From assembly GCA_902772845.1 (NCBI GenBank), contig CACYCI010000017.1, forward strand, positions 1 to 39,303: a stretch of DNA of 39,303 bases. Reading direction: 5' to 3'. Of the stretch, positions 1 to 39,303 are shown piece after piece (positions within the stretch are counted from its first letter, which is position 1; each line of letters opens with the position of its first letter). This DNA comes from an uncultured Ruminococcus sp. Lineage in GTDB: Bacteria; Bacillota; Clostridia; Oscillospirales; CAG-382. The position numbers were made by a program, and so were the translations under genes. The notes under the pieces were generated by a model. The model was given only the letters and a program-made list of their open reading frames with translations, had not been told where the DNA came from and made no database searches.

Positions 1-13
1 AGGAATTATTATC

Positions 14-394
14 ATGGCTAATGAAAAAACCACTCAGATCCTTGAACTCGTAAAATCTATGACCATTCTCGAAGTTGCCGATCTCGTCAAGGCGCTCGAA
101 GAAGAATTCGGTGTTTCCGCCGCTCCCGTAGCCGTTGCTGCCGGCCCCGCTGCCGCTGCCGCTCCCGCTGCAGAAGAAAAGACTGAATTTGACGTTGAAC
201 TCACCGGCTTCGACGCCGCTGCCAAGCTCAAAGTCATCAAAGCCGTCAAAGACATCACCGGTCTTTCGCTCGGCGAAGCTAAAGATCTTGTTACCGCTGC
301 TCCCAAGGCAGTCAAGACCGGCGTTTCCAAGGAAGAAGCCGAAGAACTCAAAAAGCAGCTCGAAGAAGTCGGCGGCCAGGTCACCATTAAGTAA
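14..394 (+). CDS. rplL: 50S ribosomal protein L7/L12
   Basis: This is the acidic stalk protein of the large ribosomal subunit; it binds L10 as dimers and recruits the translational GTPases. At 126 aa it has the normal family length. The N-terminal dimerisation helix (residues 1-35) is followed by an Ala/Pro-rich flexible hinge (about 38-52) and the conserved C-terminal factor-binding domain, which includes [20 protein letters not shown]. Only 13 bases upstream are visible; they carry a purine-rich AGGA, and rplJ would be expected just before the window. A hairpin terminator follows directly, so this is probably the last gene of the rplJ-rplL unit. Confidence 0.97.
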
Positions 395-415
395 TAAGTC
401 AAACGACAAAAGCAA

Positions 416-455
416 AGGCATAATACGGGCGACCGCATTATGCCTTATGTTTTAT
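416..455 (+). terminator. Intrinsic terminator after rplL
   Basis: The arms AGGCATAAT (416-424) and ATTATGCCT (437-445) form a 9-bp stem. The loop can pair further as CGG/CCG around a GCGA tetraloop. A T-rich run, TATGTTTTATT, follows. Its place 22 bp after the rplL stop fits the end of the ribosomal protein operon. The U-tract is imperfect, so some read-through into the lipoprotein gene is possible. Confidence 0.75.
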
Positions 456-474
456 TCAAGCCGAGGTCAAACAG

Positions 475-1413
475 ATGAAAAAGATCCTTTGCATAGTATT
501 ATTTGTACTTTTGCTTTGCGATATGCTCTGCGCTTGCAAAAAAGATGTTCCCGAAAAGGAAGACGTTCGCAAAGTCATGTTTTCAGAGCTCGATTCGTTT
601 TACTCCGGTAAAAAGCCGGGCAGCTGCGCAGAAGCCGCTTCCCTGCTCGCCGCGGGCAAGGATCTGACCGCCGCGGACCTTTCCGCCCTTTTTGCGGAAG
701 ATGTGCCTGACGCAGAGTACGTTATCGCTCACTCTCTGCTCGAACGCGCCGGCATACGCACGGAGACCGGGGCGAACGCAGAAGAAAGAGCGCGGCGCCT
801 TGCCGTATCTATCGCAGATACAGAAAGCATTCCGACCGTCGCCCTGTACGTGACCGTGCTGGCGCTGGAATTGTACGGCGCCGAATATGACCGTGCGTCT
901 GTCGCGGAATCGCTGACCGCACGCCAGGACGAGATATCGGGCGGATCTTACGAATACCCGCAAAGCGCCGGAAGCAGCGCGCGCATAAGCGCCGAAGACA
1001 CCGCCGCTTCGCTTATGACATATATGCTGATACGCGGAAGCGTACGCACTCAGGTGCTCGAAGACACGCTGCATGATTCGGCGCTGGTATATCTGGGCAA
1101 CTGCATACAAAACGACAACACCGTGCTTAACGCGGAAGGCGTTTCGAGTTCTGTCGCCACGGCGCGCGTGCTCACGGCGCTGCTTGTATGCGGTGTGCCG
1201 ATGGACGGCGAAATATCGACCGCGCTGCTGAACGCGATCCGCACTTTTGCCGTAAAAAACGGCGGTGCGCTTATCGGCTACCGCGATACTGCCGATGACG
1301 ACCCGAAAAGAAGCACCGCCGCGGAGATACTGTTTTGCGTCACGGCAGCTTTGTACGGAAACCCGTATTTTGCCGAAACGCAGCACCCCGCAAGCGGCGC
1401 CGTTATAAACTGA
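475..1413 (+). CDS. Lipoprotein with possible terpenoid-cyclase-like alpha/alpha toroid fold
   Basis: This is a secreted, lipid-anchored protein of 312 aa with unknown function. The N-terminus is a type II signal peptide: a Lys pair, a hydrophobic stretch, and a lipobox L-C-A-C with the modified Cys at residue 21. The remainder is helical in character. Repeats such as SAEDTAASLMTYM and SSSVATARVLTALL, each after a Gly/Tyr-rich turn, resemble the alpha/alpha-toroid repeats of squalene-cyclase/prenyltransferase-like domains found in other clostridial surface proteins. That fold is inference from pattern only. GAGGT precedes the ATG. The gene lies behind the rplL terminator and ends 12 bp from the convergent oxidoreductase, with no terminator visible between them. 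Confidence 0.75.
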   Translation: MKKILCIVLFVLLLCDMLCACKKDVPEKEDVRKVMFSELDSFYSGKKPGSCAEAASLLAAGKDLTAADLSALFAEDVPDAEYVIAHSLLERAGIRTETGANAEERARRLAVSIADTESIPTVALYVTVLALELYGAEYDRASVAESLTARQDEISGGSYEYPQSAGSSARISAEDTAASLMTYMLIRGSVRTQVLEDTLHDSALVYLGNCIQNDNTVLNAEGVSSSVATARVLTALLVCGVPMDGEISTALLNAIRTFAVKNGGALIGYRDTADDDPKRSTAAEILFCVTAALYGNPYFAETQHPASGAVIN

Positions 1414-1425
1414 AGATCGTTTTGA

Positions 1426-2496
1426 TCAATCTATATTTACAAGTCTGCCCGTTTTGGCGGATTCGTAAATGGCGTCGATCATTTTCATTAGCGTCACTCC
1501 GTCTTCTGCGGGTGCGCGGCAAGCTTCCTTGCCCTGCGCGCAGTTGACGAAGTGGCGTATTTCATTTTCGAAAAGGCCGTTGAAAGCTAGCGCCGAATTC
1601 CCGCTGGGCTTTACATCCACCAACATACCGTTCATATCGGTGAAGAATTCGATCTGCGGATCGATACGCGCACCGGATTTCGTGCCGAACAGTTCTATGT
1701 TGCCAACGTCGTGCTTTATATTCAGGTTGAAGCTCGCCTCTACGTTGAGCGTGAGTCCGTTATCGAATTTAATAATGGCACCGACAAAATCTTCAACGTC
1801 GTATTTGAATTCCTTTACGGCGCTGGAGGTGGAAGCCATCCAGGTCTGACCGCCGGAAGCGCGGTTGTAGCCGAGATTGTCGTAAGTGAAGCCGTATGCC
1901 GAAACCGGCTTGGGATTGTGGCACAGATACCGTACAAGGTCCATTACGTGCACGCCCAGGTCTATGAGCGGGCCGCCGCCGGAATACGCCTTGTCGCCGA
2001 ACCATCTGCCCGGGCAGCCGTTGCGGCGGAGATAGGTCGCTTTGGCGTAATAGATATCACCCATCGAGCCGGCGTCTATAAAGGTCTTGAGTATGTCGGC
2101 GTCGTTGCCGAATCTGCGCACGAAACCGATCTGCAAAAGCTTTCCGCTCTTTTCCGCGGCGGCGCGCATCTCTTCGGCTTCGAACCTGTTCATCGCCATG
2201 GGCTTTTCGCAAATGACGTTCACGCCCGCGTTGAGCGCGGCGACCGTGGGCGCCTTATGTGCGGCGTTCCAGGTGCAGACCGATACTGCGTCGAGCTTTT
2301 CGTTTGCAAGCATATCTTCGTATTTTTCGTATACACGCGCGTCGGGGATCCCGTTGTTCCTGCCGAACGCTTTCGCTTTTTCTACGTCGAGATCGCACAG
2401 CGCGACCACTTCCACGTCCGGGCACGCTTTATAGCCCGCCATATGCGAATGCGCGATCCCGCCGGTGCCGATTATACCAACTCTGAATTTTTCCAT
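1426..2496 (-). CDS. Gfo/Idh/MocA family NAD(P)-dependent oxidoreductase
   Basis: This is a cytoplasmic dehydrogenase of 356 aa, the usual family length, acting on a sugar, inositol or similar polyol; the substrate cannot be read from the sequence. The N-terminal Rossmann fold has the dinucleotide motif GIIGTGGIAHSH (residues 7-18), followed by the family EKPMAMN motif near residue 95, where Lys is catalytic in characterised members. The C-terminal half holds the alpha/beta substrate domain, with GGGPLIDLGVHVMD. A strong promoter and a GGGAG ribosome site lie upstream. It is transcribed alone, divergent from the lipoprotein/two-component operon. Confidence 0.93.
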   Translation of the reverse strand: MEKFRVGIIGTGGIAHSHMAGYKACPDVEVVALCDLDVEKAKAFGRNNGIPDARVYEKYEDMLANEKLDAVSVCTWNAAHKAPTVAALNAGVNVICEKPMAMNRFEAEEMRAAAEKSGKLLQIGFVRRFGNDADILKTFIDAGSMGDIYYAKATYLRRNGCPGRWFGDKAYSGGGPLIDLGVHVMDLVRYLCHNPKPVSAYGFTYDNLGYNRASGGQTWMASTSSAVKEFKYDVEDFVGAIIKFDNGLTLNVEASFNLNIKHDVGNIELFGTKSGARIDPQIEFFTDMNGMLVDVKPSGNSALAFNGLFENEIRHFVNCAQGKEACRAPAEDGVTLMKMIDAIYESAKTGRLVNID

Positions 2497-2531
2497 ATTT
2501 TCACTCCCGATACAATAACGATTTTCGCAAT

Positions 2532-2560
2532 ATTATAACACTCCAAACGCCATTCGTCAA
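2532..2560 (-). promoter_or_regulatory. Sigma-A-type promoter of the oxidoreductase gene
   Basis: On the minus strand, -35 TTGACG (2560-2555) and -10 TATAAT (2537-2532) are separated by 17 bp, which is near consensus. The start codon is about 35 bp downstream. The -35 box lies back to back with that of the divergent lipoprotein promoter. Confidence 0.75.
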
Positions 2561-2561
2561 G

Positions 2562-2574
2562 AATTTTCAAAATT
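2562..2574. promoter_or_regulatory. Palindrome between divergent promoters (candidate operator)
   Basis: AATTTTCAAAATT is a perfect inverted repeat around a central C. It fills the gap between the -35 boxes of the two divergent promoters at 2555-2560 and 2578-2583. A factor bound here could act on both promoters. The site is AT-rich, so chance is a real alternative. Confidence 0.35.
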
Positions 2575-2577
2575 TTA

Positions 2578-2606
2578 TTGCTTTAACGGCCGGAATATAG
2601 TATAAT
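2578..2606 (+). promoter_or_regulatory. Sigma-A-type promoter of the lipoprotein/two-component operon
   Basis: TTGCTT (2578-2583) and TATAAT (2601-2606) are spaced by exactly 17 bp. The first lipoprotein start codon is 35 bp beyond the -10 box, behind a GGGGGGAG ribosome site. No other promoter of this quality was seen before the response regulator, so it may drive all four downstream genes. Confidence 0.75.
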
Positions 2607-2641
2607 ACATAAGTAAAAATGTCTTTGGGGGGAGACGCGGA

Positions 2642-3838
2642 TTGAAAAAACCTTGCGTAATGCTTTCGGCGGTACTTTTGATCGCTTGTTTGATCTGCGG
2701 CTGCGCCGCGCCCGCCAAAGACGAAAGCAAACAGGAAACAGTCTCTGACACGCCGGCGAGCGCTGAACAGCCTGCTGAAAGCTCTGAAGAAACGGTAAAC
2801 AGTACGGAAGGACCGTCCGACATCGTCGTCAGGGATCTCGGAGTCCCGCTCGGAGGCAAATATCATTACAACGATATTTCAATAGTCCCATGGGATATGG
2901 CTTTCTGCAACGGCAAGCTTTTTGTAGGGAGCGGGGATCTTTCCGTGAATTCCGGGCCGGTGCAAATGTGGTATTACGACACTTATTCCGGCAAATGGGA
3001 ACTTGGCGCCACTCTGCCGGAGGAAGAAATAAGCCGCTTTTATATACACGAAGGCGCTCTTTACTGTCCCGGAGCCGATTCGCAGGAAAGCTGGGATTGG
3101 GCTTCGTTCTACAAGTACGAAGACGAATGGATAAAATATCGTTCTATTCCAAACGCATCGCACTGCTTTGATCTTGCGTTTGCCGAAGGCAGGATATTCG
3201 CCGCTATCGAAAACGAAGCCGATACCGTTTATTGCTATGTCGCTGTATCGTCAAACGGCGGCAAGAGCTTTTCGGTCGTTCCGCTTATGCGCGAAGGCGA
3301 AAAGGTAAAACGAACGGTGTTTTTGCAAGACGTTTTCGCATTTGGCGGCGACGTTTACGCGCTCGCTTCGGAAGACGGTAAATTGAACTTATATAAATAT
3401 GACGGCGAAGTATTTGAATATGCGCTTTCCTGGCACGGAAAAATATCGCAGCAAGGAATGCGTAAATACGTCATTCAAAGCAAAGCGGAATACAACGGCA
3501 AGTTTTATTTCACTACCGGCCGCTTATACGAATGCGGAACGGATGCGGAGCCACGGCTAATTAAAATGCCTCAAACCGGCGTCGTTCAGGATATTTACCT
3601 TAACGACGGCGTGCTGAATATAATGTGCGTGTCTTACAACGGGAACGCATACGTCATGACCGTATACCGTTTTGCGGACGAAGGCAATAAAACTTTGGAA
3701 AAGATCTTTGAATTTGAATACGAGACCACCGCGGTGAGCTTTGCGGCTGACGGGGAGAATTATTACTTTGGGATCGCTTCACAAGACAGAAACGATAAAA
3801 ACAACGGGAGGATAATCCATGTCAAGGTCAATGGTTAG
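2642..3838 (+). CDS. Lipoprotein, probable beta-propeller with an Asp-box-like motif
   Basis: This is a 398-aa surface lipoprotein of unknown function. It starts at TTG behind a G-rich ribosome site and the promoter at 2578-2606. A type II signal peptide ends in C-x-L-I-C-G-C with the lipidated Cys at residue 21. A Ser/Glu/Pro-rich spacer (about 22-65) follows. The rest is beta-rich with recurrent short strands and one clear Asp-box-like motif, SSNGGKSFSVV, near residue 205, which suggests a sialidase/BNR-type propeller. No catalytic set is recognisable, so a binding role is more likely than an enzyme. The end overlaps the next gene by 20 bp, implying co-translation. Confidence 0.8.
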   Translation: MKKPCVMLSAVLLIACLICGCAAPAKDESKQETVSDTPASAEQPAESSEETVNSTEGPSDIVVRDLGVPLGGKYHYNDISIVPWDMAFCNGKLFVGSGDLSVNSGPVQMWYYDTYSGKWELGATLPEEEISRFYIHEGALYCPGADSQESWDWASFYKYEDEWIKYRSIPNASHCFDLAFAEGRIFAAIENEADTVYCYVAVSSNGGKSFSVVPLMREGEKVKRTVFLQDVFAFGGDVYALASEDGKLNLYKYDGEVFEYALSWHGKISQQGMRKYVIQSKAEYNGKFYFTTGRLYECGTDAEPRLIKMPQTGVVQDIYLNDGVLNIMCVSYNGNAYVMTVYRFADEGNKTLEKIFEFEYETTAVSFAADGENYYFGIASQDRNDKNNGRIIHVKVNG

Positions 3839-4730
3839 AGAGATAATAGCGCTTACTTTCGCCCTGGTTTTCATATTTTCGTTTGTCTCATGCAGGCAGA
3901 CCGAAACTCAGCCATCACAGGGATCAGAAAATAGCATCCCGGAAACCGAAAGCGTTCCGGACCGCGAGGAGTCTTATTTGCAGGTATCTGCTGAAGAAGC
4001 TGAAGGCATTTACCTGCTATGCAGCGCTACGCGTACATGGGGAAAAGAGACCTATGAATACGACTCATTCGGACGGCGCACCGCTTTGCGTTATGACACC
4101 GGCGCTTACATTTTATATGAATACGACAATAACGGCAATCTTCTGAATGAGACAAGCTACGATAAAAGCGGAAAGATCGAACGCGTATCGTATTACGAAT
4201 ACAACGATAAAGGTCTTGTTATAAAAGAATCGCGAAAATACAAAAATGAAGATGCGGCAGTCACTTCTTATGATTATGCTTTCGACGGATCCGGCAGGAC
4301 CATTCATATCGACGTTGAACTGAACGGCAAAGTGACCGCATACGATTACACATATTCCGAAAACGGCGATTACGTAATAAACAAAGTTTCACCAAACGGA
4401 ACCACGTCGCAGGAGAAGTATACCGCAGCAGGGGTAAAATACGAAGAAAGCAACAGCACGGGCAGCTCCGTATACACTTATGACGATCTGGGAAGGCTCG
4501 TCTCGTGGATACTTTACGACAAAGACGGCACAGAGAATCAAAAAAGTCTGTTCATATACGAAGACGGCAAAGCGACGAACGAAGTCTATTCGTTCGGATC
4601 GCTTTTGAAAAGCGACATTTATTACTATGACGAAAACGGCAATAACGTTAAAATAACCACTGTAGACGGCTACGGAAAAGAGAACGTGCTTACCGAAATG
4701 GAATACATATATTTTATTCCCGAAAAATGA
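3819..4730 (+). CDS. Lipoprotein with YD/RHS-type repeats
   Basis: This is a 303-aa lipoprotein whose signal peptide ends F-V-S-C, with the lipidated Cys at residue 25. From about residue 70 to the end it consists of degenerate repeats of about 20 aa such as YEYDSFGRR, YEYDNNGNLL, YEYNDKGLV, YTYDDLGRLV and YYYDENGNN, the YD-repeat pattern of RHS/wall-associated proteins. Such repeats build beta-structures and often bind carbohydrate. There is no toxin domain and no RHS core-end motif, so this is not a polymorphic toxin. GGGAGG lies just before the ATG. It overlaps the preceding lipoprotein gene by 20 bp and precedes the response regulator by 26 bp. The role is unknown; a ligand-binding accessory of the kinase is an inference from position. 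Confidence 0.82.
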   Translation: MSRSMVREIIALTFALVFIFSFVSCRQTETQPSQGSENSIPETESVPDREESYLQVSAEEAEGIYLLCSATRTWGKETYEYDSFGRRTALRYDTGAYILYEYDNNGNLLNETSYDKSGKIERVSYYEYNDKGLVIKESRKYKNEDAAVTSYDYAFDGSGRTIHIDVELNGKVTAYDYTYSENGDYVINKVSPNGTTSQEKYTAAGVKYEESNSTGSSVYTYDDLGRLVSWILYDKDGTENQKSLFIYEDGKATNEVYSFGSLLKSDIYYYDENGNNVKITTVDGYGKENVLTEMEYIYFIPEK

Positions 4731-4756
4731 GCCCACCGATATCAAGGAGCATAAAA

Positions 4757-5452
4757 ATGACAAAAATTCTCGTTTGCGACGACGACGCCGACATCGTTTC
4801 GGCTGTCAAGATATATCTTTCCGCCGAAGGCTACAACGTCATCGGCTGTTCAAACGGCGCCGACGCGATCGAAGCCGTTAAAAATGAGCCGGTGCAGCTT
4901 GTCATCATGGATATAATGATGCCCAAAACGGACGGTATCACCGCCGTGGCACAGATACGCGCTTTTTCCAACGTTCCGGTCATATTCCTTTCCGCCAAAG
5001 GCGAAGACACCGACAAGGTGCTGGGGCTCAACATAGGCGCCGACGATTACATAACCAAGCCGTTCAACCCGGTGGAACTGACTGCGCGCGTGAAGGCACA
5101 GCTCAGACGCTATATGAATTTCGGCGGATCGCATCCTGCCGAAAGCGAGATCCGCATAGACGGCATAGTGCTGAATGATTCCGCAAAAACGGTATCTGTC
5201 GACGGCGAATCGATATCGCTGACTCCCACTGAATTCGACATACTCAAGCTGCTCATGCAGAACCCCGGCACAGTGTTTTCTTCGGCAAAGATCTATGCCG
5301 AGGTATGGAAAGACGAGCCGTACGGATCCGATAACATTATTGCCGTACACATACGGCACATACGCGAAAAGCTCGAAATCAACCCTGCGGAGCCCAGGTA
5401 TCTGAAAGTTGTCTGGGGGCAGGGCTACAAGTTCGAAGGAGGAAAGAGCTGA
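4757..5452 (+). CDS. OmpR/PhoB-family response regulator
   Basis: This is a 231-aa DNA-binding response regulator. The receiver domain (residues 1-120) has the acidic pocket D8/D9, the phosphoacceptor D52 in IMDIMMPKTDG, and K101 in DDYITKPF. The C-terminal part is an OmpR-type winged helix, including LTPTEFDILKLLMQNPG and the DNA-recognition segment HIRHIREKLE. An upstream in-frame ATG at 4727 exists, but the start at 4757 is preceded by AAGGAG at good spacing and gives a normal receiver N-terminus. The histidine kinase ATG follows its stop codon directly, so the two are translationally coupled partners. Confidence 0.95.
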   Translation: MTKILVCDDDADIVSAVKIYLSAEGYNVIGCSNGADAIEAVKNEPVQLVIMDIMMPKTDGITAVAQIRAFSNVPVIFLSAKGEDTDKVLGLNIGADDYITKPFNPVELTARVKAQLRRYMNFGGSHPAESEIRIDGIVLNDSAKTVSVDGESISLTPTEFDILKLLMQNPGTVFSSAKIYAEVWKDEPYGSDNIIAVHIRHIREKLEINPAEPRYLKVVWGQGYKFEGGKS

Positions 5453-7036
5453 ATGAAAAAGCTCGCGCGGCTTCCCGGGCTGAAATACACGTTCTACGGC
5501 GTGTTTTGCCTGTTCTTTTCAACTTTCATAGCTGCCGGCGCGGGGTTCATATACTGCGTCGCTCACGATTTTTACTATACTGCTCCGTCTGACGGCTCGG
5601 AGTTCGATTCGTTCGCCTTCGGAATGCGTTACGGATTCGGCATAATTGCAGTCTCTTGCGGAGTCATAGCGGCGCTGCTTTTGATATTCGTGCTTATCGG
5701 AGCAGGCAGACGCCGCCGCGACGACGTGCTTCACACCCGCAAGATAGACCGTATCCCCTATGAGCTTTGCCTTGCGATATACGGATCATTGATATACGGG
5801 ATCGTTTATGTTTGCATAAAAGTGCTGGAAAAGCCCGGCCTGTGGAACCTTTTTGTGATAGTTCCCCTTCTTTTGCTCGGCTCCCTCTTTTTTGAAGAGC
5901 TGATGATATCCACGGCGATCCGCTACAAAGGCGATACTCTGTTCAAAAACTCTTTCACATACCGCATATACGCTCTGATAAGGCAGATATTCGACCATAT
6001 GTCCCCCTCGTGGAAGCTCACGGTCGCTGCCGCAGCATATTTCGGCGCGACTTATTACATATTCACGTACAGAAACGCTATACTGCTCGCCGTATGGGGC
6101 GTAGTCTCCATAATCCTGTGCGTACTTGCCGGCGCGAGCGCAGTGTTCCTTGATTCCATAAAACACGGCACAAAAGAACTCGCGGGCGGCAATGTAGAGC
6201 ATAAAATAGATACCGACGGCATGTTCGCGCTCTTTGCCGAAATAGGCGACGGCCTCAACCACATCAGCGAAGGCCTTTCCAAAGCCGTTACTGAAAAAAC
6301 GCGCAGCGAACGTCTGCGTACCGAACTGATAACCAACGTCTCGCACGATATAAAAACGCCGCTTACGTCAATAGTGAATTACGTCGATCTGCTCAAGCGC
6401 GAGAATATCTCGGAATCGCAGCGCGCGGAATATCTCGACGTGCTCGACAGGCAGTCTCAGAAACTGAAAAAACTCATTGTGGATCTGGTGGAAGCTTCAA
6501 AGGCGATAACCGGAAATATCACCGCCGCTCCGGTCCCGACAAACCTCAACGAGCTTGTAAAGCAGTCTGTCGCCGAGTATTCCGACAGGTTTTCCGAAAG
6601 ATCGCTCGATCCCATAATCGAAATGCCCGGATCCGCCGTCACCGCATACGCCGACGGCCGTCTTACCTGGCGGATTTTCGATAATCTGCTTGGAAACATT
6701 TGCAATTACTCCATGCCCGGCACACGCGTTTATATAGAAATGGCTCAAAACGAAAACACCGCTTCGGTGACATTCAAGAATATCTCCGCAACGGTGCTGA
6801 ACATTTCTCCGGACGAGCTTGTGGAACGTTTTGTCAGAGGCGACGCTTCGCGTTCGACCGAAGGCAGCGGGCTGGGGCTTTCCATCGCAACCAGTCTTGC
6901 CGAGATCCAGCACGGCAAGCTGAATATAGAAGTCGACGGAGATCTTTTCAAAGCGACGCTTTATCTGCCGCAGGCGACCGACGAGGAAATGAACGAAAGC
7001 ATATCCGACATCACTTCTCCCCGTACGGGTTCGTGA
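5453..7036 (+). CDS. Polytopic membrane sensor histidine kinase
   Basis: This 527-aa kinase is the likely partner of the preceding response regulator. Five or six hydrophobic segments occupy residues 12-235 with no sizeable extracellular domain, so sensing must occur in the membrane or through other proteins. A HAMP-like linker precedes the H-box NVSHDIKTPLTSI with phosphoacceptor H298. The ATPase domain has an N-box-like FDNLLGNICNYS and a G2 region GSGLGLSIA, but lacks the usual DxGxG; KNISATVLNISPDEL stands there, a form I associate with a known Firmicutes kinase subgroup. GGAGGAAAG precedes the ATG. The 3' end overlaps the convergent hydrolase gene by 76 bp. Confidence 0.94.
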   Translation: MKKLARLPGLKYTFYGVFCLFFSTFIAAGAGFIYCVAHDFYYTAPSDGSEFDSFAFGMRYGFGIIAVSCGVIAALLLIFVLIGAGRRRRDDVLHTRKIDRIPYELCLAIYGSLIYGIVYVCIKVLEKPGLWNLFVIVPLLLLGSLFFEELMISTAIRYKGDTLFKNSFTYRIYALIRQIFDHMSPSWKLTVAAAAYFGATYYIFTYRNAILLAVWGVVSIILCVLAGASAVFLDSIKHGTKELAGGNVEHKIDTDGMFALFAEIGDGLNHISEGLSKAVTEKTRSERLRTELITNVSHDIKTPLTSIVNYVDLLKRENISESQRAEYLDVLDRQSQKLKKLIVDLVEASKAITGNITAAPVPTNLNELVKQSVAEYSDRFSERSLDPIIEMPGSAVTAYADGRLTWRIFDNLLGNICNYSMPGTRVYIEMAQNENTASVTFKNISATVLNISPDELVERFVRGDASRSTEGSGLGLSIATSLAEIQHGKLNIEVDGDLFKATLYLPQATDEEMNESISDITSPRTGS

Positions 7037-7890
7037 AGCAGTTCGTGTCTGCCTTCGTAAAGCTTCAGCGTTACGTTTATTCCCGCTTTTTGCATCGCTT
7101 TATATACCTTTGCCACACCTTTGCCCATGCCGCCGACAGGGTCGCTCCTGCCTGAGACAAGCAGAACGGGCGCATCCTTTGGGCAGGCGCCATAATTTTC
7201 GGCGCGGCGGATATAGTCCATGCCGCTTATCATGTCCCTGAACAGCGCCGGCGAAACGGCTCCGCCGCAATCGGGGTCAGCTATGTAATTATCAACTTCC
7301 GCGCAGTCGGAAGATATCCAGTCGTATTCCGTGCGGTGCTCGAACGGCTTGCTGTACGGGCCGAACGCCAGCTTGTTTATTGTGGCGTCGGGTTCGTATT
7401 TATCCGCGTGTTTTTTGCAGGCGCGTTTAGCCATAAATCCGCCCGCTTTTGCAAGCAGACCGCTTATCTGCCCGGTACCGGAGAAAATATAACCTTGCGC
7501 TTTGACCGTATTTTTCATGAACACTGTGCGGGCGGCAAAGCTGCCCATGGAATGGCCAAGCAGAAAATACGGCGCGCCGGGGTGCTTTTCACGCTCTATA
7601 GCCGCAAGCTGCGCTATATCGCGGCACACCAGATCCCATCCGTCTTTGTCGGCAAAAAAGCCGCGTTCTTCTTTTGGAACGGACCTGCCGTGCCCCAGAT
7701 GGTCGTTGCCGCAGACCGCCACTCCGTGCGCGGTCATATATTCGCAAAGGCCTGTGTATCTGCCGAAATGCTCGCTAACGCCGTGAGCCACCTGAAGCAC
7801 GGCCCTTATCTCGCCTTCGGGCAGGTATTCGCACGCGTAGATATCGTGTACGCCGTCCGCGGAACGGTATGTAAACTCGTTTTTTATCAT
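6961..7890 (-). CDS. Alpha/beta hydrolase, monoacylglycerol lipase/lysophospholipase type
   Basis: This is a 309-aa serine hydrolase of the Hydrolase_4 group. The nucleophile elbow GHSMGS carries the catalytic Ser; the acid is probably in the GRSDPVGG segment and the His in YEGRHELLHE near the C-terminus. The N-terminal QVAHGVSEHFGRY is the HG oxyanion-hole region typical of monoglyceride lipases. No signal peptide is present, so it acts in the cytoplasm. It is divergent from glpK across only 70 bp, so release of glycerol from acylglycerols for GlpK is a reasonable inference. The C-terminus matches the family, which supports the real 76-bp overlap with the kinase gene. Confidence 0.9.
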   Translation of the reverse strand: MIKNEFTYRSADGVHDIYACEYLPEGEIRAVLQVAHGVSEHFGRYTGLCEYMTAHGVAVCGNDHLGHGRSVPKEERGFFADKDGWDLVCRDIAQLAAIEREKHPGAPYFLLGHSMGSFAARTVFMKNTVKAQGYIFSGTGQISGLLAKAGGFMAKRACKKHADKYEPDATINKLAFGPYSKPFEHRTEYDWISSDCAEVDNYIADPDCGGAVSPALFRDMISGMDYIRRAENYGACPKDAPVLLVSGRSDPVGGMGKGVAKVYKAMQKAGINVTLKLYEGRHELLHEPVRGEVMSDMLSFISSSVACGR

Positions 7891-7917
7891 TGCAACTTCA
7901 CCTTTCCTTTTTAGAAT
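7890..7917 (+). promoter_or_regulatory. Candidate promoter of glpK
   Basis: TTGCAA (7890-7895), a 16-bp spacer and TAGAAT (7912-7917) lie 43 bp before the glpK start codon. The -10 region coincides with that of the opposing hydrolase promoter, so the two promoters would compete for polymerase. Confidence 0.45.
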
Positions 7918-7941
7918 ATATCAAATCTTTGCGATTGTCAA
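7913..7941 (-). promoter_or_regulatory. Promoter of the acylglycerol hydrolase gene
   Basis: On the minus strand, a consensus TTGACA (7941-7936) is followed after 17 bp by TATTCT (7918-7913). The start codon at 7890 lies about 22 bp beyond, behind GGAAAGGTG. It shares the 70-bp intergenic space with the glpK promoter. Confidence 0.7.
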
Positions 7942-7960
7942 CACCAAAAAGGAGCAGCCC

Positions 7961-9454
7961 ATGGAAAAATACATTTTATCGCTCGATCAGGGCACAACCA
8001 GTTCCCGCGCGATACTCTTTTCGTCGTCCGGAAAAATGATCGCTTCCGCTCAGAACGAATTTCCTCAGCATTTCCCTTTCCCCGGCTGGGTTGAACACGA
8101 TCCCGCCGAAATACTCGCGTCGCAGTTCGAAGCCGCTTCCGCGGCGGTCGAAAAGGCGGGCGTCCGGCCCGAAGCGGTGGGTATAACCAACCAGCGCGAA
8201 ACCGTTGTGGTATGGGAACGATCCACCGGCAAGCCGGTATCCAACGCCATTGTGTGGCAATGCAGGCGCACGGCGCCGATATGCGAAAAGCTTATCGCAG
8301 ACGGCGTGGGCGATATGATAAAAGACCGCACCGGACTTGCGCTGGACGCATATTTTTCCGGCACAAAGATAAAATGGATACTCGAAAACACTCCGGGCGC
8401 GCTTAAACGCGCGCAGAACGGAGAACTTCTTTGCGGCAACATAGACACCTGGCTTATCTACAACCTTACCGGCGGCAGAGTACACGCCACCGATTATACG
8501 AACGCTTCCCGCACGATGCTGTTCAATATAAATACGCTCGAATGGGACAAGGATATATGCGCCCTGCTGGGCATACCCATGTGTATGCTTCCCGAAGTGC
8601 GCGACTGCGCGGGCGATTTCGGCGTTATCGACGCCGGATACGCGGGCGTTTCGCCACTCTTGGACGAAGTGCCCATCTGCGGCGTCGCGGGCGACCAGCA
8701 GGCGGCGCTGTTCGGGCAGACCTGCTTTGATACAGGCGATGTGAAGAATACCTACGGCACCGGCTGCTTTACGCTGATGAACGTAGGCGGAAAACCCGTA
8801 AAGGATGAAAGCGGTTTGCTTTCCACCGTCGGCTGGAAGATAAAGGGCGAGACCGTTTACGCGCTCGAGGGCAGCGTTTTCAACGCCGGTAGCTCGATCC
8901 AATGGCTGCGCGACGATCTTGGTATAATCAGCACCGCGCACGAATGCGACGTGCTCGCCGAAAGCGTCCCGGATACCGGCGGGGTGCATTTCGTTTCGGC
9001 ATTCACGGGGCTCGGCGCTCCGTTCTGGGATATGTATGCACGCGGCAGTATGACAGGCATAACGCGCGGCACCACAAAAGCGCACGTCTGCCGCGCCGTG
9101 CTCGAAGGCATAGCTTTTCAGGTCTGCGACCTTGCCGAAGCGATGGGCAAGAGCTGCGGCCACCCGATATCCTCGCTCCGCGTCGACGGCGGCGCTTCCG
9201 TGAGCGATTTTATGATGCAGTTCCAGGCGGATATGCTCGGAGTCACGGTCGACCGGCCCGAAATAGTCGAGACCACCGCCATGGGAGCCGCGTTTTTAGC
9301 CGGGCTCGGCTGCGGCATTTGGAGCAGCAAGGAAGAGCTGCGTTTTGCGCGGCAGACTTCACGCACCTATAAGCCATCCGTCACCGCCGCCGAACGCGCT
9401 TCCGCGCTTACGGCGTGGCACGAAGCCGTACGCCGTACTGTTTCTGATATCTGA
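7961..9454 (+). CDS. glpK: Glycerol kinase
   Basis: This cytoplasmic FGGY-family kinase converts glycerol and ATP to sn-glycerol 3-phosphate. Its 497 aa is the standard GlpK length. The N-terminal phosphate-1 motif DQGTTSSRAILF (residues 8-19), NQRETVVVWERSTGKP, GCFTLMNVG and the C-terminal DGGASVSDFMMQFQADMLGV are all diagnostic. AAAGGAG precedes the ATG. It is followed after 23 bp by an MFS transporter and preceded divergently by an acylglycerol hydrolase. No glycerol facilitator or glycerol-3-phosphate dehydrogenase is in the window. Confidence 0.97.
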   Translation: MEKYILSLDQGTTSSRAILFSSSGKMIASAQNEFPQHFPFPGWVEHDPAEILASQFEAASAAVEKAGVRPEAVGITNQRETVVVWERSTGKPVSNAIVWQCRRTAPICEKLIADGVGDMIKDRTGLALDAYFSGTKIKWILENTPGALKRAQNGELLCGNIDTWLIYNLTGGRVHATDYTNASRTMLFNINTLEWDKDICALLGIPMCMLPEVRDCAGDFGVIDAGYAGVSPLLDEVPICGVAGDQQAALFGQTCFDTGDVKNTYGTGCFTLMNVGGKPVKDESGLLSTVGWKIKGETVYALEGSVFNAGSSIQWLRDDLGIISTAHECDVLAESVPDTGGVHFVSAFTGLGAPFWDMYARGSMTGITRGTTKAHVCRAVLEGIAFQVCDLAEAMGKSCGHPISSLRVDGGASVSDFMMQFQADMLGVTVDRPEIVETTAMGAAFLAGLGCGIWSSKEELRFARQTSRTYKPSVTAAERASALTAWHEAVRRTVSDI

Positions 9455-9477
9455 TAAACATTAGCAAAGGCGCAACT

Positions 9478-10740
9478 ATGGACGAAGACATCAAAAAAAG
9501 ATCGACTCTATTAATGATCATCTGCTGGGCGGCATACACCGCGCAGTATATAAACAAATACAGTATGCAGATATGCATAAAAGGCATGATCGACAGCGGG
9601 CTGTTCACTGAATCGTTCGGCGGGTATGTGCTGACTGCGATGTTCGCAAGCTATGCGCTGGGGCAGTTCGTCAACGGCTGGCTCGGCGATAAATTCGACC
9701 CACGTTACATGATCGGCACCGGTCTTACCGGCGCGGCGGCGATGAACCTGCTTATGGGATTTGCGGGCGACAAAGTCGCAGTTCTGGTAATATGGTGTCT
9801 CAACGGCTGGTTCTGCTCTATGCTGTGGGCGCCCGTGGTGCGCTGCGTGGCGGAATTCATCCCGCCCGAGCGCCGCTCGCGTGCCGGAGCGTCGCTTTCC
9901 GCCACAAGCCCGGTCGGTTTGCTGACTGTCTACGCGCTTGGCGGGATATTCCTGCAAATAAGCTCGTACCGCTACGTCTTCATCGCCTCCGGCTGTTTCG
10001 GCGCGGTGATGGCAGCGGTGTGGTTCGTCTGCACGCACAAGATACGCGACCATTTTAAGAACTATTCATCTGTGGCGCCGGAGTCGGGCAAAAGCGTTTC
10101 GGACGTCCGCATAGGCGGAAAAAAGCTTGCCGTATTGCTGTTTTCTTCCGGCGCCGTATTCGGGTTCGGCAGCATAGTTTTCAACGGCGTGCTCAAGGAC
10201 GGAGTTTCATCGTGGACGCATTCGTATCTGGTCTCCAATTACGGCCTTACGGAATCGCTCGCTTCCACGCTGCTTATGATACTTCCCTTTGTGAACCTTG
10301 CGGGCGCATTTTCGTCTGTCAGGATCTTCAATAAAAACAAAAACGAATTTCTCACCACAGCCCTTATGTTCGCCGTATCGGCAGCGGCAATTTCGCTCCT
10401 TTTTGCAGTAAAAAGCTTCAGCGCTGTTTTCGCGGTGATCTTGCTCGCTATCTCTTCTGCGGCGATGCTAGGCGCAAATACCATGCTGCTGACGTTTTTG
10501 CCTATGCGGTTTGCTTCCGTGGGGCGCGCCGCCACTATTACGGGAATGCTCGACACCGCGTCGTATCTTTCTTCCGCGATATCGGGGCCCGTAAACGGAA
10601 CGATAATAGAAAATCACGGCTGGGATCCCATAGTTACTCTTTGGACGGTCCTCGCCGCGCTTGGCGTAGCGGTCTCGGCGGCCGCAGCGTTCAAATGGCG
10701 TAAAGGCAAGCATATAGCCGAAAGCGGCGAAAAGCAGTAA
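9478..10740 (+). CDS. MFS transporter, possibly organophosphate:phosphate antiporter (GlpT-like)
   Basis: This is an integral membrane protein of 420 aa with about twelve hydrophobic segments. A major-facilitator loop motif is visible as GQFVNGWLGDKFDPRYMIG between the second and third helices. The first helix region (WAAYTAQYINKYSMQICI) and the conserved NGWFCSMLWAPVVR segment resemble glycerol-3-phosphate and hexose-phosphate antiporters. Its place after glpK, 23 bp downstream with AAAGGCG before the ATG, supports a glycerol-linked substrate. The exact substrate is not determined by sequence. A terminator follows at once. Confidence 0.85.
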   Translation: MDEDIKKRSTLLMIICWAAYTAQYINKYSMQICIKGMIDSGLFTESFGGYVLTAMFASYALGQFVNGWLGDKFDPRYMIGTGLTGAAAMNLLMGFAGDKVAVLVIWCLNGWFCSMLWAPVVRCVAEFIPPERRSRAGASLSATSPVGLLTVYALGGIFLQISSYRYVFIASGCFGAVMAAVWFVCTHKIRDHFKNYSSVAPESGKSVSDVRIGGKKLAVLLFSSGAVFGFGSIVFNGVLKDGVSSWTHSYLVSNYGLTESLASTLLMILPFVNLAGAFSSVRIFNKNKNEFLTTALMFAVSAAAISLLFAVKSFSAVFAVILLAISSAAMLGANTMLLTFLPMRFASVGRAATITGMLDTASYLSSAISGPVNGTIIENHGWDPIVTLWTVLAALGVAVSAAAAFKWRKGKHIAESGEKQ

Positions 10741-10749
10741 AATACACAA

Positions 10750-10785
10750 AAAGCGCGGAGCCACAAGCTCCGCACTTTCTTTTTT
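10750..10785. terminator. Bidirectional intrinsic terminator
   Basis: GCGGAGC (10755-10761) and GCTCCGC (10767-10773) enclose a 5-nt loop. AAAG and CTTT extend the stem outside one non-pairing position on the plus strand, which becomes a U-G wobble on the minus strand. T-runs lie on both sides: CTTTCTTTTTT after it on the plus strand, GCTTTTTG on the minus strand. It sits between the convergent ends of the MFS gene and the deacetylase gene. Confidence 0.88.
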
Positions 10786-10793
10786 ATGTGATA

Positions 10794-11894
10794 TTATTTA
10801 TCGTGAGAATAGGCAGCCCAGTAGCGTTTGCCTGTGGTTGTGCTGGAATTAAGATCCATAAGCTGCGCCACGGTGACGAATTCGTATCCCTTTGCTTCGA
10901 GTATGGCGGTCACCCTTTTGAACGCCTCTATTGAATTGAGGTACAGATCGTGGAAAAGAATGATACTGCCGTCGCGCAGATATTTGGAATTGACAACGTT
11001 ATCGACGATCGTCTGGATATTCGCTTCGGCCTGCTCGGTGGTCTTTCTGCCGGTGTGCTGCCAATCTTCGGAATCGACGTCCCAAATTATGACGTTGAAT
11101 TCGCTCGCCTTAGTTTGCGCTTTTGTTATGGAACCGTATGGCGGACGCATACAGATCGGGAAATATCCGGCGTACTTTTCGACAAGCGCCGCAGTCTTGT
11201 AGACTTCGTCGTGATATACTTTTTCGCTACACTTGGTGAACTGATATTCGTGAGTGTAACAATGGATCGCCGCTTCGCAGCCGAGCGACACCGCACGGGT
11301 GAGATATTCTCCGACTTTTGAGCTTTCAAGCCGGTGACCGACCGAGAAGAACGTTACGACGTAGCCCTTTTCTTCAAGGAAATCGAGCAATACGGGAGTA
11401 TTTGAGGACGGTCCGTCGTCGAACGTTATGGCAATGTATTTTTTGCCTTCCTCGCGCGTGATATACTTCGGCTGCTCGTAATTCTTGCCGGAACCGTTCG
11501 GGCGGCTCGTCTCTTCGCCGGATTCTTCCACGGGATCTTTGCTGGCCGGCTCTTTTTCGGAAGATTCCTCTTTGCTCGGCTCTTCGCTGCTTTCTTCGGG
11601 GAGCTCGGAGCTTTCCTCGGCGCTCGATTCTTCCTGAGCAGAGCTTTCTTCTGCATTAGAGCTTTCCTCTGCAAAAGAGCTTTCTTCTGCAGAAGTTATC
11701 TCTTCGGAAGTCTCATCGCCGGCAGACGTCTCTTCCGGCGCAGAGCTTTCTTCTGCGGGAGCGGAGTTTTGAGAGACCTCGCTGCTTTCGGCGGGATCGG
11801 ACTTTTTGCCCAAACTCCTGGCGAGCACTACGGCGAGCAGTACGGACAGGATGCACACCAATACGATTATCAGTTTAAAAAGCGATGATTTCAT
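10794..11894 (-). CDS. Membrane-anchored polysaccharide deacetylase (NodB domain)
   Basis: This is a 366-aa predicted extracellular carbohydrate esterase family 4 enzyme, probably removing acetyl groups from peptidoglycan or another wall glycan. One membrane segment (residues 6-26) is followed by a Ser/Glu-rich linker (about 35-130) and a NodB domain. Catalytic motifs are all present: TFDDGPS with D159/D160, metal ligands H211 and H215 in IHCYTHEY, RPPYG at 250-254, a DVDSEDW segment, and ILFHD near the end. GAGGTAA precedes the ATG. It is the last gene of the long minus-strand run and ends at the bidirectional terminator. Confidence 0.93.
   Translation of the reverse strand: MKSSLFKLIIVLVCILSVLLAVVLARSLGKKSDPAESSEVSQNSAPAEESSAPEETSAGDETSEEITSAEESSFAEESSNAEESSAQEESSAEESSELPEESSEEPSKEESSEKEPASKDPVEESGEETSRPNGSGKNYEQPKYITREEGKKYIAITFDDGPSSNTPVLLDFLEEKGYVVTFFSVGHRLESSKVGEYLTRAVSLGCEAAIHCYTHEYQFTKCSEKVYHDEVYKTAALVEKYAGYFPICMRPPYGSITKAQTKASEFNVIIWDVDSEDWQHTGRKTTEQAEANIQTIVDNVVNSKYLRDGSIILFHDLYLNSIEAFKRVTAILEAKGYEFVTVAQLMDLNSSTTTGKRYWAAYSHDK
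11505..11792 (-). repeat. Ser/Glu-rich low-complexity coding repeat in the deacetylase linker
   Basis: Iterations of a (A)EESS-type unit, seen in DNA as repeated GAGCTTTC(T/C)TCTGC-like blocks, encode residues 35-130. The region is highly acidic and should be disordered, acting as a spacer that carries the catalytic domain away from the membrane. Such tandem DNA is prone to length change. Confidence 0.75.
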
Positions 11895-11921
11895 ACGTCT
11901 GTTTACCTCTGTAAAATAGCG

Positions 11922-12557
11922 TCACGGCATGGGTGTGACCGCGGGAGTCAGCAGCAGAGCGACTATAGCCGCGACACAGATAGTCAAAATGCACACCATA
12001 ATGATCACGCCCGGTTTTTTTATCTTGAATTTGGATATGAAAAGCAGTCCCAGCACAAGATACGCCGCACGGAACACCCAACTCATTGCGCACGGATCTA
12101 TGTATTTGAGCATCATGACCAGCACGGGGAGCACGAAACAGATGGTCGGGATAGGCACGCCGGTAAAGGTCTTCAAGCTGAGATCTTCTGTTTCGGTTAT
12201 CGCCTGCATATTGAAATATGCCAACCGTATAGCGCCGCAGGCGGCGTAAATGACGAGCAAAATGTAATCGTACCACTTGTTCAGCCCGAGCATATATGCT
12301 ATCACCGCCGGAGTTATACCGAACGACACCATGTCGCAAACGGTATCGATCTGTATTCCGAACATTTTTGATTTGACGTCTTCGCGGTTGGCGTGCCTCG
12401 CCACCCGGCCGTCGAACATATCGGAAATACCTGCGATAAGCATCGCTATGACGGCGAACTCATAATGTCCGGCGCCCGCAAGGCAAATTGCGACGACAGA
12501 CGACGCAAGCCCGGTAAGAGTGATAAAATTGGCGAGATTGTAGTAACCTATAAACAT
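11922..12557 (-). CDS. pssA: CDP-diacylglycerol--serine O-phosphatidyltransferase
   Basis: This is an integral membrane CDP-alcohol phosphatidyltransferase of 211 aa, making phosphatidylserine from CDP-diacylglycerol and serine. The family signature DGxxAR...GxxxDxxxD is complete: DGRVARHANREDVKSKMFG then GIQIDTVCD. The following SFGITPAVIAY is typical of the PssA type II subgroup rather than PgsA. Six or so hydrophobic segments are present. AGGAG precedes the ATG. No phosphatidylserine decarboxylase gene is nearby. Confidence 0.92.
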   Translation of the reverse strand: MFIGYYNLANFITLTGLASSVVAICLAGAGHYEFAVIAMLIAGISDMFDGRVARHANREDVKSKMFGIQIDTVCDMVSFGITPAVIAYMLGLNKWYDYILLVIYAACGAIRLAYFNMQAITETEDLSLKTFTGVPIPTICFVLPVLVMMLKYIDPCAMSWVFRAAYLVLGLLFISKFKIKKPGVIIMVCILTICVAAIVALLLTPAVTPMP

Positions 12558-12590
12558 ATCAATTCTCCTGAATAATTAGTTTGCCCATGT

Positions 12591-13472
12591 TTAATAGCGT
12601 ATCTTGTTTTTGAGTATGCCGAACAGTTTGACGTAGCTCGCATGTCTCGACGTGGGTATTATCCCGCGTTCAACAGCGTCTATTACAGCGCAGCCGATCT
12701 CTTTTGTATGCCCGCAGCCGCGGAACCTGCATTTGCCGAAATGATCGGCGAATTCGGGAAAGCAATACGAAAGATCGTCAAAAACGAGCAGGTCTTCGGT
12801 TTCGGGGTCGAGCGCCGAAAACCCGGGCGTATCCGCTATATACCCTCCGCCGCCGGTGGCGAACAGTTCGGTGTGCCGCGTGGTGTTCCTGCCGCGCGCT
12901 ATCTTTGCGCTAAGCTCACCCGTCTGCGCTCCGAACTGAGGGTAGAGCCGGTTGAGCAGACTCGATTTCCCTACGCCCGAAGCGCCGGCAAAGACCGCGA
13001 TCCTGCCTTTGAGCCGATCTCTTAACGCGTCGGCGCCCGCGCCGGTCATATCGGTCTTGTATACTTCGAACCCGCACGAGGAATATATGCGCGCATATCC
13101 TTCGCCGTCGGCGAGATCGCATTTATTTATGACGATCACCGTATCCACTTGGGATTTGACGCCTATGCAGGTCATAAGATCGACGCAGTACAGGTCGGGC
13201 AGAGGATCCTGAGCGGATATCACGATACAGAAAACGTCGGCGTTCGCCACGCTCGGCCGCGGGAAGCAGCACTTGCGCGGCAGGATACCGGTTATAAACC
13301 CTGTGCCGTCGCCGTTATCGGTAAATACGGCGGTATCGCCGCAAAGCGGCTCTTTCTTTTCGTGCCGCAATCTGGTGGCGGCTTTACAGACGCACACGCC
13401 GCTTTCGGTTTCCACGTTGAAAAAACCTTTGCGGCTGAGTACGATCACGCCGGTGTTATGTTCGTCTTTCAT
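12591..13472 (-). CDS. rsgA: Ribosome small-subunit biogenesis GTPase RsgA
   Basis: This 293-aa circularly permuted GTPase acts late in 30S assembly. An N-terminal OB-fold is followed by the permuted G motifs: NKCD (G4), then GASGVGKSS (G1 P-loop, about residues 163-171), then DTPGFSALD (G3). The C-terminal zinc motif CRFRGCGHTKEIGC is intact. It lies 4 bp after the PASTA kinase gene, the same prkC-cpgA order as in Bacillus subtilis, where the kinase phosphorylates this GTPase. No separate promoter is visible. Confidence 0.96.
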   Translation of the reverse strand: MKDEHNTGVIVLSRKGFFNVETESGVCVCKAATRLRHEKKEPLCGDTAVFTDNGDGTGFITGILPRKCCFPRPSVANADVFCIVISAQDPLPDLYCVDLMTCIGVKSQVDTVIVINKCDLADGEGYARIYSSCGFEVYKTDMTGAGADALRDRLKGRIAVFAGASGVGKSSLLNRLYPQFGAQTGELSAKIARGRNTTRHTELFATGGGGYIADTPGFSALDPETEDLLVFDDLSYCFPEFADHFGKCRFRGCGHTKEIGCAVIDAVERGIIPTSRHASYVKLFGILKNKIRY

Positions 13473-13476
13473 GCTT

Positions 13477-16266
13477 TTATTCCGCCAGCGTAACGTCGAC
13501 TTCGGAATTGAGATCGGCGTGAGAATTCGGCGCGGGATACTGTTCTATCACGGTACCGGACGGCTGATCGGAAGGTTCAAAATTGAGTTCGCCGAGCGAA
13601 AGGTGCACCGCTTCGAGCAGGTCCATTACCTCGTCGAGCGTCTTTCCGCTAAGGTCGGGAACGACTGCGGTCGTCTGCTGTTCGCAGACCCGTATGGTGA
13701 CGACTGTCCCGGCCGGGTGTGTTGCGTTATCGGAAATGCTCTGTTCAAGCACTTCGCCGTCGTTGCCGAGCGAAACGACCTTTTCGACCTTGACGAAATA
13801 CCACGCGCGTTCAAGCGCGCTAATCGCCTCGTTCTGACTCATGCCCACTACGTAAGGGATCTCGTCCGCCGGCTTTTCCGTGCCGTAGAGCACGATATCG
13901 ACCGAAGCGCCGCGCAGGACGTATTCGCCTTCCGGCGTGCCCTGGTCCACGACGTCGAACTGGTTGTATCCTTCGTATTCGGTGCTGAAAGTAACGTTGC
14001 CGGTGCAAAGCCCGTTCTGGCGCAGGACTGTGAGGAGCTGCACAAAGCTGTATCCTTTGTAATTGCCTACAAGAACGGAATCCCTGGAAACGCTGACGGT
14101 GATGATTATGTTGGTGCCGATCTCATAGCCGGTGGTCCCCGCCTGAAGCGACTGCGCTATTATGACGCCGGGAGTTGCGGTCTCGGAAACGCGGCGCTGT
14201 ACGGTGACGTTGTAACCGGCTTCTTCAAGCATCTGCCTGCCTTCTTCGAGCGGCTTGTTCATAACATCCGGAACTTCCGGCGCGTACTGTTTGCCTTCGC
14301 CGCACAGCACAAGATCGATCACCGTGCCCGGAAGCACCGACGTTCCGGGATCGATCGACTGCCTTATGACAGTCCCTTTTGCATAAAGAATAGACGGTTC
14401 GTACCTCACGCTGCCGCAGACGAGCCCGTAGAATTCCATCATGTTCTTGGCTTCCTGCAGCGTTTTGCCACGGTAATCTTCCACCTTTTTGCTTTCCACA
14501 TAATGGCTTACGGTCAGTATGACGGTAGTCCACGCGTCGAGTCCGGAGGTGGAAGCCGGTATGCTTTGTTCAAGCACGGTGCCTTCAGACTGTTCGGATT
14601 CACGCTGCTGTACTACAACAAGATAGTAAGAATCCTCTAACGCCTTTGTCGCGACATCGACCTTGAGCCCCTTGACGTTGGGCATGGTCTTTGCATACTG
14701 GATATCCTCGGAATAACAGACGTTTAGCGTCACCGTGGTGTCGGGATTGATATAGGAACCGACCGCGGGGTTAGTGGACACCACCTGATTTTCGTTGGCG
14801 TATTTATCGATCACGCGGTTGATCTTGGTAGCTATACGAAGATTACGGAACACCGCTTCTGCGTCGGCGATATTCATATAGCGAACGTCGGGGACAGTAA
14901 GATCTTCGGGGTACTTGTTGACCCACAGAGTCATACGGCATTTGCCGTCCGCAAAGCGTTTTCTGCCCGCCGCAGGGTCCTGCTTGATTATCATGTTGAA
15001 ACGCACGCCCGGCTGATACGATTCTTTTACAGTGATGATATAGCCGTTCTTTTCAAGCTCGTCGCGCATTTCGGCAGTGAAGATCAAACCGGTGATGTTG
15101 CGAACTTCAAAATCCTCCGGCTCTTCGCTTGCGAAAAGCGTGGGTATCCATTTTACCGCCAAATACCCGCCCAGCGCCAGCGCCACTAAAAGGAACGCAA
15201 GGAATACGCCGGTTATCACCGGGAATATGGAATGGCTGGGATGCTCCTTGCGTTCGAGCTTGCGGTCTTTTTTGCGCTGCTGACGCTTGGAGACGGTATT
15301 TTCGGGTTTATTTTCATCTTCTAATTTTATAACGTAATCGCCGATCTCGCCGGTGTTTATCATGCCGATATTCACGCTGTCGCTGTCGTCGGGATCGTGC
15401 TCCTCACCGTCTTCGTAAAAAACCACGTCCGGATGTTTGATCACATAATCGACCGCTTTGAGCATGGCGTGAGCGTCTTCAAAACGGTTTTCGGGCGCTT
15501 TTTGCATTGCCTTGCGCACGATCTGTGCCACTCCGTAAGGCACCGAAGGGTTGATAGCTTCTATGTCCTTGGGAGTATCGTTTATCTGCATCATGGCTAT
15601 GGTGACGGCGGAATCCGCGGTGAACGGCAGTTGACCTGTGAGCATTTCGTAAAACATCACGCCCACCGAATAAAGATCCGACGCGTACGTCGTCGCCTGG
15701 CCGCTCGCCTGTTCGGGAGATATATAATAAACCGTACCGATAGCTTTTTCGTCGGATGAAGCGTCGGACATATCCGGAGTTTTGGCTATGCCGAAATCCG
15801 TCACCTTAACGCAGCCGTCTTTCATAAGCATTATATTCTGCGGCTTGATATCGCGATGTATCACGTTCTTGCCGTGCGCGTGCTCGAGCGCGCGCAGTAT
15901 CTGAAGCGTGTATACGCAAGCTTCTTTCCAGGGAAGGACTTTTTTATTGTCCATATACGTGCGCAGCGTTATACCGTCGAGATATTCCATGACGATATAC
16001 TTGATATCGGGATATATCGCGACGTCATATACGCTGACGATATTCTGGTTGGAAAGCATGGCGACCGCTTTGGATTCGTTTATAAAGCGTTTTTCCGCTT
16101 CCTCGTCGCCGTTATACTGCTCGTTGAGTATCTTGACGGCGACTACCCGGTTCATTACGAGGTCTTCGGCCTTCAGGACGAACGCCATTCCGCCGACTCC
16201 GACCGGTTCGAGTATCTTATACCTTCCGTCGAGTATTTTTCCTATGATATTACCGTATTTGTCCAT
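13477..16266 (-). CDS. prkC: PASTA-domain Ser/Thr protein kinase (PrkC/Stk1 family) with about eight PASTA units
   Basis: This is a membrane Hanks-type kinase of 929 aa that senses muropeptides or lipid II and controls wall growth and germination in relatives. The kinase domain has VGVGGMAFV, Lys at K45, catalytic HRDIKPQN (D139) and DFG (157-159), with the GTVYYISPEQ activation segment. A charged juxtamembrane stretch (325-343) precedes one transmembrane helix (about 347-373). Eight consecutive PASTA-like units of about 68 aa fill residues 387-929, many beginning with a VPDV-like motif. Most characterised homologues have three to five. The ATG overlaps the phosphatase stop by 1 bp (TAATG). 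Confidence 0.96.
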   Translation of the reverse strand: MDKYGNIIGKILDGRYKILEPVGVGGMAFVLKAEDLVMNRVVAVKILNEQYNGDEEAEKRFINESKAVAMLSNQNIVSVYDVAIYPDIKYIVMEYLDGITLRTYMDNKKVLPWKEACVYTLQILRALEHAHGKNVIHRDIKPQNIMLMKDGCVKVTDFGIAKTPDMSDASSDEKAIGTVYYISPEQASGQATTYASDLYSVGVMFYEMLTGQLPFTADSAVTIAMMQINDTPKDIEAINPSVPYGVAQIVRKAMQKAPENRFEDAHAMLKAVDYVIKHPDVVFYEDGEEHDPDDSDSVNIGMINTGEIGDYVIKLEDENKPENTVSKRQQRKKDRKLERKEHPSHSIFPVITGVFLAFLLVALALGGYLAVKWIPTLFASEEPEDFEVRNITGLIFTAEMRDELEKNGYIITVKESYQPGVRFNMIIKQDPAAGRKRFADGKCRMTLWVNKYPEDLTVPDVRYMNIADAEAVFRNLRIATKINRVIDKYANENQVVSTNPAVGSYINPDTTVTLNVCYSEDIQYAKTMPNVKGLKVDVATKALEDSYYLVVVQQRESEQSEGTVLEQSIPASTSGLDAWTTVILTVSHYVESKKVEDYRGKTLQEAKNMMEFYGLVCGSVRYEPSILYAKGTVIRQSIDPGTSVLPGTVIDLVLCGEGKQYAPEVPDVMNKPLEEGRQMLEEAGYNVTVQRRVSETATPGVIIAQSLQAGTTGYEIGTNIIITVSVSRDSVLVGNYKGYSFVQLLTVLRQNGLCTGNVTFSTEYEGYNQFDVVDQGTPEGEYVLRGASVDIVLYGTEKPADEIPYVVGMSQNEAISALERAWYFVKVEKVVSLGNDGEVLEQSISDNATHPAGTVVTIRVCEQQTTAVVPDLSGKTLDEVMDLLEAVHLSLGELNFEPSDQPSGTVIEQYPAPNSHADLNSEVDVTLAE

Positions 16267-17009
16267 TACTGCCCCTTCCTGTCAAATATCACCGCGGTGA
16301 TATTGTCCGTTCCGCCGCGTTCGTTTGCCAGCTCTTTGAGAATGTTGAGTTTCGTACCGTCGTCGAGCCCGTCGGTAAGTACGTTGAGCATTTCTTCTTT
16401 GCTCACAGCGTTTGAAAGCCCGTCGGTGCAAAGCAGCAGGTAATCGAAATCCGATACGTTGAACACGTCGCATTCGGTCGATTCCGAAACGCCCACTACT
16501 TTTAGGATTATGTTTTTCTGAGGATGGTCGGCGGCTTCGTTTTCGGTTATAGCGCCGCTGTCGACCAGATACTGTACGAAAGAATGATCCTTGGTGATCT
16601 GAGTTATCTGCTCGTCCTTTACAGAATAAAGCCGCGAATCGCCGGTGTTTACTATATAAGCTTTGGCGCCTATGCACACCGCCGCTACAAGCGTGGTCCC
16701 CATGCCTTCGTAAGAATCGCTGGTGCCGGCCTTTTCGTACACGGCGGTATTCGCCAGATTCAAAGAATTAGCCAGGATACGGTCGATGTCCCCGGTCGTG
16801 ACGCGGTCGAGGTCCAGCTGCGCAAAAGAAGACTTTACGCTCTTCATGAACGCGCTCGCCGCCGTACGGCTCGCCGTACTGCCGCCCTTGGCGCCGCCCA
16901 TGCCGTCACAGACCACCGCCGCCGTATAGCGTTTGGTGATATGTATGCGGAAGCAGTCCTGATTGCTTTTGCGTTTCAACCCGATGTCGGATATTCCGGT
17001 GCATACCAT
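16266..17009 (-). CDS. prpC: PP2C-family Ser/Thr phosphatase (PrpC/Stp)
   Basis: This 247-aa cytoplasmic metal-dependent phosphatase removes phosphates placed by the adjacent kinase. PPM motifs are in order: SDIGLKRKSNQD, CDGMGGAKGGSTAS with the metal Asp, VNTGDSRLY, LCTDGLSNAVS and RGGTDNITAVIF. Length is normal for PrpC. A GGACGGGG-type ribosome site precedes the ATG. The kinase gene starts within its stop codon, so the pair is made in fixed stoichiometry. rlmN ends 16 bp upstream. Confidence 0.96.
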   Translation of the reverse strand: MVCTGISDIGLKRKSNQDCFRIHITKRYTAAVVCDGMGGAKGGSTASRTAASAFMKSVKSSFAQLDLDRVTTGDIDRILANSLNLANTAVYEKAGTSDSYEGMGTTLVAAVCIGAKAYIVNTGDSRLYSVKDEQITQITKDHSFVQYLVDSGAITENEAADHPQKNIILKVVGVSESTECDVFNVSDFDYLLLCTDGLSNAVSKEEMLNVLTDGLDDGTKLNILKELANERGGTDNITAVIFDRKGQ

Positions 17010-17025
17010 GACGATCCCCGTCCTT

Positions 17026-18042
17026 TCAGTCGTTTTCGGCCTTCAGCTGTCCGCAGGCGGCAGAAATATCGTTGCCCAAGCTTCTGCGCACCGTGGCAGT
17101 TATACCGTGTTTTTCGAGCGTTGCCGCGAACGCCTGAACGGCGTCGCGCTCGCTGCGTTTATACCCTTTTCTTTCGGTATGGTTCAGCGGTATGAGATTA
17201 ACGTGGCACAAAGTTCCTTTGAGCCGTCCGGCAAGTTCGAGCGCGTGCTCGGGCCTGTCGTTGACTCCTGATATCAACGCGTATTCAAACGAAATGCGCC
17301 GCTTTGTCTTTTGCTCGTAACGCACGCACGCCTCGAGCAATTCATCGTAGCCGTAGCGGTTCGCCACCGGCATTATGGCTTTGCGGATATCTCCGTTCGG
17401 CGCGTGCAGCGAAACAGACAGCGTTACCGGAAGTCCTTCTTCCGAAAGGCGGTCCATTTTATCTATAAGTCCGCAGGTCGAAAGCGAAATGTGCCTGTAC
17501 CCTATGCCAAGGCCCTTTTCGTCGTTTGCAAGGTGCAAAAAGCGGATGACGTTTTCGTAATTGTCGAGAGGTTCGCCCATACCCATGAGCACAACGTTGG
17601 ATATACGTTCGCCCGTATCCGCGCGTATCTCGAAGATCTGAAGCAATATTTCCGAAGCGTAAAGCGAACGTTTCAGTCCCTTTATGGTGGAAGCGCAGAA
17701 CGAGCAGCCCATTCGGCACCCCGCCTGAGTGGAAACGCAGACCGTGTTCCCGTGGCGGTAACGCATAAACACGCTTTCTATGCGTTCGCCGTCGTATAGT
17801 TCAAACAAATACTTGCGTGTTCCGTCGGAAGAGATCTGCCTTTTGACTGTCTTGCAAGTACAAAGAAGGCAGTTTTCTTTTAATTTGCCGCGCAGCGACG
17901 CCGGGAGATTATTAAGTTCGTCGAACGACCTGATACCCTTCTGCAGCCAGCCGAAAAGCTGTTTCCCACGGTAGGCGGGCTCGCCGAGCGATACGCACAG
18001 TTCGCATATCTCGGGTTCGGTCATGGACATGAGCTCTGTCAT
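17026..18042 (-). CDS. rlmN: 23S rRNA (adenine-2503-C2)-methyltransferase RlmN
   Basis: This 338-aa radical SAM enzyme methylates A2503 of 23S rRNA and A37 of some tRNAs. The CxxxCxxC iron-sulfur motif is at C109, C113 and C116 (AGCRMGCSFCAS), and the C-terminal catalytic Cys lies in DISAACGQL. GMGEPLDNYENV is the family signature. It starts 6 bp after the rsmB stop and is followed by prpC, the same order as yloN-prpC in Bacillus subtilis. Confidence 0.97.
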   Translation of the reverse strand: MTELMSMTEPEICELCVSLGEPAYRGKQLFGWLQKGIRSFDELNNLPASLRGKLKENCLLCTCKTVKRQISSDGTRKYLFELYDGERIESVFMRYRHGNTVCVSTQAGCRMGCSFCASTIKGLKRSLYASEILLQIFEIRADTGERISNVVLMGMGEPLDNYENVIRFLHLANDEKGLGIGYRHISLSTCGLIDKMDRLSEEGLPVTLSVSLHAPNGDIRKAIMPVANRYGYDELLEACVRYEQKTKRRISFEYALISGVNDRPEHALELAGRLKGTLCHVNLIPLNHTERKGYKRSERDAVQAFAATLEKHGITATVRRSLGNDISAACGQLKAEND

Positions 18043-18048
18043 TTGGAT

Positions 18049-19293
18049 CTAACGTATCCTTTCTATAAGTGCGGCGTAAAACGCGTCGAAGCGACCGTTT
18101 TCCGCAAGAAACGTGTGCTCTGATATAACGCGGAAATCTTTGTTTTCCGCTGAGAACGTGCGGACCTGCTCTTCGTTTTCCGCTTTATTGAAGGTACATG
18201 TGGAATATACCATCCTTCCGCCGGGGCGAAGATATGTCGCCGAAGCCCGTATTATCTGCGCCTGGGTCGCGTAAAGCTGACCGAGAGACGAAATATCTTT
18301 ATAACGGAGCTCGGGTTTGGAAGCGAGCACGCCGAGCGAAGAGCACGGCACGTCGCATATAACTCTGTCGGCGCTGCCGGCAAGCGCGGGATCCGCGGTA
18401 CGCGAATCGCGCACGGACGCCGTTATTATATCTACGCCGAGCTTCGCGGCGGAAGCGGTGATGAGCGAAAGCTTGTTTTCGTGTATGTCAAAAGCCGTAA
18501 CAGCGCCTTTATTTTGCATATCCATGGCGGCTCCGAGAGTTTTTCCGCCGGGACAGGCGCAGACGTCTATGACGTTCATTCCGGGAGCCGCGCCGAGCAG
18601 CGACACCGCAAATTGAGAATTTGCGCCCTGCACATAATAATCGCCGCCTATGCCGTCGATCATTCGGTCGCCTCCAGATAAGACCTTTATACAAGTCCCT
18701 TCGGCGGCGCATCCGACTCCTTCGGACGAAAGCCTTGCTGCAAGTTCCGGGGCGTTTGTGCGCAGCGTATTCACGCGCAGGCAGATATCCGGACGCGAAA
18801 ACACGCATTCAAGCGCGGCGTCAGCCAGATCGGGATACTGTTCGCGCAGCATGGCGCAGATCGCAGGGGAAAGCGAATATCTTATATTTTCGGGCGCTTT
18901 GCTTATAAGTTCTTCCACCTGACGCTTTTCGCGGCAGACGGAACGCAGGACCGCGTTGACGAACCCGGCGCGTTTGGGATCGGCGAGACGGTTGACCGCC
19001 TTGACCGTTTCGTCGCACGCGGCGGAAGGCGGTATCTTCTGCATGAACAGTATCTGTGCCAGCCCGACGTAAAGCGCGCACATGAGCTGCGGCTCCGGCT
19101 TTTTCCGCACGTAGCGCGCGAGCACATAGTCAAGCGTGAGCTTTCGTTCGACCACGGTGCGGACTATAGCCGCGTATAACGCGCGGTCTGCGGAACTGAG
19201 CCCTTCGTTATGCGCAAGTTCTATGGAAGAATACGCGCCGTCGCGGAGGATACGGCAAACTGTCTGTATTGCGGCAAGACGCGGCGACTCCAT
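18049..19293 (-). CDS. rsmB: 16S rRNA (cytosine-967-C5)-methyltransferase RsmB
   Basis: This is a 414-aa SAM-dependent RNA m5C methyltransferase. The N-terminal NusB-like helical domain (about 1-140) is followed by the catalytic domain with the SAM-binding CACPGGKT, the DVPCSSLGVL motif IV containing one of the two catalytic Cys residues, and YSTCTFNKAENEEQV motif VI with the nucleophile Cys. Length is typical. Its ATG directly follows the stop of the YugP-like peptidase gene, with GGAGG upstream. Confidence 0.95.
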   Translation of the reverse strand: MESPRLAAIQTVCRILRDGAYSSIELAHNEGLSSADRALYAAIVRTVVERKLTLDYVLARYVRKKPEPQLMCALYVGLAQILFMQKIPPSAACDETVKAVNRLADPKRAGFVNAVLRSVCREKRQVEELISKAPENIRYSLSPAICAMLREQYPDLADAALECVFSRPDICLRVNTLRTNAPELAARLSSEGVGCAAEGTCIKVLSGGDRMIDGIGGDYYVQGANSQFAVSLLGAAPGMNVIDVCACPGGKTLGAAMDMQNKGAVTAFDIHENKLSLITASAAKLGVDIITASVRDSRTADPALAGSADRVICDVPCSSLGVLASKPELRYKDISSLGQLYATQAQIIRASATYLRPGGRMVYSTCTFNKAENEEQVRTFSAENKDFRVISEHTFLAENGRFDAFYAALIERIR

Positions 19294-20007
19294 TCAGTCG
19301 TTCCTCCTGCCGGCGTAACGGGAAATTATAACAAGGTACCGCAAAATGGTCATTATCGACATGAAAAGCGCCGCAACATAAGTGAGGGCGGCAGCGGAAA
19401 GCACTTTGCGCGCGCCCTTCTGTTCTTCCGCGTTGAGGATACCCGTCTCTTTTATGGCTTTCATCCCCCGGCGCGAGGCGTCGAATTCGGTAGGCAGCGT
19501 TACCAGCTGGAACAGCGCGCAGGCGGAATAAGCCACCACGCCGATATACGCCACGATAGTGAGCCGGGGATTCATCATAGCCATGAGGATCCCGGCAAAA
19601 ATAAGGATAACGCCGAGCTTGGAACTGATATTTGTGAATTTTACTATTGCGGAGCGGAATTTTGCCGGCAGATACTGCTCGTAGTGCTGCACGGCATGTC
19701 CCGCTTCGTGGCAGGCGATGCCGACCGCAGCCACCGATGACGAATCATATACCCCTTGCGAGAGGCGGATCACGTCCTCTTTGGGGTCATAATGATCGGT
19801 GAGGTTGCCGGCGATACGTTCTATGCGGATATATGTGATCCCGTTGGCGGCGAGCATTCTGCGCGCTGCCTCGGCGCCGGTTATCCCCTGCGACGACAGC
19901 ACCTTGGAATACTTGCTGTAACGCGACGACACAAGCGCCTGAGCGATAAGCGACACGATCAGCGCGGGTACTATAAAGAAGAGATAAGTCGTATCGAAAT
20001 AAAACAT
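19294..20007 (-). CDS. YugP-family membrane zinc metallopeptidase
   Basis: This is a 237-aa membrane protein with an N-terminal helix (about 8-26) and two or three C-terminal hydrophobic segments. The zinc motif HEAGH (H100-H104, ACHEAGHAVQH) is intact, and YDSSSVAAVGIA just before it is typical of the YugP/DUF2268-like neutral zinc peptidase family. The natural substrate is unknown. It sits between fmt and rsmB, a position it does not occupy in Bacillus subtilis. AGGAGG precedes the ATG. Confidence 0.92.
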   Translation of the reverse strand: MFYFDTTYLFFIVPALIVSLIAQALVSSRYSKYSKVLSSQGITGAEAARRMLAANGITYIRIERIAGNLTDHYDPKEDVIRLSQGVYDSSSVAAVGIACHEAGHAVQHYEQYLPAKFRSAIVKFTNISSKLGVILIFAGILMAMMNPRLTIVAYIGVVAYSACALFQLVTLPTEFDASRRGMKAIKETGILNAEEQKGARKVLSAAALTYVAALFMSIMTILRYLVIISRYAGRRND

Positions 20008-20027
20008 TTTTCCTCCTGTGAGGCGGT

Positions 20028-21011
20028 TCAGATCACTTTGTTCCCGGCAAGGAACGCCTGAGCTGTCATTCTGCCCTTGCCCTCGGGCTGAAGCTCGGTT
20101 ATAACTATCGCTCCCGCGCCGCAGGCGATACAGATGCCGCGTTTATCGGCGAACAGTATCTCGCCGGGCTCGCCGGTATGTTTGTCGTTCGCGGTCAGCT
20201 CGGCGAACGCGCCGGCGCGGTCATCAAAATAACGCTGATTGTACGGCTGACCTTCCGAATGCGCGAATTTTGCTTTGAACACCTTTACGCGCTTGCCGGC
20301 AAGGTATGTGCAGGCGCACGGCACGGGGCAGAGCCCGCGTATGAGATTATAAACGTCTTTGCACGGCTTTGTAAAATCTATCAAGGTCTCTTCTTTCTGG
20401 ACCTTCGGCGCATACGTGGCGAGGTCATTGTTCTGCTTGACGCGTCCGACTTTTCCGCCGGCGGCAAGGTTTACATAATCTTCCAAAGCGTCGCACCCGA
20501 GCTCTGTGACGAGCCCGTAATACGCGCCGAAATCCATATCGTAAGGGATGACCGCCGTTTTGGTAAGGATGATATCGCCGGTATCCATGCCCTCGTCCAT
20601 ATACATTATGGTGACTCCGCCAAGCGTGTCTCCGTTTATTATGGCGCGGTTTATAGGCGAAGCGCCGCGCAGCATGGGGAGCACCGACGCGTGCACGTTC
20701 ACACAGCCCATGGGCGGGATATCCAGCACTTCGGGCGGGAATATCTTGCCGTACGCCGCGGTGATGAACACGTCCGCGCCCAGCGACGCCAGGTATTCCC
20801 GCACCTCGGCGGTGCGCAGAGTGGCGGGCTGATAAACGGGCAAACCAAGTTCGAGCGCCGTTTTTTTTACGGCGGAGCTTTCTAATTTGTACCCTCTGCC
20901 CTTAGGTTTGTCAGGCGCCGTAACAACGCAGACCACGTCGACGCCGATATGGGCGAGCCGCCTGAGACAAGCTTCGGCGATCTCGGGCGTTCCGAAAAAT
21001 ACTGCTTTCAT
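20028..21011 (-). CDS. fmt: Methionyl-tRNA formyltransferase
   Basis: This 327-aa enzyme formylates initiator Met-tRNA using 10-formyl-tetrahydrofolate. It starts with FFGTPEIAEACLRRL and carries the catalytic region with VHASVLPMLRGASPINRAI and the downstream MDEGMDTGDII; Asn, His and Asp catalytic positions are present. The C-terminal OB-like tRNA domain covers about 205-327. The start is preceded only by a distant GAGGTAA, so initiation may depend on coupling to def, 25 bp upstream. Confidence 0.97.
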   Translation of the reverse strand: MKAVFFGTPEIAEACLRRLAHIGVDVVCVVTAPDKPKGRGYKLESSAVKKTALELGLPVYQPATLRTAEVREYLASLGADVFITAAYGKIFPPEVLDIPPMGCVNVHASVLPMLRGASPINRAIINGDTLGGVTIMYMDEGMDTGDIILTKTAVIPYDMDFGAYYGLVTELGCDALEDYVNLAAGGKVGRVKQNNDLATYAPKVQKEETLIDFTKPCKDVYNLIRGLCPVPCACTYLAGKRVKVFKAKFAHSEGQPYNQRYFDDRAGAFAELTANDKHTGEPGEILFADKRGICIACGAGAIVITELQPEGKGRMTAQAFLAGNKVI

Positions 21012-21036
21012 AATAATTGCGTAGGTTACCTCTTTT

Positions 21037-21510
21037 TCAGTCGTCGGTCTCCACTTCGTCCGGATCGAGCATACGCTCGGCTTTATCTATATAAAGCACT
21101 CCGTCAAGATGATCCAGCTCATGGCAGAAGCAGCGAGCGGTCAGGCCGGTATCGGTATACGTTCTCTCTGTTCCGTTCCTGTCGAGCGCCCTGACTGTCA
21201 CTTCTGCGGGGCGCTTCACTATACCCCACTGCCCGGGGCAGGAAAGGCACGCTTCTATTTCTTCCTGTTCGCCGTTGGCTGCGACGATGACGGGGTTGAT
21301 AAGTTCGAGCACCTCGCTGCCGTTATCGACGAGCACTATGCGTTTGAGCACGCCGACCTGCGGCGCGGCGAGTCCCACGCCGTTGGCTGCCCTTAATGTT
21401 TCTTTCATATCGTCGAGCAAAGTGAGTATGCGCGGCGTTATTTCTTCGACTTCGCGGCATTTTTTGCGTAATATGCCGTCGCCGTTTTTGCGTATGTTCA
21501 AAAGTGCCAT
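21037..21510 (-). CDS. def: Peptide deformylase
   Basis: This 157-aa metalloenzyme removes the formyl group from nascent proteins and pairs functionally with the adjacent fmt. Motif 1 GVGLAAPQVG (about 44-53), motif 2 EACLSCPG (Cys 88 as metal ligand; the usual Gly is Ala and the usual Val/Ile is Cys) and motif 3 HELDH (130-134) are in order. Catalytic Glu131 is present, so it should be active. GGAGG precedes the ATG. Confidence 0.96.
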   Translation of the reverse strand: MALLNIRKNGDGILRKKCREVEEITPRILTLLDDMKETLRAANGVGLAAPQVGVLKRIVLVDNGSEVLELINPVIVAANGEQEEIEACLSCPGQWGIVKRPAEVTVRALDRNGTERTYTDTGLTARCFCHELDHLDGVLYIDKAERMLDPDEVETDD

Positions 21511-21527
21511 ATTTCCTCCGTGAAAAT

Positions 21528-23996
21528 TCAGACTATGGGCGGATTTATGTCTATATCCGCGCGTACCGGTTTCGGTGTCAGCCGGCAGATCTCGGCGTAA
21601 GATTCCGCAAGGAACGCGCGTGACGCCGCTTTGTCTTTATATTTGATGATTATCCGCTGCCTGTATTTGTTGCGCAGCCGGAACACGCCTTCGCGGTAGG
21701 GGCCGAGCTTAATGACGGGCAGTTCGGGATACTTTTGAGTGTGTATTTTTGATATTACTCCGCTCATCGCCTCTGCGGCGGAATTTGCGTCGGATTCGGT
21801 TTCCGCGGCAAAAGTGAACACGGCTATATCGCAGAAAGGCGGGAACACCACCGCGCGTCTGAGCGCGATCTCGCTTTGATAAAACTTTTCGTAATCCTGC
21901 GTCATGGAAAGGCGCAGTATCTCGTTTTCGGGGTTATAAGTCTGGAACAGCGCGAGCCCTTTTTGCTCGCTTCTCCCCGAACGCCCCGCAAGCTGCGTGA
22001 ACAGCGAGAACGTCCGCTCACCCGCGCGGAAATCGTTCATATAAAGCGACGAATCAGCCGAAACTACGCCGACCAGACCGACTTTAGGGAAATCCAGGCC
22101 TTTGGCGATCATCTGCGTGCCGAAAAGCACGTCGTATTCACCTTGCGCGAACGCGCGGATTATGTTTTCGTGCGAATATTTCTCCGCCGTGGTGTCGGCG
22201 TCCATACGCACGCAGTCGAGCGACGGGAAATCGCTTTGCAGTTCTTCCTGCAGTTTTTGGGTGCCGTAGCCGGTATGCCCGATATGACTGCTTCCGCATT
22301 CGGGGCAGGTCTCCGGCTTGTTCATAACGTAGCCGCAGTAATGGCAGATGAGTTTGTTGCGTTTGCCCGCGTCGCCGTACGCGTGATACGTCAACGATAC
22401 CGAGCAGTTGGGGCAGCTGAAAACGTGCCCGCATTTCATGCAGTAAAGATGCGAATCGTAACCGCGCCGGTTGACGAACAGAATGCTCTGACGGCCTTCG
22501 CGCGCTGTACGGGCGATCGCTTCCGCAAGCGCCGAAGATATGATCTTGCCGTTTTCGCTCCGGTCGTCGCGCCGAACGTCAAGCACGCGGCATTCGGGCA
22601 TTACGGCGTCGCCCGCGCGGAAGTTAAGGCGGATCAGTTCATAAACGCCCTGCTGCGCCTTGAAGAAGCTTTCCACCGACGGTGTGGCGGAAGCGAGCAG
22701 CATGAGGCATTTGTTATACGCGCAGCGGAAACGCGCAATATCGCGCGCATGATATTTGGGGGTGTTTTCGGATTTGTAAGTATGCTCCTGTTCTTCGTCT
22801 ATCGCTATAAGCCCCAGATTCCCGAGCGGCGCGAACACCGCGGAACGGGTACCGATCACAACGTCCACTTCCCCCGCCAGTATACGGCGGCAGGTGTCCA
22901 GGCGTTCGCCGACCGATAGCATGGAATGAAGGACCGCAAGCCGGTCGCCGAATGCTCCGCGGTATATCCCCACCGCCTGAGCGGTGAGCCCTATTTCCGC
23001 AACGAGCACTATGGCGGACCTGCCCGAAGCTATTGCTTTTTTGCAGGATTCTATGATTACGCGCGTCTTGCCACTGCCGGTGACTCCGTAAAGGAGCGCC
23101 GCCTTCGGTTCGCCGCTTTCCATAAGCGCCGAGATGCGTGCGAACGCTTCGGTCTGTTCCGCGTTGAGCGGTGCCGACGGACCGCCTGATACGGTATGCG
23201 GTTCGGAAATATAATAAGCTCGTTCTTCGGGGCGTTCGTATTTTTCAAGTATCTTCGACCTGCAAAGCCCGGTAAGCACTGACCTTCCCACGCCGAAAAG
23301 CTCTTCGGCTTCGGCGGCGCCTATGACCCCGCCGTCTTTCAGAAACCCCACTATACGGCGCTGCTTTTCGGTGCGCAACGATTCCGGATTTTCCGCCGCG
23401 TACGCCGCGTCGTCGCTCGACGCAAGCTTATACATAAGCGTTTTCTTTTCGTTTATTTTGCTGCGCGCCTCGCTTGTCATTGCAAGTGCGCCGAGCCGTG
23501 TCAGCGAACGCAGCAGGATCGATACGTCATCGCCGAATTCGGTGACGAGCGCACTTTCTTTGGTCTTGCCGTTTTCGCGCAGATAGTCGTATATGAAACT
23601 GCCCTTGTCGTTGAGCCGGGACTTATCGTAATCGAGCGCTTCAAAGCAGACGCTGGTCTCGATCTCCTGCCCGGCAGGAAGCACGGTGCGCACCGCCGCG
23701 CCGAACGTGCAAAAGCAGCGTTCGCTCATAAAGCGGCAAAGCGCGAGCGTTTCGTCATTGAGCGGGACCGGATAGTCGAAAACGTCGGCTATCGGCTTGA
23801 CCTGAGGATATTCGCATTCGGCGGAAAGCCCCGTTATTACTCCGGCGCGCAGCTTGTTGGAATTGCCGTAAGGCACAGTGCACATGGCGCCGGCGTGCGC
23901 CTTTGCGCGCAGCTCCGGACGGATATAATAAGTGTATTCGCGGTCATAGCGCAGCGTTGCGTTTATGATGCGCACAAAGGCATAGACCTTTTCCAT
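21528..23996 (-). CDS. priA: Primosomal protein N' (replication restart helicase PriA)
   Basis: This is an 822-aa superfamily 2 helicase that reloads the replisome at stalled forks. An N-terminal 3'BD domain is followed by Walker A GVTGSGKT (about residue 310), the Walker B variant DEEQEHTYK, the zinc-binding Cys cluster CMKCGHVFSCPNC...CHYCGY...CPECGS, and helicase motifs V-VI including GTQMIAKGLDFP and QLAGRSGR. Its length matches PriA. The ATG follows the rpoZ stop with no gap. In Bacillus subtilis coaBC lies between these two genes; here it is absent. Confidence 0.97.
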   Translation of the reverse strand: MEKVYAFVRIINATLRYDREYTYYIRPELRAKAHAGAMCTVPYGNSNKLRAGVITGLSAECEYPQVKPIADVFDYPVPLNDETLALCRFMSERCFCTFGAAVRTVLPAGQEIETSVCFEALDYDKSRLNDKGSFIYDYLRENGKTKESALVTEFGDDVSILLRSLTRLGALAMTSEARSKINEKKTLMYKLASSDDAAYAAENPESLRTEKQRRIVGFLKDGGVIGAAEAEELFGVGRSVLTGLCRSKILEKYERPEERAYYISEPHTVSGGPSAPLNAEQTEAFARISALMESGEPKAALLYGVTGSGKTRVIIESCKKAIASGRSAIVLVAEIGLTAQAVGIYRGAFGDRLAVLHSMLSVGERLDTCRRILAGEVDVVIGTRSAVFAPLGNLGLIAIDEEQEHTYKSENTPKYHARDIARFRCAYNKCLMLLASATPSVESFFKAQQGVYELIRLNFRAGDAVMPECRVLDVRRDDRSENGKIISSALAEAIARTAREGRQSILFVNRRGYDSHLYCMKCGHVFSCPNCSVSLTYHAYGDAGKRNKLICHYCGYVMNKPETCPECGSSHIGHTGYGTQKLQEELQSDFPSLDCVRMDADTTAEKYSHENIIRAFAQGEYDVLFGTQMIAKGLDFPKVGLVGVVSADSSLYMNDFRAGERTFSLFTQLAGRSGRSEQKGLALFQTYNPENEILRLSMTQDYEKFYQSEIALRRAVVFPPFCDIAVFTFAAETESDANSAAEAMSGVISKIHTQKYPELPVIKLGPYREGVFRLRNKYRQRIIIKYKDKAASRAFLAESYAEICRLTPKPVRADIDINPPIV

Positions 23997-24272
23997 TTAT
24001 TCCTGTTCGGCTTTGAGCAGCTCATCGGGGAGCACGATCTTGAATTCGCCGTTGCGGAGTTTTTCTATGGTGACAGAAACGGCTTTTTCGTTCACGGAAT
24101 CGCCGGTGGGAAGCTTGATATCCTTGCTGTGTTCCTCACGCTTGAGTTCGGCTTCTTCGCGTTCCTTGTTCTGCTTGTCGTTGATATAGCGGGCGCCCTT
24201 TGCGGTCGCTATGACCAGCGCGTAACGGTTGACTTTTTCATTTGTCATTTGCTGAACGGAAGGGTACAACAT
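23997..24272 (-). CDS. rpoZ: RNA polymerase omega subunit
   Basis: This is a small 91-aa subunit that helps fold and hold the beta' subunit. The family signature is NRYALVIATAKGARYI (residues 16-31). A charged central stretch and a C-terminal EFKIVLPDELLKAEQ complete the chain. AAGGAG sits 9 nt before the ATG. The order gmk-rpoZ-priA agrees with the Bacillus arrangement and supports the call for such a short protein. Confidence 0.93.
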   Translation of the reverse strand: MLYPSVQQMTNEKVNRYALVIATAKGARYINDKQNKEREEAELKREEHSKDIKLPTGDSVNEKAVSVTIEKLRNGEFKIVLPDELLKAEQE

Positions 24273-24305
24273 TTTATTTATCTCCTTAAAAATGTAAAAT
24301 ATGTA

Positions 24306-24914
24306 TTATTCGGGTAAAACTATACGGGGGACGCCGCGTTTTGAAGAAAGCTGCTCGGCGCGCACTATCTCGCGCACGTACTGCGCCGAAACGTCGCTTT
24401 TGCCGTCTTCGTTGACTATTACGTAATCGTACTGAGGCATAAGAGAAAGCTCGTGCCTGGCTGTGGAAAGGCGGCGGAGTATCGCCTCTTCGGTCTCGGT
24501 CTTCCTGCCGCGCAGGCGCGCTTCGAGCTGTTCATACGAAGGAGGGCAGATGAATATGAGCACCGCTTCGGGCATTTTGCGTTTCACCTGGAACGCACCG
24601 TCGGTCTCTATTTCGAGCACCACGTTTTCGCCCGCTTCGAAATGGGCTTTCATGGGAGGGAGCGGAGTGCCGTAATAGTTGCCGTTGTATTCGGTGTATT
24701 CGAGCATCTCGCCCGCGTTCACGCGCCGCATGAATTCTTCGCGCGTGATAAAGTAGTAATCTTCGCCTTCGTGTTCCATATACCGCGGCTTGCGGGACGT
24801 TGCGGACACCGATTTGAAATAATTGCTTTCGCCTTCGACAAGATAGTTGACTATTGTGCCTTTCCCGACCCCGGCGGGCCCGGAAATTATAAGCAGCAAA
24901 CCGTTATTGATCAT
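24306..24914 (-). CDS. gmk: Guanylate kinase
   Basis: This 202-aa cytoplasmic enzyme phosphorylates GMP to GDP. The P-loop is SGPAGVGKGT (residues 10-19). The GMP-binding segment SATSRKPRYMEHEGEDYYF and the lid region RRLSTARHEL are both typical. The start overlaps the remA gene by 11 bp and has little ribosome-site character of its own, so it is probably translated by coupling. Confidence 0.97.
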   Translation of the reverse strand: MINNGLLLIISGPAGVGKGTIVNYLVEGESNYFKSVSATSRKPRYMEHEGEDYYFITREEFMRRVNAGEMLEYTEYNGNYYGTPLPPMKAHFEAGENVVLEIETDGAFQVKRKMPEAVLIFICPPSYEQLEARLRGRKTETEEAILRRLSTARHELSLMPQYDYVIVNEDGKSDVSAQYVREIVRAEQLSSKRGVPRIVLPE

Positions 24915-25149
24915 CTGCGGTATTGATCCTTTCTATGATTGTATCCGGTTCTTCGGCCGAAAGAATGAAATGTTCACTGTCTGTTATAATGACTGCGCGC
25001 GTCTTTTTACCGCAGCTGACGTCTATGGCGCGGTTGGCGTTCTTGGCGTCCTGCACAAGGCGGCGCACCGGAAGCGAATCCGGCGATACCACGCATACGA
25101 CTCTGTCGGCGTTGACGCTGCTGCCGAAACCTATATCGGCAAATTTCAT
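24904..25149 (-). CDS. remA: RemA/DUF370 family regulator
   Basis: This 81-aa DNA-binding protein matches RemA, which activates extracellular matrix and osmoprotection genes in Bacillus subtilis. The conserved N-terminal FADIGFGSSVNADRVVCVVSPDSLP and the middle RAIDVSCGKKTRAVIITDS are diagnostic. It forms ring-like oligomers in studied homologues. The position between yicC and gmk matches that of ylzA. GGAGG precedes the ATG. Confidence 0.93.
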   Translation of the reverse strand: MKFADIGFGSSVNADRVVCVVSPDSLPVRRLVQDAKNANRAIDVSCGKKTRAVIITDSEHFILSAEEPDTIIERINTADDQ

Positions 25150-25164
25150 GGCAATGCCTCCGTA

Positions 25165-26043
25165 TCACTCTATGTTTTGGATCTGTTCCCTTATTTTTTC
25201 GAGCTCCGCCTTCGCGTCTATCACAACGCCCGCCATTTCGGTATTGTTGCATTTGGAGCCCGTGGTATTTATCTCACGGTTGATCTCCTGAACGAGGAAA
25301 TCCATTTTCTTGCCTATCGCGGCGGACTTTTCGAGCATTTCTTCGAACTGCGCCAGATGACTGCCGAGCCGCACCAGCTCTTCCGTTACGTCACATCTGT
25401 CGGCATAGACGGCGCATTCGGTGAGCAGGCGCGATTCGTCCACCTGCACTCCGCCGAGCAGTTCTTTGACCCGTTCGATCATACGCGCGTTCGCCTCTTT
25501 GACCGAAACCGGAGCAAGTTCTGCGAGTCTGCCGCGGAACGTACCGAGCAACGCAATACGCGAAGAAATGTCGTCACGCAGTTTTTCGCCCTCTTTTTCC
25601 CGCATCGACTGATAAGCTTCAAGCGCTTCGTCGAGGACTGCGGAAACGTCGCGCCAAACAGTTTCGAGATCCTCTTCGGGCTTGCGGGCTATGAATACCT
25701 CCTGTTTCATGGAAAGCATCCGCAGGTCTATCTCCCCCGCTACGCCGTAGTCTTCTTTTATCTTGCGCAGCGAATCCATATAAGCTTCAAGGTATTCGCG
25801 GTTGAGCGAAAGCTGTGTGGGATCGCCCTCGAGATTGTCTATGGAAACGTAAACGTCTATTTTCCCGCGTGAAACGCGTTCGGATACCGCACGCTTAATG
25901 CGCTCTTCAAAAGCCGAATACATACGGTTGATACGAACGTTCTGTTCGAGATAGCGGTTGTTGACGGATTTCACTTCGCAGGTGATGTCCCTGCCGTCTA
26001 TTATTCTCCTGGCGCGGCCGTAGCCGGTCATACTTCTGATCAT
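25165..26043 (-). CDS. YicC family endoribonuclease-like protein
   Basis: This 292-aa protein belongs to the YicC/YloC family, shown to be an endoribonuclease in E. coli and Bacillus. The N-terminal MTGYGRA motif and SVNNRYLEQNVRI are conserved, and the C-terminal DUF1732 ends with EINREINTTGSKCNNTEM, the family hallmark with its acidic residues. A start at 26043 has AGGAGG at 7 nt; an alternative ATG lies 12 nt in. It is 1 bp from the upstream membrane-protein gene and starts the yloC-like core cluster. Confidence 0.94.
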   Translation of the reverse strand: MIRSMTGYGRARRIIDGRDITCEVKSVNNRYLEQNVRINRMYSAFEERIKRAVSERVSRGKIDVYVSIDNLEGDPTQLSLNREYLEAYMDSLRKIKEDYGVAGEIDLRMLSMKQEVFIARKPEEDLETVWRDVSAVLDEALEAYQSMREKEGEKLRDDISSRIALLGTFRGRLAELAPVSVKEANARMIERVKELLGGVQVDESRLLTECAVYADRCDVTEELVRLGSHLAQFEEMLEKSAAIGKKMDFLVQEINREINTTGSKCNNTEMAGVVIDAKAELEKIREQIQNIE

Positions 26044-26044
26044 A

Positions 26045-26560
26045 TCAGTTCCTCCTGTGCCTGAACAGCACGTAATATCTGGAAATCATTAACGTGAGCG
26101 CAATATCGTACACGACGAATATGAAATTGCCGAGCAGATACACCCACCATACGAACCCCAGGGGTTCGTCGCTCGCCACCGTGAAATACATCCCCAGCCA
26201 GACGATAAGCGTGAGCATGACGTTGGAAATGATCAGCTTGACGAGCCACATAAGCGGTTTGACCTTTATGAGTTCGCAGAACTCTTTAAGTATTGAATAA
26301 AGGCCGCCGTAAAACAGAAATACTATTGCAACGTTCTTGTTCGGGAGCAGCACGAACGCCAGTATGCCCGATACCGCGTAGACGCCGACGGCTGTGATGC
26401 GGTCGCATTCGATACGCGCGATGATGACGAGTATCCCCGCCGCGAAAGCCGCGGTCATATCGAGCGAAGTTATCACGCTGCCGAGCGACATGATGATCAC
26501 CGCGGCTGCCGAAAGCACTCCCGCCAGAGCAATACGTTTGGTTTTTTTCTTGGAATCCAT
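26045..26560 (-). CDS. Small polytopic membrane protein, S-component-like
   Basis: This is about 171 aa with five or six hydrophobic helices and short loops. The first segment (RIALAGVLSAAAVIIMSLGSVI) resembles the start of ECF-transporter substrate-binding proteins, but no vitamin-specific motif is visible and no ECF ATPase is nearby, so the role is open. The frame also opens at a TTG at 26572; neither start has ideal spacing from the AAAAGG at about 26576-26581. With the promoter at 26587-26615 the TTG leader would be very short, so I prefer the ATG. It ends 1 bp before yicC. Confidence 0.75.
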   Translation of the reverse strand: MDSKKKTKRIALAGVLSAAAVIIMSLGSVITSLDMTAAFAAGILVIIARIECDRITAVGVYAVSGILAFVLLPNKNVAIVFLFYGGLYSILKEFCELIKVKPLMWLVKLIISNVMLTLIVWLGMYFTVASDEPLGFVWWVYLLGNFIFVVYDIALTLMISRYYVLFRHRRN

Positions 26561-26586
26561 ATTCGTGATCAATGACCTTTTCAGTT

Positions 26587-26615
26587 ATTATAAGCCCCTG
26601 CGGTCCGTACCGCAA
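26587..26615 (-). promoter_or_regulatory. Candidate promoter for the membrane protein-yicC-remA-gmk run
   Basis: On the minus strand TTGCGG (26615-26610) and TATAAT (26592-26587) are 17 bp apart. A short hairpin (TGCGGT/ACCGCA) overlaps the -35 box. It sits in the 65-bp gap after the J-domain gene and would start the long conserved operon. Confidence 0.6.
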
Positions 26616-26637
26616 AAGCGTTCGGTCCGCCGCCGTC

Positions 26638-27237
26638 TCACCTCAGGCAGCCGCACATAAGATCGGCGCAAAGCAGGCCGGTGCAAATGTCGCAGCCGGT
26701 GCAGCCGCCGTCGGTGCTCGTGGTGTTATAAGGCGAGCTGCGCGCGGTGTTGGAAAACATGTCCAGCATATTGCGGTATTCAGCATTGGAAGGGTCGATC
26801 TGACAGGCGAGCGTAAGATGCTCGCGCGCCTGCTGGAGCCACCCCTTGCGCATATACACAACGCCGGTCAGAAAATGCCATTCGGAGCTGTTTTTATCGG
26901 TTTCGCGGTTGAGCAGGACTTCGGCTTCGGTAACGCGGTTCTGGTTGAGCAGGTCGCGTATGCGGGCGTAGCCGGAAGACGCGCCTGAGCCGGATGAATA
27001 CCCGGAAGAATAAGTATCGCCGCCGCTGTACGCAGACCCCGAACCGGAAGCGCGCGCCTTTGTGATCGTATCGTACGCTTCGTTTATTTCTTTCATTTTT
27101 TCGGCGGCGAGATCGGCAAGCGGATTGTTCACATAATTATCGGGGTGGTACTTTTTGGCAAGCGCGCGGTATGCTTTTTTGATCTCTTCGTCAGACGCCT
27201 GTGGCGAAACGCCCAATATTTTATAAGGATCTGTCAT
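26638..27237 (-). CDS. J-domain protein with TPR-like middle and Cys-rich tail
   Basis: This 199-aa protein should stimulate an Hsp70 (DnaK). The N-terminal J domain (residues 3-70) has the essential HPD at 31-33. A Gly/Ser-rich linker (about 68-88) precedes a TPR-like helical pair (about 90-160). The end carries six Cys in 19 residues (C179, C182, C185, C190, C195, C197), which may bind zinc or an iron-sulfur cluster or be lipid-modified. It lacks the DnaJ zinc-finger domain, so it is not canonical DnaJ. Its ATG overlaps the DUF5685 stop as ATGA, indicating coupled translation of the pair. Confidence 0.9.
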
Positions 27238-28091
27238 TTATCGGTTCCTTTCAGTTTGTCCGTCACCGCGGCGAAAGCGTCAGCCGAGCCAAGTTCCGCA
27301 ATGTTGTAGACGAGTTTATCGTAAACGCTGCCGCCGGCTCTCTCGTAAGAGCGGCAAAATGCGTGGATGCTGTCGCGCAAGGTCTGCCCGATCTGTTCGG
27401 TATCCGCAATGACACGGTCCGGTCCGCCGTAATATTCGTTCAGCACGTTATAGCCGCGGTCCTTTTCGTCACGGGCGCAATCTTCGTACGCGTCTATGAT
27501 ATAGATATACCTGCCTATATGATACCCGCATTCCCAAAGGATGTCGCGGGCTTCACCTTCGGCCCCGTACGACGCGGCGAGCGCGGTAACGGAGGCGAAC
27601 GAATCGGCGACAAGATCCGGCGAGGAAGCGCGCGCTTTTTCAAGCCCGGCGAGCACCGAAAGCCGTTCCTTCACGCCTTCCGCAAGGCCGGGGCAGAGCG
27701 CGTCCGCCCTCCTGAACATGCCGCGCGCGAACAACGCGCGGAATTTTGCCGCAAGGCGGAATATGCCGCGGCGATCCGCAACGTCGTCAAGCGCCTTGTA
27801 GTAAAGCAGTATGCCGAACGCCGCAGAAGTATAAAGGGCGGAAGGATTTTCGCACAGCATACATTTCTTTTTGAGCGAATAAGGGCATCGGCGCGTTTCG
27901 GCGCACGCCGTATCTCCGCAGACAGCCATGCGTACCAGGCACATAAACACGAAATCGTTGTTCAGCATCAGCCGCGTAAAACGCGAAACGCGCTTGCCGC
28001 CTATACGGCAGATACCGCAATAAACGGCTTTATAAAATTCGTTTTCCTTTACTAATAGTTCCGGGAAGCGCGGCTTTATGTAACCGAACAC
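27234..28091 (-). CDS. DUF5685 family protein
   Basis: This 285-aa protein of unknown function starts at GTG (28091), chosen because AAAGGAGGC lies 6 nt upstream; a longer frame from 28127 would place that site inside the gene. The N-terminus has the family YCGIC motif (C25, C28) and more Cys at 51, 58, 63, 69, 77 and 80, suggesting metal binding. The rest is all-helical. Two acidic motifs, DDVAD (102-106) in [12 protein letters not shown] and DAYED (200-204) in [16 protein letters not shown], resemble the two Asp-rich motifs of isoprenoid synthases; this is my inference. It is coupled to the J-domain gene. Confidence 0.85.
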
Positions 28092-28149
28092 GGCGACGCC
28101 TCCTTTGAGATCACGACAAGTGCACATATTACAGTTATTTTATTATATT

Positions 28150-28178
28150 ATAATAGCACAACAGAACCGAAAAATCAA
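28150..28178 (-). promoter_or_regulatory. Promoter of the DUF5685-J protein pair
   Basis: On the minus strand TTGATT (28178-28173) and TATTAT (28155-28150) are 17 bp apart. A second -10-like TATAAT overlaps it. The GTG start of DUF5685 is about 60 bp downstream, leaving a leader of roughly 50 nt. Confidence 0.55.
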
Positions 28179-28186
28179 TAAATTTC

Positions 28187-28198
28187 GGTAAATTTACC
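28187..28198. promoter_or_regulatory. 12-bp palindrome upstream of the DUF5685 promoter
   Basis: GGTAAATTTACC is a perfect palindrome centred about 17 bp upstream of the centre of the minus-strand -35 box and about 100 bp from the gpmI -35 box. Its position suits an activator site for DUF5685 or a shared operator, but there is only one copy. Confidence 0.35.
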
Positions 28199-28291
28199 AT
28201 TACAATTATTTGCGCGGCCGCGCACCCGTGCGGCATACGGCGCCGATCGGCAAAAAAGCGGGAACGCCGCCCTCTTTTTGTAAAAAAACAG

Positions 28292-28320
28292 TTGCATTTC
28301 GCAGTGTTATGCTGTATAAT
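28292..28320 (+). promoter_or_regulatory. Sigma-A-type promoter of gpmI
   Basis: TTGCAT (28292-28297), a 17-bp spacer and a consensus TATAAT (28315-28320), preceded by TGCTG. The gpmI start codon is 87 bp beyond the -10 box, so the mRNA has a leader of about 80 nt. It probably drives the gpmI-M50-scpAB run. Confidence 0.75.
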
Positions 28321-28407
28321 ATCATATTGAATAATTATATGCGTCGCGCGGCGGAAACGGCACTTTGCGCAGCCGCGGGCGGCTTTAACACAAGGAGAAA
28401 CACAAGC

Positions 28408-30045
28408 ATGAAAAAAGTTTTCGAAAACGAAAAAAGACCCGTTGTACTCATAGTCATGGACGGCGTCGGTCATTCTGAATCCAACGTAGGCAACGCGGTA
28501 GCGGCCGCCAACACGCCCGTGCTCGATATGCTCGCCGAAAAATACCCCAACCTTCTGCTCAAAGCCCACGGCACCGCCGTCGGTCTCCCCTCCGACGCAG
28601 ATATGGGCAACAGCGAAGTCGGCCACAACGCGCTCGGCGCAGGTCAGGTCTTCGCACAAGGCGCCAAACTCGTTTCCGGCGCAATAGAATCGGGCAGGAT
28701 CTTCGCTTCCGACACCTGGAAAGAACTCGTCGGCAACTGCGTGGAAAACGGCACGACGCTCCATTTCATGGGCCTTTTTTCGGACGGCAACGTGCATTCG
28801 CATATAGATCATCTTAAAGCGCTCATAATAAAAGCAAAAGAATGCGGCGTAAAAAAGGTGCGCATCCACGCGCTTCTCGACGGGCGCGACGTCGGCGAGA
28901 CCTCCGCGCTCGAATACATACTCCCGTTCGAAGAATTCCTGCGCTCGCTTAATTCGGCTGATTTCGACGCGCGTATCGCTTCCGGCGGCGGCAGGATGGT
29001 CATAACCATGGACCGCTACGAAGCCAACTGGAAGATGGTGGAGCTGGGCTGGAACACCCACGTGCTGGGCGAAGGCAGACAGTTCGCAAGCGCTGAAGAA
29101 GCCGTAAAGACTTACCGCGCCGAGACCGGCAAGATAGATCAGGATCTCCCCCCGTTCGTCATCGCCGAAAACGGCGTGCCTGTCGGCACGATCAACGACG
29201 GCGACAGCGTGATCTTTTACAATTTCCGCGGCGACAGAGCCATTGAGATATCGCGCGCGTTCGAAAACCGCGACTGCAAATTCGTCAAGAAAAAAGACGT
29301 AAAAGTGCTCTACGCCGGGATGCTCGAATACGACGGCGACGCGCATATCCCGTACAGGTTCCTCGTCAACCCGCCCGAAATATCCAACACCATGGGCGAA
29401 TTCCTCGCCAAAAAGGGCTACAGGCAGCTTGCGATCTCCGAAACTCAGAAATACGGCCACGTCACTTATTTCTGGAACGGCAACAGAAGCGGAAAGTTTT
29501 CCGAAGAACTTGAAGAATATATCGAGATCCCGTCTGATGTGGTGCCTTTTGAGCAGCGTCCGTGGATGAAATGCGCCGAAATAACCGACGTGCTTTGCGA
29601 AAAGATAGAATCCGGCGAATTCGATTTTCTGCGCTGCAACTTCCCCAACGGCGACATGGTAGGACACACCGGCTCGTTCGACGCCACTCAGATCGCCGTC
29701 GAAGCAGTCGATCTCTGCCTTGCGCGCATTCTCAGATCCGTAGACAAAATGCAGGGCATCTGTCTTATAACCGCCGATCACGGCAACGCCGACGAAATGT
29801 ACGAATTAGACAAGAAGACCGGGCTCGCAAAGGTGAACAAAGAGGGCAAAAAGGCCGTAAAGACAAGCCATACGCTCAACAAAGTTCCTTTATATATCTA
29901 CGATAATTTCCATTCCGACAAATACCGCACCGTGGAATGCCGCGACGGAGAATACGGGCTTGCAAACGTTGCCGCAACGGTAGTAACGCTTATGGGAGAA
30001 GAAGCTCCTTCCATGTGGAAGCAGAGCATTATTGAACTGAAATGA
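28408..30045 (+). CDS. gpmI: 2,3-bisphosphoglycerate-independent phosphoglycerate mutase
   Basis: This 545-aa manganese-dependent glycolytic enzyme interconverts 3- and 2-phosphoglycerate. The metal Asp is in VLIVMDGVG (D18), the phosphorylated Ser is S69 in DMGNSEVGH, and DHGNADEM near the C-terminus gives further metal ligands. The frame is open upstream to 28210, but the ATG at 28408 has AAGGAG in front and the family N-terminus right after it, so the upstream part is leader. The stop overlaps the peptidase start as ATGA. Confidence 0.96.
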   Translation: MKKVFENEKRPVVLIVMDGVGHSESNVGNAVAAANTPVLDMLAEKYPNLLLKAHGTAVGLPSDADMGNSEVGHNALGAGQVFAQGAKLVSGAIESGRIFASDTWKELVGNCVENGTTLHFMGLFSDGNVHSHIDHLKALIIKAKECGVKKVRIHALLDGRDVGETSALEYILPFEEFLRSLNSADFDARIASGGGRMVITMDRYEANWKMVELGWNTHVLGEGRQFASAEEAVKTYRAETGKIDQDLPPFVIAENGVPVGTINDGDSVIFYNFRGDRAIEISRAFENRDCKFVKKKDVKVLYAGMLEYDGDAHIPYRFLVNPPEISNTMGEFLAKKGYRQLAISETQKYGHVTYFWNGNRSGKFSEELEEYIEIPSDVVPFEQRPWMKCAEITDVLCEKIESGEFDFLRCNFPNGDMVGHTGSFDATQIAVEAVDLCLARILRSVDKMQGICLITADHGNADEMYELDKKTGLAKVNKEGKKAVKTSHTLNKVPLYIYDNFHSDKYRTVECRDGEYGLANVAATVVTLMGEEAPSMWKQSIIELK

Positions 30046-30752
30046 TAATCGATTATATCCGACACGGAGAAATACGTTACGCGCTGCTGATGCTGCTCGC
30101 CGTCGTCATATCGCTGACCGTGCACGAATTTGCGCACGCGTATATCGCGCACAAATGCGGCGACGACACGGCGTACGCGTTCGGCCGCATGACGCTGAAC
30201 CCGTTGAAGCACATTGATCTGTTCGGCTTTATATCCATGCTGCTTATCGGCTTCGGCTGGGCAAAGCCGGTGCCGGTCAATATGCGCGGCCTGCGCAATC
30301 CGCGCCGTGATATCGCGCTTGTTTCGCTAGCCGGACCTTTGAGCAACTTTTTAATGGCGTTCATAGGCGTCGGTCTGATACGGCTTGTGGGTTTTATACC
30401 TGCGCTCGGAGTAGTAGCGACCAATTTTGGCTCGTTTTTAAGAAGCTTTGTCGATTCGATATACTTTTTGCTGTATATCTTCTGCTTGCTTAACGTAGGC
30501 CTGGGCCTTTTCAACCTTATCCCTATACCGCCGCTCGACGGTTCAAAGGTGCTCGGCTCTCTGCTGCCGCCGAAGTTGGGTATGCGCTTTATACAGCTCG
30601 AACGCTACGCGCCCGTTTTAATGATGGTCATTTTCGCGCTTTCGTATTTTGATGTTTTCGATCCGCTGTTTTATCCGCTGGTATGGCTGCGCAGCCAGAT
30701 ATTGCATCTGTTCACCCTGCCGTTTTTCTTCGGCGCGTTCGCTCCGTTCTGA
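30042..30752 (+). CDS. Site-2-protease-like M50 family zinc metallopeptidase
   Basis: This 236-aa integral membrane protein has the zinc motif HEFAH at H28-H32 within the first helix and the distal NLIPIPPLDGSKVL with the third ligand Asp near residue 168, as in the rhomboid-unrelated S2P/YwhC group. About five hydrophobic segments are present and there is no PDZ domain. It is coupled to gpmI by a 4-bp overlap and followed by scpA after 2 bp; this peptidase-scpA linkage is common in Clostridia. The substrate is unknown. Confidence 0.92.
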   Translation: MIIDYIRHGEIRYALLMLLAVVISLTVHEFAHAYIAHKCGDDTAYAFGRMTLNPLKHIDLFGFISMLLIGFGWAKPVPVNMRGLRNPRRDIALVSLAGPLSNFLMAFIGVGLIRLVGFIPALGVVATNFGSFLRSFVDSIYFLLYIFCLLNVGLGLFNLIPIPPLDGSKVLGSLLPPKLGMRFIQLERYAPVLMMVIFALSYFDVFDPLFYPLVWLRSQILHLFTLPFFFGAFAPF

Positions 30753-30754
30753 TC

Positions 30755-31507
30755 ATGGCGGGGCTCAGCTTAAAGCTTGAGCAGTACGAAGGTCCGCTCG
30801 ACCTGCTGCTTTCGCTTATACAAAAACACAAGATCGATATTTTCGACATTCCCATTGCCGAGCTCACCGACCAGTACCTTGAGTATATAAAGTCCATGGA
30901 ACGCTATGATATGCAGGTATCTTCGGACTTTATATTCATGGCAAGCGAGCTCATGTATATAAAATCGCGGATGCTGCTGCCCGTTCAGCCAAAGGACGAG
31001 GATCCCCGTCAGCCGCTGGTTGACGCGCTGCTCGAATACAGCAAAGCCAGGGAGGCGGCGGAATTCCTGCGGTCGCAGAGCGATATCTATTACGACCGCT
31101 TTGTAAAGGACCCCGACGAGCTCGACGCTCCGCCGATCTACGAGCGCCGCCACTCGGTCGAACTGCTGACCGAAGCGTTCATCAATATCAGCCGGCGCAT
31201 GCCGACAGGCGCCGAGCAGCGGGTAGAGCTTTTTGAAAAGCTCCGCCACGAAAAATTCTATACTGTGGAAGAAAAGACCGAATACACGTTGAATTATCTC
31301 GGCGATCTTAAGCCACACCGGTTTGGCGCCATATTCGAAAGCTGCAGAACGGTGGGCGAAACAGTCGCCACGTTCCTGGCTCTGCTTTCGCTGGTCGGCA
31401 GCGGACGCATAGAGATAATACGCGGCGATACCGGCGACCCGGAAGACCTTGAACTTGTACTGTTGGAAGAAACGGAGGAAAGCGATGAGCAATCTACCGA
31501 TAGATAA
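30755..31507 (+). CDS. scpA: Segregation and condensation protein A
   Basis: This is the 250-aa kleisin subunit of the SMC-ScpAB condensin. The conserved start LKLEQYEGPLDLLLSLIQKHKIDIFDIPI fixes the N-terminus; the ATG at 30755 is 2 bp after the peptidase stop and lacks a clear ribosome site, so it likely relies on coupling. The middle has LMYIKSRMLLP, and the C-terminal winged helix binds the SMC head. It overlaps scpB by 23 bp. Confidence 0.95.
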   Translation: MAGLSLKLEQYEGPLDLLLSLIQKHKIDIFDIPIAELTDQYLEYIKSMERYDMQVSSDFIFMASELMYIKSRMLLPVQPKDEDPRQPLVDALLEYSKAREAAEFLRSQSDIYYDRFVKDPDELDAPPIYERRHSVELLTEAFINISRRMPTGAEQRVELFEKLRHEKFYTVEEKTEYTLNYLGDLKPHRFGAIFESCRTVGETVATFLALLSLVGSGRIEIIRGDTGDPEDLELVLLEETEESDEQSTDR

Positions 31508-32066
31508 CGCACTTGAAGCCGTGCTTTTCGCTTCCGGCTCGCCCGTGAGCGTGGAAAAGCTGTGCGAGATATTCGGCGCAGAGGCGGATGAGATCAACGA
31601 TTCCGCAAAACGGCTGAGCGAAAAGCTCGCTGACGGTTCCAACGGGATAGAACTCGTGTCCGTAGACGGAGCTTATCAGCTCTGTACCAAGCCGTGTTAT
31701 GCCGATTACGTAAAAAAAGCATTGGAACTGCGCAAGACCCCTCCGCTTTCACGCGCGGCGCTGGAGGTGCTCGCCATAGTTTCTTACAATCAGCCGGTGA
31801 CAAAATCGTTTATAGAAACGGTACGCGGCATAGATTCCGACAGCATAGTCAACACGCTGTGCGACAAAGGGCTGCTGCGTGAAAACGGGCATCTTGACGC
31901 CCCGGGCAGACCGGTGTTGTTTTCCACTACCGACGCTTTTCTGCGCTGCTTCGGGCTTGAATCGCTCGATCAGCTGCCGCAGATCGACGTAGAAAAACAG
32001 CTTACGCTGGAAGACGCCGCCGCCGAAAATGAAAATGACGGTATGACTGACGGAGAAAACGGCTGA
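31485..32066 (+). CDS. scpB: Segregation and condensation protein B
   Basis: This 193-aa ScpA partner has two winged-helix domains. The N-terminal NALEAVLFASGSPVS and the central RAALEVLAIVSYNQPVTKSFIETVRGIDSDSIVNTL are family signatures. An in-frame upstream start at 31449 lies inside scpA and lacks a ribosome site, while GGAGGA precedes 31485. The acidic C-terminal tail is typical. The stop shares one base with the DUF2953 start (TGATG). Confidence 0.95.
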   Translation: MSNLPIDNALEAVLFASGSPVSVEKLCEIFGAEADEINDSAKRLSEKLADGSNGIELVSVDGAYQLCTKPCYADYVKKALELRKTPPLSRAALEVLAIVSYNQPVTKSFIETVRGIDSDSIVNTLCDKGLLRENGHLDAPGRPVLFSTTDAFLRCFGLESLDQLPQIDVEKQLTLEDAAAENENDGMTDGENG

Positions 32067-32707
32067 TGACAGCCGTATGGATACTGTGCGGTATCGCGGC
32101 GCTCGCCGTGCTGATACTGATCATAAAGCTTTCGGTGCGAATAGAATATTGCGGCGGACTGTATATCACGGTCGGCGTGGCGTTCATCCGCGTGACGCGC
32201 GGCGCCACCCGCGGCAAGAAGACGGAAGGCGCCGAACAGCCGCCCGAACCGCAAGATCAGACAGAAGAAGAAAGCCAGGAAGAAAAAGTTTCCGTACCGC
32301 TGAAAGATCTGCTGCCGCTCGCGCGAGAGACCGTGTCCAAAGTCTTTGAAAAGACCAAAAAGCACGTCAAGCTGGAACGCTATGTCCTCAAAATCAACGT
32401 CGCGACCGGCGACCCCGCTTCCACCGGGATCCTGTACGGCGCGGTGTGCGCAGCCGCCGGCCCGCTGCTGGCGCTGGCGCTTTCGGCAAGGCGCAAGACG
32501 CGCAAAAAAGGCGCCGTTTATACCGAGATCACGCCGGATTTTATCAGCGACTCCCCCGATATCATGCTGGACATCGCTTTTTCCACCCGCGTGTGGCGCG
32601 GTCTGTGCATGATGACGCCTCTACTGAAGGGCTACAGAAACTACCGCAAGCTGAAAAAACAGAAGGAGAAACAAAATGAACGACATTCCTCTCAAGCAGA
32701 TAATTGA
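32066..32707 (+). CDS. DUF2953 domain protein (YtfI-like, sporulation-associated)
   Basis: This 213-aa protein has one N-terminal membrane helix (about 3-24), a beta segment, an acidic Glu/Gln-rich stretch (about 55-80) and the DUF2953 C-terminal region with STRVWRGLCMMTPLLKGYRNY. The family pairs with ytfJ in spore formers, as here, but its function is not known. The final basic residues (KKQKEKQNERHSSQADN) are encoded over the start of ytfJ, a 32-bp overlap. Confidence 0.85.
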   Translation: MTAVWILCGIAALAVLILIIKLSVRIEYCGGLYITVGVAFIRVTRGATRGKKTEGAEQPPEPQDQTEEESQEEKVSVPLKDLLPLARETVSKVFEKTKKHVKLERYVLKINVATGDPASTGILYGAVCAAAGPLLALALSARRKTRKKGAVYTEITPDFISDSPDIMLDIAFSTRVWRGLCMMTPLLKGYRNYRKLKKQKEKQNERHSSQADN

Positions 32708-33152
32708 TTCGACTTTGAGCCAGATAGGCAGCGTCGCCGACGTCAATACCGTGATAGGCGACCCCATCACCACCGCGGAAGGCACCACAATCATACCGTT
32801 TTCCAAGGTGTCCGTGGGCTACGCTTCCGGCGGCGCGGATTACGACGGCAAACAGCAGAATTCCGACGGCGCCAAGAACGTGCATTTCGCCGGCGGGAAC
32901 GGCGCGGGCGTTTCGGTCACGCCGCTCGGCTTTCTCGTGATAAGCAAAGACGGCTCGGTGCGTATGCTCGACCTCAAGCACACCGAATCTTTTGAAGCGC
33001 CTTCCGACCCCGTGAACAAAACGCTGAATTCCGTAAACGGTATAATAGAAAAAGCGCCGGAGATCGTCGGCAAGATCAAAGACGCCATAGCCAGGCGCAA
33101 GAACGCCAAAAAAGGCGAACAAAAAGACGGTGCCGAACCGGCGAAAGAATAA
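32676..33152 (+). CDS. ytfJ: GerW/YtfJ family spore protein
   Basis: This 158-aa protein is needed for proper germination in Bacillus. Family motifs are visible: VIGDPITTAEGTTIIPFSKVSVGYASGG and a Gly-rich GGGNGAGVSVTPLGFLVI-like segment, followed by a helical charged C-terminus. AGAAGGAG precedes the ATG. It overlaps the DUF2953 gene and is followed by a hairpin and the carboxypeptidase gene. Its presence suggests, but does not prove, spore formation. Confidence 0.93.
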   Translation: MNDIPLKQIIDSTLSQIGSVADVNTVIGDPITTAEGTTIIPFSKVSVGYASGGADYDGKQQNSDGAKNVHFAGGNGAGVSVTPLGFLVISKDGSVRMLDLKHTESFEAPSDPVNKTLNSVNGIIEKAPEIVGKIKDAIARRKNAKKGEQKDGAEPAKE

Positions 33153-33171
33153 CAAGTCATATATCCCCGCC

Positions 33172-33193
33172 CCCGCAAATATCATTTAGCGGG
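33172..33193 (+). other. Hairpin just upstream of the carboxypeptidase start
   Basis: CCCGCAAAT pairs with ATTT-(A bulge)-GCGGG around an ATC loop, giving nine pairs. The 3' arm runs into GGGTGATG, the best ribosome-site candidate for the TTG start at 33203, so folding could limit initiation. A short TTTT follows, making a weak terminator the alternative. Confidence 0.4.
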
Positions 33194-33202
33194 TGATGTA
33201 TT

Positions 33203-34360
33203 TTGAAGATCAGGGCGTTTGTGTTTGCGGCGGCAGCCGCGTTCGCTTTGGTGTTTTCGCCGGTGCTTCCGGCGGCCGAAAGCCGCCGTGCGGCAGAGGC
33301 GTTCGCCGAACCCGCTCCGGATCCGTTCTGTTTTGACGACGCGGATCTGATCAACGTCTCCGCAAGTGCAGCGGTGCTTATGGAGGCGGAAAGCGGCAGG
33401 GTGATCTTTTCCAAAGATCCGCACAAAATGCTCCCCATGGCATCCACGACAAAGATAATGACCTGTTTGCTCGCCTGCGAGCTGCTCGATCCGGAGCGCC
33501 CCGTGACGGTCACGAAAGAGACCGTGGATATAGAGGGCTCCTCGGTCTATCTGACAGAAGGCGAAGTGCTGACGGTAAAAGAGCTGCTGTATTGCGCCAT
33601 GCTGCGTTCCGGCAACGACGCCGCGCGTACTCTTGCAAAAGAATGCGGCGGCAGCGTAGAAAATTTTGTCGCCATGATGAATCTGCGCGCAAAAGCCATG
33701 GGACTTACGCGCACACATTTCGCCAATCCCGAAGGGCTTCCGGCCCCCGGGCATTATACCACCGCCTACGATCTGGCGCGCCTGACGGCCGCGGCGTTGA
33801 AAAATTCCGTTTTCGCAGAGGTATGCGCTACTCAAAGCGTAACCGTTTGCGGCGGAAAACGCACGCTTGTGAACCGCAATAGGCTTATGCCCGTTTATTC
33901 GGGCATGATCGGAGTAAAGACCGGCTACACGCCTGAAGCCGGGCATTGCCTTGTTACTGCCGCGGAACGCGGCGGGGTAAGACTGGTGGCCGTTACGCTA
34001 TGCGACAACGACCGGTGGTCCGATCACCGCCGTCTGCTCGATACCGGATTTTCCGAGCTCGAAGAGCGGCTGCTTTTTGAACCGGGCGCGCTTTGCGCAG
34101 TGATCCCTGTGGCGGGAACAGACGGCAAAACGCTGCGCTTTTCCAATGCGGAAGACGTGCGGGCTTCTCTGCCTCCGAACGTCGCGGTTACATATACGCT
34201 GCAAAAGCCGGCGTTCGTTTACGCGCCGGTTTCGGAAGGCGATACGCTGTGCCGCGCGCTGATTTACGCCGACGGTCATCTGATCGCGTACGTTCCGCTC
34301 CGCGCGGAAACGGGCGCCCACGCCGAAAGACAGAATCTTTTTGAAAGACTGACGAATTGA
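33203..34360 (+). CDS. D-alanyl-D-alanine carboxypeptidase (S11, DacF-like)
   Basis: This 385-aa secreted penicillin-binding protein trims the terminal D-Ala of peptidoglycan stems. It begins at TTG with a signal peptide (about 1-24). Active-site motifs are in order: STTK (S81 and K84), SGN (136-138) and KTG in GVKTGYTPEAG (about 239). A C-terminal beta domain (about 275-375) follows. It lacks an obvious membrane-anchoring amphipathic tail. The position after scpAB-ytfJ and before rluB recalls the dacB-rluB neighbourhood of Bacillus subtilis. Confidence 0.94.
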   Translation: MKIRAFVFAAAAAFALVFSPVLPAAESRRAAEAFAEPAPDPFCFDDADLINVSASAAVLMEAESGRVIFSKDPHKMLPMASTTKIMTCLLACELLDPERPVTVTKETVDIEGSSVYLTEGEVLTVKELLYCAMLRSGNDAARTLAKECGGSVENFVAMMNLRAKAMGLTRTHFANPEGLPAPGHYTTAYDLARLTAAALKNSVFAEVCATQSVTVCGGKRTLVNRNRLMPVYSGMIGVKTGYTPEAGHCLVTAAERGGVRLVAVTLCDNDRWSDHRRLLDTGFSELEERLLFEPGALCAVIPVAGTDGKTLRFSNAEDVRASLPPNVAVTYTLQKPAFVYAPVSEGDTLCRALIYADGHLIAYVPLRAETGAHAERQNLFERLTN

Positions 34361-34362
34361 AG

Positions 34363-35283
34363 ATGGAAAATAACGAAGGAATAAAACTTCAGAAATACAT
34401 TTCGGATTGCGGACTTATGTCGCGCCGCAAAGCCGAAGCCGAAATAGAAAACGGAGCGTTCACCATAAACGGCGAGCCGGCCGTTTTGGGCAACCGGGTA
34501 TTCCCGGGGAAAGACGTAGTGGAATACCGCGGCGAACAAGTTGCGCCGCAAAGCAGAAAGTATTACGTCATGCTGAACAAACCGCAGGGGTACGTCACGA
34601 CCACGGCGGACGAATTAGGCAGAAAAAACGTATGCTCGCTGGTGGATCTCCCCGCACGGTTATACCCCGTGGGGCGGCTGGATTACAACAGCGAAGGACT
34701 GCTGCTTCTGACAAACGACGGCGAATTTGCCAACCGCATGACGCATCCGCGCTATGAGCACAAAAAACGCTACCTCGTCACCGTGGCGGGGAGAATAGAA
34801 AACAACGCGCTGGACATGATCCAGCATCTGCGCGAGCTCGACGGAGAGCCGATAAATCCGGTGGAAGTAAAGCTTGCGGAACGGAACGAGAACGCTTCCA
34901 AGCTTATATTCACGCTTACGGAAGGCAAGAACCGGGAAATAAGGCGGATCTGCGAAAAAGCCGGGCTGAGCATCATGCAGCTCAAGCGCTTTGCGCTCGG
35001 TCCGCTTCAGTTGGGCGAACTTGCGCCCGGAAGCTGGCGCCACCTCACCCCCGAAGAAATAAAGGAGTTGAAAAACACAGATGATAACCACAAAACAAAG
35101 GGCATATTTAAGAAAGCTGGGCCAAACGACCGACGCCCTTTATCAGATAGGCAAAAACGGGATAACAGAAACGACAGTAGAAACGCTCGACGCCGCGCTG
35201 ACGGCAAGGGAGCTGATAAAGATAACCCTGCTGGAAACTTCGCCGGTAAGCCCCAAAGACGCAATGGCAGAACTGATGGATAA
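34363..35283 (+). CDS. rluB: 23S rRNA pseudouridine synthase RluB-type with overprinted basic tail
   Basis: This RsuA/RluB-family enzyme has an S4 RNA-binding domain (about 6-60) and the catalytic domain with GRLDYNSEGLLLLTNDG (nucleophile Asp) and the KNREIRR motif. The core ends near residue 240 at HLTPEEIKELK, as in Bacillus RluB. The frame does not stop there: about 67 further codons run through the first two thirds of yhbY and encode a basic, disordered tail with about 8 Lys and 12 Arg. A TTG at 34357 overlapping the previous stop is an alternative start. The target site is probably U2605-equivalent, by homology. Confidence 0.93.
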   Translation: MENNEGIKLQKYISDCGLMSRRKAEAEIENGAFTINGEPAVLGNRVFPGKDVVEYRGEQVAPQSRKYYVMLNKPQGYVTTTADELGRKNVCSLVDLPARLYPVGRLDYNSEGLLLLTNDGEFANRMTHPRYEHKKRYLVTVAGRIENNALDMIQHLRELDGEPINPVEVKLAERNENASKLIFTLTEGKNREIRRICEKAGLSIMQLKRFALGPLQLGELAPGSWRHLTPEEIKELKNTDDNHKTKGIFKKAGPNDRRPLSDRQKRDNRNDSRNARRRADGKGADKDNPAGNFAGKPQRRNGRTDG

Positions 35284-35374
35284 GCTCGGTTGCGAAGCGG
35301 TGCAGGTCATAGGCCGCAAGGTCACCGTATACCGTCCCAATGCGGAAAAACCTCGCATAGTCCTTCCGCGCTGA
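35081..35374 (+). CDS. yhbY: YhbY/CRS1-domain RNA-binding protein
   Basis: This 97-aa protein binds the pre-50S ribosome. The N-terminal KQRAYLRKLGQ and the loop QIGKNGITET (GxxG-type) are the CRM domain signature; EALTARELIKI-like and AVQVIGRKVTVYRP complete the fold. AAGGAG lies 12 nt before the ATG within rluB codons. It overlaps rluB by 203 bp in another frame, and both frames look genuine. The next gene's first ATG overlaps its stop. nadD, the usual downstream neighbour, is missing. Confidence 0.94.
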   Translation: MITTKQRAYLRKLGQTTDALYQIGKNGITETTVETLDAALTARELIKITLLETSPVSPKDAMAELMDKLGCEAVQVIGRKVTVYRPNAEKPRIVLPR

Positions 35375-35388
35375 TGAAGGAAACCGCC

Positions 35389-35985
35389 ATGGACAAGCTG
35401 GAACAGATAAAGCGCGACCTGTACGCGCAAGAGCCGCGCCGTATAAAACACATAGAAGGAGTCGCCGAATCGGCGATAGAGATCAAAAACCGTCATTTTC
35501 CGCAGATCTCCGACGAGACCGCGCTGTGCGCGGCGTATATGCACGATTTCACCAAGGAATATTCCAAAGAACAGCACATGGAAATATTCAGCCGCTACGG
35601 CATATCGCTTGACGAATGCGAACTTGCAAGCGAAAAGCTGTGGCACGCCAAATCGGCGTACGCGCTCGCAAAGCACGTCTATTCCCTTACGGACGATATC
35701 TGCGACGCGGTGCTTTACCACACGACCGGCCGGGCGGATATGGCTCCGCTGGATAAAGTGATCTATCTTGCGGATTATATCGAAAAGAACCGCACTTTCG
35801 TGGATTGCGTCGACGTACGCGACACTTACGCCATGCTTTGCGAAAAAAGGGAGCCGACCGCGCTCGATTCCGCGATCCTGTATTCGCTCGACTTGACAAT
35901 ATCAGACCTGCTGGAAAGCCGCCGGATAATACACAGAGACACTTTTGAAGCGAGGAACTATCTCATTAAGGAAGGAATACAATAA
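35389..35985 (+). CDS. yqeK: YqeK family HD-domain phosphohydrolase
   Basis: This 198-aa protein belongs to a family shown in Bacillus to hydrolyse diadenosine tetraphosphate symmetrically. HD-domain ligands are H21 in KHIEGVAESA, H52-D53 in YMHDFTKEY, and HTTGRADMAPLDKVIYLADYIE. The ATG at 35389 has AAGGA 7 nt before it; an in-frame ATG at 35374 would add five residues. It lies between yhbY and rsfS, as in the yqeI-nadD-yqeK-yqeL cluster but without nadD. Confidence 0.94.
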   Translation: MDKLEQIKRDLYAQEPRRIKHIEGVAESAIEIKNRHFPQISDETALCAAYMHDFTKEYSKEQHMEIFSRYGISLDECELASEKLWHAKSAYALAKHVYSLTDDICDAVLYHTTGRADMAPLDKVIYLADYIEKNRTFVDCVDVRDTYAMLCEKREPTALDSAILYSLDLTISDLLESRRIIHRDTFEARNYLIKEGIQ

Positions 35986-35987
35986 AA

Positions 35988-36362
35988 ATGGAAAAGAACA
36001 CCCACGAATACGCACGCCAAATTGCCGAAGCCGTCGCAAACGCGCTGGACGGCAAAAAGGCGCTGGACATAAACGTACTCACGGTGGAAAAGAGCACCGC
36101 GCTGGCGGATTTCTTCGTCATTGCCGCAGGCACTTCCTCCACCCACATTAAGGCGCTCGCCGACGAGGTCGAATTCAAGCTCAAAGAAACGCTCGGCGTA
36201 GAACCGTCGCATATAGAAGGAGCGGACGACAAGACCTGGATCCTGCTCGATTACGGCTGCGTGGTGGCACACGTGTTCACGCGGCAGGCGCGTGAATATT
36301 ACAAGCTGGACAAGCTTTGGGCGGACGCCGGCGCTGCGGCTGCCCCGATAAAGGAAGATTAA
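35988..36362 (+). CDS. rsfS: Ribosomal silencing factor RsfS
   Basis: This 124-aa protein binds L14 and blocks subunit joining when nutrients are low. The family pattern KALDINVLTVEKSTALADFFVIAAGTSSTHIKALADEV is present, as is WILLDYGCVVAHVFTRQAREYYKLDKLWADA at the end. It starts 2 bp after yqeK, behind GGAAGG. It is the expected last member of the yhbY-yqeK cluster and leads into leuS 25 bp later. Confidence 0.96.
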   Translation: MEKNTHEYARQIAEAVANALDGKKALDINVLTVEKSTALADFFVIAAGTSSTHIKALADEVEFKLKETLGVEPSHIEGADDKTWILLDYGCVVAHVFTRQAREYYKLDKLWADAGAAAAPIKED

Positions 36363-36387
36363 AGTTACAGTAAGGAAGTATACAGCT

Positions 36388-38799
36388 ATGAAGCACGATT
36401 TCAAACAAACGGAGCCGAAATGGCAAAAGCGCTGGGAAGAAGCGGGCGCTTTCAAGACCGGCCGCGATCATTCCAAGCCCAAATTCTACGGTCTTGTGGA
36501 ATTCCCCTACCCTTCGGGCGCGGGTATGCACGTAGGGCATATAAAGGCGTATTCCGGGCTGGAGGTAATATCGCGGAAACGCCGTATGCAGGGCTATAAC
36601 GTCCTGTTCCCGATAGGGTTCGACGCATTCGGTCTCCCCACGGAAAACTACGCAATAAAGCACAATAAGCATCCGCGCGTCGTCACCGACGAAAACATAG
36701 CCCATTTTACCGAACAGCTCAAACGCGTGGGCTTTTCGTTCGACTGGGACCGCACCGTTGACACGACCGATCACGATTATTACAAATGGACCCAGTGGAT
36801 ATTCCGCAAAATGTTCGACAACGGCCTTGTGTTCCGCGACAAGACGCTTGTCAATTATTGTCCCTCGTGCAAATGCGTGCTTTCCAACGAAGATTCCCAG
36901 GGCGGCAAATGCGATATCTGCCATTCGGACATAGTTCAGAAGAGCAAGGACGTATGGTATCTGCGTATAACGGCGTATGCCGATAAAATGCTCGAAGGTC
37001 TTTCCGAAGTCGATTTCCCCGAAAATATCCGCGCCCAGCAGGAAAACTGGATCGGGCGTTCCTCCGGTGCGTTCGTGGATTTCGAGCTTTCGGGCAACGA
37101 TGAAAAGCTGCGTGAAAAGCTGCGCATCTATACGACGCGCTGCGACACTCTGTTCGGCGTGACGTTCATGGTAATGGCGCCCGAGCATCCGCTTATAGAC
37201 AAATATTCGAACCGCATAGCCAATATGGATCAAGTCGCGGCCTACCGCGAAGAATGCGGCAAAAAGACCGAATTCGAACGCACCCAGCTCGTAAAGGAAA
37301 AGACCGGCGTGCGGCTTGACGGGCTTTGCGCCGTCAACCCCATTACCGGCAAAGAGATACCCATTTATATTTCGGACTACGTTATGATGGGGTACGGCAG
37401 CGGCGCGATAATGGCTGTCCCCGCGCACGATCAGCGCGACTGGGAATTCGCCAAGAAATTCGGCATAGATATCATCCAGGTCATCAAAGGCGGCAATATA
37501 GAAAAATGCGCGTACGACGGCGACGGCGAGATGATAAATTCCGACTTTTTGAACGGCTGCACCAACAAAAAAGAAAGCATAGAAAAAATGCTTGCCGAAC
37601 TGCAGAAGCGCGGCATAGGCGAAGCGGGCGTACAGTATAAAATGAAAGACTGGGCTTTCAACCGCCAGAGATACTGGGGCGAGCCCATCCCCATAATTCA
37701 CTGCCCGCATTGCGGTATGGTCGGCGTTCCGTACGATGAGCTTCCTCTGCTTTTGCCGGAAGTTGAAAATTTCGAACCGGGCGAAGGCGGGGAATCGCCG
37801 CTTGCCAAGATCGATTCGTTCGTCAACTGCATCTGCCCCAAATGCGGCGGCAAAGCCCGGCGCGAAACGGACACCATGCCTCAGTGGGCGGGTTCTTCGT
37901 GGTACTATCTGCGTTATATAGATCCTCATAACAGCGAAAAGATCGCCGACGAGGACGAACTGAAATACTGGCTCCCCGTAGATTGGTACAACGGCGGTAT
38001 GGAACACGTTACGCGGCATCTGATATATTCCCGCTTCTGGCACCGTTTCCTTTACGATATAGGCGTTGTCCCCACCAAAGAACCGTTTGCCAAGCGCACC
38101 GCGCAGGGCCTGATACTCGGCCCTGACGGCGTAAAGATGTCCAAATCGCGCGGAAACGTCGTAGATCCTCTGGACGTTATCGAACAGTACGGCGCAGACA
38201 CACTGCGCGTTTACGTCCTGTTCATGGGCGATTACGGTTCCGCCGCACCCTGGTCGGTCACTTCGGTGCGCGGCTGCAAAAAGTTCCTTGAACGCGTCGC
38301 CGCCATGACCGATATGATCACCGCGAGTTCGGACAAAAAAGTGGTGAAATCGCTCCACGCCACAGTCAAAAAGGTATCCGCCGATATCGAAAGCATGAAA
38401 TTCAACACCGCCATTGCGCAAATGATGACTTTCGTCAACGACGTTTACGCCTGCGGCGGGATATCCCGTGAAGACCTTATCACGTTTATAACGGTACTCA
38501 ACCCCTTCGCGCCGCACCTCACCGAGGAAATGCACGAATCTCTGGGCGGGACCGGGCTGCTTTCGCTCGCCGCCTGGCCGGAATACGACGAAGCTCTGCT
38601 CGCTGAAGACACCGTTGAAATAGCGGTACAGGTCTGCGGCAGATTGCGCGCCACCATAGAGCTCCCCAAGGACTGTTCCAAAGGAGAGGCCGCAAGGATC
38701 ATAGCCGAATCCGGCAAAATAGCTGCTTTTACCGAAGGCAAAACCTTCGTAAAAGATATATACGTCCCTAACAGGATCTACAACATCATTATTAAGTAA
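36388..38799 (+). CDS. leuS: Leucyl-tRNA synthetase
   Basis: This 803-aa class I synthetase has the usual bacterial length. The HIGH-type motif is HVGH at 48-51, and KMSKSRGN lies near residue 590. The CP1 editing domain contains [21 protein letters not shown] and the Thr-rich hydrolytic pocket, zinc-like Cys pairs are at CPSCKC...CDIC and in the later CPKCGG, and the C-terminal anticodon-binding domain is complete. AAGGAAG precedes the ATG. The 25-bp gap to rsfS has no room for a T-box leader. Confidence 0.98.
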
Positions 38800-38812
38800 A
38801 GGAGGAACAACC

Positions 38813-39205
38813 ATGGCAGAAAAGAAGAAATCCGGATTTTGGAAAGACTTTAAGGATTTCATCAGCAAGGGCAACGTAATAGATCTGGCTGTCGCGGTAG
38901 TCATCGGCGCCGCTTTCAACAAGATCGTTTCGTCGTTCGTCAATGACATCATCATGCCGCTCATCAGTCTCATCGTAGGCGGTAAGAGCGTTGCTGATTG
39001 GAAATGGGTCATCACCGAAGAAGTCGTAAAAGACGGTTCGGTCGTTACCGCAGAAAACGCTCTGCGTTACGGCGCGTTCATTCAGAACGTGATCGACTTC
39101 CTGATCGTCGCTTTCTCTATCTTTGTCGTGCTTCGCGCTTTCACCAAGCTTCAGAACAGAAGAAAGAAAGCAGAAGCTGCCGAAGAAGAGAAAAAAGACG
39201 CTTAA
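38813..39205 (+). CDS. mscL: Large-conductance mechanosensitive channel MscL
   Basis: This 130-aa channel protein releases solutes on hypo-osmotic shock. The first helix [31 protein letters not shown] is the family signature. The second helix is about residues 82-103, followed by a charged cytoplasmic helix ending in [16 protein letters not shown] precedes the ATG. Its stop shares one base with the next start (TAATG). Confidence 0.97.
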
Positions 39206-39303
39206 TGGGCGTTTACATCGGTGCCGACGGCGGAGCGAGCAAGCTTATGCTGTGCCTTTCCGCCGGCGGCACACGCCGTTTTTCTAAAGTGCCGCAATGC
39301 GTG
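39205..39303 (+). CDS. BadF/BadG/N-acetylglucosamine kinase-like ATPase (5' fragment)
   Basis: Only the first 33 codons are in the window, running off the right edge. The start GVYIGADGGASKLMLCLS matches the phosphate-1 motif of the ASKHA-fold BadF/N-acetylglucosamine kinase group (G-x-DGG-x-S/T-K). The start is fixed by the 1-bp overlap with mscL. Substrate class cannot be decided from this fragment. Confidence 0.7.
   Translation, partial: MGVYIGADGGASKLMLCLSAGGTRRFSKVPQCV

Follow-up and report, generated by a model that had tools for sequence, protein, structure and literature searches.

Can the 3' end of one bacterial gene be written over the start of its neighbor for some 200 nucleotides, and is such an arrangement real, inherited and of any use? 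The question is raised by the window, a stretch of 39,303 nucleotides from an uncultured Ruminococcus sp., in which an rluB-type gene (34,363-35,283, forward strand; ATG at 34,363, stop TAA at 35,281-35,283; 306 aa) ends inside yhbY (35,081-35,374, forward strand; 97 aa). A survey of 338 prokaryote genomes judged 715 of 715 co-directional overlaps longer than 60 bp to be errors, the longest real one being the 56 bp shared by holD and rimI (PMC2478687). Among the results listed by our literature search, there was no earlier report of an overlap between rluB and yhbY.

Identity of the two genes

We characterized both products by profile searches and structure matches. The RluB protein, laid out as an S4-like N-terminus, a pseudouridine synthase core (approximately residues 1-236) and a 70-residue tail, scored above the cut-offs of PF00849 (PseudoU_synth_2; 85.3 bits versus 26.8) and TIGR00093 (151.5 bits versus 109.3), and its GRLD motif with the catalytic aspartate (G104, R105, L106, D107) is invariant in 25 sequences. 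The S4 domain PF01479 at the N-terminus reached 17.2 bits, below its cut-off of 22.8, with model helices at residues 9-15 and 21-29. The best PDB match was RluF (3dh3), and RluB structures (4lab, 9cl9) were also recovered. The product of yhbY is a CRM-domain ribosome assembly RNA-binding protein that matched CRS1_YhbY (PF01985; 89-90 bits versus a cut-off of 27; E 1.3e-25) and the structures 1rq8, 1ln4 and 1jo0. Since the equivalog cut-offs were missed by RluB (NCBIfam RluB of the E. coli type, 112.8 versus 290; NCBIfam RluF, 164.5 versus 318) and by YhbY (TIGR00253, 58.6 versus 78.5 in a match spanning the full length), we do not claim exact equivalence. Family membership is certain for both; 'RluB' is a family-level name here for an RluB/RsuA-type pseudouridine synthase, and 'YhbY' is likewise used at that level only. 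A gene for a D-Ala-D-Ala carboxypeptidase lies upstream of the pair, and genes for an HD-domain protein and RsfS follow downstream.

The overlap is real and shared across the genus

The rluB frame lacks a stop where the conserved core ends (around 35,070) and stays open for 67 sense codons counted from the codon that spans the yhbY start. This gives an overlap of 203 nt (35,081-35,283, forward strand) in which one DNA segment is read in two frames, just as the earlier note had described. In the terms of PMC2542354 the two genes are in phase 1: the yhbY ATG begins on the second base of an rluB codon (GAT GAT). Our family sample comprised 63 genomes, including four from the window's own genus (G000, the window itself, G045, G046 and G047); a search of the genome collection for further species of the genus returned none that were new. 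Aligning the locus in these relatives, as the earlier note had proposed, revealed a long overlap in a single phase in 4/4 species: 203 nt in G000, 191 nt in both G045 and G046, and 269 nt in G047, the most distant species (compared with the window, its YhbY is 66% identical and its RluB core 69%). The position of the rluB-frame stop shifts among species (63, 67 or 89 codons). Both gene lengths are conserved in all four species, and outside the genus rluB is mostly shorter. The YhbY start MITTKQRAYL is conserved within the genus, and a candidate Shine-Dalgarno sequence, AAGGAG (35,062-35,067, forward strand), lies 13 nt ahead of the ATG, still in the rluB coding sequence, and is kept in 4/4 species; translation of yhbY would begin at its own site within rluB.

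It is highly improbable that the overlap is an artifact of an indel introduced in sequencing or assembly, or that a programmed frameshift usually stops rluB at ATGA. A near-slippery G-AAA-AAC does precede the junction in the window, but four concordant assemblies share the frame, and we reject assembly error on that ground. The relatives were sequenced in three separate projects, so that all of them should carry one and the same sequencing indel is very unlikely. A -1 frameshift at G-AAA-AAC is disfavored by the missing A-run in G047.

Other long overlaps in the four genomes appear to be of a different nature. Among 140 adjacent pairs, five further same-strand overlaps exceed 60 nt, and inspection of the N-termini suggests that these look like over-long downstream starts rather than 3' extensions. 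Within the window, the longest-ORF start of an ScpA-like gene produces a 70-nt overlap with the preceding gene (30,683-30,760), which is probably false, with a likelier start (MAGLSLKLEQYEGPLDLLL) downstream. Opposite leuS, the reverse strand holds an open frame of 912 aa (36,277-39,015), which was rejected as a gene: nonsynonymous change between relatives exceeds synonymous change (pN 0.16, pS 0.10), the pattern that a mere shadow of leuS should show.

rluB repeatedly extends over different downstream genes

Comparison across the family and order revealed several arrangements at the 3' end of rluB. In g4, rluB terminates in an ordinary 4-nt ATGA overlap with yhbY. In g6, g3 and g10, a small gene, which we call X, sits between rluB and yhbY, and rluB enters it in phase 1, the shared stretch measuring about 45 nt in g10 and in several genomes of g6. 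Gene X encodes about 115-130 aa (MIKVTPEIDREKI...GGICLFKL...RNT...), adjoins rluB in several genera (loci L007, L009-L011, L016, L019, L042, L043 and L049) and has look-alikes beside rluB across the order; the two sequences tested, X among them, had no Pfam match. A search of the window's genus did not recover X, although an empty search result alone is weak evidence.

Separate phase-1 overlaps of 68-80 nt at the rluB 3' end occur at loci L221, L225, L229, L230, L240, L233, L165 and L167-L169, all exceeding the 56-bp record of PMC2478687. Across the family and order, rluB covers xseB by 71 nt (G002, G010, G011, G016; 32 nt in G020), X-like genes by 77-80 nt (G082, G111, G135, G144, G216; for G111 the count begins at a GTG start picked by likeness) and a DUF896 gene by 68 nt (G181). 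rluB is a repeat trespasser in the order, extending in phase 1 over differing genes with a K/R-rich tail every time, although the loci from the order were chosen for long open frames and the recurrence figures are thus no estimate of frequency.

Reconstruction from present-day relatives points to a deletion route by which the window's arrangement may have arisen. The ancestral rluB would already have lain in phase 1 over gene X, as it does today in g6 and g10. The sequence ATGATAA at the yhbY start (35,081-35,087, forward strand) carries the stops on which an rluB frame in phase 2 would terminate, the situation in g4, and in most g6 genomes gene X begins with a direct repeat of it. Loss of X, perhaps through deletion between these two copies, would have laid the same rluB frame onto yhbY and left the phase-2 stops unread; since ATGATAA holds stops for the other shifted frame, phase 1 alone can run on. 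Joining the copies in silico in g6 removed X and kept rluB in phase 1 over yhbY, and, where rluB was in phase 1, the resulting tails would span 4-33 codons.

The tail is predicted to be disordered and is poor in hydrophobic residues

The C-terminal tail past the conserved core (35,071-35,280, forward strand) had been described as strongly basic, low in hydrophobics and similar to the disordered, RNA-binding tails of other RluB proteins. In its overlapped part, the K/R fraction is 0.30 and the fraction of bulky hydrophobics 0.06. The likeness to other RluB tails holds across the order, with the same composition whether the tail is encoded on free or overlapped DNA (K/R 0.33 versus 0.32; bulky hydrophobics 0.08 versus 0.06; n = 22 versus 20). 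Tails on free DNA reach up to 100 residues in other RluB proteins. At L018 (G039), where gene X is absent, an 80-residue K/R-rich tail on free DNA ends 51 nt before yhbY and is the non-overlapping counterpart of the window's tail.

Disorder is borne out as a prediction. AlphaFold2 placed a confident core before a tail that is unfolded from about residue 240 except for one low-confidence helix, with block means of 70-94 before residue 241 and 35-52 from there on, and pLDDT below 50 at residues 240-261 and 274-306. This tail may bind RNA.

The basic charge and the low hydrophobicity fared differently against controls. The K/R fractions of the tails in the four species (0.24-0.32) resemble the means of random open phase-1 windows from the same genomes (0.24-0.28), so the charge is largely forced by the phase; this control rules it out as proof of selection, and 'strongly basic' finds no support as a mark of function. 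An enrichment in K/R had seemed likely when judged by codon resampling alone, and orthologues without the overlap lean likewise. Bulky hydrophobics, in contrast, are far scarcer in the tails (0.06-0.08) than in the random windows (0.20-0.28), and the share of windows as low as the tail was 0.000, 0.007, 0.011 and 0.036 in the four species. Synonymous codon resampling of yhbY expects 0.10-0.17, so the scarcity comes partly from the amino acids of YhbY itself.

Selection, if any, favors an open, hydrophilic tail

We assessed whether the tail frame is kept open beyond chance by synonymous codon resampling of yhbY. The window (P 0.08-0.16) and its two near relatives (P 0.13-0.23) are open to their observed length in 8-23% of resamplings, and 6 of 100 yhbY orthologues without the overlap are open for at least 63 codons, with 4.1 expected. 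The 89 codons of G047 gave P 0.004-0.007; in this species, avoidance of T-ending stop-making codons was strongest (1 T-ending codon at stop-risk sites versus 4.8 expected; T3 depletion P ~3e-4). One genome's overlap alone is not beyond chance, while retention in 4/4 species is unusual. In the yhbY frame, synonymous divergence within the overlap was 0.40 for G000-G046 and 0.55 for G000-G047 (the 7.8 and 5.5 percentiles of equal windows) versus 0.81 and 0.72 in the rest of yhbY. This overlap-versus-rest contrast lies above that of 35/35 control genes in one pair and 8/9 in the other; the dip is small for G046-G047 (0.63 versus 0.67), and pS for G045-G047 is likewise 0.63. As to the synonymous constraint that the earlier note had suggested measuring, yhbY thus shows a modest dip. 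Residues in the tail frame drift freely, and from one species to another there are radical exchanges (H>D, K>A, D>H, G>R); almost all changes that are synonymous in yhbY affect the tail, and we reject a conserved tail sequence. Most of these P values are of modest size, the near species form a non-independent group of three, and the sample holds just two deep lineages. We take the data as weak support for selection that keeps the tail open and hydrophilic, and as no support for selection on its sequence.

These results bear on how the overlap should be read. An effect on expression seems unlikely; here the tail would be irrelevant, and passage over the yhbY start by ribosomes still translating rluB would reduce the synthesis of YhbY or set its pace. 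The g4-type stop-start coupling at a 4-nt ATGA has been lost and AAGGAG kept inside rluB, as such a role might predict, but AAGGAG also encodes a conserved K-E at the end of the core, so its retention is not independent evidence, and interference would require no set overlap length, and the lengths range from 191 to 269 nt.

A stronger reading is possible though less likely than not: a true same-strand dual-coding segment of 190-270 nt, selected in both frames for a CRM domain and for a disordered, RNA-contacting pseudouridine synthase tail, with rluB repeatedly building its tail by overprinting the next gene.

A more serious contender, to which we give somewhat less than an even chance, is neutral trespass: a stop was lost, the extra residues are idle, and openness and hydrophilicity follow from YhbY's amino acids, codon usage and phase. 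The K/R match to random windows and the chance openness of the window and its near relatives agree with this, as do controls without the overlap, which also have fewer stops and more K/R than resampling predicts (mean z -0.6 and +0.7), and published models that need no selection to explain the origin and survival of long phase-1 overlaps (PMC2542354, PMC3887535). Against it stand the 89 open codons of G047 with their T3 depletion, the low bulky hydrophobics relative to random open windows in 4/4 species, and the yhbY contrast with control genes.

We consider it probable that this real, inherited overprint of the rluB 3' end is tolerated, and that as a generic disordered tail it may be of slight use. 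Under this favored explanation, the tail would be made by ordinary translation of rluB, because the earlier stop is absent. It would persist because the C-terminus of RluB, being free and disordered, can carry additional charged and hydrophilic residues and may even gain slightly from them in the vicinity of rRNA. Selection, if any, would keep the tail open and hydrophilic without fixing its sequence.

Comparison with known overlaps and tails

The rluB-yhbY overlap is three to five times the 56-bp record, involves two known ribosome-related genes and is found genus-wide. It shows growth of a disordered protein end through overprinting, and the recurrent overlaps of rluB with xseB, X-like genes, the DUF896 gene and yhbY form a natural series for asking whether such tails are tolerated or useful. 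The overlaps with xseB (71 nt), X or X-like genes (about 45 and 77-80 nt) and the DUF896 gene (68 nt) share with rluB-yhbY the upstream gene, the phase and a K/R-rich tail; rluB-yhbY differs in its downstream gene and its longer overlap. Like holD-rimI (PMC2478687), rluB-yhbY is a conserved co-directional overlap of two known genes, but it spans 191-269 nt rather than 56 bp.

It is also of the same kind as known long phase-1 overlaps (PMC3887535, PMC2542354), on the same strand and in phase 1, with an upstream gene longer than its orthologues and a downstream gene of normal length. It stands apart from these in being very long, in being kept in 4/4 species of a genus and in its hints of second-frame selection. 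The tails of E. coli RluB and RluF (PMC3919597) are alike in adding about 40 residues past the core: the last 40 of RluB are predicted to be disordered and are poorly conserved, and the matching part of RluF is disordered in the stem-loop complex and was judged not to contribute to binding the stem-loop. The tail in the window differs from both in being encoded inside the next gene.
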